NCBI RefSeq assembly: GCF_014170305.1
Contig: NZ_LZZT01000025.1
Location: 1 to 64,000, forward strand
Direction of reading: 5' to 3'
Source of the DNA: Achromobacter sp. UMC71
GTDB taxonomy: Bacteria > Pseudomonadota > Gammaproteobacteria > Burkholderiales > Burkholderiaceae_B
DNA: 64,000 nucleotides
Both the position numbers and the translations under genes were made by a program. The number at the start of each line of letters is the position of its first letter. The stretch's first letter is position 1. Shown piece by piece: positions 1 to 64,000 of the stretch. The notes beneath the pieces are model-generated. The model worked only from the letters and a program-made list of their open reading frames with translations, was not told the DNA's origin and ran no database searches.

Positions 1-1
1 G

Positions 2-1321
2 GTCTACGGCCCCGACGACCGCCCTGCCGCCCCCGTCGCCTTCGTCGCCGCCCTGCAGCACCTGCTGGCCATCCTGGTGCCCATCGTCACCCCCGGCCTG
101 CTCATCTGCCAGGCCCTGGGCGTCAGCAGCCGCGACACCACCCTGATCGTGTCCATGTCGCTGGTCATCTCCGGCATCGCCACCTACGTCCAGTGCAAGC
201 GCTTCGGCCCCCTGGGCGCCGGCCTGCTCATCGTGCAGGGCACCAGCTTCAACTTCGTCGGCCCGCTGATCGCCGGCGGCTCGGTGATGGTCAAGCAAGG
301 CACCCCGGTCGAAGCCGTCATGGCAGCCATCTTCGGCGTCGTCATCGCCGGGTCCTTCGTGGAAATGGGCATCAGCCGCATCCTGCCCTTCGTCAAGCGC
401 CTCATCACCCCGCTGGTCACCGGCATCGTCGTGCTGCTGATCGGCCTGACCCTCATCAAAGTCGGTCTCATCAGCATGGGCGGCGGTTTCGGCGCCATGG
501 CCAGCGGCACCTTCGCCAGCGCCGAGAACCTGACGCTATCCGGTCTGGTGCTGGGCACCATCATCCTGCTCAACCGCGTACCGGTCGTCTGGATCCGCAG
601 CACCGCCCTGGTCCTGGCCCTGGCCGTCGGCTACATCGCCGCCGCCTGCATGGGCCGCCTGGACTTCACCGGCGCCCGCGAAGCCGCGCTGTTCCAGATT
701 CCCATGCCCCTGCACTTCGGCCTGGGCTTCTCGTGGGCCCTGTTCGTGCCCATGCTGATCATCTACCTGGTCACGTCCCTGGAAGCCATCGGCGACGTCA
801 CCGCCACCAGCAAGGTGTCCAAGCAGCCCGTCGAAGGCCCGCTGTGGATGCAGCGCATCAAGGGCGGCGTGCTGGTCAACGGCGCCAACTCGCTGCTGGC
901 CGGCGTCTTCAATACGTTCCCCAGCTCGGTCTTCGCCCAGAACAACGGCGTCATCCAGCTCACCGGCATCGCCAGCCGCCACGTCGGCGTGTGGATCGCC
1001 GGCATGCTGATCCTGCTGGGCCTGTTCCCGTCGGTGGCCGGCGTGCTGCAAGCCGTGCCCGAACCCGTCCTGGGCGGCGCCGCCATGGTCATGTTCGGCG
1101 CCGTGGCCGCATCGGGCATCAACATCCTGGCCGGCATCCACCTGGACCGCCGCGCCCTGCTGATCATCGCCGTGTCCCTGGCCCTGGGCCTGGGCGTGTC
1201 GCAAGTGCCGGAAATCCTGTCGCACCTGCCGCATGCCGTGAAAAGCGTGCTGGAATCCGGCGTGGCCACCGGCGGCATCTGCGCGCTGGTGATGAACTGG
1301 TTCCTGCCTGAGAAGAAGTGA
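2..1321 (+). CDS. NCS2-family nucleobase (xanthine/urate/uracil) permease, 5' end outside window
   Basis: Proton-coupled uptake of a purine or pyrimidine base across the inner membrane. The open frame is uninterrupted from the window edge, so the true start lies upstream; the first visible ATG is internal. Family marks: a QH pair in the first membrane segment (AALQHLLAI) and the NAT signature QNNGVIQLTG, matching Q-N-x-G-x4-T-[RKG]. About twelve hydrophobic segments can be seen. The exact substrate cannot be read from the sequence. The gene is core-like, with strong GC bias at third positions, and lies just outside the accessory region that begins at the following tRNA. Confidence 0.88.
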   Translation, partial: VYGPDDRPAAPVAFVAALQHLLAILVPIVTPGLLICQALGVSSRDTTLIVSMSLVISGIATYVQCKRFGPLGAGLLIVQGTSFNFVGPLIAGGSVMVKQGTPVEAVMAAIFGVVIAGSFVEMGISRILPFVKRLITPLVTGIVVLLIGLTLIKVGLISMGGGFGAMASGTFASAENLTLSGLVLGTIILLNRVPVVWIRSTALVLALAVGYIAAACMGRLDFTGAREAALFQIPMPLHFGLGFSWALFVPMLIIYLVTSLEAIGDVTATSKVSKQPVEGPLWMQRIKGGVLVNGANSLLAGVFNTFPSSVFAQNNGVIQLTGIASRHVGVWIAGMLILLGLFPSVAGVLQAVPEPVLGGAAMVMFGAVAASGINILAGIHLDRRALLIIAVSLALGLGVSQVPEILSHLPHAVKSVLESGVATGGICALVMNWFLPEKK

Positions 1322-1420
1322 GTGGTGGCAGGCCGGGCTTGCGCCACGCCACGGCGCGCGGGGTCCGGCAGGCCACACACCAGGCCAAGCCGGCCCGCCT
1401 TGCCCGCGCCGGCCCGCCGC

Positions 1421-1449
1421 CTGACAATTTTTTCCAGACCGCATATAAT
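1421..1449 (+). promoter_or_regulatory. sigma70 promoter of the tRNA-Leu gene
   Basis: A -35 box CTGACA and a perfect -10 box TATAAT are separated by exactly 17 bases. Transcription would start near 1456, about 55 bases before the mature tRNA 5' end. Confidence 0.8.
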
Positions 1450-1511
1450 CGCGGTCTTCGCTTCTCCCGCAGCCGTCTTCAAGTAGCACAGGACGCGTTC
1501 GCGACCCCCTT

Positions 1512-1596
1512 GCCCGGGTGGTGAAATTGGTAGACGCAGGGGACTCAAAATCCCCCGCCGCAAGGCGTGCCGGTTCGATTCCGGCCCCGGGCACCA
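1512..1596 (+). tRNA. tRNA-Leu (anticodon CAA)
   Basis: An 85-base class II tRNA. The acceptor stem GCCCGGG pairs with CCCGGGC, followed by discriminator A and an encoded CCA. The anticodon loop CTCAAAA gives anticodon CAA (leucine UUG). There is a variable arm (CGCCGCAAGGCG type) and a T arm with GGTTCGATTCC. An integrase gene follows 136 bases downstream, so the 3' half is the probable attachment site of the mobile element. Confidence 0.96.
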
Positions 1597-1731
1597 TCTA
1601 AAAATCTTCTGAAATTTCAATAGATTAGAAGGTTTTGCAGTACAAGCCCCGCACCGGGGGATTTCCCCAGAATTTTGGTCAGGTACAGTTTCGGTACAGT
1701 AATGCGGCGCTAGCCTCATACCGGAGTACAC

Positions 1732-2862
1732 ATGGCTACGATTGTTAAGACTTCCTCAGGCACTTGGAAAGCCCTCATTCGCAAGACCGGCTGGCCTGCC
1801 ACGGCCAAGACATTCCGCACCAAGCGGGACGCCGAAGACTGGGCGCGCCGTACCGAAGATGAAATGGTACGCGGCGTATACATCCAGCGGGCTCCTGCCG
1901 AGCGCATGACGGTCGAAGCAGCGCTGACCCGCTACCTCAAGGAAGTCACGCCCACCAAGCGCGCCTCGACCCAAGTCGGCGAACACAAGAAAGCACAGGT
2001 CATCATCCGGCATCTTGGCAAGTATTCGCTAGCCGCCCTGAACGCCGAGATCGTGGCGCAGTTCCGTGACACTCGCCTGGCTGGCGACCCGGACAAGAAT
2101 GGCAAGAAGCTACGCCCGCGCAGTAACAACACGGTACGCTTGGAACTAGCGCTGCTGGGCCACCTGTTCACTGTCGCCATCAAGGAATGGGGCATTGGGC
2201 TACCCTTCAATCCGGTGTCCAACATTCGCCGCCCGGCTCCCGGCTCGGGCCGCAACCGACGGTTGACCCAAGAAGAACAGAACCGCCTGCTGCAAGCCGT
2301 TGATAAGCACTCGAACCCGATGTTCGGCTGGATCGTGCGCATTGCCGTCCAGACCGGTATGCGGCTGTCCGAGATTGCGACGCTGCGTATTCGGCAAGTG
2401 GACATCGAGCGGCGCGTCGTGCGGCTGGAGCACACCAAGAACTCTTCGCCCCGCACCGTTCCTCTGACTGCCGAGGCAACGCGCGCGTTCACCGAGGCAC
2501 TTGCCAACCCCGTGCGCCCAGCCGAAACCGAACTGGTGTTCTTCGGCGAACCCGGCCGGGATGGCATACGACGCCCCTACCTGTTCGACAAAGCGTGGAC
2601 CGATGCCAAGCGAGCAGCGGGCCTTGAAGACTTCCGCTTTCATGACCTGCGGCACGAGGCTGTCAGCCGGTTCGTGGAAGCCGGCTTGAGTGATCAGGAG
2701 GTATCGGCCATCAGCGGCCACAAGTCGATGCAGATGCTCAAACGCTATACGCATCTTCGGGCGGAAGACCTGGTGCAGAAGCTGGACCGCATTGCGCGAA
2801 GCGCGCCGTCCGCTTCTAAAATCCGAACTGAAGCCGACCGCCATGCAGAGAACAACGCATAA
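1732..2862 (+). CDS. Tyrosine-family site-specific integrase
   Basis: 376-residue phage/ICE-type integrase that would recombine the element into the tRNA-Leu 3' end. The N-terminal third is an arm- and core-binding region. The C-terminal catalytic domain shows the expected tetrad: Arg in TGMRLSEIATLR, HxxR in HDLRHEAVSRF, His in SGHKSMQMLKRYTHL, and the nucleophile Tyr in that last segment. The ATG follows a GGAG-like site. The upstream 130 bases contain a tandem GGTACAGT motif (around 1682-1700) that could be arm sites. The gene points away from the tRNA, as is usual for integrases next to attL. It looks intact. Confidence 0.93.
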   Translation: MATIVKTSSGTWKALIRKTGWPATAKTFRTKRDAEDWARRTEDEMVRGVYIQRAPAERMTVEAALTRYLKEVTPTKRASTQVGEHKKAQVIIRHLGKYSLAALNAEIVAQFRDTRLAGDPDKNGKKLRPRSNNTVRLELALLGHLFTVAIKEWGIGLPFNPVSNIRRPAPGSGRNRRLTQEEQNRLLQAVDKHSNPMFGWIVRIAVQTGMRLSEIATLRIRQVDIERRVVRLEHTKNSSPRTVPLTAEATRAFTEALANPVRPAETELVFFGEPGRDGIRRPYLFDKAWTDAKRAAGLEDFRFHDLRHEAVSRFVEAGLSDQEVSAISGHKSMQMLKRYTHLRAEDLVQKLDRIARSAPSASKIRTEADRHAENNA

Positions 2863-2923
2863 TCGCTCCACCGCGTTGCCATAATGAATAACTTATTGTC
2901 TTAACCTACGGAGGAAACTCGTT

Positions 2924-3550
2924 TTGCATACCGCTATCAAGATCGTCGCCATCAGCAGCCTTGCGCTTACCCTTGCAGCATGCGGCAGCGCCAAGGACGC
3001 CAACAAGAGCAACTTCAGCAAGGCCGTACAGGCGTACCTAGACACTCAGAAGGGCCTATGCGCTGCAATACCTGCAAAGGGCTTGCCGTTCACCCTGGCG
3101 AATCAAGACATGCTGGGTGGTCAGAACAAGAAGCGCGCCGATGCGCTGGTCGATGCCGGGCTGCTGACGAAGCGAGACACCGAAGTCAAGGCCATGTTCG
3201 GCAACAAGATGGAGCCGGCCACCGAGTACCAAGTCACTGACACCGGCAAGAAATTCCTCGTCGCCAATGGTGCCAACACGCTGGCTGGACAAGATGCCTT
3301 CTGCACCGGTAAGTACACCATCGTGGAAGTGGACAACTTCACTGAGCCCAGCGACACGATGGGCGTAAAGCTCTCGCGGGTGAACTACCGCTACAAGGTA
3401 GAGGGTGCAGATGACTGGGCTAAATCGGAAGGCATGCGTGCCAATTACAAGAATTTTGAGGAACAGACTCAGGGAGATATACAGGGCAAAGCGGCTGTCA
3501 TCCTGACCAACGATGGGTGGATGCACGAACGCCTGTTCAAGCGCGGATAA
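2924..3550 (+). CDS. Hypothetical lipoprotein
   Basis: 208-residue protein with a lipoprotein signal peptide (lipobox LAAC, Cys about residue 20), so it should be anchored in a membrane facing the periplasm. The only plausible start is TTG, supported by a strong GGAGGA ribosome site eight bases upstream. The mature part is hydrophilic, and I recognise no domain. It sits alone between the integrase and a terminator, so it is probably element cargo. A role in surface or entry exclusion is possible but not shown. Confidence 0.7.
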   Translation: MHTAIKIVAISSLALTLAACGSAKDANKSNFSKAVQAYLDTQKGLCAAIPAKGLPFTLANQDMLGGQNKKRADALVDAGLLTKRDTEVKAMFGNKMEPATEYQVTDTGKKFLVANGANTLAGQDAFCTGKYTIVEVDNFTEPSDTMGVKLSRVNYRYKVEGADDWAKSEGMRANYKNFEEQTQGDIQGKAAVILTNDGWMHERLFKRG

Positions 3551-3579
3551 ACAGCGCTGAATCAGCGCCAAAACGAAAG

Positions 3580-3608
3580 GCCTTTCACTAATGCGTGAAG
3601 GGCTTTTT
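3580..3608 (+). terminator. Rho-independent terminator after the lipoprotein gene
   Basis: A 9-bp stem GCCTTTCAC/GTGAAGGGC (one G-U pair) with a 6-base loop, followed directly by TTTTT. It lies 30 bases after the stop codon. Confidence 0.8.
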
Positions 3609-4135
3609 GCTTATGGAATATTGCATCAGTGGCCCGACATGCCCGGATGGTGCCTGTCATACTCTCGCATCCTGCGACGCAGCTACTCGATACATGGATT
3701 TTTCATTGGGCCGGGCCTACCCAAATCTCAAAAAAATGGCATAGCCAACCTAATGCCCCCGTGGTGGGTACACCAAGAAACGAGGAACGGAGTGACCCGC
3801 ATCAGGCCATTCGGAACATTCATATTTTGTGGATGCGCCAGACAGCGCAATCGACTACATCGCAAATGCCGCCTTGATACTCACTTTATCAGGTGCTTGT
3901 TATCGTACAGCGAGACGGGGTAGAGCCAGTTTCTTTCCCGAACTGGTTAGGTTTCCACCATTCGCCTGTTTATCCTGCCGGAGTCCGGGGCGAGACCTGA
4001 GCATCAAGGGTGCAGATATGGGTTTAATGTCGTTGAATGGTTTTAAGCTGGTAGTGACAATGCTAGCCAGCCTTGCTAGGATGAGATTGCTACGTCTGGT
4101 TCCTAGCAGGTATCTGCAAGAATTAGAGTACCGAA
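3609..4135. other. Gene-poor stretch, possible short transcript
   Basis: No ORF here has a convincing ribosome site, codon bias or recognisable product. Because a plus-strand terminator closes the stretch without an obvious gene before it, a small RNA or short peptide is possible; a short frame opens at the ATG at 4018 but reads through the terminator hairpin. Confidence 0.3.
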
Positions 4136-4162
4136 GCCCTGTGATTCTGTCACGGGGCTTTT
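4136..4162 (+). terminator. Rho-independent terminator without an obvious upstream gene
   Basis: Stem GCCCTGTGA/TCACGGGGC (one G-U pair), 5-base loop, then TTTT. The T run is on the plus strand only, so it does not serve the phosphatase on the minus strand. Confidence 0.65.
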
Positions 4163-4221
4163 GTACATTTATCACCGGTCATTTTTAGACGTATGAAACG
4201 TCGGCAATGGAAAAAATCTAA

Positions 4222-4959
4222 TTACCGTGATGGCAGTTTCAACGTATGCAGATCCAGCAACGTAAAGCGACCAGCATCCTGCCATCCCCCGGTATCAATG
4301 TAATAGACATTGCCGAGTTTCATGGGCTTGCGCAGGGTCATATGCCCATGAACCACCGCGCGTACGTTGCGAACTGGTTGGGCGTACTGCGCTCGATAAC
4401 GGTCTATTGACCACAGGCAGGCATTTTCATCTTCTTGGCTGAAACCAGCGCCATGAATGGCGTTCCAATCGTCATAGGGGAAGTCGGCGTGAACCATTCC
4501 GATCAAGCCAAGCGGCGTTTCCACCTCGATAGCCAGCGGCAACGCACTCAAACGAGCCGCAATGCGCCCGCGAATATCGCTCACACACGCATCTAACCAT
4601 TCGCCGCCGTGGGCACGGTGATCGAAGTCCGGAATCGGATTGCCCATTGCCCGTCGCAACGTCATCAGGTCATGATTCCCACAGATCGCATGAAACCATG
4701 GGCGTTCCAACCATTTCAGTACGTCTGGGGATTCAGGCCCCCTGTCCACCAAATCACCCACGGAAAACAATCTGTCCTTTTCGGGTGCGAACTTGACGGC
4801 GGCGAGCGCGGTATCGAGCCGGCCAAAATGACCGTGAATGTCACCCACGGCGAAATCACGACCATTAGTATTCAAGCGAAAGCGCTGGACTCGGACATTA
4901 CCGACGTCATTCCTAATTTCCATGCAACTCCATAGCGACTCGTCCTGCATATCTCTCAT
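4222..4959 (-). CDS. Lambda-type serine/threonine protein phosphatase (metallophosphoesterase)
   Basis: PPP-family phosphatase close to bacteriophage lambda/PrpA-type enzymes, which remove phosphate from proteins using two metal ions. The signature blocks are in order: GDIHGHF, GDLVDRG, CGNHDLM and a late VHGHM metal-binding His, giving the full GDxHG/GDxVDRG/GNHD set. The length (about 245 residues) is slightly above the family norm of about 220. The longest frame adds an N-terminal stretch, and an internal ATG at 4923 has a GGAG four bases upstream and better fits family starts. It has no partner gene and is transcribed toward the integrase. Confidence 0.85.
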   Translation of the reverse strand: MRDMQDESLWSCMEIRNDVGNVRVQRFRLNTNGRDFAVGDIHGHFGRLDTALAAVKFAPEKDRLFSVGDLVDRGPESPDVLKWLERPWFHAICGNHDLMTLRRAMGNPIPDFDHRAHGGEWLDACVSDIRGRIAARLSALPLAIEVETPLGLIGMVHADFPYDDWNAIHGAGFSQEDENACLWSIDRYRAQYAQPVRNVRAVVHGHMTLRKPMKLGNVYYIDTGGWQDAGRFTLLDLHTLKLPSR

Positions 4960-5187
4960 GATACTTGGACTTTAGGGCTGCATGAAGCCAAAACGATGAT
5001 CTAGCCACAATCAACCAAAGGTCCTGTTCAACGTGCGACGAAGCTTTCGTCGTTGGAAATTTTCCACAAAATTTTTCATACACAAACACGATTCCGGCGC
5101 TGAAAAGTAGCCATTCCGAAGCCCTTTCCTAAGTCGTTGATTTCCAAATTTATTTGATGCGACTCGAGCACTCGTGAAAATCCAATA

Positions 5188-5256
5188 TGCCCTATCTTGG
5201 CATTTGACGATGCCCAATTTTGGCTTTCGCAGATACCCAATTTTGGCCTTTAGAAT
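5188..5256. repeat. Three tandem 23-bp iterons
   Basis: Three directly adjacent 23-base units start at 5188, 5211 and 5234. The shared core is TGCCCAATTTTGGC (TGCCCTATCTTGGC and TACCCAATTTTGGC in units 1 and 3). They lie in an AT-rich stretch 90-150 bases before an HTH gene and a Rep-like gene, the usual arrangement of plasmid replication iterons or Rep autoregulation sites. Confidence 0.75.
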
Positions 5257-5280
5257 CAATCACTTAAGTACGTTTTTAGG

Positions 5281-5325
5281 TTGACATTTATGCTCCCACA
5301 GTAAAGACTCGTATTACCTACTGTG
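5281..5325 (+). promoter_or_regulatory. Promoter/operator of the rep-mob operon
   Basis: A perfect TTGACA box is followed by a 7-bp inverted repeat CACAGTA/TACTGTG (5297-5303 and 5319-5325) that would overlap the -10 region and transcription start. This layout fits self-repression by the HTH protein encoded next. The -10 box itself is weak or ambiguous. Confidence 0.5.
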
Positions 5326-5343
5326 AACTTGTGAGGCATATGA

Positions 5344-5613
5344 ATGACTACTGGAGAATACTTGTTGGGACGGTTTGGGCCGTTAATGAGCATCGTTGAT
5401 GTTGCCACATTGCTAGGCCGATCTCCCGATGGCGTCCGCGTGGCGCTTTATGCAGACACTGAATTTTCGCGCAGGATGAAACCCGCGATGCTGAGGGTCG
5501 GCCGCCGCCTCTATTTCCGGACCTTGCAGGTCACGGAAGCACTGAGCCTGGAGCAACCTACAGACGACGAAACTATGCCTGCAGCGACATCGACGAAAGG
5601 GCCACGAGCATGA
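5344..5613 (+). CDS. Small HTH plasmid regulator-like protein
   Basis: 89-residue basic protein. The segment MSIVDVATLLGRSPDGVRVAL reads as a helix-turn-helix, followed by a basic stretch and an acidic tail. It is the first gene of a run whose stops and starts overlap (ATGA type), leading into the Rep-like, MobC and MobA genes. It is the best candidate to bind the inverted repeat upstream. I infer a plasmid-type repressor or replication accessory; no precise family is recognised. Confidence 0.6.
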   Translation: MTTGEYLLGRFGPLMSIVDVATLLGRSPDGVRVALYADTEFSRRMKPAMLRVGRRLYFRTLQVTEALSLEQPTDDETMPAATSTKGPRA

Positions 5614-6617
5614 GTCGACAAAGAACCGTCAGCGACCAGATATGGCGCTCCACTCGCATGTCAGGCTTTACAGAAGAAGACAGATATGCGCTGCTCTACT
5701 TTCTGACTTCGCCATTCAGCAACGTCATCGGCGCGTATGAAGTTGTCATTCGGATTGCAGCTTCGGAAATGGGTTGGGACCCCGAATCACAACTGATGCC
5801 AGTGATGCGTCGTCTCATCGATGCCGGCATCTTGGATTTTGATCCTCAGGCGAATTACATCTGGGTCAAAGATTGGTGGGATCATCACTCAGCCAAGATG
5901 GCAGTGGCAACGACACTTAGGACAAAAACACTCGAACAGATTGAGGCACTACCTCATGGCTGGCGTGACGCATACGTGAGTGACTTTATCAATCGCCTGC
6001 CTGTCGGCGATCCCCTGCGCAGAACAGTGGCGAAAGCCCTCGCATACGGTCCATATAGGCTATCGACACCCTATGCAGAACCCGACGACGGTCGGATGTC
6101 CATTTCGGCATGCGCAAAGGATCTCCATAGAAATCAATCACTTAATGAAGGACATACGCTAGGGATAGCCTATCCCGAGGCTATGGACAGAGGCCCGGGT
6201 AACACTACTACTAACACTAACCTTATCTATAACCCTACTACTACGAGAGGCGACGACGGCCTGCATTACCCTAGAGCGCTCGTTACCGCTGAAAAGATGT
6301 CGATCCAAAACCTGCTGACCGACGTCCCATTAGCGGATGCGCAGGCGTTACTTGACGAACTGGAAGGGGCGATCAAGAAACCCGGGACCATCCAAAAATC
6401 AAAGGTCGCGTATTTCAAAGGACTCCTTAACAATCACCGCAAGGGTGGCTTCGTGCCGGCCGCAGGTATCCTGGTCGCAACAAGAAGGGAACATCAGACA
6501 GCGACCCATGATGCGTCGCGGGCATCGGATTCAGTGCAGCTCAGTAAGACTGAAACTCAAGCCCAGATTCAAAACCTCAAGGCTCAGTTGGGCATGCACA
6601 CGAGGATGCCGAAATGA
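5610..6617 (+). CDS. Replication-initiator-like winged-helix protein
   Basis: 335 residues. The N-terminal about 130 residues (DQIWRSTRMSGFTEEDRYALL to the IWVKDWWDHHSAKM segment) resemble the winged-helix N-terminal domain of phage and plasmid replication proteins that begin with a short-strand 'fixed-size genome segment' helix and an 'interaction with DNA' wing. The middle is low-complexity, rich in Thr and Asn, and the C-terminus is basic. It overlaps both neighbours by four bases. The iterons upstream support a replication role. Assignment to a named Rep family is not possible by eye, so function is inference from context. Confidence 0.5.
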   Translation: MSRQRTVSDQIWRSTRMSGFTEEDRYALLYFLTSPFSNVIGAYEVVIRIAASEMGWDPESQLMPVMRRLIDAGILDFDPQANYIWVKDWWDHHSAKMAVATTLRTKTLEQIEALPHGWRDAYVSDFINRLPVGDPLRRTVAKALAYGPYRLSTPYAEPDDGRMSISACAKDLHRNQSLNEGHTLGIAYPEAMDRGPGNTTTNTNLIYNPTTTRGDDGLHYPRALVTAEKMSIQNLLTDVPLADAQALLDELEGAIKKPGTIQKSKVAYFKGLLNNHRKGGFVPAAGILVATRREHQTATHDASRASDSVQLSKTETQAQIQNLKAQLGMHTRMPK

Positions 6618-7156
6618 AAAACGACAAGGCCACCCTCAGTGTTCGACTCAATGGCGATCTAAAGCAGCGTTGGCAGGCGTTCTGCGCCCGCCAAGACACC
6701 AACCCCAGCGATGCACTGCGACAGGTGATCGTGCGGCTGCTCAACGGTGTGTCAGCGAGCGATTCGACCAAGCCGTCAGCGTATGAGCAACCGGACACCT
6801 CACGCCGCCGCATGGAAGTCCGCCTGACCGAAACGGAATATGCACGCGTCGAGACACTGGCCTTTCAGCAGGGCATGTCAGCCAATCGCTGGGTCATTCA
6901 CCTGATACGCGCCAATCTCAGCGGCGAACCGCAGTTCGGCATGTCAGAACTGCGAACGCTGGGCGAATCGAATTCGAGGCTGCTTGCCATCGGCCGCAAC
7001 CTTAACCAGATCGCCCGGCACATAAACGCAGGACGCACGCCGGAGACGGTAGTCACTGCCGAGCGTATCGACACACTGACCCGTCACATCAAAGCCCATA
7101 CCGCGCGGGTGGCAGACATCATGCGCGCCAACATTGACCGCTGGAGGTTGGAATGA
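6614..7156 (+). CDS. mobC: MobC-like relaxosome accessory protein
   Basis: 180 residues. It has a short ribbon-helix-helix-like N-terminus (VRLNGDLKQRWQAFCAR), then the second DNA-binding-type segment VRLTETEYARVETLAFQQG. The C-terminal block LLAIGRNLNQIARHINAG is typical of MobC proteins (IGxNLNQIAR pattern). MobC proteins bind oriT and help the relaxase open the strands. Its start overlaps the preceding stop and its stop overlaps the relaxase start, so translation is probably coupled. Confidence 0.82.
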   Translation: MKNDKATLSVRLNGDLKQRWQAFCARQDTNPSDALRQVIVRLLNGVSASDSTKPSAYEQPDTSRRRMEVRLTETEYARVETLAFQQGMSANRWVIHLIRANLSGEPQFGMSELRTLGESNSRLLAIGRNLNQIARHINAGRTPETVVTAERIDTLTRHIKAHTARVADIMRANIDRWRLE

Positions 7157-8148
7157 GTCGAGTCATTGATGGGATTCTGAAAGACTGGGGCGAACGCATC
7201 TATACCAAGCCCGTCACCAGCCAAGGGACAAAGCGCACAGTGACGCGGTCACGCACGTCGCCGCCGTCCAAGCCGCTACTGTTGACCGGTAGCGCTCGCG
7301 TTCGCGACAAGTTGATGCTGACCACCCGCAAAGCGCCCGAAGTCATGGTGAAGATCTCCGGTGGCGGCAAAGGCATCGCGCAGGTCAAAGCGCACCTCGA
7401 CTACATATCGCGCAACGGCCTGGTAGAACTGGAGAACGAAGACGGCGAAATCATCCTTGGCCGTGAAGCGGTGCAGGACGTGCGCGACGAATGGAAAAGC
7501 GGCCAGTATGGCTTGCCTGACAACGGCACGCGCCGCGAAACGTTCAATATCGTGCTGTCCATGCCCCCTGGCACCGACCGGCGCGCAGTCAATGATGCCA
7601 TCCGTGCATTCGCGAAAGCAGAGTTCGGCGACAACCATGCGTATGTCTTCGCCATTCATGACGATGAAGCGCATCCCCACGGCCACCTTTGCGTCAAGGC
7701 TCTGGGCATCGACGGCAGCCGGCTCAATCCGAGAAAAGCCGACCTGCAACGATGGAGAGAACGCTTCGCCGAAGCGCTGGGTGAACAAGGCATCGAGGCC
7801 AACGCCACACCGCGCAGGGCGCGGTCACACACGCGCGTTACCGTCAAGCAGGCGACGCGACATGCCGCCAAGCGTGGCAAGAGCACCAAAGCGACCGAGC
7901 GGGAACAGCGCAGGCGTTCCGGCGTTTCACGCGCCATCAGGAATGGCTACGGGCACATCGCAAAAGCCTTGGCCGCTGGTGACGACAAGGACAAATCGCT
8001 TGCCCTGAAAATTGTTCGGTTCCTCGATCCCACGCAGGACAGGAAGCTACAGGCTCCACAGCATAGCCAGAGCGACACCGAAGCGACCAAGGACGCTCAG
8101 CGACTGGATAAGACCCACCGTTCAGGCAAAGACAACCTGAGCCGTTAA
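7153..8148 (+). CDS. mobA: MOBP-type relaxase / mobilisation nuclease
   Basis: 331-residue relaxase of the VirD2/TraI-like group that nicks oriT and pilots the strand. The Tyr in AHLDYISRNG fits the catalytic tyrosine position, and FAIHDDEAHPHGHLCVKALG is the metal-binding histidine motif (motif III). The C-terminus is strongly basic, with no primase or helicase extension, so this is a short mobilisation relaxase. No type IV coupling protein is encoded nearby, so transfer would need a helper system. The gene looks intact. Confidence 0.87.
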   Translation: MSRVIDGILKDWGERIYTKPVTSQGTKRTVTRSRTSPPSKPLLLTGSARVRDKLMLTTRKAPEVMVKISGGGKGIAQVKAHLDYISRNGLVELENEDGEIILGREAVQDVRDEWKSGQYGLPDNGTRRETFNIVLSMPPGTDRRAVNDAIRAFAKAEFGDNHAYVFAIHDDEAHPHGHLCVKALGIDGSRLNPRKADLQRWRERFAEALGEQGIEANATPRRARSHTRVTVKQATRHAAKRGKSTKATEREQRRRSGVSRAIRNGYGHIAKALAAGDDKDKSLALKIVRFLDPTQDRKLQAPQHSQSDTEATKDAQRLDKTHRSGKDNLSR

Positions 8149-8175
8149 CTTGATTGCGCAAGAAGGACCATAAAG

Positions 8176-8433
8176 ATGGCTTTACGCTACGACGCCCTGC
8201 AAGACTACTGCGATGATCCAGCGCGCACTGGTGACGTGCAGATCATCCTGTATGCGCACTACTGGAAGGGCTTTGCCTTGGCCGTACAGAACGGCACTAC
8301 AGAGTATCCCGTCATGGATGACAAGGGCCGGCCGTTCCGATTCCGAACAGTAGAAATGGCACTGGCGGAGTTGGCGAATATCTCGTACCTGTCAGACCGC
8401 ATCATCATTGACCGCAAGATGTGGTGGCCGTAG
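8176..8433 (+). CDS. Small hypothetical plasmid-associated protein
   Basis: 85 residues, mixed alpha/beta composition, with no signal or membrane segment. It lies 27 bases after the relaxase stop, behind an AGAAGGA ribosome site and ahead of a terminator, so it is probably the last gene of the rep-mob operon. I do not recognise a family. Confidence 0.6.
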   Translation: MALRYDALQDYCDDPARTGDVQIILYAHYWKGFALAVQNGTTEYPVMDDKGRPFRFRTVEMALAELANISYLSDRIIIDRKMWWP

Positions 8434-8460
8434 TCGGGAAGCTACTTTGCATTAACCGTA

Positions 8461-8487
8461 AGTACAATCAACTTCGGTTGTACTTTT
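8461..8487 (+). terminator. Terminator closing the rep-mob operon
   Basis: Stem AGTACAA/TTGTACT with a TTCG-containing loop, followed by TTT. It lies about 30 bases after the preceding stop codon. Confidence 0.72.
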
Positions 8488-8510
8488 AACTAATACGAAC
8501 GCTGCAACCG

Positions 8511-8762
8511 CCCCAAGAACGCTTCGGCGTACCGGGTGCCGGCCCGAAAAGAAGGGCCTGACGCGGGGAGATAGGCCGCGTGACCGCACCGAAGAGTAGT
8601 GTGCTGACTGCCTCGGAAAAGTTGAGGATGACTGCCCCGGAAAAGCAGGGGATGACAACACGGTAGAGACGTGTCTTTGAAAGCCCCAAGAACACTGAAC
8701 ATGTGTGCTGGGCAAGAGCCTTAAATAAGCTCCCAATGACCGGCTGGAAAGACGGCCCAGCG
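8511..8762 (+). repeat. Array of non-identical hairpins upstream of virB5 (candidate structured RNA)
   Basis: At least eight short inverted repeats follow one another. Five begin with TGAC at 8559, 8581, 8605, 8629 and 8653 (spacing 22, 24, 24, 24), and a sixth TGAC-headed one begins at 8737. Stems differ but always pair: CGCGG/CCGCG, GCAC/GTGC, CCTC/GAGG, CCCC/GGGG, ACACG/CGTGT, GCTGG/CCAGC. Other hairpins are GGCCC/GGGCC (8541-8558), ACGC(TTCG)GCGT (8519-8530) and ACAC/GTGT (8692-8706). The loops are purine-rich and several carry GGA. A 10-bp direct repeat CCCCAAGAAC occurs at 8511 and 8684. It lies between a terminator and the VirB5 start, so it may be a leader RNA or small RNA. Confidence 0.6.
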
Positions 8763-8796
8763 TTCGCCATCAACCCTACTAAATGGAGTGGCGAAC

Positions 8797-9522
8797 ATGA
8801 AGAAATTATTAGCATCTTGCATTCTGGCCGTCGGCATTGCCGCGTCATCGGCTGCCTTCGCGCAAATCCCCGTGACGGATGGCGCTTCCATCGCCAAGAG
8901 CGTGGAAAACCAGATCGAAACGATGGCGAAGTGGAAGATGCAGTACGACCAGATGGTCAGCCAGATCGACCAGATGAAACAGCAATACGCTGCGGTCACC
9001 GGCGCACGCGGTATGGGCGAACTGTTCAACAACCCGCAACTGCGGGACTACCTGCCGCAAGACTGGCAAGGCGTCTACGATTCCGTCAAATCAAGTGGCT
9101 ATGCCGGCCTGAGCGGGCGCGCTGAGTCCATCTACAACGACAACCAGGTGTATGACGCATGCACCGGCTTTGCCCTGACAGAGCAGCGCACGAACTGCGA
9201 AGCCCAAGCCGTCAAAGGTGCTCAGGATAAAGCCTTCGCGCTAGACGCCTACGACGCGGCGAAGAACCGCCTCAGCCAAATCGACCAGTTGATGCGGCAA
9301 ATCAACCAGACCCAGGACCCGAAGGCTATCGCTGAACTGCAAGGCCGCATCGCCGCCGAGCAAGCCATGATTCAGAACGAGCAGACCAAGCTACAGATGT
9401 ACCAAATGGTCGCGGCAGCCGAAGACCGCCTACAGCAACAACGGCAGAAGGAGATCAACGCAAAGATTGTTGATCAACGGGACTACCCCACCCTTCAAGT
9501 CTTCAACCCGCTTGCTCGCTAA
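8797..9522 (+). CDS. virB5: VirB5/TrbJ-like type IV secretion pilus-tip protein
   Basis: 241 residues with a signal peptide ending at AFAQ. The mature protein is alpha-helical, with long amphipathic segments (VENQIETMAKWKMQYDQM, QIDQLMRQINQTQD) and the VirB5-like early block YDQMVSQIDQMKQQY. VirB5 proteins sit at the pilus tip and help contact recipients. I chose the ATG three codons inside the longest frame because GGAG lies eight bases upstream. It heads a four-gene run with the membrane protein, EexN-like and VirB6 genes. Confidence 0.8.
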   Translation: MKKLLASCILAVGIAASSAAFAQIPVTDGASIAKSVENQIETMAKWKMQYDQMVSQIDQMKQQYAAVTGARGMGELFNNPQLRDYLPQDWQGVYDSVKSSGYAGLSGRAESIYNDNQVYDACTGFALTEQRTNCEAQAVKGAQDKAFALDAYDAAKNRLSQIDQLMRQINQTQDPKAIAELQGRIAAEQAMIQNEQTKLQMYQMVAAAEDRLQQQRQKEINAKIVDQRDYPTLQVFNPLAR

Positions 9523-9532
9523 GGAGGAAATC

Positions 9533-9979
9533 ATGGCACCGTTCTACGCAATAACACTGGTCGTGGTCGTATTACTTTGCTTTCCCATCTATCGTTTTTG
9601 GGCTTGTGCTCGCCGCTTAAGTCCCGAGCATTACCGAGAGCTTATACGGCGTGCTCCGCTGATGAGAACCCTAGATGCCATTGCATTCCTCATGGCTGCG
9701 TTCACGGCCTACTACGCAGCTATGGGATTGTGGGGATTCACGCTCCCACCCCTTGACGACGAACCCTTGCCGGCATGGATGAATATCCTGCTATCGGCGG
9801 TTACGAGCGTTGGCTGCTTCGGCGTCATTTGGACAAACGCGCCAAATCGCTTCACGGACCCGACATGGGGTGGCATGCGCGAAAGCGTCGTGCGAACCCT
9901 TGCAGCGCTACGCATTATTGAGGCCGCCGAGGTGGCCCACGCACTCAACATCATCAACACACGTGAGGCGCACAAATGA
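9533..9979 (+). CDS. Small multi-pass membrane protein between virB5 and eexN
   Basis: 148 residues with about three hydrophobic segments (near residues 4-22, 45-65 and 85-102). The start is set by AAGGAGG seven bases before the ATG. It overlaps the next gene by four bases. No family is recognised. Its place in the T4SS gene run suggests an accessory or exclusion role. Confidence 0.6.
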   Translation: MAPFYAITLVVVVLLCFPIYRFWACARRLSPEHYRELIRRAPLMRTLDAIAFLMAAFTAYYAAMGLWGFTLPPLDDEPLPAWMNILLSAVTSVGCFGVIWTNAPNRFTDPTWGGMRESVVRTLAALRIIEAAEVAHALNIINTREAHK

Positions 9980-10236
9980 AAAACACCATCTTCCCTTTCC
10001 TTGTCGTTCTCACACTCGCAGCTTGCAGTGATAACACCCCGGTTCAAACTGTCGATTGGTACAAGGCGCATGACCCCGAACGCAAGGCAATGATCGCGAA
10101 ATGCGAAGCTAATCCAGGCGAGCTCGCCGCCTCCGCCAATTGCATCAATGCCAAGACCGCAGAGAACCACCTAGCCGTCGATAAGCGTGGCTATTTCGAC
10201 CTTTCGCCTATTAATCCATTGAAGGGAGGCCAATAG
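9976..10236 (+). CDS. EexN-like entry-exclusion lipoprotein
   Basis: 86-residue lipoprotein with lipobox LAAC. After the Cys it carries the EexN family pattern: VDWYKAHDPERKAMIAKC, then NPGELAASANCINA with the spaced Cys pair. EexN-type proteins sit on the recipient side and block redundant conjugative entry, usually acting through VirB6. The virB6-like gene starts two bases after its stop. Confidence 0.78.
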   Translation: MKNTIFPFLVVLTLAACSDNTPVQTVDWYKAHDPERKAMIAKCEANPGELAASANCINAKTAENHLAVDKRGYFDLSPINPLKGGQ

Positions 10237-10237
10237 T

Positions 10238-11290
10238 ATGAAATTTGCGCTTTTTCAATGGGTAGGTGACAGTCTGGATTCCATGCTGAACTCCTTTATT
10301 TCGGGAACAGCATCTAATGTGATTTTCGGATTTCAGATGCTGATGCTAACGGGAGTCACCCTGTATATCACCATGACCGGTTACGCGATCAGCATGGGGG
10401 CAGTGGAGGCTCCGTTCCGGACGTTCCTCAAGCAATGCGTGAAGATCATCATCATCGCGACATTTTGCATGACGGCAGACTCCTATACGGCGACCATTGT
10501 GTCTGCCATTCAGGGACTGGAAACGGGTCTGGCCGACATCATGTCTACGTCCAACGCTCAGGCTATGAATATCTATCAAGTGCTCGACAACTCAGCCGAC
10601 AAAGGGCTAAATGTCGCCTATGACATGCTCGGCAAGGTTGCGAAACGGGAGTTTTACGAAATCGGCCATATGGCCTGGGATACCGTGAACGCGCTATTAA
10701 TGTCCGTCGCGGTATTTTTAGTTCACCTGCCGGCCGCAGGTACGATTATTTTGGCGAAACTATTTTTAGGTGTGATGCTCGGAATTGGCCCAGTTTTTAT
10801 TGCTGCATTGATGTTCCCGATCACCGCAAAATGGTTCGACAAGTGGTTTCAACAGGTAATGACATACATATTGGAGATTGCCATTTCCATGGTTGTCGTG
10901 TCAGTAGGAATGGGCCTATTCAAAACACTCTACGACAAGTTGATTGGGACAAATACAGATATTCCTATAAATTCTTTCTTCTATATCATCATGCTGGCAG
11001 CTCTAATCTTCTTTGCTCATAGGAAGACGAGCGGCTTGGGTGCTCAACTAGCGGGGGGTCTCGCCTTTGAAGCCGTTACGCTCAGAAGCATGGCACAGGG
11101 CATGGGTAATGTGGTGAATCCCAAGACAACGCGTCGCGATATGCAGTCTGGCATGATGGTCACTGCGGGCCGCAGTAACCACATGATTGCAGGCAACACC
11201 ATGTGGAACCCGGCCTATCGTCAACACGTCTTGCAGAACATGGGCAAGCACTGGGGACCGGCAACCGGTGGTTCAGTCAACGGCAAGTGA
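10238..11290 (+). CDS. virB6: VirB6/TrbL-like type IV secretion inner-membrane channel protein
   Basis: 350-residue polytopic membrane protein. The N-terminus (LFQWVGDSLDSMLNSFISGT) leads into about six hydrophobic segments, and the central block has the VirB6-like GIGPVFIAALMFPITAKWFDKWF motif. The C-terminus is hydrophilic. VirB6 forms part of the substrate channel. No VirB4, VirB8-VirB11 or VirD4 gene follows, so the set is incomplete. Codon use is less GC-biased than in flanking chromosomal genes. Confidence 0.84.
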   Translation: MKFALFQWVGDSLDSMLNSFISGTASNVIFGFQMLMLTGVTLYITMTGYAISMGAVEAPFRTFLKQCVKIIIIATFCMTADSYTATIVSAIQGLETGLADIMSTSNAQAMNIYQVLDNSADKGLNVAYDMLGKVAKREFYEIGHMAWDTVNALLMSVAVFLVHLPAAGTIILAKLFLGVMLGIGPVFIAALMFPITAKWFDKWFQQVMTYILEIAISMVVVSVGMGLFKTLYDKLIGTNTDIPINSFFYIIMLAALIFFAHRKTSGLGAQLAGGLAFEAVTLRSMAQGMGNVVNPKTTRRDMQSGMMVTAGRSNHMIAGNTMWNPAYRQHVLQNMGKHWGPATGGSVNGK

Positions 11291-11312
11291 CGTGCGTGTT
11301 GGCATCCGCATA

Positions 11313-11337
11313 GGCCTTGCCATCAGCAAGGCCTTTT
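11313..11337 (+). terminator. Terminator after virB6
   Basis: Perfect 8-bp stem GGCCTTGC/GCAAGGCC with a CATCA loop, followed by TTTT, 22 bases after the stop codon. Confidence 0.85.
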
Positions 11338-11980
11338 CATTTATCGCCGCGCATACTCCGCGCTTCGCTTGGGCAACCCCTTCGGTTGCATCCCGCGTCC
11401 GTTCTTGCCGGACTGGCTGCGGGGGCAGGCCCGGCGGCCTTGCCTTGTTCCTACCCCCTGCCGACAGGCTGCATGGCCTCAGACGCGTCAAGGGTGAAGG
11501 CTACGCCCGGCATCCTCACCGTTCCCTACGCCTTGCTTCGGGCTGCGGCCTCCGGTCCCGCCCTTGACACCTCTTCCAGCCGGAGAATCACCAGCTTCGA
11601 CCTCATACCGGCTTTTGATAGCACGGATGACGGGTCAAGGGGTTGGTGCGGCCCGCAGCCTTATGGGCGAGGACACGGCCCCTTGACGCGGCAGGAGTGA
11701 CAACACGCTGCGCCCGGGGGAGGTGTTCAGGGCCGTCGGCCCGTAACCCCTGCCCCCGAGGCTCCCGCCGGCGAGGGTGGAGAGTCCAGAGAGGCAAAGC
11801 CTCTTTGGGAAGTGGCCTCGTTCGCAAATACCCGAGATAGCCGTCAATCGGGGAAATCTATTGGTTGGCAGAAAAACAAGACAATTTCTGCGCAAGGTCT
11901 TTTCTGTCGGCCTTGCCTCAAAGCCACAAAAAAATCCCACGTCTTGTAATATAGCGTTACCTAAAGCACGGGAGGCAACC
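11338..11980. other. GC-rich non-coding stretch with alternating inverted motifs
   Basis: No convincing gene. GTCAAGGG/CCCTTGAC occurs four times in alternating orientation, at 11487 (+), 11561 (-), 11634 (+) and 11679 (-); the last two form a 9-bp inverted repeat GTCAAGGGG/CCCCTTGAC spaced by 36 bases. A hairpin AGAGGC/GCCTCT lies near 11795. Such symmetry could be part of an oriT, a partition site or a structured RNA; no nic consensus was recognised. Confidence 0.4.
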
Positions 11981-12180
11981 ATGGCTGAGAACGGTACGCA
12001 TGAAACAGGGCTAAGCAAAACGTTATCCGATGTCGAGCGTGGTCGGCGTGAAGTGGCCGTTGATTACGCATGCGCATCTGTCAGCTTGGAGGGATTCTCG
12101 CTCAGCGCTTCATCAATGGAGAAATCGACCTCAACGAGTTTGTGACGCGGTGTGATGCCTTAGCGCACCTAAAAGCTTAG
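11981..12180 (+). pseudogene. VbhA-type Fic-toxin antitoxin, frameshifted remnant
   Basis: It starts at an ATG with GGAGG nine bases upstream. The first frame contains VDYACASVSLEGF, which holds the [S/T]xxxE[G/N] inhibitory motif of class I Fic antitoxins (S-VSL-E-G). After GFSLS the family-like ending AQRFINGEIDLNEFVTRC continues in another frame to a stop at 12180. Against VbhA-type proteins a short stretch between GF and AQRF seems deleted, which shifts the frame. The frame as it stands ends at 12145. No Fic toxin gene follows; a 13-codon ORF at 12183 may be its residue. Confidence 0.65.
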
Positions 12181-12338
12181 TCATGACGAAGAAACTTGAG
12201 GTGGTTGAGACTAGTGCAGGATAGGCTGTCGCCGGGTTTTGCATTACATGTGCATGCCAGTGTTTAGATAAGGTGGAAGTTCTGTAAAGACGCTGACTCA
12301 GAATCGTCTGCTGTCGGCCAGATTGAGACAGTCAAGTA

Positions 12339-12366
12339 ATCAATGAAATCGCTCATTTTCATTGAT
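12339..12366. promoter_or_regulatory. Palindromic operator candidate before the Gabija-like operon
   Basis: Perfect 10-bp inverted repeat ATCAATGAAA/TTTCATTGAT with an 8-base spacer, ending 23 bases before the start codon. Its position suits repressor binding over a promoter. With no T run after it, a terminator is less likely. Confidence 0.5.
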
Positions 12367-12389
12367 ATAGATTTGAAGGATTCTGCGCG

Positions 12390-14096
12390 GTGAAAATCAG
12401 AAAAATAAAGATCACGAACTTTCGGGGCGTGAAAGAGCTTGACTGGAGCCTTCCCAACGCCGACATATTCTGCCTGATTGGGAAAGGGGATTCTTCAAAA
12501 TCCACCATTATTGAGGCCATCAGGTATGCCTTCTATCCTCAGTGGAACCTGACCCTAAGTGACGCCGATTTCTACCAGTGCAAGGTAGCCAACTCTATCA
12601 TCATAGAAATCACCATTGGAGCCTTGACCGAAGCCTTCTGCGCCTTGGACAAATACGGTCAGTACCTCCGTGGCTGGGATTCCGCAGCCCTCAAGCTCAC
12701 CGACGAGCCGGAAGACCACCTGGAGAGTGTCCTGACCGTGCGGCTTACGGTCGACAAAGATCTTGAGCCTAAGTGGATGGTTGTCTGTGATCGTCACCCT
12801 GACGGTGTTCAGTTCAAGCAGGGCGATAGGAACAAGGTCAGTGTCGGCCTCATTGGTGCCTATAGCGAGAAACAGTTTTCATGGGCTACAGGCACGGCGT
12901 TGGCGAAGCTCACTGAGGCCCAAAGTCTGAACGAGTTGCTGGCAACGGCCTCTCGCACGGCCAGAGCCTCTTTGGATGCGAACCGACCTGTCACTCTCAA
13001 GAACTTCGATGCTGCGGCTGAGAAGTCTCAAGACATCGCAAAGCTGTTGGGTGTGCCTGTATCGGAGGCTTACAAGGCTCATCTCGATCTGGCCTCTATC
13101 AACCTCAAGGTTGGCGGGCTGGTTCTCCATGACGGCGACATTCCTCTTCGTCAGCTAGGTCTGGGGTCACGGCGAATGCTGCTGTGCGGCATTCAGAAAA
13201 TGGGCCTGGAAGAAGGACACATCACTTTGTTTGACGAGGTGGAGTTCGGCTTGGAACCACACCGAATCACTAGGCTCATCAAACACGTGCGAGAAGACAA
13301 GAAAGGCCAATACTTCCTCACCACGCACTCGCCTACAGTTCTGCGGGAACTGACGGTCAATGACCTGTACATCGTTCACAGCAAGGCAGGAACCGTACGG
13401 GTCACTCCCGCTTACTGTGAAGGGTTGGCTGCTCACGAGGCGCAAGGAAGAATTCGTTCTAGTGCCGAGGCGTTCTTGTCGAAGAAGGTTGTGGTCTGTG
13501 AGGGAGCTACCGAGGTCGGGTTCATGAGGGGCTATGACGACTATCAGGTTGGCAAGGGCAACGATCCATTCTCCTATCACGGCGTGTCTTTGCTGAATGC
13601 AGGTGGGGCGAGCAAGATTAAAGCTCTGGCAGAGGCTTTCAAGCTTCTCGGTTATGACGTCTGCGTTGTAGCTGACGGGGATGCAGAGAAACAGTTTTCT
13701 CCTGCTCATGAGGCTGAGTTGAGAGACAAGGGCATTTCGGTCCACGTATGGACCGACAAGCTCTCATTGGAGCAAAGAGCATTTCAGGACTTGCCGTGGA
13801 TCAGCGTGATTTCGAGTGTGCAACTCGCCCAAACTGTTCCCAGTCTGTCTGTCTACGACAACGTGCGCTCTTGGTATAAGAAGCCACTTGATGAGGACGT
13901 TATCAAGTGGGAAGACAGCCCTGAGCTGAGGCTTGCTATCGGAAATGCAGCGAAAAGCAGCGACTGGTTTAAGGACATTACCCGTGGCGATTCGTGGATG
14001 CAGACTATCAGCCCTGCGTTCGATGACGCAGATTTCTCAAAGAAGGACATGGCCGCGAAGCTCGCCCAGCTTTGGGCTTGGGCAGAGCGTGTCTGA
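12390..14096 (+). CDS. gajA: GajA-like OLD-family ATPase/TOPRIM endonuclease
   Basis: 568 residues, close to the usual GajA length. The N-terminal ABC/SMC-type ATPase has Walker A GKGDSSKST (about residues 31-39) after the typical KIRKIKITNFRGV start, and Walker B ITLFDEVEFGLEP near residue 280. A C-terminal TOPRIM domain follows, with VVVCEGATEVGF (about 366) and VADGDAEKQF (about 427) supplying the acidic metal ligands. In Gabija, GajA is a nucleotide-regulated DNA nuclease acting with GajB against phage. The GTG start has AAGGA nine bases upstream, and the stop overlaps the helicase start. Other OLD-plus-helicase pairs exist, so the Gabija name is strong but by eye. Confidence 0.82.
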   Translation: MKIRKIKITNFRGVKELDWSLPNADIFCLIGKGDSSKSTIIEAIRYAFYPQWNLTLSDADFYQCKVANSIIIEITIGALTEAFCALDKYGQYLRGWDSAALKLTDEPEDHLESVLTVRLTVDKDLEPKWMVVCDRHPDGVQFKQGDRNKVSVGLIGAYSEKQFSWATGTALAKLTEAQSLNELLATASRTARASLDANRPVTLKNFDAAAEKSQDIAKLLGVPVSEAYKAHLDLASINLKVGGLVLHDGDIPLRQLGLGSRRMLLCGIQKMGLEEGHITLFDEVEFGLEPHRITRLIKHVREDKKGQYFLTTHSPTVLRELTVNDLYIVHSKAGTVRVTPAYCEGLAAHEAQGRIRSSAEAFLSKKVVVCEGATEVGFMRGYDDYQVGKGNDPFSYHGVSLLNAGGASKIKALAEAFKLLGYDVCVVADGDAEKQFSPAHEAELRDKGISVHVWTDKLSLEQRAFQDLPWISVISSVQLAQTVPSLSVYDNVRSWYKKPLDEDVIKWEDSPELRLAIGNAAKSSDWFKDITRGDSWMQTISPAFDDADFSKKDMAAKLAQLWAWAERV

Positions 14097-15528
14097 GGAA
14101 CTGGCTCTCAAGCTCAACGACTTCACTACCAAGGGGTATGTGATAGCGCCGGCCGGCTATGGAAAGACACACCTTATCGCCATGGCGGTGAAAGCGGCTA
14201 GCAAGCGGCAGCTCGTGTTGACTCACACCTTTGCGGGTGTGAACTCCATCAGGGCCAAGATGAACAATCTTGGTGTGCCTGCTTCGAAGTACCATATTGA
14301 CACGATTGCGAGCTGGTCCCTTCGGCTCTGTCTCGCCTACCCGAAGACTTCGGCGTGGAAAGCAGAGCACCCTACGGGTAAGCAGTGGAACAAGCTCTAC
14401 GAGTGCTGTTCAGAGCTGCTTAGGAAGCAGTTCATTCGCCGCGTTGTCGCAGCCACTTATGCCGGCGTCTACGTGGACGAGTACCAGGACTGCTCCGATC
14501 TGCAGCATTCCCTAGTCTGTTCGTTTGCTGAGTTCATGCCGTGCCGAATTCTAGGCGATCCTATGCAGGCCATCTTTGACTTCGGTGGCGACGAAGGCAA
14601 GCCCGTTGATTGGACGGTAAGTGTCTATCCGGCCTTCACTTGCCTTGGTCAGCTAGAGACTCCATGGCGCTGGAAAACGACTGGAGATCCGACCCTTGGA
14701 GCTTGGCTCAAGAAGGCGAGAGAGACACTAAAACAGGGGCAGAAGATCAATATTTCAAACGGCCTGCCTGCATGTGTGAAACGTGTTCCCACCACCCCAG
14801 AATTCTTGGCGTCAAAGCAGTACTCCTCACTGATGGATTTGTTGGACCATCAGGAGAGTGTGATTGCCCTTCATTGCGGCGACCAGCAGTCCAAGAACAA
14901 GACCCATCTCTTGGCAAGAACCATGGGTGGACGGTTTTCTTCCATTGAAGAAGTTGAAGGCAAAGACCTTCACTCGTTCATCAGGAGACTGGTTTCAGCC
15001 AAGACACCCCAGCAAAGCTTTCTTCTGGCTTTGGATTTTTCCAAGAAGTGCTTCACCGGAGTGGGCGAGATCTTGACCGCCGGCACTAAGAGAGGCGAGG
15101 TCGCGAAGCAGAGCAAAGGAACCAAATATCCCTTGGTTCTTCATGCTGCGAATATCTACCTCAAAGAACCGACAAGTGCGCACCTTAGAGCTTTCTTCTT
15201 GGCGCTGAAAGCGAATCCCGATACATCAGCCTACCGGCGCGACTTGCTGTATCGCTTCTTCAATATCTTGAAAATTCACATTGACGGGGGAGCGGCGACA
15301 TTGACGGAGGCAGCAAAATTGTACCAACGAGACATGAGGCACACGGGGCGACCGATCAGCCACCGCAAGCTCATCGGCACAACTCTACTGGTCAAGGGGT
15401 TGGAATACGACCATGCAGTCATCCTTGACGCTGACACACTGGACGCCAAGGATCTGTACGTTGCAATGACCCGTGGGTCCAAGTCATTGACGATCATTAG
15501 TTCCAAACACGAATTGCCTGTGAAGTAG
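14089..15528 (+). CDS. gajB: GajB-like UvrD/SF1 helicase
   Basis: 479 residues. SF1 helicase motifs are in order: Walker A APAGYGKTHL (about residues 19-28), motif II VDEYQDCSDLQ (about 128), and the C-terminal VKGLEYDHAVILDAD and YVAMTRG blocks of motifs V and VI. The length matches GajB (about 490). The GTG start overlaps the nuclease stop by eight bases, so expression should be coupled. In Gabija, GajB senses DNA ends and nucleotides and works in a complex with GajA. Moderate GC and weaker codon bias than the core genes suggest transfer. Confidence 0.82.
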   Translation: MSEELALKLNDFTTKGYVIAPAGYGKTHLIAMAVKAASKRQLVLTHTFAGVNSIRAKMNNLGVPASKYHIDTIASWSLRLCLAYPKTSAWKAEHPTGKQWNKLYECCSELLRKQFIRRVVAATYAGVYVDEYQDCSDLQHSLVCSFAEFMPCRILGDPMQAIFDFGGDEGKPVDWTVSVYPAFTCLGQLETPWRWKTTGDPTLGAWLKKARETLKQGQKINISNGLPACVKRVPTTPEFLASKQYSSLMDLLDHQESVIALHCGDQQSKNKTHLLARTMGGRFSSIEEVEGKDLHSFIRRLVSAKTPQQSFLLALDFSKKCFTGVGEILTAGTKRGEVAKQSKGTKYPLVLHAANIYLKEPTSAHLRAFFLALKANPDTSAYRRDLLYRFFNILKIHIDGGAATLTEAAKLYQRDMRHTGRPISHRKLIGTTLLVKGLEYDHAVILDADTLDAKDLYVAMTRGSKSLTIISSKHELPVK

Positions 15529-15635
15529 CGGACGTTTAAATCCTGTTTGTACGCCAGCGGGCTTTCCTAAACGAACTTAGGCTTTTGGCCGCTAGCAGCA
15601 GGAAAGAGTAGGCACGCAAAAAGTGGCTATTTTCT

Positions 15636-16892
15636 TTACATTGGAATAGGGTCTGTAGCTGCGATCCAATCTGGAGGAATTTCCATTTCTCTGCCAGATT
15701 TACCCGTGTCTTCCATAAAAAGATTTAAGTGCTCTTTGTGCTGTTTTATTGCCCATGCCAAGCTCTGGAACTCAAATGCAACCCGCAGAAATGATTGCGT
15801 TGATACCCTAAACCCCCCGTCCAAAATATTTCCTGTGGCTGAAATTTGAGCATACCAATGCTCGTCCTGCAGGAAAATTATATGCAGACCATTTTTCTTA
15901 AATCTTCTCTTTATGACCTGGAAGTCTAAAAGAACCACTATGCTTAAATTTCCGTTGATGAAATTGTAGATATGCTCGGGATTTAGCGAAAGATGAAAAG
16001 GTGTATAGGGATGCCAATTCATTACTCTTTTATATTCGTTTAAATTGAGTATATGAATGTACTTTGAAGATATCTGGTCAAAAATTTCTTGCTTGAATTT
16101 TGTTATAGCTAGATAGTGAATTCCACTCTCTGGTGAAATATGGCTAGTGCCTTCTTCATAGGACTTACTTATGCAATCATTGATAGCTCGTAAGTGATAC
16201 TGTTCTTTTCCTATGTGTTCGCGTCTTATTACAGGACCTACGCCTCGGAAGTTTTCAGCCTCATCTTTGATGAAAAATCCATTTAGCTCATCTATTTTCT
16301 TAAGTTGCCTCTCCCCTCTTTTGTCAAGTTTATTTGATGTTTTTACTTCAATAGGATAGGGGTCATTATGACCTAGTAGGCATACATCGCCATGCCTTAG
16401 CGTATTTGTAAGGTCGCAAAGCACTGCAGGCACATTATTTTGAGCCGCCGCTTTTAGAAGCATTATTTCCGCTTTGATGCCTTCCTTTCCGGAAATAAAT
16501 CCGGCAGTTTCCTTTACATGATAATTTTCATCGTAAAGAAAGTGCTTTATTGCATATTTATCACAAAAATGAAATGCGATGCTATCTCCATACATCTTCC
16601 ATATATAAATTATATACTTATAGCCCTCTATTTTTTCATCAAATCTCTTTATAAGCCCTGTTATTTCTTTCGACCGCTCTTTGGTTGGTCTATCATTTGC
16701 TTTCTCAAGACGCAGTTTTCTAATTACTTCTTTTGTGAGAATAATTGATTTTTCTGCCTCTTTAATTTTTTTCAAAAGCAACAATTGAAAATCTACGATT
16801 GCTCCTGTCGGCAAATTCTTTCGTGTCTTGATAATGTGAAGCATCATTGTTAATTGCTCAAGGCTCTTCTTGTATCTACCGACCATTATCAT
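15636..16892 (-). CDS. AT-rich predicted PD-(D/E)XK nuclease
   Basis: 418 residues from the ATG adjoining a ten-G tract; the frame also extends 9 codons upstream through the tract to an ATG at 16919. In the longer numbering, residues 146-193 hold a nuclease-like core: EGIKAEIMLLKAA (Glu146 or Glu151), RHGDVCLLG (Asp178) and PIEVKTSNK (Glu191-x-Lys193), then RQLKKIDEL. This is the E-x(n)-D-x(n)-ExK layout of restriction-type nucleases. The N-terminal 130 residues look helical with coiled-coil character. Base composition is far more AT-rich than anything nearby, a sign of recent transfer. It is convergent with the helicase. No family is recognised; a defence role is inference. Confidence 0.6.
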   Translation of the reverse strand: MIMVGRYKKSLEQLTMMLHIIKTRKNLPTGAIVDFQLLLLKKIKEAEKSIILTKEVIRKLRLEKANDRPTKERSKEITGLIKRFDEKIEGYKYIIYIWKMYGDSIAFHFCDKYAIKHFLYDENYHVKETAGFISGKEGIKAEIMLLKAAAQNNVPAVLCDLTNTLRHGDVCLLGHNDPYPIEVKTSNKLDKRGERQLKKIDELNGFFIKDEAENFRGVGPVIRREHIGKEQYHLRAINDCISKSYEEGTSHISPESGIHYLAITKFKQEIFDQISSKYIHILNLNEYKRVMNWHPYTPFHLSLNPEHIYNFINGNLSIVVLLDFQVIKRRFKKNGLHIIFLQDEHWYAQISATGNILDGGFRVSTQSFLRVAFEFQSLAWAIKQHKEHLNLFMEDTGKSGREMEIPPDWIAATDPIPM

Positions 16893-16902
16893 CCCCCCCC
16901 CC
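16893..16902. repeat. Ten-base C/G homopolymer at the nuclease start
   Basis: Ten C on the plus strand followed by six A. On the gene strand this reads T6-G10 directly before ATG, where a ribosome site would be. If translation starts upstream at 16919 instead, the tract is coding, and length changes would shift the frame. Confidence 0.75.
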
Positions 16903-16919
16903 AAAAAAGCATGCTGCAA

Positions 16920-17203
16920 AACGTGTCATGAACTTACCACAAAGGCCGGCAGCCGTGCGGCTTGCGGCAGCCTTTAATAGCCCCGCAACAGGCGGCGAAA
17001 TCTCGCCGGATCCAAAGCTCCGTTCACCCAAAAAATAATTTTGATCTTATTTTAATCGTGGTGGAAAGATAACGCGGCGTTATTCTCGAAACACCGAGCT
17101 AAAAAAGCTGCTTACCGCCACCCCATCCTTTTCTGTGCTAATGAACAGATTGGAAGCGCGACAGAAAAGCTAGATTGCGCAGGTTTGGTGACCGCTTTGG
17201 GTC
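16920..17203. other. Intergenic stretch before the IS1182-type element
   Basis: No gene is supported. A nested hairpin with outer arms AAAGGC/GCCTTT lies near 16940-16974 and could end a transcript. The right part is AT-rich. Confidence 0.4.
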
Positions 17204-18887
17204 GAGGCTGTGTGAAAACACAAAAATCTATCAACGTCTCAGCAAGTTGGTCAGTAGATTGCGGATGAAGCCCTATTTCAGCAGCTTTTGGGAATAAGAG
17301 CGGTCTCACCTCTTTGGTGGCGTTTCTGAGCGCTTTGATGCCCTGATTTCACACCTAAAAAGGGCTCACCCACCCACCAGACGCATTGCAGCCATTGTCT
17401 TGTCAAACCCAAGAATGCAAAGTACTCGCTTGAGGTTGTAGGCCAGTACATTCAAGCTCATCTCGGTACTGACGTTGCGCAGCCGCTTGGTCAAAAAGTG
17501 CGTGTATCCCATCCAATTCTTGAGCGTGCCAAACACGTGCTCGACTGTCCTTCTTCTGACCATCATGGCGTCGGGCATTTGCTCCAAGCGCTGTTGTGCG
17601 CGCTCCAGCACATCTTCGTGCTCCCACCGACTGATGCGGCGGTAGTCACTGGGTGTGCATTGGGATTTCATCATGCATTGCGTGCAAGCACTGCTCCAGT
17701 AGCGTCGTATCTGCAGTCCATTCTCTTCGCGCGTGAAGCGGTAGGTAGCACGTTGTCCAGCAGGGCATTGGTACTCATCCTCGCTCTGGATGTAGACGAA
17801 ATCTGAACGGTCAAAGCGCCCTTGGGCTCGTGCACCTGATGTGTTGGGTTTGGGAAGAATGGCTGCAACGCCTGTGTCTTCACACGCTTTGATCTGCTCG
17901 CCGCTGTAGTAGCCACGATCCGCAATGGATTGCAGCTTGCGCTTTCCCATCGCCTTGCGTGCAGCCAGCGCCATTGATGCCAGAGCACTTCTGTCATGCC
18001 CCAGGTTGGTAACTTCCTGAGCAACGATGAGGTGATGTTTGGCATCCACCGCCACCTGAACGTTATAAGCCACCATGCCCGAGCCACGGCCACTGGTTGC
18101 CATGGAGCGCGCATCAGGGTCTGTCATTGATAGCTGCTTCTCAGGCAGTTCTTTGAGCTGCCCCTTCACTTGCTCGAGCACTTGCATTTGTTTGCGGAGC
18201 ATGGCGATCTTGTCTTGGAGTCGCGCGGTACGTGCTTCAAGTTCCACAGGCTGCGTGCGATCTGCCGTATCCAGGGCCGCCAGATAGCGCTGAATACTTT
18301 CTTCGATCTGCTGCTGACGCTTGTCTATCTTTCCCAAGGTAAAGTTTTTGTCACGCGCGTTGACGGCCTTGAACTTACTACCGTCAATTGCAACCAGCGC
18401 CTTGCTGAACAGCTTCAAATCACGGCAGAGCACCACAAATCGTCGGCACACATTGCGGATGCCCGGGCCGTTGTCCCGACGAAAGTCAGCAATCGTTTTA
18501 AAGTCAGGCGCCAAGCGTCCCGTGAGCCACATCAGCTCAACATTGCGCTGAGCCTCTCGCTCCAGGCGACGACTGGATTGGATGCGATTGAGGTATCCGT
18601 AGATGTAGACCTTGAGCAGCACTGCGGGGCGGTATGCCGGGCGCCCTGTGGCTGCTGGCGTTGATCCATCAAAGCCAAGTGAGAGCAGGTCCAGCTCTTC
18701 AACGAACGCATCGACAATGCGCACAGGGTTGTCTTCGCCCACAAAGTCATCGAGACATTCTGGCAGCAAGGTCACTTGCTCGCGGCTCTGGCCTTCAATG
18801 AATCTCTTCATAGGTCACCTCGCTCAAAACGGGTGCCGTGATTTTAATTTCTGAAGCGCCTTCAACCAAGCGTTTTCACACAGCCTC
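17204..18887 (-). mobile_element. IS1182-type insertion sequence, complete
   Basis: A 16-bp perfect terminal inverted repeat, GAGGCTGTGTGAAAAC on the left and its complement ending at 18887, bounds one transposase gene. The flanks carry the direct repeat GGTC (17200-17203 and 18888-18891), a candidate 4-bp target duplication. The element is about 1.68 kb. Confidence 0.85.
17366..18811 (-). CDS. IS1182-family DDE transposase
   Basis: 481 residues. The N-terminal region (VGEDNPVRIVDAFVEELDL, RPAYRPAVLLKVYIYGYLNR) and the LVAIDGSKFKAVNARDKNF segment with the first catalytic Asp are typical of IS1182 transposases. A cysteine-rich insert follows (CTQCMMKSQCTPSDYRR), then RRTVEHVFGTLKNWMG with the catalytic Glu. 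The frame is uninterrupted and the inverted repeats are intact, so the element may be active. Confidence 0.92.
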   Translation of the reverse strand: MKRFIEGQSREQVTLLPECLDDFVGEDNPVRIVDAFVEELDLLSLGFDGSTPAATGRPAYRPAVLLKVYIYGYLNRIQSSRRLEREAQRNVELMWLTGRLAPDFKTIADFRRDNGPGIRNVCRRFVVLCRDLKLFSKALVAIDGSKFKAVNARDKNFTLGKIDKRQQQIEESIQRYLAALDTADRTQPVELEARTARLQDKIAMLRKQMQVLEQVKGQLKELPEKQLSMTDPDARSMATSGRGSGMVAYNVQVAVDAKHHLIVAQEVTNLGHDRSALASMALAARKAMGKRKLQSIADRGYYSGEQIKACEDTGVAAILPKPNTSGARAQGRFDRSDFVYIQSEDEYQCPAGQRATYRFTREENGLQIRRYWSSACTQCMMKSQCTPSDYRRISRWEHEDVLERAQQRLEQMPDAMMVRRRTVEHVFGTLKNWMGYTHFLTKRLRNVSTEMSLNVLAYNLKRVLCILGFDKTMAAMRLVGG

Positions 18888-18954
18888 GGTCGGAAGAGGT
18901 CTGCTGGCTCGACGTACTTTCCGCCCAGGTTACGGCCAACTTCAGTAAACCATG

Positions 18955-19353
18955 CTAAGAATCTGCCCCGGGTCCTACGTAGGGCGCGCGTCCATACGCC
19001 GTCCAATCGTCACATTCCTCGCGGCGTCTCAGCCTCTCGAATTCCGATTTCCCCGGTTCCGATAATGCCGCGATTTCGACATCTGGGCGGCCGGAGCCGG
19101 AGGCCGCCCGTTGGCGGGCGGCAGTGACGAGGTTCAGCGATCGCAGTTGTAAAAAGGTTGCCGCCTTCTTGACCCAGGGAATCTGGCGCATCCGTACCTG
19201 CCGAAGCTCAACAAGGACGTCACGGTTCGAAAAGATCATATGCAGTAATTCCCAATCCCAACAATTGACCAAATGTGGACTTCCGTCCACGCCTCCATCC
19301 TGGCATTGCGCCGCGAGCATGGAAAAAAGGACGTTCATCTCGTCCGGTAGCAA
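18955..19353 (-). CDS. Unrecognised ORF, doubtful
   Basis: 132 residues with no recognised domain, no clear ribosome site and a neighbourhood of gene fragments. It may be decayed sequence between the IS1182 element and the response-regulator remnant rather than a real gene. Confidence 0.2.
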   Translation of the reverse strand: MLPDEMNVLFSMLAAQCQDGGVDGSPHLVNCWDWELLHMIFSNRDVLVELRQVRMRQIPWVKKAATFLQLRSLNLVTAARQRAASGSGRPDVEIAALSEPGKSEFERLRRREECDDWTAYGRAPYVGPGADS

Positions 19354-19390
19354 AGCGGTGCTTGAAGATAGACGAGCCAGGGCAAAGACC

Positions 19391-19735
19391 TTAGCGTTTA
19401 GGTACTCCCGCAGTCGCCGAGTCGGGCGCGAGCAGCACGTGCGTCAAAGTTTCAAGCGAATACGGTTTCTGCATCACCGGAAACGGGACGACCTCTTGGC
19501 CACTGATTGCGTCACTGTACCCGCTGGCGAGTACCACCCGTATGTCAGGCCATTGCGCTCGAATACGGCGACCCAATTCAACGCCATTCACACCAGGCAG
19601 GACGACGTCGAGGATCGCGATGTCACAGCCCCCCTTCCCTCCGTCAGATGCGCCAGCGCAGCCTCCGCGTCGAGAAGCCAGGTCGCATCTTGGCCCATGT
19701 CCTTTAACATCGAGACCACCACCTCGCCCACCGGC
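19391..19735 (-). pseudogene. Receiver (REC) domain remnant of a hybrid sensor kinase or response regulator
   Basis: Two reading frames joined end to end give one receiver domain: [19 protein letters not shown] (from about 19730), then, after a shift near 19630, CDIAILDVVLPGVNGVELG with the phospho-acceptor Asp. VVLASGYSD and the conserved Lys in MQKPYSLETL follow. This matches the C-terminal receiver of FixL/BaeS-type hybrid kinases. The kinase part is gone; the upstream side abuts the istB fragment. Confidence 0.7.
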
Positions 19736-19737
19736 TC

Positions 19738-20055
19738 ATGCACTCGCACGTCGTTACTCTCGACGAACTCGGGTATCTGCCATTCAGCCAAGCCGGCGGC
19801 GCGCTGCTGTTCCACCTCATCAGCAAGCTCTACGAGCACACAAGCCTCATCATCACCACCAATCTCAGCTTCGCTGAATGGGCAAACATATTTGGGGACG
19901 CAAAAATGACGACTGCTTTGCTCGACCGACTCACCCACCACTGCCACATCGTCGAGACCGGCAACGACAGCTACCGATTCAAAAACAGCAGCACACAGCC
20001 CAAAAAGGAGCGTAAAACAGCCGAATCTGTAGCAACCCTGACCCAATCAAATTAG
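19738..20055 (+). pseudogene. istB: IS21-family istB, C-terminal fragment
   Basis: The frame encodes the second half of an IstB ATPase: [17 protein letters not shown] (Walker B and its surround), [39 protein letters not shown]. The N-terminal half with Walker A, and all of istA, are absent. The fragment begins where the receiver remnant stops, so a deletion or insertion joined them. Confidence 0.85.
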
Positions 20056-20056
20056 G

Positions 20057-20093
20057 GCTGGGTCAGTTTTCGATGCAAACGCTGGGTCAGTTT
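20057..20093. repeat. IS21 right-end terminal repeats, second copy split by the ISL3 element
   Basis: Two 24-base units starting GCTGGGTCAGTTTTC lie in tandem at 20057 and 20081. The second breaks after GTCAGTTT and resumes at 21917 with TCAGTGCAAACC on the far side of the ISL3 element. Multiple internal repeats of this kind mark IS21-family ends. Confidence 0.75.
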
Positions 20094-20163
20094 GGGACTT
20101 CACTGCGTTGTGTGGGTTGGCAGGAGACGACCAAGATGAGCGTTGATGCGGTTAAATGTGCGC

Positions 20164-21381
20164 ATGAACGACTCAAATCTCTACGCAAAGATTTTGGGCT
20201 TGCGCAAGCCGTGGCGAGTATTGACCATTACGGTCAGCGAGGCTTTGAAGACCATCACAGTGTTCATCGGGCCGGAGCCAGGCAGCCGGTTACGCTGCCC
20301 GCATTGCCGGCAGATCTGCCCCGGCTACGACAGTCGAGCACGTCGCTGGCGGCACTTGGATACCTGCGAGTATCAGACCTGGATAGAGGCCGATGTTCCG
20401 CGGGTGCAATGTCCTGAGCATGGTTGTGTGCAGGTCGGCATCGCCTGGGCCGGCAGCCATAGCCGATACACCAAGAAGTTCGAGATGATGGTGCTGGACT
20501 GGTTGCGCGAGACGACCATCCTCGCGGTCAGCCGCCGTCTGGGGTTAAGTTGGAGCGCGATTGACGGCATTCTGCGTCGGGCGGTAACCCGGGGCATAGA
20601 TCGGCGCCGAGTCGCCAACGATGCCCATATTTGCGTCGATGAGGTCGCGTTTGCCAAGGGGCGGGATTACGTGACGATCGTTTCGTCGGCGCAGCGTGTG
20701 CTGGCGGTGGAAGACGGACGGGCTGCCGAAAGTCTGCGCCGTTACTTCAAAGTTCTGGGGCGCAAACGCTGCGAACGGCTTGAGTCCGTGTCAATGGACA
20801 TGAGCGGGGCGTACATCAAAGCCGCGCTCGACAGCTTGCCCGATGCGCGAGAGAAGGTGGCGTTCGATCACTTCCACGTAGCCAAGGCGCTCAGTGAGGC
20901 AGTGGACAACACCCGCAAAAGCGAACTACACCGGGTTGACTATGGTCTGCGCCGGGAAATCCATCGCAGTCGCTACGACTGGCTGCGACGCGGCACACAC
21001 CTGTCAGATTTTGGCCGCGAGCGGATGCAAGCGCTGTCAGTCAGCCTACTGGATACGGCTATGGTCTGGATGCTCAAGGAAAAGGCGCGCGAGATCTGGC
21101 ATACAGGCTACCACCCGAGACAATCAGCCAAAACGTGGCAAGTGTGGATCCAGGCGGCTCGCCAAACGGGCATCACAGCATTGCGCGGCGTGGCCAACCA
21201 GATCGAGGCGCGGCTCTGGGGCATCCTCAACGCCATGCGGCTCAGGGTATCCAATGCCAGAGCCGAAGCCCTAAACAGCCAGATCCGGGCGATGCGCGTG
21301 AAGGCAAGGGGTTATCGCAACAAAGCGCGGTTCATGCTTGGCATTCTGTTCCACTATGGCAAGCTGAATATGGCTCACTAA
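20164..21381 (+). CDS. ISL3-family transposase
   Basis: About 405 residues. The N-terminal zinc-binding region has RCPHCRQICPGYDSR and later VQCPEHGCVQ (two Cys pairs); an HTH segment (ILAVSRRLGLSWSAIDGIL) and the ISL3 catalytic core with ICVDEVAFAKGRDYVTIV, SMDMSGAYIKAAL and FDHFHVAKAL follow. The C-terminus (SNARAEALNSQIRAM) carries the catalytic Glu. Two in-frame starts exist upstream (TTG 20143 and ATG 20146); I prefer the ATG that begins MNDSNLYAKILGL, as in relatives. Confidence 0.92.
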   Translation: MNDSNLYAKILGLRKPWRVLTITVSEALKTITVFIGPEPGSRLRCPHCRQICPGYDSRARRWRHLDTCEYQTWIEADVPRVQCPEHGCVQVGIAWAGSHSRYTKKFEMMVLDWLRETTILAVSRRLGLSWSAIDGILRRAVTRGIDRRRVANDAHICVDEVAFAKGRDYVTIVSSAQRVLAVEDGRAAESLRRYFKVLGRKRCERLESVSMDMSGAYIKAALDSLPDAREKVAFDHFHVAKALSEAVDNTRKSELHRVDYGLRREIHRSRYDWLRRGTHLSDFGRERMQALSVSLLDTAMVWMLKEKAREIWHTGYHPRQSAKTWQVWIQAARQTGITALRGVANQIEARLWGILNAMRLRVSNARAEALNSQIRAMRVKARGYRNKARFMLGILFHYGKLNMAH

Positions 21382-21396
21382 CATTTTTAATGTAGA

Positions 21397-21609
21397 TCAG
21401 CGTCTACACACGAAGAAACCTACGATTAGCATTCCGATTAAGGTTCCGCCTATAGCCAGCGCTGCGCGCTCAGCACGCTCGGAACCGTGAAAATACAAAA
21501 TGCATGAGGCCGCAGCGGTAACGGCAATTAGAAGGCCTAGGATAAATGGGCGCCAATTGTTCCGAAACGCACAGCACACCCCGCGCAAGGCAAATCTAAG
21601 TTTGCTCAT
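21397..21609 (-). CDS. Small two-helix membrane protein, candidate passenger of the ISL3 element
   Basis: 70 residues from an internal ATG (a 100-residue frame opens at 21699). A basic N-terminus (MSKLRFALRG) is followed by two strong hydrophobic segments, FILGLLIAVTAAASCILYF and LAIGGTLIGMLIVGFFVC. It lies inside the insertion sequence, downstream of and convergent with the transposase. No family is recognised. ISL3 relatives are known to carry passenger genes, but whether this one is expressed is unknown. Confidence 0.4.
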   Translation of the reverse strand: MSKLRFALRGVCCAFRNNWRPFILGLLIAVTAAASCILYFHGSERAERAALAIGGTLIGMLIVGFFVCRR

Positions 21610-21928
21610 GGGCTTCTGCGAAAAGAAATGGCCGGGATTTGATTCTGCCAAACATTCCGCCAGTGGAACAGTCTTTTCCGGTGGCGAGTCTAATCGCAAA
21701 AATTCAGATTTACTGCGGGGGAACCTACCTTTGGGTAGATCAGAGATGAATATCTCACGCGACCGAGTTTTTACAGAGGCCGCTGCGCCAATCGTGGCAA
21801 TGAGAACTAGGCTTTTATGCCCAAGATCTCAATTCTGATTCCCCCATTCGCCCTATTAACTCGTTCTTGGGAGCTAATCCGAAGACCCACACAGATGGGT
21901 GAAGACCCGTCAGTTTTCAGTGCAAACC

Positions 21929-22474
21929 AACAGACACTCTAGTGATGCCCCCCCGAGGCGTCCAATTTAAAAGATTGAATCCACTATCTGCATCCTCGAT
22001 AGGCACGTTGCATGAGGAGCACCCCATAGAGAAAAGGCACGACCATCCAGGAAGACGGCATCTAGTCCAGTGACGCTGCTGGCACGATCCCGGACACCGC
22101 TGCCGCGCCCGCCTTCGGCCGGCTGCCGAAAGCATCTCCCCTGCGGCCGAGTCGTTGATACCTCCATGAGGCAAATTTCCATTCGCTTGTCCGCAAGAGA
22201 TTGAACTGCTTCAACGCAGCCACGGTCAACTGTGCGCGTTTGCGAGAAAGCTTGATTCCAACACCTAGGACCTCTTAGACGGTTCGCGCGACAACGAGCT
22301 TTATCTGTACACATAAGACAAAGCTGGGAACGATCACCCCGCCTAGGGATTTCCCTAAGACTTCGCTAGAACAGCAGAGTTTCGAGCAAAGAAACCCGGA
22401 GCAGACCTAAAAGACCGCTTTGCACACGTTCAATTTTCGGATTAATCTAATCACAAAATACATTAGAGGATCCG
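21929..22474. other. Intergenic stretch before the lactonase cluster
   Basis: No gene with ribosome site or recognisable product. The left part holds the last bases of the IS21 end. The right end (22430-22465) is AT-rich and likely contains the promoter of the lactonase operon. Confidence 0.4.
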
Positions 22475-23542
22475 ATGGAGACACAACCGAATCAACGGTG
22501 GCGCTCGGGAGCCGTCCTATACACCGGCTGTAGAAGCTCTACCGCTCGACAGGGCCGAGGCAGGGGTATCGGGGTATTCGCCCTCGCCGGCCCACGCCAG
22601 TTGGCTCCGTTGGGCGAGCAGGCAACGCCGGAAAATCCGTCCTATCTAGCATTTGGCCTCAGCGGTCGCGTGCTTTATGCCGCGCATGGCGATGGCACGA
22701 CGGTCAGCGCATACCAGGTAGCGGAGGACGGCGGGCTAGCACCTATCGGCCTGAGGGACTGCGGCGGCAGAAATCCCGTGCATCTGCTGGTAAGCCGATC
22801 AGGACGCTGGATGATGGTGGCGAACTACGCCACCGGAACCCTCAGCGCGTTGCCCATTCTTGCCGACGGCGCATTGGGGCCCGTTGCGTCGTCGCTCGCC
22901 TTGCCCGGAGACGCCGGGCCGCATCGCACGCAGCAAACGGGTGCTCACCCGCACCAGCTTGTCTACCACCCTGCGAGCGACTGGATCGCGGTGCCGGACA
23001 AAGGCACGGACGCCATCCATACCGTGCGCATCGACGAGGCAACTGGCGCATTGCAATGGCAAGGCAACGCGCGCCTACCCGCCGGCAGCGGCCCTCGCCA
23101 CCTCGTTTTCAGCCCCGACGGCGCCACTGCATGGATCACGCTGGAACTGTCCAGCCAGGTTCTTGCCGCCGCCGTATGCCCCGACAGCGGCACGTTCACC
23201 CCCACGCAGCGGTTATCGACCCTGCCGGACACCTACACGGGCGACAACACCGCCGCCGGCATTGTGTTGCTGTCCGATGACCGCCTGTTTGTTTCCAACC
23301 GAGGCCACGGCAGCGTCGTTGCGTTCAGCGTCCAAGGGGGCCGAATGACGTCCCCACGCTGGTACCTCACGCATGGCACGATTCCTCGCTTCATTACGGC
23401 GACGCCTGATCAGCAGCGCCTGTGGGTCGCCAACGAAGACAGCGATGTCATCGAGTGCCTGGATGGTGCAGGCCCGCTTCAACCGATCGTTCATACCGGC
23501 AGCCCAGTCTGCATCGTATTCAAGCCCGGAGTTTCAGCATGA
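22475..23542 (+). CDS. Seven-bladed beta-propeller lactonase (6-phosphogluconolactonase/carboxymuconate-cyclase type)
   Basis: 355 residues with the repeating blade pattern of the cytosolic lactonase family: NPSYLAFGLSGRVLYA, NPVHLLVSRSGRWMMVANY, GAHPHQLVYHPASDWIAV, GPRHLVFSPDGATAWIT, and FITATPDQQRLWVANEDSD near the end. The family opens sugar-acid lactones or carboxymuconolactones. The gene partners PrpF- and aconitase-like enzymes rather than pentose-phosphate genes, suggesting a lactone of a di- or tricarboxylic acid as substrate (inference). Its stop overlaps the next start (ATGA). Confidence 0.82.
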   Translation: METQPNQRWRSGAVLYTGCRSSTARQGRGRGIGVFALAGPRQLAPLGEQATPENPSYLAFGLSGRVLYAAHGDGTTVSAYQVAEDGGLAPIGLRDCGGRNPVHLLVSRSGRWMMVANYATGTLSALPILADGALGPVASSLALPGDAGPHRTQQTGAHPHQLVYHPASDWIAVPDKGTDAIHTVRIDEATGALQWQGNARLPAGSGPRHLVFSPDGATAWITLELSSQVLAAAVCPDSGTFTPTQRLSTLPDTYTGDNTAAGIVLLSDDRLFVSNRGHGSVVAFSVQGGRMTSPRWYLTHGTIPRFITATPDQQRLWVANEDSDVIECLDGAGPLQPIVHTGSPVCIVFKPGVSA

Positions 23543-24735
23543 CCCAGCCCCCCCTTCCCCGCCAAGCCCCAATCCGTGCCACCTACATGCGCGGCGGCAC
23601 CAGCAAAGGCGTGTTTTTCACGCTTGACGACCTTCCTGCCTGCGCACGCCGCCCCGGCGCGCTCCGCGACGCGCTGATGCTGCGCGTGAGCGGCAGCCCG
23701 GACCCATATGGCAAGCAGATCGACGGTATGGGCGCCGCCACATCGAGCACCAGCAAAGTCGTGATCGTCAGCCGCAGCGAGCGCGACGACTGCGATGTGG
23801 ACTACCTGTTCGGCGCCGTCGCCATCGAAGATGCGGTAGTGGACTGGAGCGGCAATTGCGGCAACCTCAGCTCGGCCGTCGGCCCGTTCGCAATCCAGCG
23901 CGGGCTAGTCGATGCCCCAGCCGAGGGCTGGGCGACTGTTCGCATCTGGCAAGCGAATATCCAGAAGCGAATCGTGGCGCACGTTCCCGTCAGTGGAGGC
24001 CAGGTGGTGGAACTGGGTGACTTCACGCTGGACGGCGTGACGTTCCCCGCGGCGCAAGTCAAGCTCGAGTTCCTGGATCCCGGCGCCGATGACGATAGCG
24101 AAGGCGGCGCCATGTTTCCCACGGGCAACCGTATTGATACCTTGCGAGTGCCCGGGGTTGGCGATGTACAGGCAACGCTGATCAACGCCGGTAACCCGAC
24201 GATCTTCGTCGCTGCCTCGGCGCTCGGTTTGCAGGGCAACGAATTGCAGCAGGACGTCAACAACAACGCCGAACTGTTGGCCCGCTGCGAAGCGATCCGT
24301 GCACATGCCACGGTTGCGATGGGCCTGGCCGCCAGCGCTCAGGAAGCGACCGAGAAGCGCCCGCATACACCCAAACTTGCCTTCGTCGCCAAGCCCACCG
24401 GCTACATCGCGTCCGATGGCAAACCCGTCGATACCGCATCCATCGACATCTGCGCGCGAATTCTATCGATGGGCAAGCTGCACCACGCCATGACAGGCAC
24501 CGGCGCCGTCGCTATCGCGGTTGCCGCGTCGATTCCCGGCACTCAGGTGTCCGAACTGCTGGACAACGCCGCCCGTTCGGAGATCCGCTTCGGGCATCCA
24601 TCCGGCACCTTGGCGGTCGGCGCGCAGGCAGTGCAGCGCGACGGCGAGTGGGTGGTCGAAAAAGCCCAGATGAGCCGGTCGGCGCGTCGCCTGATGGACG
24701 GCCAGGTCTACGTGCCCGCATCCCTTGTTCTGTAA
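23539..24735 (+). CDS. prpF: PrpF-family allylic isomerase
   Basis: 398 residues. The start ATYMRGGTSKGVFFTLDDLP is the diagnostic PrpF opening. Later marks include YLFGAVAIEDAVVDWSGNCGN with the active-site Cys region and FGHPSGTLAVGAQAV near the end. PrpF-type enzymes move a double bond between cis/trans or allylic positions: 2-methylaconitate in the methylcitrate cycle, aconitate, or oxalomesaconate in relatives. I chose the ATG overlapping the lactonase stop; the longer frame is shadow. No prpB, prpC or prpD is present, so a pathway other than propionate is likely. Confidence 0.85.
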   Translation: MTQPPLPRQAPIRATYMRGGTSKGVFFTLDDLPACARRPGALRDALMLRVSGSPDPYGKQIDGMGAATSSTSKVVIVSRSERDDCDVDYLFGAVAIEDAVVDWSGNCGNLSSAVGPFAIQRGLVDAPAEGWATVRIWQANIQKRIVAHVPVSGGQVVELGDFTLDGVTFPAAQVKLEFLDPGADDDSEGGAMFPTGNRIDTLRVPGVGDVQATLINAGNPTIFVAASALGLQGNELQQDVNNNAELLARCEAIRAHATVAMGLAASAQEATEKRPHTPKLAFVAKPTGYIASDGKPVDTASIDICARILSMGKLHHAMTGTGAVAIAVAASIPGTQVSELLDNAARSEIRFGHPSGTLAVGAQAVQRDGEWVVEKAQMSRSARRLMDGQVYVPASLVL

Positions 24736-24747
24736 TTACCACGCATC

Positions 24748-27399
24748 ATGAACGAACTTCCTATTCTGCCGCTGGCCGGCCGCACTATTTGCTACGTCCC
24801 GATCGCCAGCTTGCCCGGTGTGGAGCGGCTTCCCTTTTCCCTGCGCATCCTGCTTGAAAATCTGGCGCGGCAAGCGCGCCAGGGGCTGGATACCGCGTCC
24901 GAGATGTCCGCGCTGTTGAATCGCGACACCGGGGCCGGACTTACCTTCTACCCAGCGCGCGTCTTCGGCCAGGACATCCTTGGCCAGGTCATGCTGGTCG
25001 ACATGGCGGGTCTGCGGGATGCCGTCGCCGATGCAGGCGGCGACGCCAGCGCGGTGCGCCCCAAGGTGCCGGTGGATGTCATCATTGACCACTCGCTGCA
25101 GGTGGACCGCTGGGCCAGCGCCGACGCGCGCCAGGTCAATCTGGACAAAGAGTATGAACGCAATGGCGAGCGCTTCGCGTTCTTGCGCTGGTGCAGCAGC
25201 AGCTTCGAAGGCGTGCGAATCGTGCCGCCGGGCAAAGGAATCATGCATCAGATCCATCTTGAAAACATCGGGCAGGTGGTTCGCATCGAGACGCAGCGGG
25301 GCGAGGAATTGGCCATTCCCGATACCTGTGTCGGCACCGACAGCCATACGCCCATGATCAACGGCCTGGGCATCCTGGGCTGGGGCGTGGGCGGCATCGA
25401 AGCAGAAGCCGTGATGGTCGGAAAGCCAGTTGCGCTGGCGTTGCCCGAAGTGGTAGGCGTTGAGGTGCGCGGCCAACTGCGCGAAGGCGTCATGCCCACG
25501 GATCTTGTACTGGCTATCACGCAGCAGATGCGCAAGATCGGGGTGGTAGGCCAGTTCGTCGAGTTCTTCGGCAACGGCCTTGAAACCCTGTCCCTAGGCG
25601 ACCGCGGGATGATCGCAAATATGGCACCGGAATACGGCGCCACGGCGGTTTACTTTCCCATCGACCACCGCACCCTCTCGTACCTGCGCATGACAGGCCG
25701 CGACGAATCCCAACTGGAACTGGTGGAGGCCTATGCCAAGGCGCAGGCCCTCTGGCGCGATGCCGCCACGCCGGCGCCGGTGTTCGACCGTGTCATCACC
25801 ATCGTGCTGGACGACATCGCTCCGTGTCTTGCCGGCCCGCGCAACCCCGAAGATCGCGTGCTGTTGGGCGAGGCGAGGCGCGCGTTCGAACAGCATCACA
25901 TCGACATCGCCGGGGTACCCGTGGATGACCGTCGCAAGGTGGCCGTGCAGGGCGCGGACTACGCGCTGCACGACGGCGCCGTCGTCATTGCAGCCATCAC
26001 TAGTTGCACCAACACGGCCAACCCGGTCAACATGATGGCGGCGGGCCTGGTGGCGAAGAAAGCCGTTGCTTTGGGACTGCGCACGCAGCCATGGGTAAAG
26101 ACGTCACTGGTGCCCGGCAGCCATGTGACCGCCGCAGTGCTGGAAAAGGCCGGTTTGCAAAACGCCCTGGATACCCTGGGCTTTCACGTCGCAGGCTTTG
26201 GCTGCACAACGTGCAACGGCGGCTCCGGTCCGCTGCCCCAGCCCATCGCAGACGCCATCGAACGTGAAAAGCTGGTGGCCACCGCCGTGTTGTCCGGCAA
26301 TCGGAATTTTGAAGGCCGCATCCATCCCAATGTGCGCGCGGCCTATCTGGCGTCGCCCGCCCTGGTCGTCGTGTATGCGCTGACCGGCACGCTGCTGCAC
26401 GACGTCACCACCGACTCCATCGGGGTGGATGAGGCCGGCAACCCTGTGTACCTGCGAGACGTGTGGCCCACCGCGACCGAGATCGCCGCGCTGGTGGACA
26501 CCACGTACGAACCGGAAATCTTCCGCGCCAAATACGCGGATCTTTTTGACGGCGGCCCGCAGTGGGACGCGCTATCGGGTACGGCCAGCGAACGTTTCAA
26601 CTGGCAGCCCGACAGCACCTACATCCGCCAGCCCCCGTACTTCGACGGGCTGCGTGCGCAACCTTCGCCGGTGTCCGACATCATCGGCATGCGGCCGCTC
26701 GCCATCCTTGGCGACTCCGTCACCACGGATCATATTTCGCCGTCTGGCGCGATCAGCCTGGGCACGCCCGCCGCCGATTTCTTGCTGGCCAAAGGCGTGC
26801 AAAAGGCGGACTTCAACAACTACACCACGCGCCGCGGCAACCATGACGTCGCTGTGCGTGCCACGTTCGCGAACATTCGGCTGCGCAATCGTATCGTTCC
26901 CGGCGTAGAAGGCTGCTATACACGCCTGATGCCCGAAGGCGAGCAAATGCGGATCTTCGAGGCGGCAGAGGCCTATCTGCAACGGAAAACGCCGCTTACC
27001 GTGATTGCAGGCCGCAACTACGGGTGCGGTTCGTCGCGCGACTGGGCGGCCAAGGGCGTGGCATTGCTAGGCGTGAAGACCGTGATCGCCGAAAGCTTCG
27101 AACGCATCCATCGCACCAATCTCGTGGGCATGGGCATACTGCCGTTACAGTTCGAACCCGGCACCACAGCCGATTCGCTGGCGCTTGACGGCTCTGAAAC
27201 GATTGATGTCCTGGGCTTGAGCGAACAACTAGCTGTTGGGGATCGTGTCAAGGCCGAAATTCACCGAGCTGACGGCACCACGACCACAATTGCGCTGATC
27301 GTGCGGCTGGACACGGCCGAGGACGTCGAATACTGGCGCCATGGCGGAATCATGCCCCTCGTCTGGCGAGACTATCTGCACCAAAACAGCCACCCCTAA
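24748..27399 (+). CDS. Aconitase-family Fe-S hydratase (AcnA/AcnD type)
   Basis: 883 residues, typical for the AcnA/IRP branch. The 4Fe-4S ligands are visible: Cys in AAITSCTNTANP (about residue 420) and the pair in FGCTTCNGGSGPL (about 485 and 488). The C-terminal swivel domain has NYGCGSSRDWAAKG with the catalytic Ser region. DSVTTDHISPSGAI and VCVGTDSHTPMINGLG (as IPDTCVGTDSHTPM) are also conserved. It follows the PrpF gene by 12 bases. Either methylisocitrate/methylaconitate (AcnD) or cis-aconitate/isocitrate chemistry is possible; the neighbouring citrate-type transporter favours a tricarboxylate. Confidence 0.9.
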   Translation: MNELPILPLAGRTICYVPIASLPGVERLPFSLRILLENLARQARQGLDTASEMSALLNRDTGAGLTFYPARVFGQDILGQVMLVDMAGLRDAVADAGGDASAVRPKVPVDVIIDHSLQVDRWASADARQVNLDKEYERNGERFAFLRWCSSSFEGVRIVPPGKGIMHQIHLENIGQVVRIETQRGEELAIPDTCVGTDSHTPMINGLGILGWGVGGIEAEAVMVGKPVALALPEVVGVEVRGQLREGVMPTDLVLAITQQMRKIGVVGQFVEFFGNGLETLSLGDRGMIANMAPEYGATAVYFPIDHRTLSYLRMTGRDESQLELVEAYAKAQALWRDAATPAPVFDRVITIVLDDIAPCLAGPRNPEDRVLLGEARRAFEQHHIDIAGVPVDDRRKVAVQGADYALHDGAVVIAAITSCTNTANPVNMMAAGLVAKKAVALGLRTQPWVKTSLVPGSHVTAAVLEKAGLQNALDTLGFHVAGFGCTTCNGGSGPLPQPIADAIEREKLVATAVLSGNRNFEGRIHPNVRAAYLASPALVVVYALTGTLLHDVTTDSIGVDEAGNPVYLRDVWPTATEIAALVDTTYEPEIFRAKYADLFDGGPQWDALSGTASERFNWQPDSTYIRQPPYFDGLRAQPSPVSDIIGMRPLAILGDSVTTDHISPSGAISLGTPAADFLLAKGVQKADFNNYTTRRGNHDVAVRATFANIRLRNRIVPGVEGCYTRLMPEGEQMRIFEAAEAYLQRKTPLTVIAGRNYGCGSSRDWAAKGVALLGVKTVIAESFERIHRTNLVGMGILPLQFEPGTTADSLALDGSETIDVLGLSEQLAVGDRVKAEIHRADGTTTTIALIVRLDTAEDVEYWRHGGIMPLVWRDYLHQNSHP

Positions 27400-27498
27400 C
27401 CCCCTCCCCGCAGCGCGAAAGGCTCGCCCGGCATCGACCGGGCGGGGCATCGTTCGCCCTGCGATTTGATAACCATAACAAAGCCAGGAGACAAACCC

Positions 27499-28806
27499 AT
27501 GCTTACCCTGCTTGCCTACGGGATGATCATCGCGTTCATGGCGCTCATCATGAGCGGACGAGCTACCGCCCTGATCGCCTTGATCACTGTTCCCATCCTG
27601 TTCGCCCTGCTTGGCGGCTTCGGCCCGGAGATCGGCCCGATGGTCATGAGCGGCCTGCGCGCCATTGCACCGACCGGCGTATTGCTCATGTTTGCCATTC
27701 TGTACTTCGGCCTGATGATCGACGTGGGGCTGTTCGACCCGCTGATCCGCGCCATCGTCCGCGTCTGCCAGGGCGACCCCATGCGGGTGATCGTCGGCTC
27801 TACCCTGCTCGTGCTGTTGGTGTCGCTGGATGGCGATGGCTCAACGACCTACCTGCTGTGCCTGACAGCCATGTTGCCCTTGCACCGCCAACTGGGGATC
27901 AATTCGCTGATCCTGCCCTGCCTGGCGATGCTGAGCAACAGCATCATGAACATCTCGCCCTGGGGCGGCCCGACGGCACGCGTCATGAGCGCGCTTCATC
28001 TGGATGCCTCTCAAGTCTTCCTGCCGCTGATTCCCGGCATGATCGCCGCGTCCGCCGTGACGCTGGGCATCGCATGGTGGTTCGGCCGCCGTGAACGCGC
28101 CCGGCTCAAGACCATTCAATGGCGCGACGCCGCACCGGTCATGGAATCTCCGCTGGGCGGCGACGCTCAGCTGTCCAGCCATCCTCGCAGCAAGCCGCTG
28201 ATGATTTTCAACCTGATCCTGACCTGCGCGCTGATGGTCGGGCTGGTGGCCGGTGTACTGCCATTGCCGCTGCTGTTCATGGGCGCGTTCGCGATCGCGA
28301 TCTCGGTGAACTTCCCGTCGCTGCAAGACCAAAAAGAGCGCATGGCAGCACACTCAGCAAGTGTGGTTGCCGTGGTTTCCGTGATTTTTGCCGCAGGGAT
28401 CTTCACCGGCATCCTGTCGGGCACGAAGATGACTGACGCCATCGCCCAAAGTGTGATCGGCATCATCCCGGAGTCGGCGGGCAATTTCCTTCCGCTGATC
28501 ACGGCGCTGCTCAGCGCACCGATGACTTTCTTCCTGTCGAACGACGCCTTCTACTTCGGTGTCGTGCCGATCCTGGCCGAGGCGGGCAAGGCCTACGGCA
28601 TCGCGCCCGAGATCATCGCGCGCGCTTCGTTGCTGGGGCAGCCGGTCCACCAATTGAGTCCCCTGGTGGCCGCGAACTACGTACTGATAGGCATCGCGGG
28701 CGTGGAGTTCGGCGCGCACCAGCGGTTCACGTGGAAATGGGCAGTGCTGCTGGCGCTGGTGATGATTGCCGTGGCCGGTTTGATCGGCGTGGTGCCGCTG
28801 TACTGA
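27499..28806 (+). CDS. CitMHS-family tricarboxylate transporter
   Basis: 435 residues with about twelve membrane segments. The family marks are VSLDGDGSTTYLLC, LSNSIMNISPWGGPTARVM and LSNDAFYFGVVPILAEAG. CitMHS proteins move metal-citrate complexes with protons across the inner membrane. The start follows AGGAG eight bases upstream; an upstream TTG in the same frame has no ribosome site. It is part of the run lactonase-PrpF-aconitase-transporter-Bug, so the imported substrate is probably what those enzymes convert. Confidence 0.88.
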   Translation: MLTLLAYGMIIAFMALIMSGRATALIALITVPILFALLGGFGPEIGPMVMSGLRAIAPTGVLLMFAILYFGLMIDVGLFDPLIRAIVRVCQGDPMRVIVGSTLLVLLVSLDGDGSTTYLLCLTAMLPLHRQLGINSLILPCLAMLSNSIMNISPWGGPTARVMSALHLDASQVFLPLIPGMIAASAVTLGIAWWFGRRERARLKTIQWRDAAPVMESPLGGDAQLSSHPRSKPLMIFNLILTCALMVGLVAGVLPLPLLFMGAFAIAISVNFPSLQDQKERMAAHSASVVAVVSVIFAAGIFTGILSGTKMTDAIAQSVIGIIPESAGNFLPLITALLSAPMTFFLSNDAFYFGVVPILAEAGKAYGIAPEIIARASLLGQPVHQLSPLVAANYVLIGIAGVEFGAHQRFTWKWAVLLALVMIAVAGLIGVVPLY

Positions 28807-28862
28807 CGCGCAGCAGCAAAGCCCAGACTGAAGCACATTACAAAACACCTGAGGAGACAACC

Positions 28863-29888
28863 ATGGACATTCACATGGCTACTGAGTATGACATTCAAAA
28901 CGAATCCCGGCGCCGCGCCATGCGATCCTTATCGGGCTTGGCCATGGCGGCGCTGTCCCTGCCGCTGTCCCGGATGAGCTTGGCGGCGGGCCAGTATCCC
29001 GAAAAGGCCATTTCGCTCATCGTTCCGCAACCTGTCGGCGGCGATGCGGACGCCGTGTGTCGGCTGCTGCAACCGCTTTGGCAAAAGGCGCTGGGCCAGT
29101 CCGTAATCGTAGACAACCGCGCCGGGGCCGCGGGCAACATCGGCACGGCCGCCGGGTCCCGTGCGCCCAATGATGGTTACACGCTGACGTTTGTGAACCA
29201 GGGAACGATGACCATCAACCCCTTTCTATACAAGGACCCTGGCTATCACGTGGCAGACCTTGCGCCCGTGAGCCTCATGACGTCGATTGATCTCATCATC
29301 TGTGCGCATCCATCAGTACCCGCCGCGAACCTTGCCCAGTTCCTGGCGCTTGCCCGCAAACAACCTGGCGGCTTCACCTACGGCACTGCCGGCAATGGCA
29401 GTGCCAATCACCTTGCAGGCGAGATGCTCAAATCCATGGCGGGCGTCGATCTCGTTCATGTGCCCTATCGAGGCGGCGGCCCGGCAATGATCGGTGTTTT
29501 GGGCGGCGAGATATCCACGGTCGTTGCCTTTCCGTTGGCCGCGTTGCCGCACATACGCTCTGGCAAGCTGAAGGCCTTGGCCATTACCGGCAGCCAGCGC
29601 AACCCCGCTCTGCCGGACGTGCCCACGGTGGCTGAAAGCGGCGTGCCGGGATATGAATTCACGTCGTGGATGGGCCTAGTCGCGCCCAAAGGAACACCCT
29701 TGGACCGGATTGAAACTGTGGCCGACGCCACGCGGCAAGCCATGGGAGATCCATCGGTCCGTCAGCGCCTGAACGACGCAATGACCACGCCTGATGCGGG
29801 CGGACCGGAAGCGCTACGCGAAATCATCAATAAGGATTCGGAAAAGATGTCCGCGCTGATATCCAAGTTCCAGCTCAAAATCGACTGA
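28863..29888 (+). CDS. Bug/TctC-family periplasmic solute-binding protein
   Basis: 341 residues with an export signal (RRRAMRSLSGLAMAALSLPL, ending near SLAAGQ). The Bug pattern follows: YPEKAISLIVPQPVGGDAD, VIVDNRAGAAGNIGT, and VPTVAESGVPGYEFTSW. Bug proteins bind carboxylates. No TctA or TctB membrane partners are encoded here, as is common for this expanded family; it may feed the CitMHS carrier or serve as a sensor. GAGGAG precedes the chosen ATG. Confidence 0.88.
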   Translation: MDIHMATEYDIQNESRRRAMRSLSGLAMAALSLPLSRMSLAAGQYPEKAISLIVPQPVGGDADAVCRLLQPLWQKALGQSVIVDNRAGAAGNIGTAAGSRAPNDGYTLTFVNQGTMTINPFLYKDPGYHVADLAPVSLMTSIDLIICAHPSVPAANLAQFLALARKQPGGFTYGTAGNGSANHLAGEMLKSMAGVDLVHVPYRGGGPAMIGVLGGEISTVVAFPLAALPHIRSGKLKALAITGSQRNPALPDVPTVAESGVPGYEFTSWMGLVAPKGTPLDRIETVADATRQAMGDPSVRQRLNDAMTTPDAGGPEALREIINKDSEKMSALISKFQLKID

Positions 29889-29946
29889 TACTCGGGGCGG
29901 CGGCCACTACGCCGCTTCATGGACGGCGACGCGCTAGAATCCTGCC

Positions 29947-30933
29947 ATGGAGAAAACGAAGGAACTTACCTCGGTACAAGCCCGCGTTGTCCGCGAGATC
30001 GTCGCACTGGTGCGCCGTGAGAAGCGCGAGGCGGGCAGCCCTCTGGCAGAAGTCGCGCTTGCGGAAGCGATCGGTACGTCGCGAAGCCCCGTACAAGTCG
30101 CCTTGCGGCATCTGTCGGAGCTGGGCCTCGTGCACCGGGACGCCAACCGCCGCTTCGTGCTGACACGAGCTGCGCAGGACCTGGACGAAGAGGCGCGGAC
30201 CTTACTCGCAGAGCCTGACGATCCTCTCTACGACAGGATCGCCCGCGCACGGCAAGCGGGGGAACTGCCTGACGAGGTCAGCGAAGCTCAGTTGATGAGG
30301 CTGTTCGGCGTCGCGCGCAGCACCCTGCGAAAGGTACTTTCCCGGATAGCAAAAGAGGGGTGGGTGGAACAACGGGTCGGCAACGGTTGGTTGTTCCTAC
30401 CTATGATCGACTCCCCACAGGCCTACGAAGAGAGCTATTTGTTCCGGCAGTCGATAGAACCAGCCGCGATTCTGAGCCCGTGGTTTACAGCAGATCGAAA
30501 CGAGCTCCAAGGCTTGATCCTGGAGCAGCGGTTCATCGTTGACGGTGGCTATCAAACGATGACTGCAATTGAGCTCTTTGAAGCAAACTGCCACTTCCAT
30601 GAAACCCTAGCAAAATGGTCTGGCAACCGATTCGTCCTGCAGGCGATTCAACGCCTAAATGAACTTCGCCGCCTGGTAGAGTATCGGCAGGCCAGTGCGC
30701 GTACGCCACGGCGCGCCCAAGCAGAAGAGCATCTGGCCATTCTCGCCGCGATTCAAACGCAGGATCTTATAGAAGCTGCCGGCCTGATGCGCAAACATCT
30801 CGAGGATGCCAGACGCGCGAAGGTCTACGGACAGAGCGGGTTCTCTGCCAAAGAAGTCCAGGACCGGCCAAATGGTGTCTTAGCGCTTCAAGGGATGGAA
30901 GATTCCACGGTTTCCACGCGAGAAAGGTCTTGA
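29947..30933 (+). CDS. GntR/FadR-type regulator with two winged-helix segments
   Basis: 328 residues. Two successive winged-helix readings are visible: residues about 10-75 (LAEVALAEAIGTSRSPVQVALRHLSELGLV as a whole) and about 95-155 (EAQLMRLFGVARSTLRKVL, then EGWVEQRVGNGW). An FCD ligand-binding domain follows, with ELFEANCHFHETLAKWSGN and the metal-type His later in EEHLAIL. FCD regulators sense organic acids. It is encoded 58 bases after the Bug gene, on the same strand, and probably controls the tricarboxylate cluster. An insertion sequence starts 90 bases downstream. Confidence 0.83.
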   Translation: MEKTKELTSVQARVVREIVALVRREKREAGSPLAEVALAEAIGTSRSPVQVALRHLSELGLVHRDANRRFVLTRAAQDLDEEARTLLAEPDDPLYDRIARARQAGELPDEVSEAQLMRLFGVARSTLRKVLSRIAKEGWVEQRVGNGWLFLPMIDSPQAYEESYLFRQSIEPAAILSPWFTADRNELQGLILEQRFIVDGGYQTMTAIELFEANCHFHETLAKWSGNRFVLQAIQRLNELRRLVEYRQASARTPRRAQAEEHLAILAAIQTQDLIEAAGLMRKHLEDARRAKVYGQSGFSAKEVQDRPNGVLALQGMEDSTVSTRERS

Positions 30934-31023
30934 TCAGCATCGCATATGGCCTTATGCAGGGGGCGTGGCCAGCATCGATATGACTTTTTGAGTTCCCATG
31001 GACGGCCGCGAAGGTCAGCTCCC

Positions 31024-32634
31024 GGCCGATTCTGTTGAAAAACTCGCGGCCGTCTCGGTCGTCTGGCAGAATTTGCAAAGCGCCAACGAGTTCGGAGAGC
31101 ACCGACATGATGGGTCATCAAGCGAGCGGGCAAGAGCGGCTGTTCTACGCTTTCAACCTTGAAGACGTCGTTCCGCCGACCCATCTTCTTAGAGCCATCG
31201 ATCGCTGTCTGGATCTGAAGGAACTCCACCAACACCTGGCGAAGCACTACAGCCATACGGGCCGTCCGTCCATTGACCCCGAACTTATGATCCGTATGCT
31301 GATCGTTGGGTATTGCTACGGCATCCGCTCCGAGCGTCGTCTGTGCGAAGAGGTTCAACTGAATCTTGCATATCGATGGTTCTGTCGTCTCGGCCTCGAG
31401 GATGCAGTGCCCGATCACTCGACCTTCTCCAAGAACCGACATGGACGTTTCCGCGCCAGCGATACCTTCCGCTGGTTGTTCGATGAAGTGGTCCGTCGTT
31501 GCATGGCTGCGGGCCTAGTAAAAGGCGAAGGCTTCGCTGTCGATGCCAGCGTCGTGGCTGCTGATGCGAACCGCCAGCGCGGTGTTCCTGCCAGTGAGGC
31601 CACCGACTGGTCGAACCCCGCACTCAGCACGCGTGCCGTGCGCGAGTATCTCGAAGCGCTCGACGACGAAGCGTTCGAACAAGCCGTTCCCCGGCGAATC
31701 TCGCTGACCGATCCGCAGTCACGGTGGACGGCCGCCCCTGGCGGTCCCGCATTCTTCGCTTATTCGACAAACTATCTGATCGATACCGAGCATGGCGTGA
31801 TCCTCGACGTCGAAGCCACCCCTGCACATCGCACCGCAGAAGTGGACTCTACCAAGACGATGGTGGATCGCGTCGAGGAACGATTCGACATCATCCCTGA
31901 TCGGCTCATCGGCGATACCGCTTACGGCACGGCTCCGATGCTGGCGTGGATGGTGCAAGACAAGGGGATAGAGCCGCACGTCCCCGTCTGGGACAGAACC
32001 CAGCGCAAGGACGACAGTCTATCGAGCAGCGACTTCGAATGGGATGGCGAGGCCAACGAATATCGTTGCCCCGAGGGGCATGCACTGCGCAGCGAGCGGC
32101 GCATGTTCAAGATCGAACGCACTCACGTCACCAAGGCGGGCACCGTAATCTACCGAGCCAGCAAAACGGACTGCGGTAAGTGCGCGATGAAGTCGCAATG
32201 CTGCCCCAATACGCCGATGCGCAAGATCGCTCGCAGCATTCACGAGGATGCACGCGATGCAGCCAGGCGTATCGGCGCCACTGTGCAGTACCAGCGCTCA
32301 CGTCACGAACGAAAGAAAGTCGAGGTGCTGTTTGCACACCTCAAACGTATTTTGAAGATCGACCGCTTGCGGTTGCGCGGACTTACTGGTGCAGCAGACG
32401 AATTCACGCTTGCAGCAGCCGTTCAGAACCTACGTCGTCTTGCGATGCTTACCTCTCCGGGGCCACCGATTCAGGGCACAGGTGCGCCCAGTTGAGGCGA
32501 AACCCACCGATTAACAAGGCAACCGGGCATCAGTACCCGGTTCCAATCGAAAAAATGGCGAAAGCCGCCAGGTCATCGGCCTTGTAAGCGCGACCAAGCG
32601 CGACGCGCAATCGAGTTTTTCAACAGAATCGGCC
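31024..32634 (+). mobile_element. Second IS1182-type insertion sequence, complete
   Basis: A 23-bp perfect terminal inverted repeat starts GGCCGATTCTGTTGAAAA on the left and ends with its complement on the right. One intact transposase lies inside. I see no target duplication in the flanks. Its ends and protein differ from the element at 17-19 kb. Confidence 0.88.
31107..32495 (+). CDS. IS1182-family DDE transposase
   Basis: About 462 residues. It opens LFYAFNLEDVVPPTHLLRAI, then GRPSIDPELMIRMLIVGYCY and DHSTFSKNRHGRF. The first Asp is in GFAVDASVVAADANRQ, the second in LIGDTAYGTAPML, and the C-terminal Glu in KKVEVLFAHLKRIL. A cysteine-rich insert (DCGKCAMKSQCCPN) lies before the Glu. The longer frame begins inside the left inverted repeat; I chose the ATG-ATG pair before GHQASGQERL. 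Confidence 0.92.
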   Translation: MMGHQASGQERLFYAFNLEDVVPPTHLLRAIDRCLDLKELHQHLAKHYSHTGRPSIDPELMIRMLIVGYCYGIRSERRLCEEVQLNLAYRWFCRLGLEDAVPDHSTFSKNRHGRFRASDTFRWLFDEVVRRCMAAGLVKGEGFAVDASVVAADANRQRGVPASEATDWSNPALSTRAVREYLEALDDEAFEQAVPRRISLTDPQSRWTAAPGGPAFFAYSTNYLIDTEHGVILDVEATPAHRTAEVDSTKTMVDRVEERFDIIPDRLIGDTAYGTAPMLAWMVQDKGIEPHVPVWDRTQRKDDSLSSSDFEWDGEANEYRCPEGHALRSERRMFKIERTHVTKAGTVIYRASKTDCGKCAMKSQCCPNTPMRKIARSIHEDARDAARRIGATVQYQRSRHERKKVEVLFAHLKRILKIDRLRLRGLTGAADEFTLAAAVQNLRRLAMLTSPGPPIQGTGAPS

Positions 32635-32702
32635 AATTCCGGACAATCGACACAATGCCCCGAATCGCTGACAATCTCGACTGATCACTGACCCAATGAA
32701 CC

Positions 32703-33449
32703 ATGATGAGCATCATGAAGATTGCAGCCCTGTCGGATATTCACGGCAACCTCGCGGCTCTAGACGCCGTGTTGAATGACGCCCATCAGCACAACGTTGA
32801 CGTGATCGTGAATCTCGGTGACATACTATCCGGTGCACTCTATCCATCTCAAACGGCTGATCGGTTGATGCCTCTCGGACTGCCGACAATCAAGGGCAAC
32901 CACGAAAGGCAACTGCTTGCCGGCGATCGGTCCCGCATGGGACTGTCAGACCGTTTTGCCCACCGCGCGCTACGAGATGATCAACTGGCATGGATACGCG
33001 ATATGCCGACGACATTACGACTCGCCGAAGACATCTTGCTTGTGCATGGCACGCCAGAGAGCGATTTGTTCTATTTCCTCGAGACCGTAACGGAACATGG
33101 GTGTCGGCCAGCGACGTTTGATGAGGTCGAAAGCCGCGCTTGCGATGCCAACGCGACTCTGATTCTCTGTGGGCACACGCACCTGCAACGATCGATGCGA
33201 CTCGATCAGAGGTGCCTGATCGTGAACCCAGGCAGTGTCGGGCTGCAAGCATATGAGGATAGTCTTCCGTTTCCGCATCGTATGGAAATGGGGTCACCAC
33301 ACGCTCGTTATGCCCTCGTCACGAGAACTCTGGCGGGATGGGACGTCGAATTTCGCGCTGTTGAATACTACTGGCACGAGGCTGCGAATGTAGCCGCCCG
33401 GAACCGGCGCCCCGAATGGGAAAAGGCTCTTCGTACAGGGCATTGCTGA
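32703..33449 (+). CDS. Calcineurin-like phosphodiesterase (YfcE/MJ0936 type)
   Basis: 248 residues. Metal-binding motifs: LSDIHGNLAALDAVL, VNLGDILSG, IKGNHERQL, LVHGTPES and LCGHTHLQRS with the late HxH. This is a cytosolic metallophosphoesterase; the substrate cannot be read from sequence. A second ATG at 32715 begins MKIAALSDIHG, which is the usual family start. It lies immediately downstream of the insertion sequence and is not obviously in an operon. Confidence 0.85.
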   Translation: MMSIMKIAALSDIHGNLAALDAVLNDAHQHNVDVIVNLGDILSGALYPSQTADRLMPLGLPTIKGNHERQLLAGDRSRMGLSDRFAHRALRDDQLAWIRDMPTTLRLAEDILLVHGTPESDLFYFLETVTEHGCRPATFDEVESRACDANATLILCGHTHLQRSMRLDQRCLIVNPGSVGLQAYEDSLPFPHRMEMGSPHARYALVTRTLAGWDVEFRAVEYYWHEAANVAARNRRPEWEKALRTGHC

Positions 33450-33640
33450 ATCTATCGTCGCGGGAATCAGAATGGTGCATCCGCGTCCGGGAAGCGCATT
33501 GTCGCTTGTGGGTCGTCCTCGACATTTCGACAAGGACGGTCGGCGGCCAAGACGGTCATTACTGTCCACCTCCGGGCCTTCCACCCGTGCACGGGCAATG
33601 GAATCCTGAGGTCTATTCGATTGATAGGAAAGCAGGCACT

Positions 33641-34039
33641 ATGTTCTCCCACGTTTTTGTCAGCGTCGGCGATTTCGACCGGTCGCTGGCTTTTTACCGC
33701 GCGGTGTTCGACTGCATAGGTATCGAACTGCGGTTCTGCGATCGCGATAGGCCTTGGGCGGGATGGCACAGCAGCGGCAACCAACGGCCCTATTTCGTAA
33801 TTTGTCGACCATACAACGGTCAGCCGCATGCCCCTGGTAACGGCCAGATGGTCGCTTTCATGGCGCGAACGCGGGAGTCTGTGCACCAAGCCCATCAGGC
33901 CGCTCTGGACAACGGGGGCGCTTGTGAAGGTCGCCCAGCATTGCGCCCTCACTACCACGAGCATTACTACGGCGCATATTTTCGGGATCCCGACGGAAAC
34001 AAGCTATGCGTCGCCTGCCACACCCCGCCTGGTCAGTGA
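33641..34039 (+). CDS. VOC-superfamily (glyoxalase-like) protein
   Basis: 132 residues, one VOC module pair: MFSHVFVSVGDFDRSLAFYR at the start, and HYYGAYFRDPDGNKLCVACH at the end with the metal-ligand positions. Family members are small metalloenzymes or drug-binding proteins; the substrate is unknown. The chosen ATG fits the family start exactly. Confidence 0.85.
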   Translation: MFSHVFVSVGDFDRSLAFYRAVFDCIGIELRFCDRDRPWAGWHSSGNQRPYFVICRPYNGQPHAPGNGQMVAFMARTRESVHQAHQAALDNGGACEGRPALRPHYHEHYYGAYFRDPDGNKLCVACHTPPGQ

Positions 34040-34286
34040 CTACAGTCCGCAGCTCACTGCGTCATGTAGAACCTACAGCGACCAATAAACCTCGCATGTT
34101 GAGGGCGGACTGACGCGCAACGCTGCAAGGCCTACGCCTAAAGGCCAGAGCTGAACGGCAGCAACGGGTCGACAACGCCATTTGCGGTACGGCGTACAAC
34201 CTTAACCTCGAACGCTTCAGGTCCTGCAACGGTTGTAGCCTCAGCGCCCGGCCGTAGTCCTAGATCCACGAGCACACGGAGAAATC
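34040..34286. other. Intergenic, nothing recognised
   Basis: No gene, repeat or clear promoter identified. Confidence 0.3.
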
Positions 34287-34493
34287 GTGAAGTTTGACGT
34301 TTACGGTAGATTTGCGCTGGAAGTGCTTCATACGAGCCGCGGATGGGAGGTGTATCACCTTACCGACGGCAAGCATGTGCGTGCGGATGACATCATTATC
34401 CCGGAGGATGTGGCCGCTGGAGACATCGCGGAATACCTTGATGATCTCCTGCACGAAATGGCCCGACCTGGCGACAGGATCGTAAAGTTGTGA
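34287..34493 (+). CDS. Small conserved hypothetical protein (DUF7661-like)
   Basis: 68 residues from GTG, with GGAGAAA about six bases upstream. The sequence MKFDVYGRFALEVLHTSRGW and the ending PGDRIVKL follow the pattern I associate with a widespread uncharacterised small-protein family in Proteobacteria. No catalytic motif. The domain name is from memory and unverified. Confidence 0.6.
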   Translation: MKFDVYGRFALEVLHTSRGWEVYHLTDGKHVRADDIIIPEDVAAGDIAEYLDDLLHEMARPGDRIVKL

Positions 34494-34588
34494 GGGGCAT
34501 TCTCGCCAACGCTGACGGGCATCCAGACGCGAGCGGAACCACGGTCGCGGTTTCAGAGGATGGCGCCGGCATAGATCGGCGTGCAAAG

Positions 34589-34796
34589 CGAGACCGACTT
34601 TATTCCGCGCGACCGACTTTATTTCCCGTTGAAAGAGGGAAATAAAGTCGGTCGCAGTCGCGGCTCGCAACCCATTGATTTTGAAAGACTTCGAAGATTT
34701 GAAAACTTGGCTCAAAGTCGGTCGCACCCTAGGCTTTCCCGCCGTCAGCGCAAGAAAATTGAACAAAAGTCGGTCGCAGGCGGTTCGGATTCGTAA
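34589..34796. repeat. Dispersed ~200-bp structured repeat, copy 1
   Basis: Built on the 13-base word AAAGTCGGTCGCA. Two inverted copies at 34589 (one mismatch) and 34608 are followed by three direct copies at 34644, 34714 and 34766. The inverted and direct copies flank a short hairpin loop (TTTATTTCCC/GGGAAATAAA). A second copy lies near 60.7 kb with the same 70- and 52-base spacing. Both also encode a similar short frame, which I regard as incidental. Confidence 0.85.
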
Positions 34797-34817
34797 ACGT
34801 AGGACGGCGATTGAATC

Positions 34818-35008
34818 AAGAGCGACCAGCAGATCACGTACGACCTGCTGGACCAAAACGCGTGTTGATCATCCACGGCACCGGCTCTAATTGGCTCAAC
34901 CACGACCACTTTCGCGTGGTGTTCCTGGGCAACATGAAAGACATGACGGAAGCCATCGGCCGAATCGAGCGCTTCCTGTCGCGCATGCGCGAGAAAGGCT
35001 CAGTCCCC
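34818..35008 (+). pseudogene. C-terminal remnant of an AlaA-type aminotransferase, frameshifted
   Basis: DQQITYDLL in one frame continues in another as RVLIIHGTGSNW, then DHFRVVFLGNMKDMTEAIGR and IERFLSRMREKG. This is the conserved C-terminus of alanine-forming class I aminotransferases (pattern LVQGTGFNWPxxDHFRxVxLP). The rest of the gene, including the PLP lysine, is missing. It begins about 20 bases after the dispersed repeat. Confidence 0.75.
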
Positions 35009-35057
35009 TCAGCCCCGCCGCGCGGCAGCCCGGTTGCCGCGCGCGCTTCCCGCAGTC

Positions 35058-35468
35058 TCAGTCACGCACGGCGAAGATCGCGTTGGCCTTGAGCACATTG
35101 CGATCTCCCACCCGCACATAGCAGGTGGCATAGATCAGGCGGCGGCCGCGCTTGTCGATCGTGCCGTGCACCTCCACCCAGTCATCCATCTTCACGCTGC
35201 TCAGGTAGTCCAGCGCCATCTGCGCCGTGACCACAGCCGTGCCGGTTTCCTCCACCAGCACGGTGCCCAGCGCGCAATCCACCAGCGTGGCCAGGAAACC
35301 GCCATGCGCGATGCCGTGCACATTGGCATGCGCCGGCGTGATCCGCACCGCCAGTACTTTCTCCGAAGCGTCCCAGTACAGCTCGCCCAGATCCGCCATG
35401 CGGGTCATGAAGACGCTGGTCGAGTCCCAGGGGACATATTGGCCAGGAATGTTCAAACTGGATCCCAC
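35058..35468 (-). CDS. PaaI-type hotdog thioesterase
   Basis: About 136 residues. HGIAHGGFLATLVDCALGTV carries the HGG-type motif of the PaaI/YdiI hotdog family, which hydrolyses acyl-CoA thioesters in the cytosol. The start is uncertain: GTG at 35468 or TTG at 35456, the latter forming a TTGA overlap with the SDR stop. Either way it is translationally linked to the SDR. Confidence 0.8.
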   Translation of the reverse strand: MGSSLNIPGQYVPWDSTSVFMTRMADLGELYWDASEKVLAVRITPAHANVHGIAHGGFLATLVDCALGTVLVEETGTAVVTAQMALDYLSSVKMDDWVEVHGTIDKRGRRLIYATCYVRVGDRNVLKANAIFAVRD

Positions 35469-36358
35469 GAGAAAACATCGGCGGACGTGTCCAGCGGCAT
35501 GAACGATGCGCGCAGTGCCGTCATGCCATGCGCGGCGATGCCCTGCGCCGTCCAACCGTCGGAGCTGTGCACCGATCGAACGGGCCGCGACTGGCTCATC
35601 AGGAAGATCTCGTTGAGCCGGATCGCGAAGATCTGCCCAGAGACATCGCGCGAGGCATCGGACGCAAGATAGCAGACCAGCGGCGCGATCGTCTCGGGCC
35701 CCATGCGGCGAATCTTCTCGACGTGGCGCGCCTGCTCGGGCGTCCTGGCCGGAATCGTCTCGGTCATGCGGCTCCACGCCAGGGGTGCGATGCAATTGGA
35801 GCGCACGCCGAATGCCGCCATGTCGAGCGCCATGGCCTTGGACAGGCCTACGATGCCCAGCTTGGCCGCGCAGTAGTTCGCCTGGCCGCGATTGCCGATC
35901 ACCGCGGAGTTCGACGTCATGTTGATCAGGCTGCCCGTCTGCTGCGCGCGGAAGTGCGCGGCTACCGCATGGCTCAGGTTGAAAGTGCCGTACAAATGCA
36001 CGCGCACCACCGCGTCGAAGTCTTCGGGCGTCAGCCGGTGGAACATCTTGTCGCGCACGATGCCCGCGTTGTTGACGATGGCGTCGACACGGCCATAGGT
36101 GTCCAGCGCGGCTTGCACGATGCGTTTGGCCGATGCGTACTCGGCCACCGAGTCGCCGCTGGCGATCGCCTCGCCTCCCGCCGCCCGGATCTCGTCGGAC
36201 ACCTGCTGCGCTGTGCCCCGCACGGAGCCCGCGCCGTCCAGCGTCACGCCCAGGTCATTGACGACCACGCGCGCGCCCTCTTGCGCCAGTGCCAATGCCG
36301 CGGCGCGCCCAATGCCTTGCGCCGCACCCGTCACCACCACCACCTTACCTTCCAGCAT
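35453..36358 (-). CDS. SDR-family 3-hydroxyacyl-CoA dehydrogenase-like
   Basis: 301 residues. The NAD-binding motif VVVTGAAQGIGRAAALAL, NNAGIVRDKMF, and the catalytic Ser-Tyr-Lys in MTSNSAVIG and NYCAAKLGIVGLSKA are all present. The N-terminal region with the VNDLGVTLDG segment resembles the dehydrogenase part of multifunctional enzyme 2, so a CoA-bound hydroxyacyl substrate is likely. The last 50 residues are an atypical extension. It is divergent from the LysR gene and followed by the thioesterase. Confidence 0.85.
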   Translation of the reverse strand: MLEGKVVVVTGAAQGIGRAAALALAQEGARVVVNDLGVTLDGAGSVRGTAQQVSDEIRAAGGEAIASGDSVAEYASAKRIVQAALDTYGRVDAIVNNAGIVRDKMFHRLTPEDFDAVVRVHLYGTFNLSHAVAAHFRAQQTGSLINMTSNSAVIGNRGQANYCAAKLGIVGLSKAMALDMAAFGVRSNCIAPLAWSRMTETIPARTPEQARHVEKIRRMGPETIAPLVCYLASDASRDVSGQIFAIRLNEIFLMSQSRPVRSVHSSDGWTAQGIAAHGMTALRASFMPLDTSADVFSWDPV

Positions 36359-36466
36359 GTCTGTCTCCAGTGTTTCGAAGCGAATCGAGAATTTCGTGGC
36401 TCGTCGCGCATCGGCGCGAATGCCCGCTAGAATTGCAAAAAAACCCTATAAAACGAGGATGACGGC

Positions 36467-37381
36467 ATGCGCTACGAACTGACCGACCTGAAGCTTTTCC
36501 TGGCGATCGCCGATGCCAAGAGCCTGTCGGGCGGCGCAGACACCGTCCATCTCACGGCCTCGTCGGCCAGCTACCGCCTGAAGAACCTCGAACTGGCCAT
36601 GGGCGTGCCGCTGTTCAAGCGCGAGGCGCGCGGCATGGAACTGACGACCGAAGGCGAGTTCGTGCTCAAGCACGTGCGCACCCTGTTGGCCGGCGTGGCG
36701 CGCATGCACGGCGAGGTCAGCGGCTTCGCCAGCGGACTCAAGGGCAACGTCAAGCTGTTTGCCAACAGCAGTTCGCTCAACAGTTTCATCGTGCCCAGCC
36801 TGGCGCGCTTTCTCAGTGCCAATCCCAGCGTCAACATCCAGCTCGAGGAACGCTCCAGCACCGCCATCGAATCGGCCATCGCGGGCGGCGAGGCGGACAT
36901 CGGCATCTTTGCCGGCCACGCCGAGTCCGCCGGGGTCGAGGCGGTGCGCTATGCCGTCGATGAACTGGTGATCGCCGCGCCGCTGGACCATCCCATCGCC
37001 GAACACCAGGTCGTGCGCTTTCCTGCCGCTCTGGACCTGGATTTCGTCTGCATGAGCCGCAACAGCAGCAACTACATCTTCCTGCGTGACATGGCCAAAC
37101 TGGCCGGGAAGATGCTGCGCATCCGCATCCACGTGCACACCTTCGAGGCCGCGCTGTCAATGGTGGAAGCCGGCGTGGGTGTCGGCCTGGTGCCGCGCAG
37201 CATCGCGGCGGCGGCCCTGCGCACGCAGCGCATCGCCGCCGTAGCCCTGAACGAGCCCTGGGCGCTGCGCGAGCTGACGTTGGTCACCTCGGCCTCCACG
37301 CCCATCTCGCCCTTTGTCGAGCAGGTCGCCCGCTACCTGCTGGACGACCCCGTCGTGGCGGCCACCCGCCAGGGACGCTGA
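36467..37381 (+). CDS. LysR-family transcriptional regulator
   Basis: 304 residues. The N-terminal HTH spans LTDLKLFLAIADAKSLSGGA to KREARGMELT; a substrate-binding domain follows (LKGNVKLFANSSSLN, EAGVGVGLVPRS). It is divergent from the SDR-thioesterase pair with 108 bases between, so it probably controls that promoter and perhaps the hydratase/CoA-transferase unit ahead of it. The ligand is unknown. Confidence 0.9.
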   Translation: MRYELTDLKLFLAIADAKSLSGGADTVHLTASSASYRLKNLELAMGVPLFKREARGMELTTEGEFVLKHVRTLLAGVARMHGEVSGFASGLKGNVKLFANSSSLNSFIVPSLARFLSANPSVNIQLEERSSTAIESAIAGGEADIGIFAGHAESAGVEAVRYAVDELVIAAPLDHPIAEHQVVRFPAALDLDFVCMSRNSSNYIFLRDMAKLAGKMLRIRIHVHTFEAALSMVEAGVGVGLVPRSIAAAALRTQRIAAVALNEPWALRELTLVTSASTPISPFVEQVARYLLDDPVVAATRQGR

Positions 37382-37388
37382 GTCTGCG

Positions 37389-38186
37389 CTAGCCCGCTTG
37401 TTTCTCGCGCTTGCGCGCCAAGAACTCGTTCATGAAGCGCTGCGGTTCCCCCGTGTTGAAGGCGCGGCCAAACTCGGCCACGCTGTCCTCGATGGCCTCG
37501 TCGATCGACATCCGGTCCCAGCGGCGCAGCAGCGTCTTCTGCTGACGCAGCACCGCTGGCCCCAATGCGGCCAGCGCCAGCGCCTGCGTGCGCACCGCCT
37601 CGTCCAGGCCCTCGGCTGGCACAGCCTCGTTCACAAGGCCCCAGGCCAGCGCCTTGGACGCGTCGATCAGATCGCCGGCCAGCAGCATCCATGCGGTATG
37701 CGCCGAGCCGATCAGCGAGGGCATCAGCGCCGCATGGATCACCGAAGGAATCCCCACCTTGACCTCGGGCATTCCGAACTGCGCATGATCGGCGGTGATG
37801 CGCAGATCGCAGGCCAGCGCCAGCTCCAGGCCGCCACCCAGGCACCAGCCGGGAATGCGCGCGATGACCGGCACGGGGAAGTGGCGGACTGCGTTGCAGA
37901 GGTCGCGAAGATTGGAAATGAATTGGCGGGCAGAGGCCTCGTCCAGCGCGGCCATCTCGGCGATGTCCGCGCCCGCGACAAATGCCCGGTCGCCCGTGCC
38001 GCGCAACACCAGCACGCGCACTGCGGGGTTGTCGGCTAGGCGAACCATTGCATCGCGCAGATCGGCGATCACCGGTGTGCCCAGGATGTTCAACACGCCC
38101 GCGTTGGCGAGGGTCAGGACGCCGACACCCTCGGCGTCGATGTCCGCCCTGGCGTGGGCAAGCTCAAAAGAATACGCGCTGCTCAT
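37389..38186 (-). CDS. Enoyl-CoA hydratase/isomerase (crotonase family)
   Basis: 265 residues. Oxyanion-hole motifs FVAGADIAEM and GWCLGGGLELALACDL (with one catalytic Glu) and FGMPEVKVGIPS (the second Glu). It hydrates trans-2-enoyl-CoA. The start has AGGAG about eight bases upstream and lies 11 bases after the Bug stop. It is the last gene of a three-gene unit. Confidence 0.88.
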   Translation of the reverse strand: MSSAYSFELAHARADIDAEGVGVLTLANAGVLNILGTPVIADLRDAMVRLADNPAVRVLVLRGTGDRAFVAGADIAEMAALDEASARQFISNLRDLCNAVRHFPVPVIARIPGWCLGGGLELALACDLRITADHAQFGMPEVKVGIPSVIHAALMPSLIGSAHTAWMLLAGDLIDASKALAWGLVNEAVPAEGLDEAVRTQALALAALGPAVLRQQKTLLRRWDRMSIDEAIEDSVAEFGRAFNTGEPQRFMNEFLARKREKQAG

Positions 38187-38197
38187 GATGCGATCTC

Positions 38198-39166
38198 CTA
38201 GTTCATCTTTTCGAACTTGATGTCCTCGACCACCTTGCCCCAGTGGCCATACGACTCGGCGATCAACTGGCCGAAGACCTTGCGCGGCATGTAGGCGGGA
38301 ATGGCGCCCTGCTTCTCGATGGCCTCGATGGTGGCGGGGTCGGCCAGCGTTTCCTTCACCGCGGCGTTCAGCTTGTCCAGCACGGCGTCCGGCGTACCGG
38401 CGGGCGCGGCCAGCCCGAACCACGAGGGATTGTTCATGGCGGGCAGCCCCGCTTCCGCGTACGTCGGCACGTCGGGCAGCACCTTCAGGCGCTGCTGGGC
38501 GGCCACCGCCAGCGGACGGATGCGCTGCGCCTGCATCAACGGATAGGACGAAGGAATGTTGTCGAAGACCACCTGCACCTGGCCGGCCACCAGGTCGTTC
38601 AGCGCCGGGCCCAGTCCCTTGTACGGCACGTGCAGCATGCGCGTGCCCGTGGTCTGCATGAACAGTTCGCCGTTCATGTGGCTCAGCCCGCCGTTGCCGG
38701 ATGAACCGAACGCGTACTTGTCCGGCGAGGCCTTCAGCAGGGCCAGGAAGGCGCCGATGTCCTTAACAGGCAGTTCGGGATTGACCACCAGCACATTGGG
38801 CACGTCGGCCAGGTTGCTGATCGGCGCGAAGTCCTTGACCGGGTCGTAGGCCTGCTTGACATACACGTTGGGATTCACGGCGTGCGAACTCTCTACCGCC
38901 ATGACCAGCGTATAACCCTCGGCGGGCTGGCGGGCCGCATAGGCCGAACCGATGTTGCCGCCCGCGCCAGGCCGGTTCTCGATGATGACCGACTGGCCCA
39001 GCACCATGCCCAGCTTGTTGCCGACCACGCGGGCGACGATGTCGGTGGTGCCGCCCACGGCATAGGGCACGACCAGGCGGATGGGTTTGTCGGGATAGCC
39101 GGCGGCGGCAGCAGGCAAGGCCGCGCAGGCCAGCAACGCGGCCAGGGCGTGATGGATGATTTTCAT
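38198..39166 (-). CDS. Bug/TctC-family periplasmic solute-binding protein
   Basis: 322 residues. The signal peptide ends near PAAAAGYP; then YPDKPIRLVVPYAVGGTTD, VIIENRPGAGGNIGS and VPTYAEAGLPAM follow, the family pattern for carboxylate binders. Middle gene between the CoA-transferase and the hydratase, suggesting uptake of the acid those enzymes activate. Confidence 0.9.
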   Translation of the reverse strand: MKIIHHALAALLACAALPAAAAGYPDKPIRLVVPYAVGGTTDIVARVVGNKLGMVLGQSVIIENRPGAGGNIGSAYAARQPAEGYTLVMAVESSHAVNPNVYVKQAYDPVKDFAPISNLADVPNVLVVNPELPVKDIGAFLALLKASPDKYAFGSSGNGGLSHMNGELFMQTTGTRMLHVPYKGLGPALNDLVAGQVQVVFDNIPSSYPLMQAQRIRPLAVAAQQRLKVLPDVPTYAEAGLPAMNNPSWFGLAAPAGTPDAVLDKLNAAVKETLADPATIEAIEKQGAIPAYMPRKVFGQLIAESYGHWGKVVEDIKFEKMN

Positions 39167-39183
39167 TGCAGTCTCCAGTGTGG

Positions 39184-40368
39184 TTATCGATTCTTCGTCG
39201 CGTCCGCCAGCACGGCGCCGGTGTGCTCGCCTAGCAGGGGCGGCGCGCTGCCCAGCGATTGCGCGGGCGTGCCAGCCAACAAGGGATTGCGTACCAGCCT
39301 GACCGGGCCCAGCACCGGATGCGTCGTTTCTTGCAGCAGTTGCCTGTGCTTGACCTGTGGATGCGCGAACACCTCGTCCAGCGTGTGGATCGGCCCCCAG
39401 GGCACGCCCGCCGCGTCGAACGCATCGGTCCAGCGGATGCGGGCCTCGCGCGCCAACACCTCGGCGATCAGAGGACGCAGGATCGCCATGTTGACCAGCC
39501 GCGCGCTGTTGGTGCGAAAGCGCGCGTCGCTGGCCCAATGCGGCTGTTGGACGACGCCGCAGAATTTCGTGAACTGGCCGTCGTTGCCGATCGCCAGGAT
39601 CAGGTGGCCATCGGCGCAGGCGAAGACCTCGTACGGCGCGCAGTTGGGATGGGCGTTGCCGGTACGTTGCGGCACCTGGCCGGACACCAGGTAGTTCGCT
39701 GCCTGGTTGGCGTTCAGCGCCACCGCCACGTCCAGCAGGCAGATGTCCAGCGGCCTGCCCCGCCCCGTCTGGTCTCGCTGGCGCAGCGCCGCCAACACGG
39801 CCGAGGTCGCATACATGCCGGTCATCAGGTCAACCACGGCCACGCCCGTGCGCAAGGGGCCAGCGCCCGGCGTGCCGTCGGGCTGGCCCGTATAGCTCAT
39901 CAGCCCGCCCATGCCCTGGAACACGTAGTCGTAACCCGGTTTGGCCGCCATCGGGCCATCCTGGCCATAACCCGTGATGGACAGGTATACCAGCCGTGGA
40001 TTGATCTCGGACAGCGCGGTGTAGTCCAGGCCGTACTTGGCCAGTCCACCCGCCTTGTAGTTTTCGACGAACACGTCGGCATCGGCCACCAGCTCGCGGA
40101 TCCGGGCTTGGCCCTGCTCGCTGGCGAAGTCGATGGCCACCGAGCGCTTGCCGCGGTTGCAGGCCATGAAATAGGCCGACATGCGGTCTTGGCCATCGGG
40201 TGCGATCTGGTCAGGCGGTCCCCAGCCGCGGGTATCGTCGCCGCGCTCGGGATGCTCGATCTTGATGACGTCCGCCCCCATGTCGGCCAGGTTTTGGGTA
40301 CACCAGGGGCCTGCCAGGATGCGCGAGAGGTCGACGACCTTTACGCCGTGCAAAGCGTTGTGAAGCAT
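39184..40368 (-). CDS. Class III CoA-transferase (CaiB/BaiF)
   Basis: 394 residues. The signature opening VKVVDLSRILAGPWCTQNLA, then GADVIKIEHPERGDD and NRGKRSVAIDF; the catalytic Asp lies in VAVVDLMTGMYATSA. These enzymes transfer CoA between organic acids. First gene of the unit with Bug and hydratase; the acceptor acid is unknown. Confidence 0.9.
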   Translation of the reverse strand: MLHNALHGVKVVDLSRILAGPWCTQNLADMGADVIKIEHPERGDDTRGWGPPDQIAPDGQDRMSAYFMACNRGKRSVAIDFASEQGQARIRELVADADVFVENYKAGGLAKYGLDYTALSEINPRLVYLSITGYGQDGPMAAKPGYDYVFQGMGGLMSYTGQPDGTPGAGPLRTGVAVVDLMTGMYATSAVLAALRQRDQTGRGRPLDICLLDVAVALNANQAANYLVSGQVPQRTGNAHPNCAPYEVFACADGHLILAIGNDGQFTKFCGVVQQPHWASDARFRTNSARLVNMAILRPLIAEVLAREARIRWTDAFDAAGVPWGPIHTLDEVFAHPQVKHRQLLQETTHPVLGPVRLVRNPLLAGTPAQSLGSAPPLLGEHTGAVLADATKNR

Positions 40369-40641
40369 GTTGTCTCCGGATTTTCGGGGTATGCGAAAAA
40401 TTATGTCAGCGGCATGTCCGGGCGAGGAGTCGAATGTTTCGAACGCAGCGTTCGCGAGGATTCAAGCAGCCCCACCCGTCCCAGAGACGGCTGCCTCGCG
40501 TTTGAGACACACGAAGCCAGCGTTCGAATTTTCCTGATTGAGTCCCCAAAACCACGCCTCCATACTCGTCGGGCAACGGTGACGCGCGCCCCGAAGCGCC
40601 GCGCCGTTACGCAAGCGACTAATCAAAGATCTGGAGACAGC

Positions 40642-41616
40642 ATGACCCGCAAGCTCTTTCGCCGTGCCGCGCTCTGCGCCGCGTTCATCGGTACGCTGGC
40701 CTCGGCGCCGGCGTTCGCCGATTACCCCACCCGCCCCGTCACCGTCGTCGTCTCGTTCGCGCCTGGCGGCATGACCGACATCGTGGCCCGCATGCTGAGC
40801 GCCGAACTGGGCAAGAAGCTGGGCCAGACCTTCGTGGTCGAGAACCGTCCCGGCGCCGCCGGCCAGGTCGGCACCGAAATGGTGGCCCGCCAGAAGAACG
40901 ACGGCTACACGCTGCTGATCAGCGCCACTGGCCACGTCATCGGCCCCGCCGTCAACGACAAGGTCCACTACGACCCCATCAAGGACTTCGCCCCCATCTC
41001 CATCCTGGCGCGCGCGCCGAACTTGCTGGTCGTCAACGCGGGCCTGCCCGTGCACGACATCAAGGAGTTCCTTGCCTGGGGCAAGCAGCAGAAAGGCGTG
41101 CCGTACGGGTCGGCGGGCTTCGGCGGCTCCACTCACCTGGGCGGCGAGTGGCTGAAGAAGATCACCGGCATCCCGATGGAGCACATCCCCTACAAGGGCG
41201 CCTCACCCGCCACCAACGCGGTGGTCTCGGGCGAATTGAAAGTCGCCGTGCAGGACTCGATGAGCGTCGCGGCGTTCATCAAGTCGGGCCAGCTGCGACC
41301 CATCGGCACCGTCAGCGCCGAGCGCAGCAAGCTGTTCCCCGACCTGCCTACGTTCGCAGAGTCCGGCGTCAAGGGCCTGGACGTCTACACCTGGCTGGGG
41401 TTCTACGCCCCCGCCGGCACCGACCCGGCCATCATCGCCAAGCTCAACGCGGCCACCAACGAAATCATGAATTCGCCCGAGATGGTGGAGCGCCTGACGG
41501 CGCAGAACAGCGAGACCCTAGGCCGCATGACGCCGCAGCAGGCCGCTGACTTCGTGGCGCAAGAAACGGCCAAGTGGAAGAAGGTGGTGCAGACCACGGG
41601 CGTGAAGGTCGAGTGA
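40642..41616 (+). CDS. Bug/TctC-family periplasmic solute-binding protein
   Basis: 324 residues with a signal peptide ending at PAFADYP. YPTRPVTVVVSFAPGGMTD, FVVENRPGAAGQVGT and DLPTFAESGVKGLDV define the family. It is divergent from the class III CoA-transferase, with about 270 bases of intergenic DNA between them. A long upstream extension of the frame is shadow of that CoA-transferase. Confidence 0.9.
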   Translation: MTRKLFRRAALCAAFIGTLASAPAFADYPTRPVTVVVSFAPGGMTDIVARMLSAELGKKLGQTFVVENRPGAAGQVGTEMVARQKNDGYTLLISATGHVIGPAVNDKVHYDPIKDFAPISILARAPNLLVVNAGLPVHDIKEFLAWGKQQKGVPYGSAGFGGSTHLGGEWLKKITGIPMEHIPYKGASPATNAVVSGELKVAVQDSMSVAAFIKSGQLRPIGTVSAERSKLFPDLPTFAESGVKGLDVYTWLGFYAPAGTDPAIIAKLNAATNEIMNSPEMVERLTAQNSETLGRMTPQQAADFVAQETAKWKKVVQTTGVKVE

Positions 41617-41624
41617 CCGCAAAG

Positions 41625-41647
41625 GCCCGGCGCGCAGCCGGGCTCTT
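41625..41647 (+). terminator. Hairpin after the Bug gene
   Basis: Stem GCCCGGC/GCCGGGC with a 5-base loop, followed by TCTTT. Confidence 0.65.
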
Positions 41648-41661
41648 TGGGATCTCCTGAG

Positions 41662-41704
41662 AAAAAGCCGCCGGCGGGAGCCTAGACATCCCGCCGGCGG
41701 CTTT
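41662..41704. terminator. Bidirectional terminator between convergent genes
   Basis: Perfect 13-bp stem (GCCGCCGGCGGGA and its complement) with a 9-base loop, flanked by AAAAA on the left and TTT on the right. It can stop the Bug transcript on the plus strand and the FadB-like operon on the minus strand. Confidence 0.88.
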
Positions 41705-41717
41705 CCCACATGGGGCA

Positions 41718-43817
41718 TCAGAACGATTTCGCTCCTTGCTCGGCCAGCTTCAGCAGCAAGGGCGCGGGCGTCCAGTGTTCGCCGTGCTCGTGCTGCAGGG
41801 CCTGTATGCGAGCCAGCGTCTCTGAAATACCCAACGTCTGGGCATGGAACATGGGACCGCCCCGTGCGCCCGGAAACCCGTAGCCGTGCACGTAGACCAC
41901 GTCCACGTCGGAGGCTCGCTGCACGATGCCCTCGTCGATGATGCGCGCGCCTTCGTTCACCAGCGCCAGCACGCAGCGCGACACGATCTCGTCGTCGGTG
42001 ACGGCCCGGCGCTCGATACCGGCCTCGCGCGCGCATTGCTCGATGAGGCCGTCGACGACCGGATCATACAGCGGCTGCCGGCTGCCCGCCTCGTAGCGGT
42101 AGTAGCCGCCACCCGTCTTCTGCCCGAAACGCCCCTGCTCGCAGATGCGGTCGGCCACCTTCGAATAACGCAGATGCGCCGGCCGCGTGGGCGCCAGGCG
42201 CTTGCGGGCGGCCCAGTTGATGTCCATGCCCGCTAGGTCCGCCATGGCCAGGGGACCCATCGCCATGCCAAAGCGCGTCATCGCGTCGTCGATCTGCCGG
42301 ACGGACGCGCCCTCTTCCAGCAGGAAGCCGGCTTCGCGCCAATAGCCCGTCAACATGCGGTTGCCGACAAAGCCCTCGCACACGCGCACCAGCACCGGAA
42401 TCTTGCCGATCTTCTGCGCCATGGCCATGCAGGTGGCGATCGTGTCCGCGCCGGTGGCCTGGCCGCGCACCACCTCCAGCAGCTTCATCACATTGGCCGG
42501 GCTGAAGAAATGCAGGCCGATCACGGCCTCGGGACGGCGGGTGACGGCGGCGATCTCATCGATGTTCAGGCGCGACGTGTTGGTGGCCAGGATCGCGCCC
42601 GGCTTGCAGACCTCGTCCAGTTGACGGAACACCGCCTGCTTGACGGCCATGTCCTCGAACACGGCCTCGATGGCCAGGTCCACGGTCTTCAGGTCGCCGA
42701 CATCCAGGCTGGGCGCGATGCGCGCCAGCCTGGCCTGCACGCCCGCCGCATCGAGCTTGCCCTTGGCGGCGGTGATCTCGTAGTTCTTGCGGATCAGCGC
42801 CAGCCCCCGGTCCAGCGCCGCCTGGTCGCGTTCGTACAGCACGACCTCGCAGCCCGCATTGGCGAACGCCATGGCGATGCCGCCGCCCATGGTGCCCGCG
42901 CCCAGGATGCCGACGCGCGCGACTTCGCCCGGCCTGGCGCCGCCGATCACCCGCGCGGCTTCCTTTTCGGCGAAGAACAGATGACGCAGCGCCTTGGACG
43001 TGTCTCCGGCGACCAGGGCATCGAAATGCCGGCGCTCTTCATCCAGGCCCGCCTCCAGGGGCAGGCGAGTCGCCGCCTCGACGCAATCGATGGCCGCGCG
43101 CTGCGCCAGAGCATTGCGGGCACGGGCGTTGACCTTGGCGCGCGCCTGCGCGAAGTCCACGTCGCCCCGAACCGCCCGCTGGCCGGCGACCGGGTGGCGG
43201 GCATGGGCGGCGCAGCGGATCGCATATCGCAGGGCGTTGCCCAACAGGTCGTCCTGCACCACCTCGTCGACCAGGCCGGCCTGCCGGGCACGGCCCGCGT
43301 CGAAGGGCTTGCCCGACTGGATCATCTCCAGCGCACGCGCCACGTCCATCACGCGTGGCAAACGCTGCGTGCCGCCTCCGCCAGGCACCAATCCGAGGTT
43401 GACCTCGGGCAGCCCCAGGCGGGCGCCGTCCAGCGCCAGCCGGTAATGGCAGCCCAGCGCCAGCTCCAGGCCGCCGCCCAGGGCAAAGCCCTGGATGGCC
43501 GCCACGATGGGCTTGCCCGATGCCTCGATGGCGGCGATCACGTCCCGCAGCATGGGGCGGGCCGTTGCCGCGGGCGTGTTGAACTGGCGGATGTCGGCGC
43601 CGCCGCAGAAGGCCCTGCCTTCGCCGATGACGACCACGGCCACGATGGCCGCGTCCGCCCGCGCGCGCGCCAGGCCCTCGTACAGGCCCGCCCGCACCGT
43701 ATCGCCCAGCCCGTTGACGGGCGGGTTGTCCAGGAACAGGACGGCAACGGCATTGTGCGTCTCGTAGCGTACGGTGGTCGACAGCATGGTCGACCGGCGT
43801 TCAGTGCTGTCGGTCAT
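41718..43817 (-). CDS. FadB/FadJ-like bifunctional enoyl-CoA hydratase/3-hydroxyacyl-CoA dehydrogenase
   Basis: 699 residues, the size of the FadJ/peroxisomal bifunctional type. The N-terminal crotonase domain shows FCGGADIRQF and GFALGGGLELALGC; the NAD-binding dehydrogenase starts near residue 295 (VGILGAGTMGGGIAMAFANA), followed by IGLHFFSPANVMKLLEVV and C-terminal dehydrogenase repeats. It performs the hydration and oxidation steps of beta-oxidation. Start overlaps the preceding acyl-CoA dehydrogenase stop (ATGA); a second ATG ten codons in is possible. Last gene of a seven-gene operon. Confidence 0.92.
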   Translation of the reverse strand: MTDSTERRSTMLSTTVRYETHNAVAVLFLDNPPVNGLGDTVRAGLYEGLARARADAAIVAVVVIGEGRAFCGGADIRQFNTPAATARPMLRDVIAAIEASGKPIVAAIQGFALGGGLELALGCHYRLALDGARLGLPEVNLGLVPGGGGTQRLPRVMDVARALEMIQSGKPFDAGRARQAGLVDEVVQDDLLGNALRYAIRCAAHARHPVAGQRAVRGDVDFAQARAKVNARARNALAQRAAIDCVEAATRLPLEAGLDEERRHFDALVAGDTSKALRHLFFAEKEAARVIGGARPGEVARVGILGAGTMGGGIAMAFANAGCEVVLYERDQAALDRGLALIRKNYEITAAKGKLDAAGVQARLARIAPSLDVGDLKTVDLAIEAVFEDMAVKQAVFRQLDEVCKPGAILATNTSRLNIDEIAAVTRRPEAVIGLHFFSPANVMKLLEVVRGQATGADTIATCMAMAQKIGKIPVLVRVCEGFVGNRMLTGYWREAGFLLEEGASVRQIDDAMTRFGMAMGPLAMADLAGMDINWAARKRLAPTRPAHLRYSKVADRICEQGRFGQKTGGGYYRYEAGSRQPLYDPVVDGLIEQCAREAGIERRAVTDDEIVSRCVLALVNEGARIIDEGIVQRASDVDVVYVHGYGFPGARGGPMFHAQTLGISETLARIQALQHEHGEHWTPAPLLLKLAEQGAKSF

Positions 43818-44950
43818 GGAAGATCCTGCAAAGTTGCCGCCGGCGCCAGGCGCTGGTAGCGGTTGAGATGATGGTGCGCATCGCCCAGCGTGTAGTCGAT
43901 CGCCATCAGGCGCTTCACGTGGCGGCCGACGCCCAGTTCCTGCGTCATGCCCATGCCGCCATGCAGATGGATGCTCTGCTGCCCGATATGGCGGCCAGCC
44001 TGGCCGCACTTGTACTTGGCCGCCGAGGCCAGCCGGGCGCACGACGGATCGCCGGCCTGGGCTGCCGATGCCGCCCGCCACATCAGCGAGCGCGACGGTT
44101 CCAGCAACAGCAGCATGTCGGCCAGCCGATGCTGCAAGGCCTGGAACGCGATCAGGGGCTTGCCGAACTGTTTGCGGGTTTCCAGATAACCGCGTGTGGT
44201 GTCCAATAGGGCCTGCATCGATCCCACGGCTTCGGCGCACAGGCCGATGCGCGCCAGGTCCGCCGCATGCGCCAGCGCCTGTCCCGCCAGGCCCAGGCAC
44301 GCATCGGCCGGCACCCGGCAGCCGGAGAAGCGCAGATCCGCGTAACTGCGCCCGTCCAGCCCGGCCTGTCCGCGCCGGGCGAGTCCTTGCGCCGCGCCAT
44401 CCACCAGGAAGACCGCCACGCCGTCATCGGTACGGGCGGTCACCAGCAGATGCGCCGCGCCGGCGCCATGGGCAATCCGGCACTTCGCGCCGTCCAGTAC
44501 CCAGCCATCGCCGTCGCGCCGGGCCAGGGTCCGCACATCGTCGAGCGAGGCGTCGGAATGCGCTTCGGTATGCGCCAGAACGGGTGCCGCGCGGCCTTCG
44601 GCCAGCGCCGCCAGCAAGGCCTGGGCACGGTCTGCCGCAGGCAGCAGGGCCAGCAGCTGGCCGCACAGCAGCGCACTGATGTCGTACGGCTCGGTCACCT
44701 GGGCATATCCGAGCCGCTGCATCACCACGCAGACGTCGGTCAGCCCTGCCCCCATGCCGCCCGCCGATTCCGGCAGGCCCAACCCGATCAGGCCCATGCC
44801 GGCGAACGCCTGCCAATGCGCCGAATGGACCGGATCGGCCGTGGGGTCGCAGGCGCCACGCGGCTGGCCCACGGCCGGATACTCCTGCGACACGTAGCGC
44901 GCCACCGCGTCATCCAGCAGGCGCTGGTCTTCGGTCAGGTCTCTTTGCAC
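43814..44950 (-). CDS. Acyl-CoA dehydrogenase, shorter/divergent subunit type
   Basis: 378 residues. Acyl-CoA dehydrogenase fold: GLPESAGGMGAGLTDVCVVM, LDGAKCRIAHGAGAAHLLVT, and C-terminal HLHGGMGMTQELGVGRHVKR. The usual YxEPxxGSD signature in the middle domain is replaced by LAHTEAHSDASLDD. It pairs with the next dehydrogenase two bases upstream. Adjacent unequal pairs of this kind can form heteromeric enzymes acting on steroid or other bulky side-chains, so a joint enzyme is likely (inference). Confidence 0.85.
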   Translation of the reverse strand: MQRDLTEDQRLLDDAVARYVSQEYPAVGQPRGACDPTADPVHSAHWQAFAGMGLIGLGLPESAGGMGAGLTDVCVVMQRLGYAQVTEPYDISALLCGQLLALLPAADRAQALLAALAEGRAAPVLAHTEAHSDASLDDVRTLARRDGDGWVLDGAKCRIAHGAGAAHLLVTARTDDGVAVFLVDGAAQGLARRGQAGLDGRSYADLRFSGCRVPADACLGLAGQALAHAADLARIGLCAEAVGSMQALLDTTRGYLETRKQFGKPLIAFQALQHRLADMLLLLEPSRSLMWRAASAAQAGDPSCARLASAAKYKCGQAGRHIGQQSIHLHGGMGMTQELGVGRHVKRLMAIDYTLGDAHHHLNRYQRLAPAATLQDLP

Positions 44951-44952
44951 GG

Positions 44953-46140
44953 TTATGCCTCCAGGCCCGACTTGGCGATGATGTTCTTCTGCACTTCGTC
45001 CGTGCCACCATAGATCGATATCTTGCGCAGGTTCAGATAGAACCCCGGTATGGCCTGCAAGGCCTCTTCCAGCGTGGGTTCACCGTCCATGTATGTGCGC
45101 TCCAGCGCCTCGGAACAATAGGCCAGTCCGTGCATGCCGGCCATGTCGGCCTGCATCCGCGAAATCGCCTGCGCCAGGTTGGACCCCATCAGCTTCAACA
45201 TCGACGCCTCGGCGCCGTGCCCTGCGCCGCGCTGCGTCCGCGCGATCAGCCGCAGGTTGGTCTGCTCCAGCGCCAGCGTGTCGATCTCGAGTTCCGCCAG
45301 CCGGCTGGCATGCAGCGGATCGTCGGCCAGCGGCTTTCCATCGACCAGGCGCTCGGTGGCATAACGGCGCAAATGGGCAAGCTCGCGCTTGGCCCGCCCC
45401 ACCCGCGCGGCGCCGAAGCGCTCGTGCGACAGCAGATACTTCGCGTATGTCCAGCCCTGGTTCAACTCGCCGATCCAGTGCGAGCGCGGCACGGCCACCT
45501 CGTCCAGGAACACCTCGTTGATCTCGTGGCCGCCATCCAGCGTCTCGATCGGCCGCACCGACACGCCGGGACCGCGCATGTCCACCAGCACGAACGAGAT
45601 GCCCTCCTGCGGCTTGCCCCCCGCGTCGGTACGCACTAGGCAGAACATCATGTCCGCATACTGCGCATACGTGGTCCAGGTCTTCTGGCCATTGACGACC
45701 AGCACGTCGCCCACCTGCCGGGCGGACGTCTTCAAGGACGCCAGGTCCGATCCCGATCCCGGCTCCGAATAGCCCTGGCACCACCAGTCCTCGCCGCTGA
45801 GGATACGCGGCAGGAAATGCCGCTTCTGCCAATCCGAACCATAGGCCATGATCACCGGGCCGACCATGCGCAACCCGAAGGGCACGGTCTCGGGCGCGCC
45901 GGCCAGCGCGCTCTCTTCGTCGAAGACATCGCGTTGCTCGATGCTCCACGCCGCGCCGCCGTGCTCCGCCGGCCAGTTGGGCGCGACCCAGCCCTGCTCG
46001 CGCAGGATGTGATGCCAACGCAGCAGGTCCTGCTTATCGAGGCGCTGGTGATCCATCACTTTGCGCCGCAAATCCGCGGGCAGGCGCTCGCGCAGGAAAT
46101 CCCGCACTTCCTGACGAAACGCAGCCAGATCAACCGCCAT
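44953..46140 (-). CDS. Acyl-CoA dehydrogenase
   Basis: 395 residues. Contains the family signature GYSEPGSGSDLASLKTSA and the C-terminal YGGTDEVQKNIIAKSGL. FAD-dependent, it introduces the alpha-beta double bond of an acyl-CoA. It overlaps the CoA-transferase beta-subunit stop by eleven bases and lies two bases before the partner dehydrogenase. Confidence 0.92.
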   Translation of the reverse strand: MAVDLAAFRQEVRDFLRERLPADLRRKVMDHQRLDKQDLLRWHHILREQGWVAPNWPAEHGGAAWSIEQRDVFDEESALAGAPETVPFGLRMVGPVIMAYGSDWQKRHFLPRILSGEDWWCQGYSEPGSGSDLASLKTSARQVGDVLVVNGQKTWTTYAQYADMMFCLVRTDAGGKPQEGISFVLVDMRGPGVSVRPIETLDGGHEINEVFLDEVAVPRSHWIGELNQGWTYAKYLLSHERFGAARVGRAKRELAHLRRYATERLVDGKPLADDPLHASRLAELEIDTLALEQTNLRLIARTQRGAGHGAEASMLKLMGSNLAQAISRMQADMAGMHGLAYCSEALERTYMDGEPTLEEALQAIPGFYLNLRKISIYGGTDEVQKNIIAKSGLEA

Positions 46141-46792
46141 CGCCCACCTCCAGCGCGAATTGCAACGGCGCCTCGGTCGCGTCCTGCAAGGCCCGGCGCG
46201 TCAGGCCGGGTGCCATGCCGCGCACGACGAAGCCCTCGGCCGTCACGTCCAGCGTCGCCAGATCTGTGTAAACGCGGTCGACGCAGGCCGCGCCGGTCAG
46301 CGGCAGGTCGCACACGCGCTTCAGGCGCGGACGGCCATCGCGCGTGGTGTGCTCCATCAGTACGTGCACACGCTTGGCGCCCACCGCCAGATCCATCGCG
46401 CCGCCCACCGCGGCGGCCAGGCGCGTATCGCCCAGCGACCAGTTGGCCAGGTCGCCGCGCTCCGACACCTGGTAGGCGCCCAGGATGCAGTAATCCAGAT
46501 GCCCGCCCCGCATCATCGCGAACGAGTCCGCGTGATGGAAGAAGCTGCCGCCCACCGCCAGCGCCACGCTGGTCTTGCTGGCGTTGGTCAGGTCGGGGTC
46601 GACGGGATCATCCGCCGTGCGGGCGCGCATGCCCAGGATGCCGTTCTCGCTGTGCACCGTGATGCCATCCTCGGGCCGCCAGTGATCCAGCGCCATCACG
46701 GGCATGCCGATACCGAGGTTGACGTAGGAGCCCGCGGGAATGTCCCGCGCGGCGCGGCGCGCCATTTCGTCGCGTGTGAACCGTTCGATCAT
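46130..46792 (-). CDS. 3-oxoacid CoA-transferase, subunit B
   Basis: 220 residues. Shows GSYVNLGIGMPVMAL and the catalytic-Glu motif HSENGILGM, with the glycine-rich GGAMDLAVGAKRV block. Class I CoA-transferases (PcaJ/ScoB type) move CoA from succinyl-CoA to a 3-oxoacid or related acid through this Glu. Start overlaps the A-subunit stop (ATGA). Confidence 0.92.
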   Translation of the reverse strand: MIERFTRDEMARRAARDIPAGSYVNLGIGMPVMALDHWRPEDGITVHSENGILGMRARTADDPVDPDLTNASKTSVALAVGGSFFHHADSFAMMRGGHLDYCILGAYQVSERGDLANWSLGDTRLAAAVGGAMDLAVGAKRVHVLMEHTTRDGRPRLKRVCDLPLTGAACVDRVYTDLATLDVTAEGFVVRGMAPGLTRRALQDATEAPLQFALEVGDGG

Positions 46793-47472
46793 GATTGCGC
46801 TCCATACCAGGCGTCGGACACCTGCACCACGCGCTGCACGAAAATGCCCGGCGTGACGATGTGTTCCGGGTCCAGCTCGCCCGCCTGACCGAGGGTATGC
46901 ACCTGCACGATGGCCGTGCGGCCCGCCATGCACATCAGGGGACCGAAGTTACGGCCCGCCTTGCGATACATCACGTTGCCCAGCGGGTCCGCCCGATAGG
47001 CCTTCACCAACGCATAATCCGCGCGCAACGGCCTCTCAAACACATGGCCCACGCCGTCGATCATGCGCGTTTCCTTGCCTTCGGCCAGCAGCGTGCCGTA
47101 GCCCGTGGGCGTGAAGAAGCCTCCCAGCCCGGCGCCAGCGGCCCTCAACCGTTCAGCCAGGGTGCCCTGCGGCACGCACTCGTACTCGATGCGCCCCTCG
47201 GCGAAGGCAGACTCGAAGGCCTGCGACTCGGCTCCGCGCGGATACGATGCGATCAGCTTGCGTACCCGTCCCAGCCGGATCATGCGGGCCAGGCCCGCGT
47301 CGCCGGTGCCGCTGTTGTTGCACACCACCGTCAGGTCGCGCGCGCCCTGCTCCACCAGGGCATCGATCAATTCGACCGGCTGTCCGGCCAGGCCGAAACC
47401 GCTGATCAACACGGTCGCGCCATCGGGCACGTCCGCCAGCGCCCGTGCGGGCGACTCCACTATCTTGTCCAT
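46789..47472 (-). CDS. 3-oxoacid CoA-transferase, subunit A
   Basis: 227 residues. VLISGFGLAGQPVELIDALV and NNSGTGDAGLARMI are the A-subunit marks; TPTGYGTLLAEGKETRMIDG and a glycine-rich C-terminus follow. It forms the heteromer with subunit B encoded next. The chosen ATG (MDKIVESPARAL) fits the family start. Confidence 0.92.
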   Translation of the reverse strand: MDKIVESPARALADVPDGATVLISGFGLAGQPVELIDALVEQGARDLTVVCNNSGTGDAGLARMIRLGRVRKLIASYPRGAESQAFESAFAEGRIEYECVPQGTLAERLRAAGAGLGGFFTPTGYGTLLAEGKETRMIDGVGHVFERPLRADYALVKAYRADPLGNVMYRKAGRNFGPLMCMAGRTAIVQVHTLGQAGELDPEHIVTPGIFVQRVVQVSDAWYGAQS

Positions 47473-47479
47473 GTCCGCC

Positions 47480-48643
47480 TCACACGCTATGCGAAAGAAT
47501 GGCTGTCGCCTGGCTGGACAGCACGCCGCCATTGCCATGCACCAGCGCGACGTCGGCACGCTCCACCTGCCGCTCGCCGGCCTCGCGGCGCAATTGCGCC
47601 ACCGCCTCGATCACCAGGAAGATGCTGTACATGCCCGGATGGCCAAACGACAGGCCGCCACCGTTGGTGTTCATGGGAAAATCGCCGCCGGGCGCGATAC
47701 GGCCGCCACTGACGAACGCGCCGCCCTCGCCCTTGGCGCAAAAGCCCAGGTCTTCCAAGAACAGGATCGGGTTGATGGTGAAGGCGTCGTACAGCTGCAC
47801 CAGGTCGACGTCCGAGGGGCCCAGCCCCGCCTCGGCGAACGCGTCCCGGCCCGAGTCCACGGCAGGGGTCACCGTCAGGTCTGGCATGCACGAGATCTGC
47901 CGGTGCCAATGCGCGTGCCCCGACCCCAGCACGTAGATCGGCCGCTCGTGCAGGCCGCGGGCCCGGTCCGCGCGCGTGACCACGTAGGCGCCGGCGCCGT
48001 CTGTCACCAGGCAGCAATCGCGCACGCTCAGCGGGTCGGACACGAGCGGAGAAGCCAGCACGTCCTCAACCGTCAGCGGTTTGCGCGAGAAGGCCTGCGG
48101 ATTTAGCTGCGCCCACCGCCGGGCGGCCACCGCCACCTCGGCCAGTTGCCGACGCGTGGTGCCGTACTGGTACATGTGCCGCGATGCGGCCAGCGCATAA
48201 CTGGAAACGGGATTGAAGGGCTTGTACGGATGCTCGTAGGGCTGGGGATCCAGTGCGGCGCGCATCTGGTTGATCTGGCTGCTGCTGGGCACGCTGCGCG
48301 GGTTGGCGCCGTAGCAAACCAGCACGTTCTCGCACAGCCCGGCGTCGATGGCCATCGCGGCGACCTTCAGGTCGGCGATGAACGACGAACCGCCGAACAT
48401 GGTGCTATCCGAGAACGATGGCCGGATACCCAAGTACTCGGCCATGCGCATGACCCACCACGGCGACGTCAGGCTGGACGTAATGATGCCGTCGATCTGT
48501 GCCATCTTCAGTCCGCTGGTGGCCACCGCGTGGTGCGCCGCCTGCGAGATGATCTCCTGCTCGGTGCGGCCGCCGCAATCGCCCAATCCCGCCATGCCGG
48601 TACCCAGCACAGCGATCGCGCCTCGATAGCTCTTCCTGGTCAT
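47480..48643 (-). CDS. SCP2/Ltp-type thiolase
   Basis: 387 residues of the sterol-carrier-protein thiolase branch: GTGMAGLGDCGGRTEQEII at the start, VLVCYGANPRS, CCLVTDGAGAYVVTR, VQLYDAFTINPILFLEDLGF, and C-terminal NTNGGGLSFGHPGM and HGNGGVLSSQ with the catalytic His positions. Partnered with a DUF35 protein, as such aldolases or thiolases often are. It would cleave C-C bonds of a 3-oxoacyl-CoA or 3-hydroxyacyl-CoA. Confidence 0.88.
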   Translation of the reverse strand: MTRKSYRGAIAVLGTGMAGLGDCGGRTEQEIISQAAHHAVATSGLKMAQIDGIITSSLTSPWWVMRMAEYLGIRPSFSDSTMFGGSSFIADLKVAAMAIDAGLCENVLVCYGANPRSVPSSSQINQMRAALDPQPYEHPYKPFNPVSSYALAASRHMYQYGTTRRQLAEVAVAARRWAQLNPQAFSRKPLTVEDVLASPLVSDPLSVRDCCLVTDGAGAYVVTRADRARGLHERPIYVLGSGHAHWHRQISCMPDLTVTPAVDSGRDAFAEAGLGPSDVDLVQLYDAFTINPILFLEDLGFCAKGEGGAFVSGGRIAPGGDFPMNTNGGGLSFGHPGMYSIFLVIEAVAQLRREAGERQVERADVALVHGNGGVLSSQATAILSHSV

Positions 48644-49161
48644 GCCGCCTCCGTCGCTGAGAACACCAGCAGCGGCTGGCCATCCTGGCGCGCCACGCGG
48701 GCCCTCACGCGCAGCCCGATGGCAACGCGCTCGCTGTCCGTATCGACGACGGTGCTCATCAGGCGAGGGCCCTCGTCCAGATCGACCAAGCAGACATTGT
48801 GCGAGCCGTTCTTGCCTCGCACCGTCGTGGTGGCGTAGACCGTGCCCCGGCCGCTGGGCGATACCCATCGCAGGCTGTCGGCGCCGCAATGTGGGCAGAT
48901 CACACGGGGAAAGAAATGGTGCCGGTTGCAGGCCTGGCATAGGGGGATCATGAACTGGCCGTCGGCCAAGAACTCAAAGTATTCGCGATCGGCGCTGCCG
49001 GCCGCTTCACTGCTGGTATGCGACATGCGTTCCCACGCTGCCCGATGGGCAGCAGTCTCCGGTTCTAGGTATGCCCGCCGCGCAAGAGGCCGGCGAAGAT
49101 TGGTGAACCATTCTAGGATTGGCGGCCTCGCACGACCATCCGAAAGATTCGAAGTCGCCAT
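48640..49161 (-). CDS. DUF35 OB-fold/zinc-ribbon thiolase partner
   Basis: 173 residues. The zinc ribbon CQACNRHHFFPRVICPHC is followed by an OB-fold region (GRGTVYATTTVRG). DUF35 proteins form complexes with SCP2-type thiolases and aldolases and bind acyl-CoA. Its start is uncertain: the longer start gives an extra N-terminal 45 residues, and ATG at 49026 (MSHTSSEAAG) is closer to usual. First gene of the seven-gene operon and overlaps the thiolase start. Confidence 0.82.
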   Translation of the reverse strand: MATSNLSDGRARPPILEWFTNLRRPLARRAYLEPETAAHRAAWERMSHTSSEAAGSADREYFEFLADGQFMIPLCQACNRHHFFPRVICPHCGADSLRWVSPSGRGTVYATTTVRGKNGSHNVCLVDLDEGPRLMSTVVDTDSERVAIGLRVRARVARQDGQPLLVFSATEAA

Positions 49162-49789
49162 TGGTGAGATTCGAATCGAGGCCCGGCCCGGAGGAAAAGC
49201 AGTGAACTCATGTCCTGCGAGGTTCATTCGCCGCGTAATGCAATTGGCGCTTTCGAAACCGCACGCGAGCGCTGATGTCGCCTCTCAAGGTCGATCAGTC
49301 TCGGCTCTCGGCGGGACGCGTCCATAAATTCCCCCCGCGCCAAGGTGGCGCGCAGTAGCCGCACGGCACGTTCTTCATCAACGTGCTCGACGCCCTGATC
49401 ATCGGCATCACCTTCATGATGCTAGCGTTGAAGACCGCGCTACCGCGGTCGGTCCGCCTGTTCGGTGCGACCTATCGGCGTTGTGTTGGCGCGGACAGGC
49501 GCGGGGCATGGCAGGCCTGAGGAGGCTTTGCCAAGATATCCGCGACCACGACCGGCGCCGAAAAAGAGACGGCGCAGTATTCCGCGCCGCTCTGCGGCCC
49601 TTCAACGTTCTAACGACTGTTGAGTCTAACTTGTTGCCCTCTTGGCGCGGAGCCCCGTGAGCATAGACTCGTGGTGACAGCTGCAATCCCAATCGCAGCC
49701 TTCACGCCCTCGACCAAGTAGTCTGACCTGCTCCGGGCCACTTGCTGACGCCCATTCGGTCGCACACTCCATGGCGGCCAGTTTCTATC
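49162..49789. other. Intergenic stretch with a possible gene remnant
   Basis: No intact gene. In the plus frame around 49360-49520 the translation FFINVLDALIIGITFMMLAL ends in a basic tail, resembling the last membrane segment of a transporter cut off at its 5' side. The identity is not recognised. The promoter of the DUF35-led operon must also lie here. Confidence 0.35.
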
Positions 49790-51016
49790 TTATGGTGCAG
49801 CAATGATCCCGGCATCATGCAGACGGCCAATGGCGCCGCTATCCAAGCCGAGCACTTCGTGCAGCAGGATATCTGTATGCGCTCCCAGCTGTGGAGCGGG
49901 CGCGGTGGGCGTGCGATCAAGACCGGAAACTCGAGATGCAGCGCCGGCGCTCCAATGTTCTCCGATGCCCTCGGTGGTGATGCGCTCGAAGACAGGATTG
50001 GCTGCGCCCATGCGCGGGTCCCTCTCGAGCAGTTCAAGCACTGTGCCGTAGCGGCCCCAGCACACTTTGTGCTCGCTGAGCGCCGCTTCGACTTGGGCTG
50101 CCTTACGTGTGGCGAACCAGGGCTCAACCAGACTGGCGATCACGTCGCGGCCTTGGAAACGTTGAGCCTCGTCGCGAAAATCGAGGCCCAGGCGGTTTTC
50201 GGCCGCGCTAATCGATTCAGCGATGCTGCAGCATTGGACCAGGGCCCTCCACTGTCCGGCGGAAATCGCCGCCACCATGATACGAACGCCGTCCGCGGTA
50301 GCGAAGTCGCGTCCGAATGCACCATACAGGTGATTTCCAATAGAGGGCCTCTCTTGCTTTAGCAATTCGGCTTCGGCAAGTACCCCCAAATGCGACAGCA
50401 TTGAGAATGCGACATCCGACAGGGCAAGCTTGATTTCGGCGCCGCTTCCTGTCGCCATACGGCGGTTTAGCGCCGCCGTAATTGCGAACGCGGCTTGGTA
50501 GGCACAAGCGATGTCCCAAGCGGGCAAGACGTGATTGACGGGCCGTTCGATGCCCCCCCCGCCCGTGACGGCGGGATAGCCCGTTGCACAATTCACCGTG
50601 TAGTCCACAGCAGTACTGCCGTCGGGGTTTCCCTGAATGGTGCAACTGATCAGGTCGGCACGGCGAGCAGCAAGCACGTCATGGGCCAGCCAAGGTGCGG
50701 CGACATTCGTCAGCAAGACACCGGCTTGCGGACCGGGCGCGGTGGCTAATGCCTGGATAAGTTCGCGGCCTTCGGGCTTGCGCAGGTCGATGGCGATGGA
50801 TCGCTTGCCTTTGTTCAATGCGGTCCAGTACAAGCTGCGGCCGTTGCCGTCGGCTTGCGGCATGCGCGGCATGCGGCCGTAGTCGATGCCGCCTCCGATC
50901 ATGTCCACGCGGATGACATCGGCGCCGAACTGCGCCAGCGTCAAGCCAGCCAGCGGTGCGGCGATAAAGGCCGAGCTTTCGATGACGCGTACGCCGCCGA
51001 GGAAGGAATAAGTCAT
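49790..51016 (-). CDS. Class III CoA-transferase, 2-methylfumaryl-CoA isomerase (Mct)-like
   Basis: 408 residues, CaiB/BaiF family: VRVIESSAFIAAPLAGLTLA, GADVIRVDMIGGGIDYGRMP, NKGKRSIAIDLRKPEGREL, NHVLPAWDIACAYQ. The GGGIDYGR and SAVDYTVNCA-type blocks recall mesaconyl-CoA C1-C4 CoA transferases (Mct) more than generic formyl- or carnitine-CoA transferases. That assignment is from memory of the family and unverified. Last gene of the ligase-MaoC-SDR-hydratase-thiolase operon. Confidence 0.82.
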   Translation of the reverse strand: MTYSFLGGVRVIESSAFIAAPLAGLTLAQFGADVIRVDMIGGGIDYGRMPRMPQADGNGRSLYWTALNKGKRSIAIDLRKPEGRELIQALATAPGPQAGVLLTNVAAPWLAHDVLAARRADLISCTIQGNPDGSTAVDYTVNCATGYPAVTGGGGIERPVNHVLPAWDIACAYQAAFAITAALNRRMATGSGAEIKLALSDVAFSMLSHLGVLAEAELLKQERPSIGNHLYGAFGRDFATADGVRIMVAAISAGQWRALVQCCSIAESISAAENRLGLDFRDEAQRFQGRDVIASLVEPWFATRKAAQVEAALSEHKVCWGRYGTVLELLERDPRMGAANPVFERITTEGIGEHWSAGAASRVSGLDRTPTAPAPQLGAHTDILLHEVLGLDSGAIGRLHDAGIIAAP

Positions 51017-51020
51017 TGCG

Positions 51021-52217
51021 TCAGGCCCTTTCGAACACAGCCGCCATGCCTTGGCCGCCGCCTATGCACATGGTCTCCAGGCCGTAGCGCTCGCCACGGC
51101 GGGAGAGCTCGTGCAACAGTGACGTCATGATGCGCACGCCAGTTGCGCCGACGGGGTGGCCCAGCGAAATTCCGGATCCATTCACATTGAAGCGATCCGG
51201 GTCGTTCCAGCCCCATCCTTTGGCGCAGGCTAGCGCCTGGCAGGCGAAGGCTTCGTTCAATTCAACCAGGCCCATGTCGTCAAAGCCCAGGCCGTTGCGG
51301 GCGAACAGCTTCTGCACGGCGGGAACGGGACCAATGCCCATATGCGAGGGCTCGCAACCGGCTGCGGCCCAGCTGTGCAAGTAGCCGATGGGCTTGAGCC
51401 CCAGGGCTTCCAACTTGTCTTCGGCCACAATCAGGCAAGCCGCTGCCGCGTCGTTCTGCTGGCAGGCGTTGCCGGCGGTCACGACGCCGTCCTTCATGAT
51501 CGGCCTCAGGCTTGCCAGCTGATCCAGCGTCAAGTCGCTGCGTATGCCTTCATCACGCGAGACGACCAAGGCGTCGCCCTTGCGCTGGGGAACGCGCACG
51601 GACACGACTTCGTCTTGGAATTTACCGGACTCCCAAGCGGCAGAAGCACGCTGATGGCTGCGCAGCGCAAAGGCGTCGGCCTCTGCGCGCGTGATGCCGT
51701 AGTCCCGGGCCAGGTTTTCGGCGGTTTCTATCATGCCGCTTATCGTGCCGAACCGCGATACCGGTTGCGAGCGTTCGCGTCCACGCTCCAACCGGTCGTG
51801 AAAGCGTACAGTGCCCGCGCGCTTACCCCAGCGCATATCGGTGGTGTAGTACTCGACGTTGCTCATGCTTTCTACGCCGCCGGCCATGACCACGTCGGCA
51901 GCGCCGGTTTGCACCATCATCGCGGCGGTAGCGATGGCTTGCAGACCACTACCGCAACGGCGGTCCAGCTGCATGCCGGCGACTTCGATGGGAAAGCCCG
52001 CCTGCAAGGCGATCCAGCGCCCCGTGCACGGCACCTCACCATTGGCATAGGAATGCGCGAATACCACGTCCTCGATGCGAGCTGGGTCCAGGCCGGTGCG
52101 CTCGATGATGGCGCGGGCGACGGTAGCGCCCAGTTCTTCGACCGGCACGGGGCGCAGAACGCCACCAAATGCGCCGATCGGCGTACGAAGGGGAGAGACG
52201 ATAGCGGCGCGTTTCAT
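51021..52217 (-). CDS. Acetyl-CoA C-acyltransferase (thiolase)
   Basis: 398 residues. Nucleophile Cys in QLDRRCGSGLQAI, VMAGGVESMS, NVNGSGISLGHPVGATG with the catalytic His, and GLETMCIGGGQGMA with the second Cys. Degradative type by length. It would release acetyl- or propionyl-CoA as the last beta-oxidation step of its operon. Confidence 0.94.
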   Translation of the reverse strand: MKRAAIVSPLRTPIGAFGGVLRPVPVEELGATVARAIIERTGLDPARIEDVVFAHSYANGEVPCTGRWIALQAGFPIEVAGMQLDRRCGSGLQAIATAAMMVQTGAADVVMAGGVESMSNVEYYTTDMRWGKRAGTVRFHDRLERGRERSQPVSRFGTISGMIETAENLARDYGITRAEADAFALRSHQRASAAWESGKFQDEVVSVRVPQRKGDALVVSRDEGIRSDLTLDQLASLRPIMKDGVVTAGNACQQNDAAAACLIVAEDKLEALGLKPIGYLHSWAAAGCEPSHMGIGPVPAVQKLFARNGLGFDDMGLVELNEAFACQALACAKGWGWNDPDRFNVNGSGISLGHPVGATGVRIMTSLLHELSRRGERYGLETMCIGGGQGMAAVFERA

Positions 52218-52301
52218 GCGGCTTCCTGGAAGTAAGGTCGGATGGAGCGGATCAATTTCGGTGTGGGAGAGTCACCGCGCGCGCTCAGCGCGGTGGGAGC
52301 T

Positions 52302-53138
52302 TTAGCTGTTTTCCTGTCCATGACCACGCGGGTTCTCATGGAGCGCATCCGGATATCGGGGAGGCTCCTTAGCTAAAAAGGCACGGACGCCCTCGCAAGC
52401 TTCGGCCGAGGTGAATGCGCGTTCCGACAACGGCAAGGCGCGCGCGATCGCGCCGGCTTCGGTGTCGTCCCAACTATAGCTAATGGCCGTCTTGCACAGA
52501 GACAGCGCGAGCGGCGGGCGCGTAGTCAATTGTTGGGCCAAGGTCAGTGCCTGTGCCAGAGCCTCGCCCGAAGGCGAGATCCGGTTGATCAAGCCCCACG
52601 CCAATGCCGTAGCCGCATCGATGGGCTCGCCCAACAGCATCATTTCCTTGGCGCGCGTAGCGCCGATGCGGCGCGTAACCCTTACCGGCCCGCCACTACC
52701 GGGGAATACTCCAAGCTTGATTTCGGGCAGTGCAAAGCGCGCTGCGGGATCTGCCACGATGAAATCGCAGCACACCGCGATTTCCAGACCGCCACCGAAC
52801 GCCACGCCATGCACGGCGGCAACCGTGGGCTTGGGAAAAGCGGCCAGCGCCGCGAACACCTCATGCTGCAGTTCCAGTTTTTCCGGGCCTATCCGTCCGG
52901 GCTGCATCAAGGGTTGGAACTCCTCGATGTCCGAACCCGCGCAGAACGCCCGTCCCGCGCCGGTCAGCACCAGGGCGCGTACGCGGGCATCGGTAGACAG
53001 AGAATCCAGCGCCTGGCCGAGCGCGATCGTCAGCCCCCGGAACATCACATTCAGCGGCGGATTGTCCAGCGTCAGCACGGCGACGCCGTCATCCCGAATG
53101 TCGCAACGAACAGACACGCAATCAGCCATAGCGGCCAC
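52302..53138 (-). CDS. Enoyl-CoA hydratase/isomerase
   Basis: About 278 residues (or 275 from a second ATG). FCAGSDIEEF and GVAFGGGLEIAVCCDF oxyanion-hole motifs and FALPEIKLGVFPGSGG with the catalytic Glu. Overlaps the end of the upstream SDR gene by 8-17 bases depending on the start. Confidence 0.9.
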   Translation of the reverse strand: MAAMADCVSVRCDIRDDGVAVLTLDNPPLNVMFRGLTIALGQALDSLSTDARVRALVLTGAGRAFCAGSDIEEFQPLMQPGRIGPEKLELQHEVFAALAAFPKPTVAAVHGVAFGGGLEIAVCCDFIVADPAARFALPEIKLGVFPGSGGPVRVTRRIGATRAKEMMLLGEPIDAATALAWGLINRISPSGEALAQALTLAQQLTTRPPLALSLCKTAISYSWDDTEAGAIARALPLSERAFTSAEACEGVRAFLAKEPPRYPDALHENPRGHGQENS

Positions 53139-53871
53139 CCGTCACATGCAGGACCTCGCCCGTGATGAAGCCGGCCGACTCCGCGACCAAGAACGCCACG
53201 GCGTTGGCAATGTCCTCGGGCTTGCCCACGCGCTTGATCGGCTGCATCTGGATCGCGCGCTCTTTGATGGTGGCGTAGGTCGACAGCGCCTGCACCATCT
53301 CCGTTTCCATGAAACCAGGCGCCACACAGTTCACCGTGATGCCATATCGGCCTTCTTCGATGGCCAACGCCTTAGCCATACCAATCAGACCTGCCTTGGC
53401 CGCGGAGTAATTTGCTTGTGTGGCATTACCCAGGTGCGCTCTCGAGCTGATATTGACGATGCGTCCCCAACCTTGATCGATGAAGTGCGGCATGACGGTC
53501 CGGCAGGCCAGGAAAGTTCCTTTCAACATGACTTCCATGACCAGGTCCCAGTCCTGCTCGGTCATCCTGACGAGGTACTTGTCGCGCGGAAAGCCGGCGT
53601 TGTTCACCAGGATGTGGACGCCGCCAAACGTAGCGATGGTCTCGTCAACCAGACGCTGCACATCGGCAGCCTGGGTAATGTCGGCCATAATTGCATGCGC
53701 TTGCAAGCCTTCGGCCCGCAACGCGGCGGCCGTGGCTTCGGCCTGTTCAGCCAGGATGTCAGTGATGACGACGCGCGCGCCTTCGGCAGCCAATTTGCGG
53801 GCGGTCGCCGCGCCCAGTCCGCGCGCGGAACCCGTAACGATGGCAACTTTGTCGTTGATCTGCAGATCCAT
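53122..53871 (-). CDS. SDR-family 3-oxoacyl reductase/hydroxyacyl-CoA dehydrogenase
   Basis: 249 residues. VAIVTGSARGLGAATARKL, NNAGFPRDKYL, and catalytic ISSRAHLGNATQANYSAAKA; C-terminal SAGFITGEVLHVTGGRYG. Standard classical SDR of FabG/HBD type. In this operon it would oxidise the hydroxyacyl-CoA made by the MaoC or crotonase hydratase. Confidence 0.93.
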   Translation of the reverse strand: MDLQINDKVAIVTGSARGLGAATARKLAAEGARVVITDILAEQAEATAAALRAEGLQAHAIMADITQAADVQRLVDETIATFGGVHILVNNAGFPRDKYLVRMTEQDWDLVMEVMLKGTFLACRTVMPHFIDQGWGRIVNISSRAHLGNATQANYSAAKAGLIGMAKALAIEEGRYGITVNCVAPGFMETEMVQALSTYATIKERAIQMQPIKRVGKPEDIANAVAFLVAESAGFITGEVLHVTGGRYG

Positions 53872-53929
53872 GTCGGTCTCTCTTTATGTAAGGTAGTGCG
53901 TACCCGCCAGTGCAGATACGCGTATAGAT

Positions 53930-54814
53930 TCAGTCGGACAGGTCGATGCGGCCAGCACTCAGCACCATGACGTCGCGTTCCACGGCCGTGGTGCGAAGCG
54001 AGATCAAATTCCCATCGCGCCAAGCGTCGGTGCGCAACGTGTCGCCCGGCAGCACGGGCGCGGTAAAGCGCACGCGCATTCCGCGCACCGCGCTGGAGTC
54101 ATAGCCCAGCAGCGCGCGCAGCACGGCGTGCAGGGCCACGCCCATCGTGGCCAAGCCGTGCAGGATCGGCCTGGAAAATCCCGCTTCCCGAGCAACCGCC
54201 GGATCCGCGTGCAAAGGATTGCGGTCGCCGTTCAGGCGATAGAGCAGCGCGGCTTGCGGCAGCGTGGACAGCTCGCACACGGCATCGGGGGTACGGTTGG
54301 GCAGATGGTGGGCAGGCAGCGGCGCCAATCCATGGCTCGCGCCATAGGCTGCGCCAAAACCACCGTCGCCACGCAGCATCGTGGTTTGCGTGACCGTGGC
54401 GAGTAGATCGCCGCTGGCGGCGTCGGTGATGGTCCGGTCCTGCAGCATAAGTGCACCTTTATCAGGACCCTTGTCGTGCAGGCCCACGACCCGGCTTGCG
54501 CCGATAACGTGACCGCTAGCAGGCAAGGGACGCTGCAGTTCAATCTTCTGCTCGGCGTGCACGAGCTTGCGCCATGCGATGCCGGTATCCGGCTGGTCAG
54601 CCCAGAATCCTTGATAACCCAGGATGTTTGCCAGCGTTGGCAAGGCGCATAGGCCGCCCCGCACGCCTTCGTAAACGTAGCGGAGCTGGCCGGCGCTCTG
54701 CGGATCGGCACCCAGGCCGCAGCCTAAGGCATAGAGCATGGTGTCAGACTCGCTGTAACGATGCGATCTCGGCTCGAAAGTCCGGTTCAATAAATGGTCG
54801 GGGATCACTGACAT
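53930..54814 (-). CDS. MaoC-family enoyl-CoA hydratase 2
   Basis: 294 residues, two hotdog repeats. The C-terminal repeat has the hydratase-2 motif YRLNGDRNPLHADP with catalytic Asp and His, then FSRPILHGLATMG. Resembles the hydratase part of multifunctional enzyme 2. Acts on enoyl-CoA with (R)-stereochemistry, in contrast to the crotonase in the same operon. Confidence 0.9.
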   Translation of the reverse strand: MSVIPDHLLNRTFEPRSHRYSESDTMLYALGCGLGADPQSAGQLRYVYEGVRGGLCALPTLANILGYQGFWADQPDTGIAWRKLVHAEQKIELQRPLPASGHVIGASRVVGLHDKGPDKGALMLQDRTITDAASGDLLATVTQTTMLRGDGGFGAAYGASHGLAPLPAHHLPNRTPDAVCELSTLPQAALLYRLNGDRNPLHADPAVAREAGFSRPILHGLATMGVALHAVLRALLGYDSSAVRGMRVRFTAPVLPGDTLRTDAWRDGNLISLRTTAVERDVMVLSAGRIDLSD

Positions 54815-54827
54815 GCTGACTGCCCCG

Positions 54828-56996
54828 TTAGTACGAACCGTGACCGACGGTACCGATCGCCGGCTCTGCGGGCGAGATGTCGTCCGAACCGGTGTATGCA
54901 CGCGCGCTCAGGTCGATCACCGCGTCCACGGCATAGGCACCGTGGCCCGCCGGCAACGCGATAACCGGATTCAGGTCTATCGACTGCAGGCGCGGACCGG
55001 CCTGGTGGGCGAACTGCGACAAGCGAGACAACATCGCGGCCAGTGCCTTGATATCGGCTGGCGGCTTTCCGCGCGCGCCTTGCAGCAGGGGCGCACCCTT
55101 GATGGACAGAATCATCTGTTCCGCGATATCGGCATCGAACGGGCAACGGCGCAGCACAACGTCTTTCATGATCTCCACGAAAATGCCGCCCAACCCGAAC
55201 ATCGCAACCGGCCCGAAAACCGGATCACGTTGGATGCCCAGGATGCACTCGACGCCGCCAGACAGTTGGCGCGCAACCAGCACGCCCTCAATGCGCGCCT
55301 GAGGTGCAGCGCTACGCGCGCGCTCGAGCAACAGCGCGTGTCCATCGCGCACCGACTGCGCATTGGCAATATCCAACAGCACGCCGCCGATCTCCGACTT
55401 GTGCAAAATGTCGGGCGACAGGATCTTCATGACGACGGGATAGCCGATCAAGTCCGCGGCCGCGGCCGAGGCCTCGGCATCGACGCAGGCGCGCTCTTCG
55501 GCTACGGCGATACCCGCCTGCGCCAGGATGCGCTTAGCCGTCGCTTCGCTGGGCGTGACGTCAGGCAACTCAATCGAAGCATGCACGGACGCGGTCTGCC
55601 GGGCGGGGCGGGCGAACGCTGCGCCGAAACGTCCCATGGCTTCAATTGCGGCCACGGCGCGTGCGGGATCCTCATAAACCGAGAAGCCGTCATCTTCGTA
55701 TTGCTGCACGCGTTCGCGCGAGGCGAGGATGGACAGCACGAATAGGCGATCCGGATGCCGTTCGCGGACCGCCTTCAGTTGCGCTCGCAAGCCATCGGCG
55801 ATGGACGCTGCGCCAACGGTGTAAGTGAAAAATCCCAGAATGGACTGATAGCCACCAGACTCAACCACCGCGTCCGCGAACCTTCCCGCGATCGTCAGAT
55901 CATTCATGAATTGCGCAGTGCAATCCACGGGATTGCGTGGTGCGCAGAACGGAATCAGTTCTTTCAGGTGTCGCTGCGTGTCGGCTGGCATTTCGGGCAT
56001 GGGCAGGCCCGAAAGCTCGGCCGCGTCCGAGACGATCACGCCAGCGCCGCCGCTAACGGTAATCACGCCCAACGAGTTTTCGACCGGATAGATGCGACGC
56101 GTGGCCAAGCGCGCCACGTCCAGCATATGTTCGGTGGAACGGGCTCGCACTACGCCGTACTCGGCCAGCACGGCGTCCGTCACGGCGTCGTTACCCGCGA
56201 TCGACGCGGTGTGAGACTGGGCTGCAGCGCTGCCGACTTCGCTGGTGCCCACCTTCATCATGACCACGGGCTTGCGAGCGAGACGCGCAGCCTCAAGCGC
56301 CCATAGCAGACGCTGGCCGTCGCGTATGCCCTCGGAATACACGGCAATGATATCGGTGTCGGGGTCATCGACAAGGACCTGGACCATATCGCCCAGGCTG
56401 ATGTCGCATTCATTGCCACTCATGATGCACGAGGACACGCCGATGCCGTCGTCACGCGCCAGGCCAAGAATGTGACTGCCATAGGCGCCCGATTGGCTGG
56501 CAATACCCACCCGGCCCGCTTTGGGAAACCCACTTTCCACCACGGAGGTAAAGCTGCCGTAGAAGCCAACGCGCGGATTCAGCACGCCTAGGGAGTTAGG
56601 TCCCAGCAGTCGCATGCCATGACGGCGGGCGGCAGCCATCATCCGGTCCTGCAAAGCTGCGCCCTCGGCATCGGCCTCGGCAAAGCCAGCGGAGAACACA
56701 ATGGCGACTCGAGTGCCACGCTTGCCCAACTCCTCCACGACCTCGGGCGCCAGTCTAGCCGCCACTGCTACGATGGCCATTTCCGGCGTTTCGGGCAGAT
56801 CAGCCACGCTGGCATAGGCGGGCAGGCCCTGGGTCGTGGGGCGCTTAGGATTAACCGGCATCAACAAGCCCCGATATCCCTGTTCGCGCATGTAGGCAAT
56901 GGGTCGGCCGCCGATTCGCAGCGGGTCGTCAGATGCGCCAATGACGGCGACGGATCGGGGATTTATCAAAGCCCCCAGGGCGTGACGGTCTGACAT
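54828..56996 (-). CDS. ADP-forming acyl-CoA ligase (fused CoA-binding and ATP-grasp)
   Basis: 722 residues, fused alpha-beta form. CoA-binding Rossmann domain (VAVIGASDDPLRIGGRPI, residues about 15-130), succinyl-CoA-ligase-like domains with RVGIASQSGAYGS, and the phospho-His segment AAAQSHTASIAGND (His about 262). The C-terminal ATP-grasp part begins near residue 505 (PSEATAKRILAQAGIAV) and carries YPVVMKILSPDILHKSEIGG. It makes acyl-CoA from an organic acid, ATP and CoA. It follows the Bug gene and would activate the imported acid. Confidence 0.9.
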   Translation of the reverse strand: MSDRHALGALINPRSVAVIGASDDPLRIGGRPIAYMREQGYRGLLMPVNPKRPTTQGLPAYASVADLPETPEMAIVAVAARLAPEVVEELGKRGTRVAIVFSAGFAEADAEGAALQDRMMAAARRHGMRLLGPNSLGVLNPRVGFYGSFTSVVESGFPKAGRVGIASQSGAYGSHILGLARDDGIGVSSCIMSGNECDISLGDMVQVLVDDPDTDIIAVYSEGIRDGQRLLWALEAARLARKPVVMMKVGTSEVGSAAAQSHTASIAGNDAVTDAVLAEYGVVRARSTEHMLDVARLATRRIYPVENSLGVITVSGGAGVIVSDAAELSGLPMPEMPADTQRHLKELIPFCAPRNPVDCTAQFMNDLTIAGRFADAVVESGGYQSILGFFTYTVGAASIADGLRAQLKAVRERHPDRLFVLSILASRERVQQYEDDGFSVYEDPARAVAAIEAMGRFGAAFARPARQTASVHASIELPDVTPSEATAKRILAQAGIAVAEERACVDAEASAAAADLIGYPVVMKILSPDILHKSEIGGVLLDIANAQSVRDGHALLLERARSAAPQARIEGVLVARQLSGGVECILGIQRDPVFGPVAMFGLGGIFVEIMKDVVLRRCPFDADIAEQMILSIKGAPLLQGARGKPPADIKALAAMLSRLSQFAHQAGPRLQSIDLNPVIALPAGHGAYAVDAVIDLSARAYTGSDDISPAEPAIGTVGHGSY

Positions 56997-57060
56997 GGAG
57001 AGAAGGCTCCGAAGTGTGAGCGTGACCGGGCTGCGGCCAAGGTGCCTCGCCCGGAGAAAA

Positions 57061-58035
57061 TTATTGGACGGAAGCACCCGATGCCTGGACAACCGGCGCC
57101 CAGCGCTTGATCTCAGAAACGATCTGTTTGTCGAAATCGGCCGGGGTGGACCAGCTTGCCGGAAAGCCCTGCGCGTCCAGACGCTGTTTGATTTCTGGGT
57201 CTTCGAGCACCTTCTTGAGCTCGGCGTTTAAGCGGTCGATGATGGGCTGCGGGGTTTTTGCTGGGGCCATGAGGCCATTCCAGACTTCCGCATCAAAGCC
57301 TGCCACGCCGGATTCCGCCACAGTAGGCACGTCGGGCAAAAGCGGCGACCGCTTCGTTCCCGTGATCGCGATAGCCCTCAAGCGGCCGGACTGCACTTGC
57401 GGCAATGCAGAGAACATCAGGTCCAGCACAACTTGTGTATTGCCGGCCATGACGTCGGACATGGCCGGCGCGCTACCGTTGAACGGAATGTGGGTCAGCT
57501 TGATACCGGCCTTGCTGGCCAGGAGTTCGGCCGTCAAGTGGGTGGAAGAGCCATTGCCCGCGCTCGAGAAGTTCAGGGTGCCAGGCTCGGCTTTTGCCCG
57601 GGCGATCAGATCCTTGAGATTGTTGATAGCCAGCTTGGGATTGACCATAACCAACATGGGACCGCTGGACAGGCGGCTGACACCCATCAGATCTTTCGTG
57701 ATGTCGTAGCGCAGGTTCTTGTACAGCGACGGATGGATAGCATGGCCCGTCGTAACGAGCAGCAGCGTGTAGCCATCTGCAGGCGAGCGCGCCACCGCTT
57801 CGGCGCCGATGTTTCCCGACGCGCCTGCCTTGTTTTCGACGATGACCGGTTGCCCCAGCTGCTCGCCCAACTTTTTCCCCACGAGTCGAACGACCACATC
57901 GTTGGTGCCACCAGGTGGGTACGGAACGATGATCTTGAGAGGTTTGTCGGGGTAGTCGGCGGCGTGCGCCGCCGAGAGTGGCAGGGTGGCAGCGGCGAGC
58001 GCAAGGAAGGCCGACGCAAGACGGGCGAGGTTCAT
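57061..58035 (-). CDS. Bug/TctC-family periplasmic solute-binding protein
   Basis: 324 residues. Signal peptide ending at SAAHAADYP; YPDKPLKIIVPYPPGGTND, VIVENKAGASGNIGA and VPTVAESGVAGFDAEVW are the family marks. First gene of the ligase-led operon and divergent from the LysR gene, so the LysR ligand is likely the bound acid or its CoA ester. Confidence 0.92.
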   Translation of the reverse strand: MNLARLASAFLALAAATLPLSAAHAADYPDKPLKIIVPYPPGGTNDVVVRLVGKKLGEQLGQPVIVENKAGASGNIGAEAVARSPADGYTLLLVTTGHAIHPSLYKNLRYDITKDLMGVSRLSSGPMLVMVNPKLAINNLKDLIARAKAEPGTLNFSSAGNGSSTHLTAELLASKAGIKLTHIPFNGSAPAMSDVMAGNTQVVLDLMFSALPQVQSGRLRAIAITGTKRSPLLPDVPTVAESGVAGFDAEVWNGLMAPAKTPQPIIDRLNAELKKVLEDPEIKQRLDAQGFPASWSTPADFDKQIVSEIKRWAPVVQASGASVQ

Positions 58036-58213
58036 GGTATGTCTCCAGGTTTATGACCCGCGCAACCATGGCACCGCGCGAGTACTGTTCTAGGTGACCA
58101 TCCTAGAGACGACCGCCATACCTGATCCAATACTTTACATGTCACCTTCTATTCATTGAATGTATACTTAAAGTGGCGATTACGGAACGCAATGGAACCT
58201 TAGGTGGATCGAT

Positions 58214-59128
58214 ATGGAATTGCGCCAGCTTAGACAATTCGTGGCCGTCGCGCAGACGCAGAGCTTCAGTCGCGCAGCCGAACGCCTGTTCATGGCGCAG
58301 CCGCCGCTATCGGTCGCCATACGCAAGCTGGAAGATGAGATCGGCGTGCCTCTGTTGGAGCGCGGATCGCGGGGCGTCAAGCTGACACCTGCCGGACACG
58401 CCGCCCTAACCGCGGCGACCAAGTGCCTGGATAGTGCGGCAGATATCGTCACGGCCGCGCGGCAAGCAGCCAACGGCGAAAGCGGCGGCTTGCGCATCGG
58501 CTTCATCGGATCCCTGACTTTCAGCCTGCTGCCACGTCTGATCCAGCACTTCAGCCGACGCTATCCGCACGTCAAGCTGGACTTGAGCGAATCCACCAAC
58601 CAGGGCCTCCTGTCGATGATCGAATCGGAAACGGTGGACGTAGCCTTTGTGCGCGAGCCCACCACGCATCCGAGCAACATGGTGTTCGAGACCATTTCCC
58701 GCGACGTATTCTGCGTAGCAATGCCAGCGGATCACCCATTGACGCGCAAGCAATCGCTATCACTGCAGGAACTGCGCGATCAGGATTTCATCGGATACAC
58801 GCCGTCTCGCGTGGGCGGCCTGAATGCCGCCGTAATGCACTTGTTGCGCGAAGCCGGCGTGTCGCCGCGCGTGACGCAGGAAGCTGTCCAGGTGCAGACT
58901 GTGGTAGGACTTGTGCGCAGCGGTCTGGGTATTGCACTCGTACCGTCAATCAACGCTGCGTTTATGCCCGCCGACGTGGAGTTCCGGCCGCTGAACGACC
59001 TGCCCGAATCCTCCCACATCGGAATCGCGCTGGTCTATCGTGAGCGCGACAATAATCCGGTGATACGTCGGTTTATCGCCAGCATTCAGCACAGCATCGC
59101 CGAGCACGGAGCAAAATTGCAGCGATAG
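58214..59128 (+). CDS. LysR-family transcriptional regulator
   Basis: 304 residues. MELRQLRQFVAVAQTQSFSR and the HTH MAQPPLSVAIRKLEDEIG are textbook; the ligand domain starts at GLRIGFIGSLTFSLLP. It shares a 178-base intergenic region with the Bug-led operon. That region contains ATTCATTGAAT (58151-58161), a small palindrome of the kind LysR proteins bind. Confidence 0.92.
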   Translation: MELRQLRQFVAVAQTQSFSRAAERLFMAQPPLSVAIRKLEDEIGVPLLERGSRGVKLTPAGHAALTAATKCLDSAADIVTAARQAANGESGGLRIGFIGSLTFSLLPRLIQHFSRRYPHVKLDLSESTNQGLLSMIESETVDVAFVREPTTHPSNMVFETISRDVFCVAMPADHPLTRKQSLSLQELRDQDFIGYTPSRVGGLNAAVMHLLREAGVSPRVTQEAVQVQTVVGLVRSGLGIALVPSINAAFMPADVEFRPLNDLPESSHIGIALVYRERDNNPVIRRFIASIQHSIAEHGAKLQR

Positions 59129-59310
59129 ACCGGTGTGGAAATCCTCAATTTTATAAGGGGCAATCAAGGCTATCTCACCCTTAGCCAACCGGTGAGGCGT
59201 GGAACACCCGGAAAGATCGTCGGGCAGAACGTTCAAGCTGGAGCACATCTAGGCAATACGCGATCGTTTGCAAAGCAAGGCCGTGTATTCGAACTGGCGC
59301 TACGAGCCGG

Positions 59311-60148
59311 ATGGCATCATCCTGCCCTGCCTTTACATCGCAGCCAACGAGCCATCGCCGCGTTCGGATAGGCGCAGCAGTCACTGACGGTGAGGGCAAT
59401 GTCATCGGACATCGGATGGAACGACGTCCCGAAGTTTGGTGGAGGCTTGTACATCTCCAATTCACCCGCATTTGAAGGCGATGCCGATCAAGACTTTCGC
59501 TGCTGGAATCGCGATGGCGGGAAATGCTTCAATGACGAGGAGAAGGCACTATTTGCCGAGGAAATCTTACGCTCGTTGAGCAACGCGATCCCTCGAGAGA
59601 AGCTTACTGAAGCTCGAGAAGCGCTACAACGTAACGGCAAGCTCAAAGGGTTGATTGAGTTTTCGCGTGCAATCCATGCTGAAATGCACGCGATCATCAA
59701 TGCGAATCGCATTGGCGGAGACGCCTTGGTGGGAGGACGGCTTTACGTAACGACGTACCCCTGTCACTCGTGTGCACGTCATATCGTGGTGGCAGGGATC
59801 CGCGAGGTGTACTACATTGAACCCTATCGAAAGAGCCTGGCGGTGCGACTTCATGGAGATGCCGTATCGGAGGTGGAAACCGAGAAGGACAAAGTCCGCT
59901 TTCTGGCGTTCGAGGGTGTTGCGCCATCCCGCTATCTGTCCCTGTTCAAGACGCCCTTGGCGGGCCGCAAGCAACAGGGCAAAATGATCAAAATTAGCGC
60001 AGCAAAGGCGTCGCCGAAGCTTGAAAAAAGTTTGGAGGCGCTTCCGGCACTTGAGGCTGTTGTTGTAAGATCGCTGATTAGCAAAAATCTTGTGGCCAAC
60101 AACGGCGGGATCGACGATGACGCACCAAGTCCACCCCGTGCAGCTTAG
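59311..60148 (+). pseudogene. Anti-phage-type dCTP/dCMP deaminase, N-truncated and frameshifted
   Basis: Frame 1 carries RIGAAVTDGEGNVIG; after one extra base near 59410-59413 the next frame carries IGWNDVPKFGGGLY, CWNRDGGKCFNDEEK, the zinc/proton-shuttle motif AIHAEMHAII, and TYPCHSCARHIVVAGIREVY with the two zinc Cys. VYYIEPYRKSLAVRLHGDAV and FEGVAPSRY follow. This order fits the C-terminal deaminase half of AvcD-type dCTP deaminases that deplete nucleotides during phage infection. The N-terminal P-loop part is missing and the start region is degenerate. Confidence 0.7.
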
Positions 60149-60350
60149 CCTCGAGTTCGAGCGAACGCTCGCACCCCGTAGCCCTGATCCTGTGACCGAG
60201 CCACTTGCATCGAACGTGGTGAGCTTCCAAGCGTACCGCGATGTTCAGCAATCCGCTGCAACGGTCCATCAGCAACTGGCACGTGAGGAGGTAGCTCCTC
60301 GACGGCTGTACCAGAGCATCTTGGACTCAATCCGACATTTCGCTTACTAG
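60117..60350 (+). CDS. Small hypothetical protein overlapping the deaminase remnant
   Basis: 77 residues from an ATG inside the last codons of the deaminase frame. VQLSLEFERTLAPRS is followed by ASNVVSFQAYRDVQQ. No family recognised. The overlap suggests it was an operon partner of the deaminase. Confidence 0.5.
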   Translation: MTHQVHPVQLSLEFERTLAPRSPDPVTEPLASNVVSFQAYRDVQQSAATVHQQLAREEVAPRRLYQSILDSIRHFAY

Positions 60351-60671
60351 ACAGATTGTTCAGCTGCGCTGCTAGGATGAACGTGGGCAGTTCGAGCTGA
60401 ACAATCTAACGAGACGGACCGTCACAGCGAGCGGCAAGGTCAATCACAAGCCGCTTTCAGCATCCGCTGCTGCACACCACTTTCAAGATTATATCTGCGC
60501 GCTTGATGTGCCCAGGGTCTCTAATCCAGACTGAGAAGAGCCCAGAGCTCCACCTCCTGATCTGACGGGCCGAATCTCGCGCCAAACGTGAACAAGGGCC
60601 GCTTACGCGGCCCTTGCACTTGGATAAAGCAGATATGCGGGCAGATAGAAGGAGTTGAAAGGAATTGTCGC
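60351..60671. other. Intergenic, one hairpin
   Basis: No gene recognised. A perfect 9-bp hairpin AAGGGCCGC/GCGGCCCTT lies at 60594-60615 but has no T run. Confidence 0.4.
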
Positions 60672-60869
60672 TGCGACCGACTTTATTCCGCGCGACCGAC
60701 TTTATTTCCAGTTTTCACCCTGAAAGAGAGAAATAAAGTCGGTCGCAGACGGGCCTTGCAACCCCTTGATTTTGAAAGACTTCGAAGTTTAGAAAACTTG
60801 GATCAAAGTCGGTCGCACCTCAGGCCTTCCCGCCTTCAGTGCAGGAAAATTGAACAAAAGTCGGTCTCA
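60672..60869. repeat. Dispersed ~200-bp structured repeat, copy 2
   Basis: Same plan and orientation as the copy near 34.6 kb. TGCGACCGACTTT at 60672 and again at 60691 (first base changed), then AAAGTCGGTCGCA at 60735, 60805 and 60857 (last with one mismatch). Spacing of the direct words is again exactly 70 and 52 bases, and the intervening TTGATTTTGAAAGACTTCGA is identical; similarity continues to about 60887. Confidence 0.85.
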
Positions 60870-61085
60870 GGAGGTTCGGGTTCGTAAAGTGCGGGCGGCT
60901 AAGCTACGAAAAGAGCTGCCTCGTGGCTCACACAGCCATTGTGTGCAGCGGAACAACCGTGCACTCATGGATGCGGGGTGGCACAGAAAGCGGGCGCAGC
61001 CGTTGTAAGACGGCTCCCGGCCAGGATCGGACATCTAACTTCCCCAGGTAGTTCTCAAGGGTAGGGCGATGTCCCGGGCGCGGAC

Positions 61086-61110
61086 CCGCCGCTCCGGGCC
61101 AGAGCGGCGG
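61086..61110 (-). terminator. Hairpin directly after the TonB-receptor stop
   Basis: Perfect 9-bp stem CCGCCGCTC/GAGCGGCGG with a 7-base loop, immediately downstream of the minus-strand stop. No T run, so termination is uncertain. Confidence 0.45.
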
Positions 61111-63519
61111 CTAGAACGTCGCGCGCAACGCCAGCCGGAACGTGCGGGGCTGTCCGAAGAAGTTCCAGTAATTGGTGTTGCCGACGGACTGGTAGTAGTT
61201 CTTGTCGAACAGGTTGTCCACGTTGAACTGCACCGCTAGGTTCTTGTTGACGTCATAGACCGCGTGCAGTCCCACCAGCGCGTAGGGCGACTGCGAGATC
61301 CGGTATTCGTCCTCATCCGGACCGCTGGCGTTGTAGATGTCGCTCTGCGCGTAAATCGAGCCGCCCACGCGCAGCTTGTTCAGATGGTCCGGCAAACGGT
61401 AGTCGGTGGACACCTTCAGCAGATGGCGCGGATAGGTGGTGGCGAACGCCTGGCCCGAAAGCGGGCCCTGCGCATACTTCGACTGCGTGTAGGTATAGCC
61501 CAGGCTGACGTTCCAGGCCGGCGTGATCGCGCCGTTGATCTCGAAGTCCACGCCGCGGTTGCGCACTTTCTCGGCCGCGCGGTAGCACGAGAAGATCCCT
61601 GGCGGGCACTCGTCGATGTCACTGATCAGGTCCGCCCGGCCCTTCTGGTCCGTCTGGAACATGGCCAGCGCGGCATTGACCCGGCGGTCCATGAATTCGC
61701 CCTTCAGGCCGATCTCATAGTTCTGCCCGGTCATCGGCTTGAGTACGTTGCCGTCGACGCCGATGTTCTCCTGCGGCTTGAAGATCTCGGTATAACTGGC
61801 GTACGCCGACAGGTTCTCGTTCAGGTCCTGCACCACGCCGGCATACGGCGTGATCTTGCCGCGCTGTTCATAACGGCTTTCCGTGCGCACGGTAGTCTGG
61901 GCAAAGCGGTCGAACTCGAACCAGCTCATGCGCGCGCCCAGGATGAACGTGGTGCTGTCGGTCAGGCTGAAACGGCCGGCCGTGTAGATGCCCTGCTGCT
62001 TCTGCGTGATGTTGTACTGCCACATGTGGGCGTCCAGCCCGGTGGGGGCTGGCGGATCGAAGGCGCCGAGGTTGTTCATGTCCACCAGGTAGCGGTAGCT
62101 GGCATCGCGCCCGCCGTGGTAGCTGAAATCGTCCTTGCGCGTGGACGCGCCGATCACCAGTTCGTGCTGGCGGCCCAGCAACTGGAACGGGCCGGAGGCA
62201 TAGGCGTCCAGACCCCACTGCGTGTCGTCGTACTGGAAGAGGCGGGGGTTCAGCGTGAACACGTCGCCGGTCGTGCGCTGCGTGTAGTTGCCCAGGAAGT
62301 CGGATTTGGCGGACAGCCAGTTGCCGGCCACGGTCAGCTTCCAGCCATTGGCGAACTCATGCTTGATGTCCGCGAACAGGTTGGTGTTGCGCTTGTCCAG
62401 GTAATTCCAGTCGCCCACCAGGGAGGTCTTGCGCGACATCGGGTAGAACGAGCCGTCGGCCCGCGAGGGCAGCCCGGACCAGTCATAGCCCTGGTTGCGG
62501 TCCTTCTGGTAGCTGAAGCCCGCCGTCAGGGTCGTCGCGGGAGTGATGTCGCCCTCCAGGATGCCGTAGAAGAGCTGATTTTCCTTGCCAGCCCTTTCCT
62601 TGAAGCTGCCCGAGTTGGTGTACGCCATCACGGCGCGGCCGCGCAGCGTCTTGGCCTCGTTCAGCGGCGAGGACACGTCCAGCATGGTGCGGTAGTCGTC
62701 CCAGGACCCCGCCGACAGAGTCATCACACCCTGGGTTTCCATGCCGGGACGCTTGCGCACCAGGTTGATCGCCGCCGCCGGATTGCCGGCCCCTTCCAGC
62801 AGGCCGGTGGCGCCGCGCACCACTTCGACCCGATCGTAGATCTCGGTGGTGGGCTTGTTGATGGCGTCGAACGAATAGGCATTGCTGATGTTGGCGGGCA
62901 CGCCGTCGATCTGCAGGTTGTCGATCAACTGGCCGCGCGCCTGGTAGACCGAGCGCTCGGATCCGTTCTGGATGACGGAAATGCCTGTGGTGGCCTGCAG
63001 CACGTCGTCCAGGTTCTGCATGGACTGGTCGTCCATGCGCTGGCGCGTCACTACCGTCACGGACTGCGGCGTTTCGCGCGGCGACAGATTCAGGCGCGTG
63101 GCGCTGTTGGTCACCTGCACCACGTAGGTGCCGCCAGTATCCGTGGGCGGTTGCAGGCCCGACACGGTGATTGGCGCGAGCGTGGTCGCCAGTGCGTTCG
63201 GCGTGCGCCGCAAGGTCAGCGTGCCATCCAAGGCCCGCGTGGGTTCTAGGCCGCTACCCGCCAGCGCCTCGCGCAGCGCCGCATCGACGTTGTAGACGCC
63301 GTGGATCGCGGGCGCATTCAGGCCGCGGACCAGTTGCGGATCGTAGGACACCACGGTTCTGCCCAGCCGGGCGATCTCGGTCAGGGTGGCGTCCAGGCTG
63401 GCAGCGGGCAGGTCGAACGCGATCGCCGCGCGCGGCTGGGCATGGACCGGCTGGGCGAGGCTGGATGCCGCCAGGACCACGGCGACACATAAAACATGGG
63501 GAACAGGTAAGACGCGCAT
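61111..63519 (-). CDS. TonB-dependent siderophore receptor with signalling (STN) domain
   Basis: 802 residues from the ATG with signal peptide (MRVLPVPHVLCVAVVLAASS, ending near QPVHAQ). Order: STN signalling domain (residues about 35-105, FDLPAASLDATLTEIARLG), plug domain with RETPQSVTVVTRQRMDDQ and EVVRGATGLLEGAGNPAAAI, then the beta-barrel ending LFDKNYYQSV and FRLALRATF with a terminal aromatic Phe. It imports an iron-siderophore and, through the STN domain, signals to the FecR-type protein encoded just upstream. A FpvA/FhuE-like substrate class is likely; the exact siderophore is unknown. Confidence 0.93.
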   Translation of the reverse strand: MRVLPVPHVLCVAVVLAASSLAQPVHAQPRAAIAFDLPAASLDATLTEIARLGRTVVSYDPQLVRGLNAPAIHGVYNVDAALREALAGSGLEPTRALDGTLTLRRTPNALATTLAPITVSGLQPPTDTGGTYVVQVTNSATRLNLSPRETPQSVTVVTRQRMDDQSMQNLDDVLQATTGISVIQNGSERSVYQARGQLIDNLQIDGVPANISNAYSFDAINKPTTEIYDRVEVVRGATGLLEGAGNPAAAINLVRKRPGMETQGVMTLSAGSWDDYRTMLDVSSPLNEAKTLRGRAVMAYTNSGSFKERAGKENQLFYGILEGDITPATTLTAGFSYQKDRNQGYDWSGLPSRADGSFYPMSRKTSLVGDWNYLDKRNTNLFADIKHEFANGWKLTVAGNWLSAKSDFLGNYTQRTTGDVFTLNPRLFQYDDTQWGLDAYASGPFQLLGRQHELVIGASTRKDDFSYHGGRDASYRYLVDMNNLGAFDPPAPTGLDAHMWQYNITQKQQGIYTAGRFSLTDSTTFILGARMSWFEFDRFAQTTVRTESRYEQRGKITPYAGVVQDLNENLSAYASYTEIFKPQENIGVDGNVLKPMTGQNYEIGLKGEFMDRRVNAALAMFQTDQKGRADLISDIDECPPGIFSCYRAAEKVRNRGVDFEINGAITPAWNVSLGYTYTQSKYAQGPLSGQAFATTYPRHLLKVSTDYRLPDHLNKLRVGGSIYAQSDIYNASGPDEDEYRISQSPYALVGLHAVYDVNKNLAVQFNVDNLFDKNYYQSVGNTNYWNFFGQPRTFRLALRATF

Positions 63520-63606
63520 GAAGATCTCCGATACGTTGCACACAGCGATATGTAGACATGTGCCGTGAGATCGGAAAAGTGACAGTCCTCATGCGAAAAA
63601 AATCGG

Positions 63607-64000
63607 TCAGGCCGAGCGTACGTCGATCAAGGTCAGCCAGCGAGTGTAGCGACTGACCTTGATCGGCAAGGTATGTTCCAGCGCGCTGAGCGCGCGGTCG
63701 GTGTCGTCCAGCGGGTACAGGCCGGACACTGCAAGGGCGGCGGCCTGCGGACTCACGCGCAACAAGTCCGTCCGGTAGCGCCCCAGCGCAGCGGCGATCT
63801 CGCCCAACGGCTGGTCGCGCGCCTTGAGCCACCCTTCGCGCCACGATGCCGCGTCTTCCATGCGTAGCGGCCGGTCCGCCCAGGCATCGCCAAAGCGCGC
63901 CCCCTCCCCGGCGGCCAGCGTCAGGCGCTCGGCCTTGCGCGGAAGAACCTCGATACGGCTTTGCAACGCCACCGCCAGGCTGGCCTGCGGCTCCAGCCGG
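63607..64000 (-). CDS. FecR-family anti-sigma regulator, C-terminal part (gene cut by window end)
   Basis: The frame is open to the window edge. The visible part has FecR-type LTLAAGEGARFGD and the C-terminal LGEIAAALGRYRTDLLRVSP and VSGLYPLDDTDRALSALE blocks, the region that contacts the receptor STN domain. It lies 87 bases upstream of the receptor gene in the standard sigma-FecR-receptor order; the sigma factor gene should lie beyond the window. Confidence 0.88.
   Translation of the reverse strand, partial: RLEPQASLAVALQSRIEVLPRKAERLTLAAGEGARFGDAWADRPLRMEDAASWREGWLKARDQPLGEIAAALGRYRTDLLRVSPQAAALAVSGLYPLDDTDRALSALEHTLPIKVSRYTRWLTLIDVRSA

Follow-up and report, generated by a model that had tools for sequence, protein, structure and literature searches.

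The window analysed here, a 64,000-nt stretch of DNA from Achromobacter sp. UMC71, is read as containing an integrative mobilizable element, which is the host of an array of short hairpins lying directly 5′ of virB5. The genes around the array are as follows.

1512–1596, tRNA-Leu gene
1732–2862, integrase gene
6614–7156, + strand, MobC/NikA-like gene (profile match)
7153–8148, + strand, MobA/VirD2-type relaxase gene (match to the MobP1 model below its cut-off)
8176–8433, + strand, orf8176, 85 amino acids, just 5′ of the leader, a candidate trans factor
8797–9522, + strand, virB5 (TIGR02791, E 2.5e-97; PF07996, E 4.3e-69; both scanned from 8788, the start being taken as the ATG at 8797)
9533–9979, + strand, small conserved cassette orf of no family
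9976–10236, + strand, eexN, entry-exclusion lipoprotein (NF033894, E 2.5e-22)
10238–11290, + strand, virB6 (TrbL/VirB6; PF04610, E 6.5e-44)

This gene order indicates that the array precedes a cassette and not a complete transfer operon. As cargo 3′ of the cassette, a Gabija-type pair is present at 12390–15528 (GajA, PDLC04168, E 1.3e-207; GajB, PDLC04173, E 5.1e-167), the reading frames of which overlap as listed, and an IS-type transposase gene with DUF772/DDE domains is found at 17366–18811. Another contig of the assembly, C48, matches window positions 1–32635 at 99.985% identity and differs beyond them, and 66 nt of the tRNA-Leu region are found again near C48 position 64686; the two contigs may represent two variants of the element, two strains or an effect of assembly.

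A preliminary description of the array had quoted six stems, all of which were located in the sequence, and a direct repeat, CCCCAAGAAC, which was found at both 8511 and 8684. The tetranucleotide TGAC occurs at 8559, 8581, 8605, 8629, 8653 and 8737, with intervals of 22, 24, 24 and 24 nt and then 84 nt. The copies of CCCCAAGAAC sit in a 14-nt near-match at 8510 and 8683, and they are the first bases of a 52-nt module, termed module A, that is present twice in the leader. The module at 8511–8562, its copy at 8684–8740, a dyad at 8460–8485 and a hairpin at 8762–8796 around the virB5 Shine–Dalgarno sequence are additions to the earlier description. The features of the array (8460–8797) are given below, with loops in square brackets and with scores from R1, the covariance model of the module described further on.

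8460–8485, + strand, dyad or hairpin P0, AAGTACAA[TCAACTTCGG]TTGTACTT, seen in the sequence 5′ of the array; an operator or an RNA hairpin
8511–8562, + strand, module A copy 1 (R1 80.4 bits, the window row being one of the eight from which the model was built)
8511–8513 with 8534–8536, + strand, P1 of copy 1, CCC/GGG, followed by an internal loop
8519–8522 with 8527–8530, + strand, P2 of copy 1, ACGC/GCGT
8541–8558, + strand, P3 of copy 1, GGCCC[GAAAAGAA]GGGCC, with TGAC after it at 8559–8562
8562–8580, + strand, hairpin CGCGG[GGAGATAGG]CCGCG (arms 8562–8566 and 8576–8580)
8585–8603, + strand, hairpin CGCAC[CGAAGAGTA]GTGTG (arms 8585–8589 and 8599–8603), with TGAC before it at 8581–8584
8586–8589 with 8601–8604, + strand, alternative pairing GCAC/GTGC
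8611–8627, + strand, hairpin CCTC[GGAAAAGTT]GAGG (arms 8611–8614 and 8624–8627), with TGAC before it at 8605–8608
8635–8651, + strand, hairpin CCCC[GGAAAAGCA]GGGG (arms 8635–8638 and 8648–8651), with TGAC before it at 8629–8632
8658–8674, + strand, hairpin ACACG[GTAGAGA]CGTGT (arms 8658–8662 and 8670–8674), with TGAC before it at 8653–8656
8684–8740, + strand, module A copy 2 (R1 only 17.8 bits, E 0.019)
8684–8686 with 8710–8712, + strand, P1 of copy 2, CCC/GGG
8692–8695 with 8703–8706, + strand, P2 of copy 2, ACAC/GTGT
8716–8732, + strand, hairpin of copy 2, GAGC[CTTAAATAA]GCTC, with TGAC after it at 8737–8740
8743–8761, + strand, hairpin GCTGG[AAAGACGGC]CCAGC (arms 8743–8747 and 8757–8761)
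8762–8796, + strand, hairpin GTTCGCCA/TGGCGAAC, with the Shine–Dalgarno GGAG (8785–8788) in its loop and the ATG at 8797

The window leader contains 11 short hairpins, compared with 5.9±1.7 in dinucleotide shuffles (two of 200 shuffles had as many), and its summed stem score of 125 was reached by none of 200 shuffles (65±18). The minimum free energy of 8500–8790 is ordinary, with a z-score of −1.13 and 26 of 200 shuffles folding as well, and the case for the array therefore rests on comparison and not on energy. When 16 leaders were treated in the same way, the excess in hairpin number was clear in eight (reached by at most 8/200 shuffles), weak in four (17–37/200) and absent in four (92–147/200).

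In the first type of leader, to which the window belongs, each leader carries a module of the form CCC N AAG N [P2] R C Y GG, with P1 as UCC/GGA in some, which is followed by a hairpin and then mostly by TGAC or a similar sequence. The loop of this module hairpin is mostly GAAAAGAA in first copies and CTTAAANAA in several second copies. Both between and after the module copies there are additional hairpins, the loops of which include GGAAAAG, GGAACAG and GAAAG. By eye, the hairpins between copies number five in both the window and pAt3, compared with four in pXap41 and two in Sulfuriferula; the sibling islands and genome G531 have a single one. Dyads of other sequence are found by eye on plasmids at a place like that of P0.

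The alignment A2 comprises eight modules (seven first copies and one second copy) with 13 pairs, and is the source of R1. All of its 104 cells are paired, with two-sided changes in four of the 13 pairs, whereas slid partners are paired in only 11.5–53.8% of cells. The larger alignment A5 comprises 41 R1 matches in 29 distinct rows; being fitted to the model it leans towards it, and its cell counts represent sequences rather than events. Within these limits, 97.4% of its 350 cells are paired, two-sided changes occur in eight of the 13 pairs, and 30 two-sided cells are seen compared with 6.2±2.1 in shuffles (0/500). Five of the nine unpaired cells fall at the innermost P2 pair, U-G is found in five cells of the P3 closing pair, and in the 3-bp helix P1 a C-G pair is replaced by U-A in three rows. 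Outside the module, the pAt3 counterpart of the GCTGG/CCAGC stem is GCCGG/CCGGC, which is likewise compensatory. The hairpin array is thus real and conserved, and the selection on structure proposed in the preliminary description is confirmed by its homologues through the compensatory changes in A2, in A5 and in a second type of leader (see below).

The second copies of the module vary in how well they match R1. That of pAt3 has the same arrangement as copy 2 of the window and scores 19.5 bits, and stronger second copies are found in L186 (41.9 bits) and L187 (38.9 bits). When R1 was run over 141 of the 144 loci of two pattern scans, scores of up to 29.2 bits were obtained, inflated because the loci had been preselected by the same sequence pattern. 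Since scores of 18–29 bits recur among these preselected loci, the assignment of the weak second copies rests on their position.

A covariance search had been suggested in the preliminary description as a check, and R1, built from the modules, located modules on other elements. A BLASTN search with 8434–8810 recovered 19 PLSDB records with a homologous leader, 14 of them from Xanthomonas and one each from Agrobacterium, Sulfuriferula, Pandoraea, Comamonas and Variovorax. In all ten records that were retrieved, four of which (L023–L026) have identical leaders, the match lies 5′ of virB5, entering its first bases in two; in the other nine, virB5 is annotated beneath longer BLAST matches. The annotation of virB5 in L022 says no more than type IV secretion system protein, and its match to VirB5 comes from tblastn. 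An orf and eexN follow virB5 in each of the ten (eexN of L022 by tblastn), and virB6 follows in nine, the record of L025 stopping after eexN.

Within the same family, 11 sibling islands (L225–L235) share the order mobC–relaxase–orf8176–leader–virB5–orf–eexN–virB6, with an integrase gene seen in eight of the 11 stretches; L234 has only a partial mobC, and no match to rep was seen there. The divergent island L236, from genome G531, has its own integrase (83% identical), two modules and a leader. The comparison with homologous virB5–eexN–virB6 regions that had been proposed therefore places the leader at the same position on ten plasmids and in 12 islands. In the R1 search of the family, 20 of 268 genomes passed E 0.01, of which 13 are real by context (the window's own genome, the 11 siblings and G531), a count that leaves aside six weak matches (G519, G576, G577, G632, G665 and G672). 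The match in G566 was rejected after inspection of its context. Among 369 genomes of the class, R1 matched only the window's own genome and G154, and the cassette genes had no match in the G154 stretch. The pattern scan of genome contigs gave at least 119 stretches, the pattern being too loose; few of these passed the context filter and, among the matches listed, only L042, L080 (the L022 record) and L110 were real by eye. The same scan of viral contigs gave 25 stretches, none of which was real by the context filter and by eye.

The second type of leader was found through orf8176, in L182, L241, L242, L243 and L244, where a different leader precedes the same cassette. The R1 module has no match at E 1 in L241–L244 and none in L182. 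In this leader, a hairpin whose loop CTCCGYGCTGCGC is conserved is accompanied by a Shine–Dalgarno hairpin and by one or two others with loops resembling GAA(C)AG, so that purine-loop hairpins and a Shine–Dalgarno hairpin are common to both types. Alignment A7 contains four second-type leaders, L242 being left out as nearly identical to L241, with 27 pairs drawn by hand on the Morganella row. It is paired in 95.3% of 107 cells and has two-sided changes in six of 27 pairs, compared with none for every slide; the number of further pair types is within the range of shuffles (77/500). With four sequences, this covariation may be taken as modest evidence.

Some other features of these loci were observed. 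The loop CTCCGYGCTGCGC, 13 nt in length, includes CUCC, which is complementary to the Shine–Dalgarno GGAG, and a long-range pairing is possible. Two more dyads, GGTGACA...TGTCACC and ATGCCAAA...TTTTGGCAT or the like, keep their place 5′ of the leader in L241, L182, L243, L244, L042 and L110, and may be operators or RNA hairpins. The carbapenemase genes IMP-19 and GES-5 are annotated on the second-type plasmids L241 and L242.

At its 3′ end, the leader reaches the ribosome site of virB5. By eye, a hairpin able to pair with or enclose the virB5 Shine–Dalgarno sequence is present in 15 of the 16 leaders, the sixteenth, that of G531, giving an ambiguous reading. In nine of the 16 (pXap41, plb, X. 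fragariae, pLMG965, X. hydrangeae, Pseudomonas, Achromobacter, Acidovorax and Morganella) an upstream CTCC or CTCCT can, by eye, pair with a GGAG or AGGAG Shine–Dalgarno; only the outer loop-side pair of this kind varies, being A-U or U-A, or lost in two of the four second-type leaders. In six (the window, pAt3, L003, L005, Sulfuriferula and Collimonas) a GTTCGCC/GGCGAAC stem surrounds the Shine–Dalgarno; this stem is invariant in the window's clade, and there the Shine–Dalgarno lies in the loop.

The leader has also moved between elements. Window positions 8505–8790 are 93.7% identical to pAt3 over 287 nt, whereas the 200 nt 5′ of the leader have no match in pAt3 and are 87.6–94.5% identical in four sibling islands. 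On the other side, the 5′ part of virB5 is 92–94% alike in the four siblings and about 67–71% alike in pAt3 (67% over 165/305 nt). Within the leader the longest match to the siblings is 50 nt, and the plasmid BLASTN match ends at 8800, near the virB5 start. As the leader matches pAt3 while its flanks match the siblings, it has been exchanged between elements as a unit, in the window with a pAt3-like plasmid, with one end of the exchanged piece at the virB5 start; this supports the view that the leader may be self-contained and may work with either cassette. As a separate observation, the virB5 genes of L225, L228, L231 and L234, which have the sibling type of leader, are 90–92% identical to that of the window, and in the same islands eexN (60%) and virB6 (48–49%) are of another type, as if the exclusion specificity had been swapped.

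The genes that accompany the cassette bear on what kind of element carries it. In six-frame searches with PF03135, VirB4 was found in none of 15 leader plasmid records (ten of the first type and five of the second) and was not found in the genome of the window, so that the element is without a complete transfer pore of its own. VirB10 (PF03743) was found in one of the 15 records (Comamonas, partial) and in both of two PromA records, and was absent from the genome of the window. Among the 12 other island genomes, VirB4 is present in four (G035, G039, G049 and G627), each time on a different contig or at a distance of over 1 Mb, and absent in eight. The label conjugative, given in PLSDB (MOB-suite) to 18 of the 19 leader plasmids, is not borne out, as VirB4 is missing from all ten that were tested. 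By the same six-frame search, VirB4 is present in seven of eight virB5 plasmids without an R1 module in the stretch examined; in these eight, virB5 overlaps the preceding annotated gene or starts at most 42 nt after it. The exception is BPP5P1 (L180), 12 kb in length, which has virB5–eexN–virB6 and no VirB4, and in which neither type of leader was found by eye or with R1, and the cassette therefore does not always need a leader. From their gene content, the carriers of the leader look like satellites, with some pore subunits and an exclusion gene and no complete pore.

Two sequence motifs recur in the leaders. Counts were made in 13 of the 16 leaders (the near-duplicates L005, L042 and L029 were dropped), which are related, so that the counts are not independent. 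TGAC occurs 36 times compared with 12.6±3.4 in shuffles, and GAA[AC]?AG occurs 47 times compared with 11.3±3.3, its longer form GGAA[AC]?AG occurring 26 times compared with 3.1±1.8. In Rfam 15, the best match of 8000–9300 was ceN108 at 20.4 bits, compared with a gathering threshold of 50, and in eight homologous loci no match fell within a leader, with three weak matches elsewhere in the loci; the earlier statement that the array belongs to no named family thus holds as far as Rfam 15. Among open-licence papers, none was found, by title and the start of the abstract, to describe an RNA leader 5′ of virB5 in elements of this kind, and passages of PMC7039861 contain nothing on one.

On balance, we consider it somewhat probable that the array is the structured 5′ leader of a virB5–orf–eexN–virB6 mRNA and controls its translation in cis, probably through a trans-acting factor. 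Against this reading, a search of 8380–8830 gave no promoter of the sigma-70 type. The leader would consist of the 52-nt module used twice, with one to five hairpins between the copies. The module would form P1–P2 with the conserved AAG internal loop and then a hairpin with the loop GAAAAGAA or CUUAAANAA, many of the intervening hairpins would be headed by UGAC and have purine loops of the type GAA[A/C]AG, and the last hairpin of the leader would pair with or enclose the virB5 Shine–Dalgarno. The repeated loops may be sites for the trans-acting factor, most likely an RNA-binding protein, the binding of which would change access to the Shine–Dalgarno and so set the amount of VirB5–EexN–VirB6. 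Making these subunits would be worthwhile only in the presence of a helper that provides the remaining parts of a P-type T4SS. The leader probably controls when two parts of the transfer pore are made. The preliminary interpretation stands in part: selection on structure and the lack of a named family were upheld and, of its three options for function, the virB5 leader is the best supported, whereas CsrA binding, a transfer or replication origin and a minus-strand peptide were not.

The candidate for the factor is the product of orf8176. Its homologues occur in 26 PLSDB records, which include all 19 leader plasmids; of the other seven, all five that were examined have a complete or largely complete cassette (L243 without an annotated virB5, and Morganella with a table that ends at eexN), a count that omits CP077786 and AP025672. 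The gene lies directly 5′ of the leader in all 11 sibling islands and, among 399 genomes drawn from the order, was seen only in the window's own genome and G852. It had no match in 20 kb of the divergent island L236, although a leader is present there, and therefore a need for orf8176 in cis cannot be general. On plasmids the gene adjoins repA, so that a plain backbone role is possible, and sequence comparison with Pfam, PHROGs and PDB gave no relatives above noise.

A stronger form of the translational reading, which we regard as unlikely, is that the leader acts as a helper sensor: the pore subunits would be translationally silent until a factor linked to the helper binds the loops and frees the ribosome site, and the RNA would be exchanged between elements as a cartridge.

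Control could instead be transcriptional, with the leader acting as an attenuator or as a processive antitermination element read by RNA polymerase. A long structured leader before an operon, in which wide variation in hairpin number is tolerated, would suit such a role. However, no terminator-like site was found on the + strand at 8380–8830, and the structure extends to the Shine–Dalgarno in the 15 leaders noted above, which makes this explanation rather unlikely.

The array might also function as DNA, through single-stranded hairpins or iterons in transfer, replication or recombination, and an origin had been among the earlier suggestions. The carrier is a mobile element, of which a single strand would be transferred, the regular spacing of 22–24 nt is iteron-like, and the relaxase gene of the island ends 0.36 kb upstream. 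However, about 4 kb separates the array from mobC and the relaxase gene in five annotated plasmids while the array stays 5′ of virB5, the units are not conserved in sequence as iterons would be, U-G pairs are present and the exchanged piece stops at the virB5 start; a DNA element is thus improbable and the origin unsupported.

A passive leader, the hairpins of which merely stabilise or insulate the mRNA without a specific partner, would account for the variation in hairpin number and sequence, for stems that are free to change and for the one cassette plasmid that is leaderless. Against it, the P3 stem is less well conserved than either the loop GAAAAGAA or the internal loop AAG, and we consider a passive role decidedly improbable.

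The preliminary description had pointed to CsrA/RsmA, either binding the leader or being titrated by the RNA. The loops are purine-rich, some with GGA, and Shine–Dalgarno sites are usual targets of CsrA. In the 13 leaders, however, GGA is at chance (69 compared with 67.4±6.0), the ANGGA core is below chance when counted over whole leaders and not loops only (8 compared with 16.2±3.6), the enriched motif is GAA[AC]?AG and GAAAAGAA, the loop with the best conservation, lacks GGA, leaving this explanation very doubtful. That the minus strand encodes a repeat peptide, also raised earlier, is hardly credible: among 16 leaders, 11 have at least one minus frame open across the core (two in the window), but the other five have none that is open throughout, a 1-nt indel separates the P2 loops of the near-identical siblings L225 and L228, and the 22/24-nt spacing shifts the frame.

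Leader RNAs are known in which protein binding governs the ribosome site, and the array resembles these in its loops, which are candidate binding sites, and in its hidden Shine–Dalgarno; it differs from known leader RNAs in that no Rfam family matches it in sequence and structure. The CsrA-titrating RNAs of the CsrB/RsmZ type are also composed of tandem hairpins with purine-rich loops, whereas in the array ANGGA is depleted and the hairpins are tied to a downstream gene. The array defines an RNA family by which freeloading plasmids and islands with a VirB5–EexN–VirB6 cassette are marked, and it could assist in distinguishing satellites from plasmids that are self-transmissible. Should the leader control the cassette, the timing of helper-pore remodelling by satellites becomes testable, and if it is a helper sensor, a single RNA signal would connect a parasitic element with the plasmid that it exploits.

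The closest parallels to the cassette are found in other mobilizable islands. SGI1, which has no pore of its own, carries the spare subunits TraN, TraH and TraG, which remodel the helper pore and disable entry exclusion, and their expression is tied to the helper by the transcription activator AcaCD acting at promoters (PMC5389848); the subunits include a VirB6 homologue, so called in PMC5704250. Like SGI1, the element described here lacks a complete pore and carries spare pore subunits that include one of the VirB6 type. Unlike SGI1, it carries P-type VirB5–EexN–VirB6 and a structured leader, and the abstract of PMC5389848 mentions no RNA leader. GIsul2 has TrbJ(VirB5)–TrbK–TrbL(VirB6)-like genes, and an IncP island has TrbJ, a 69-aa protein and TrbL (PMC5704250). 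As described there, both resemble the present element in carrying VirB5- and VirB6-like genes while lacking the remainder of the pore, and GIsul2 also has an exclusion gene; compared by description only, they differ in that their genes are of the IncP type, and no RNA leader is mentioned in the parts of PMC5704250 consulted. The cassette behind the leader is therefore of a known kind, since SGI1, GIsul2 and the IncP island all carry comparable pore subunits.
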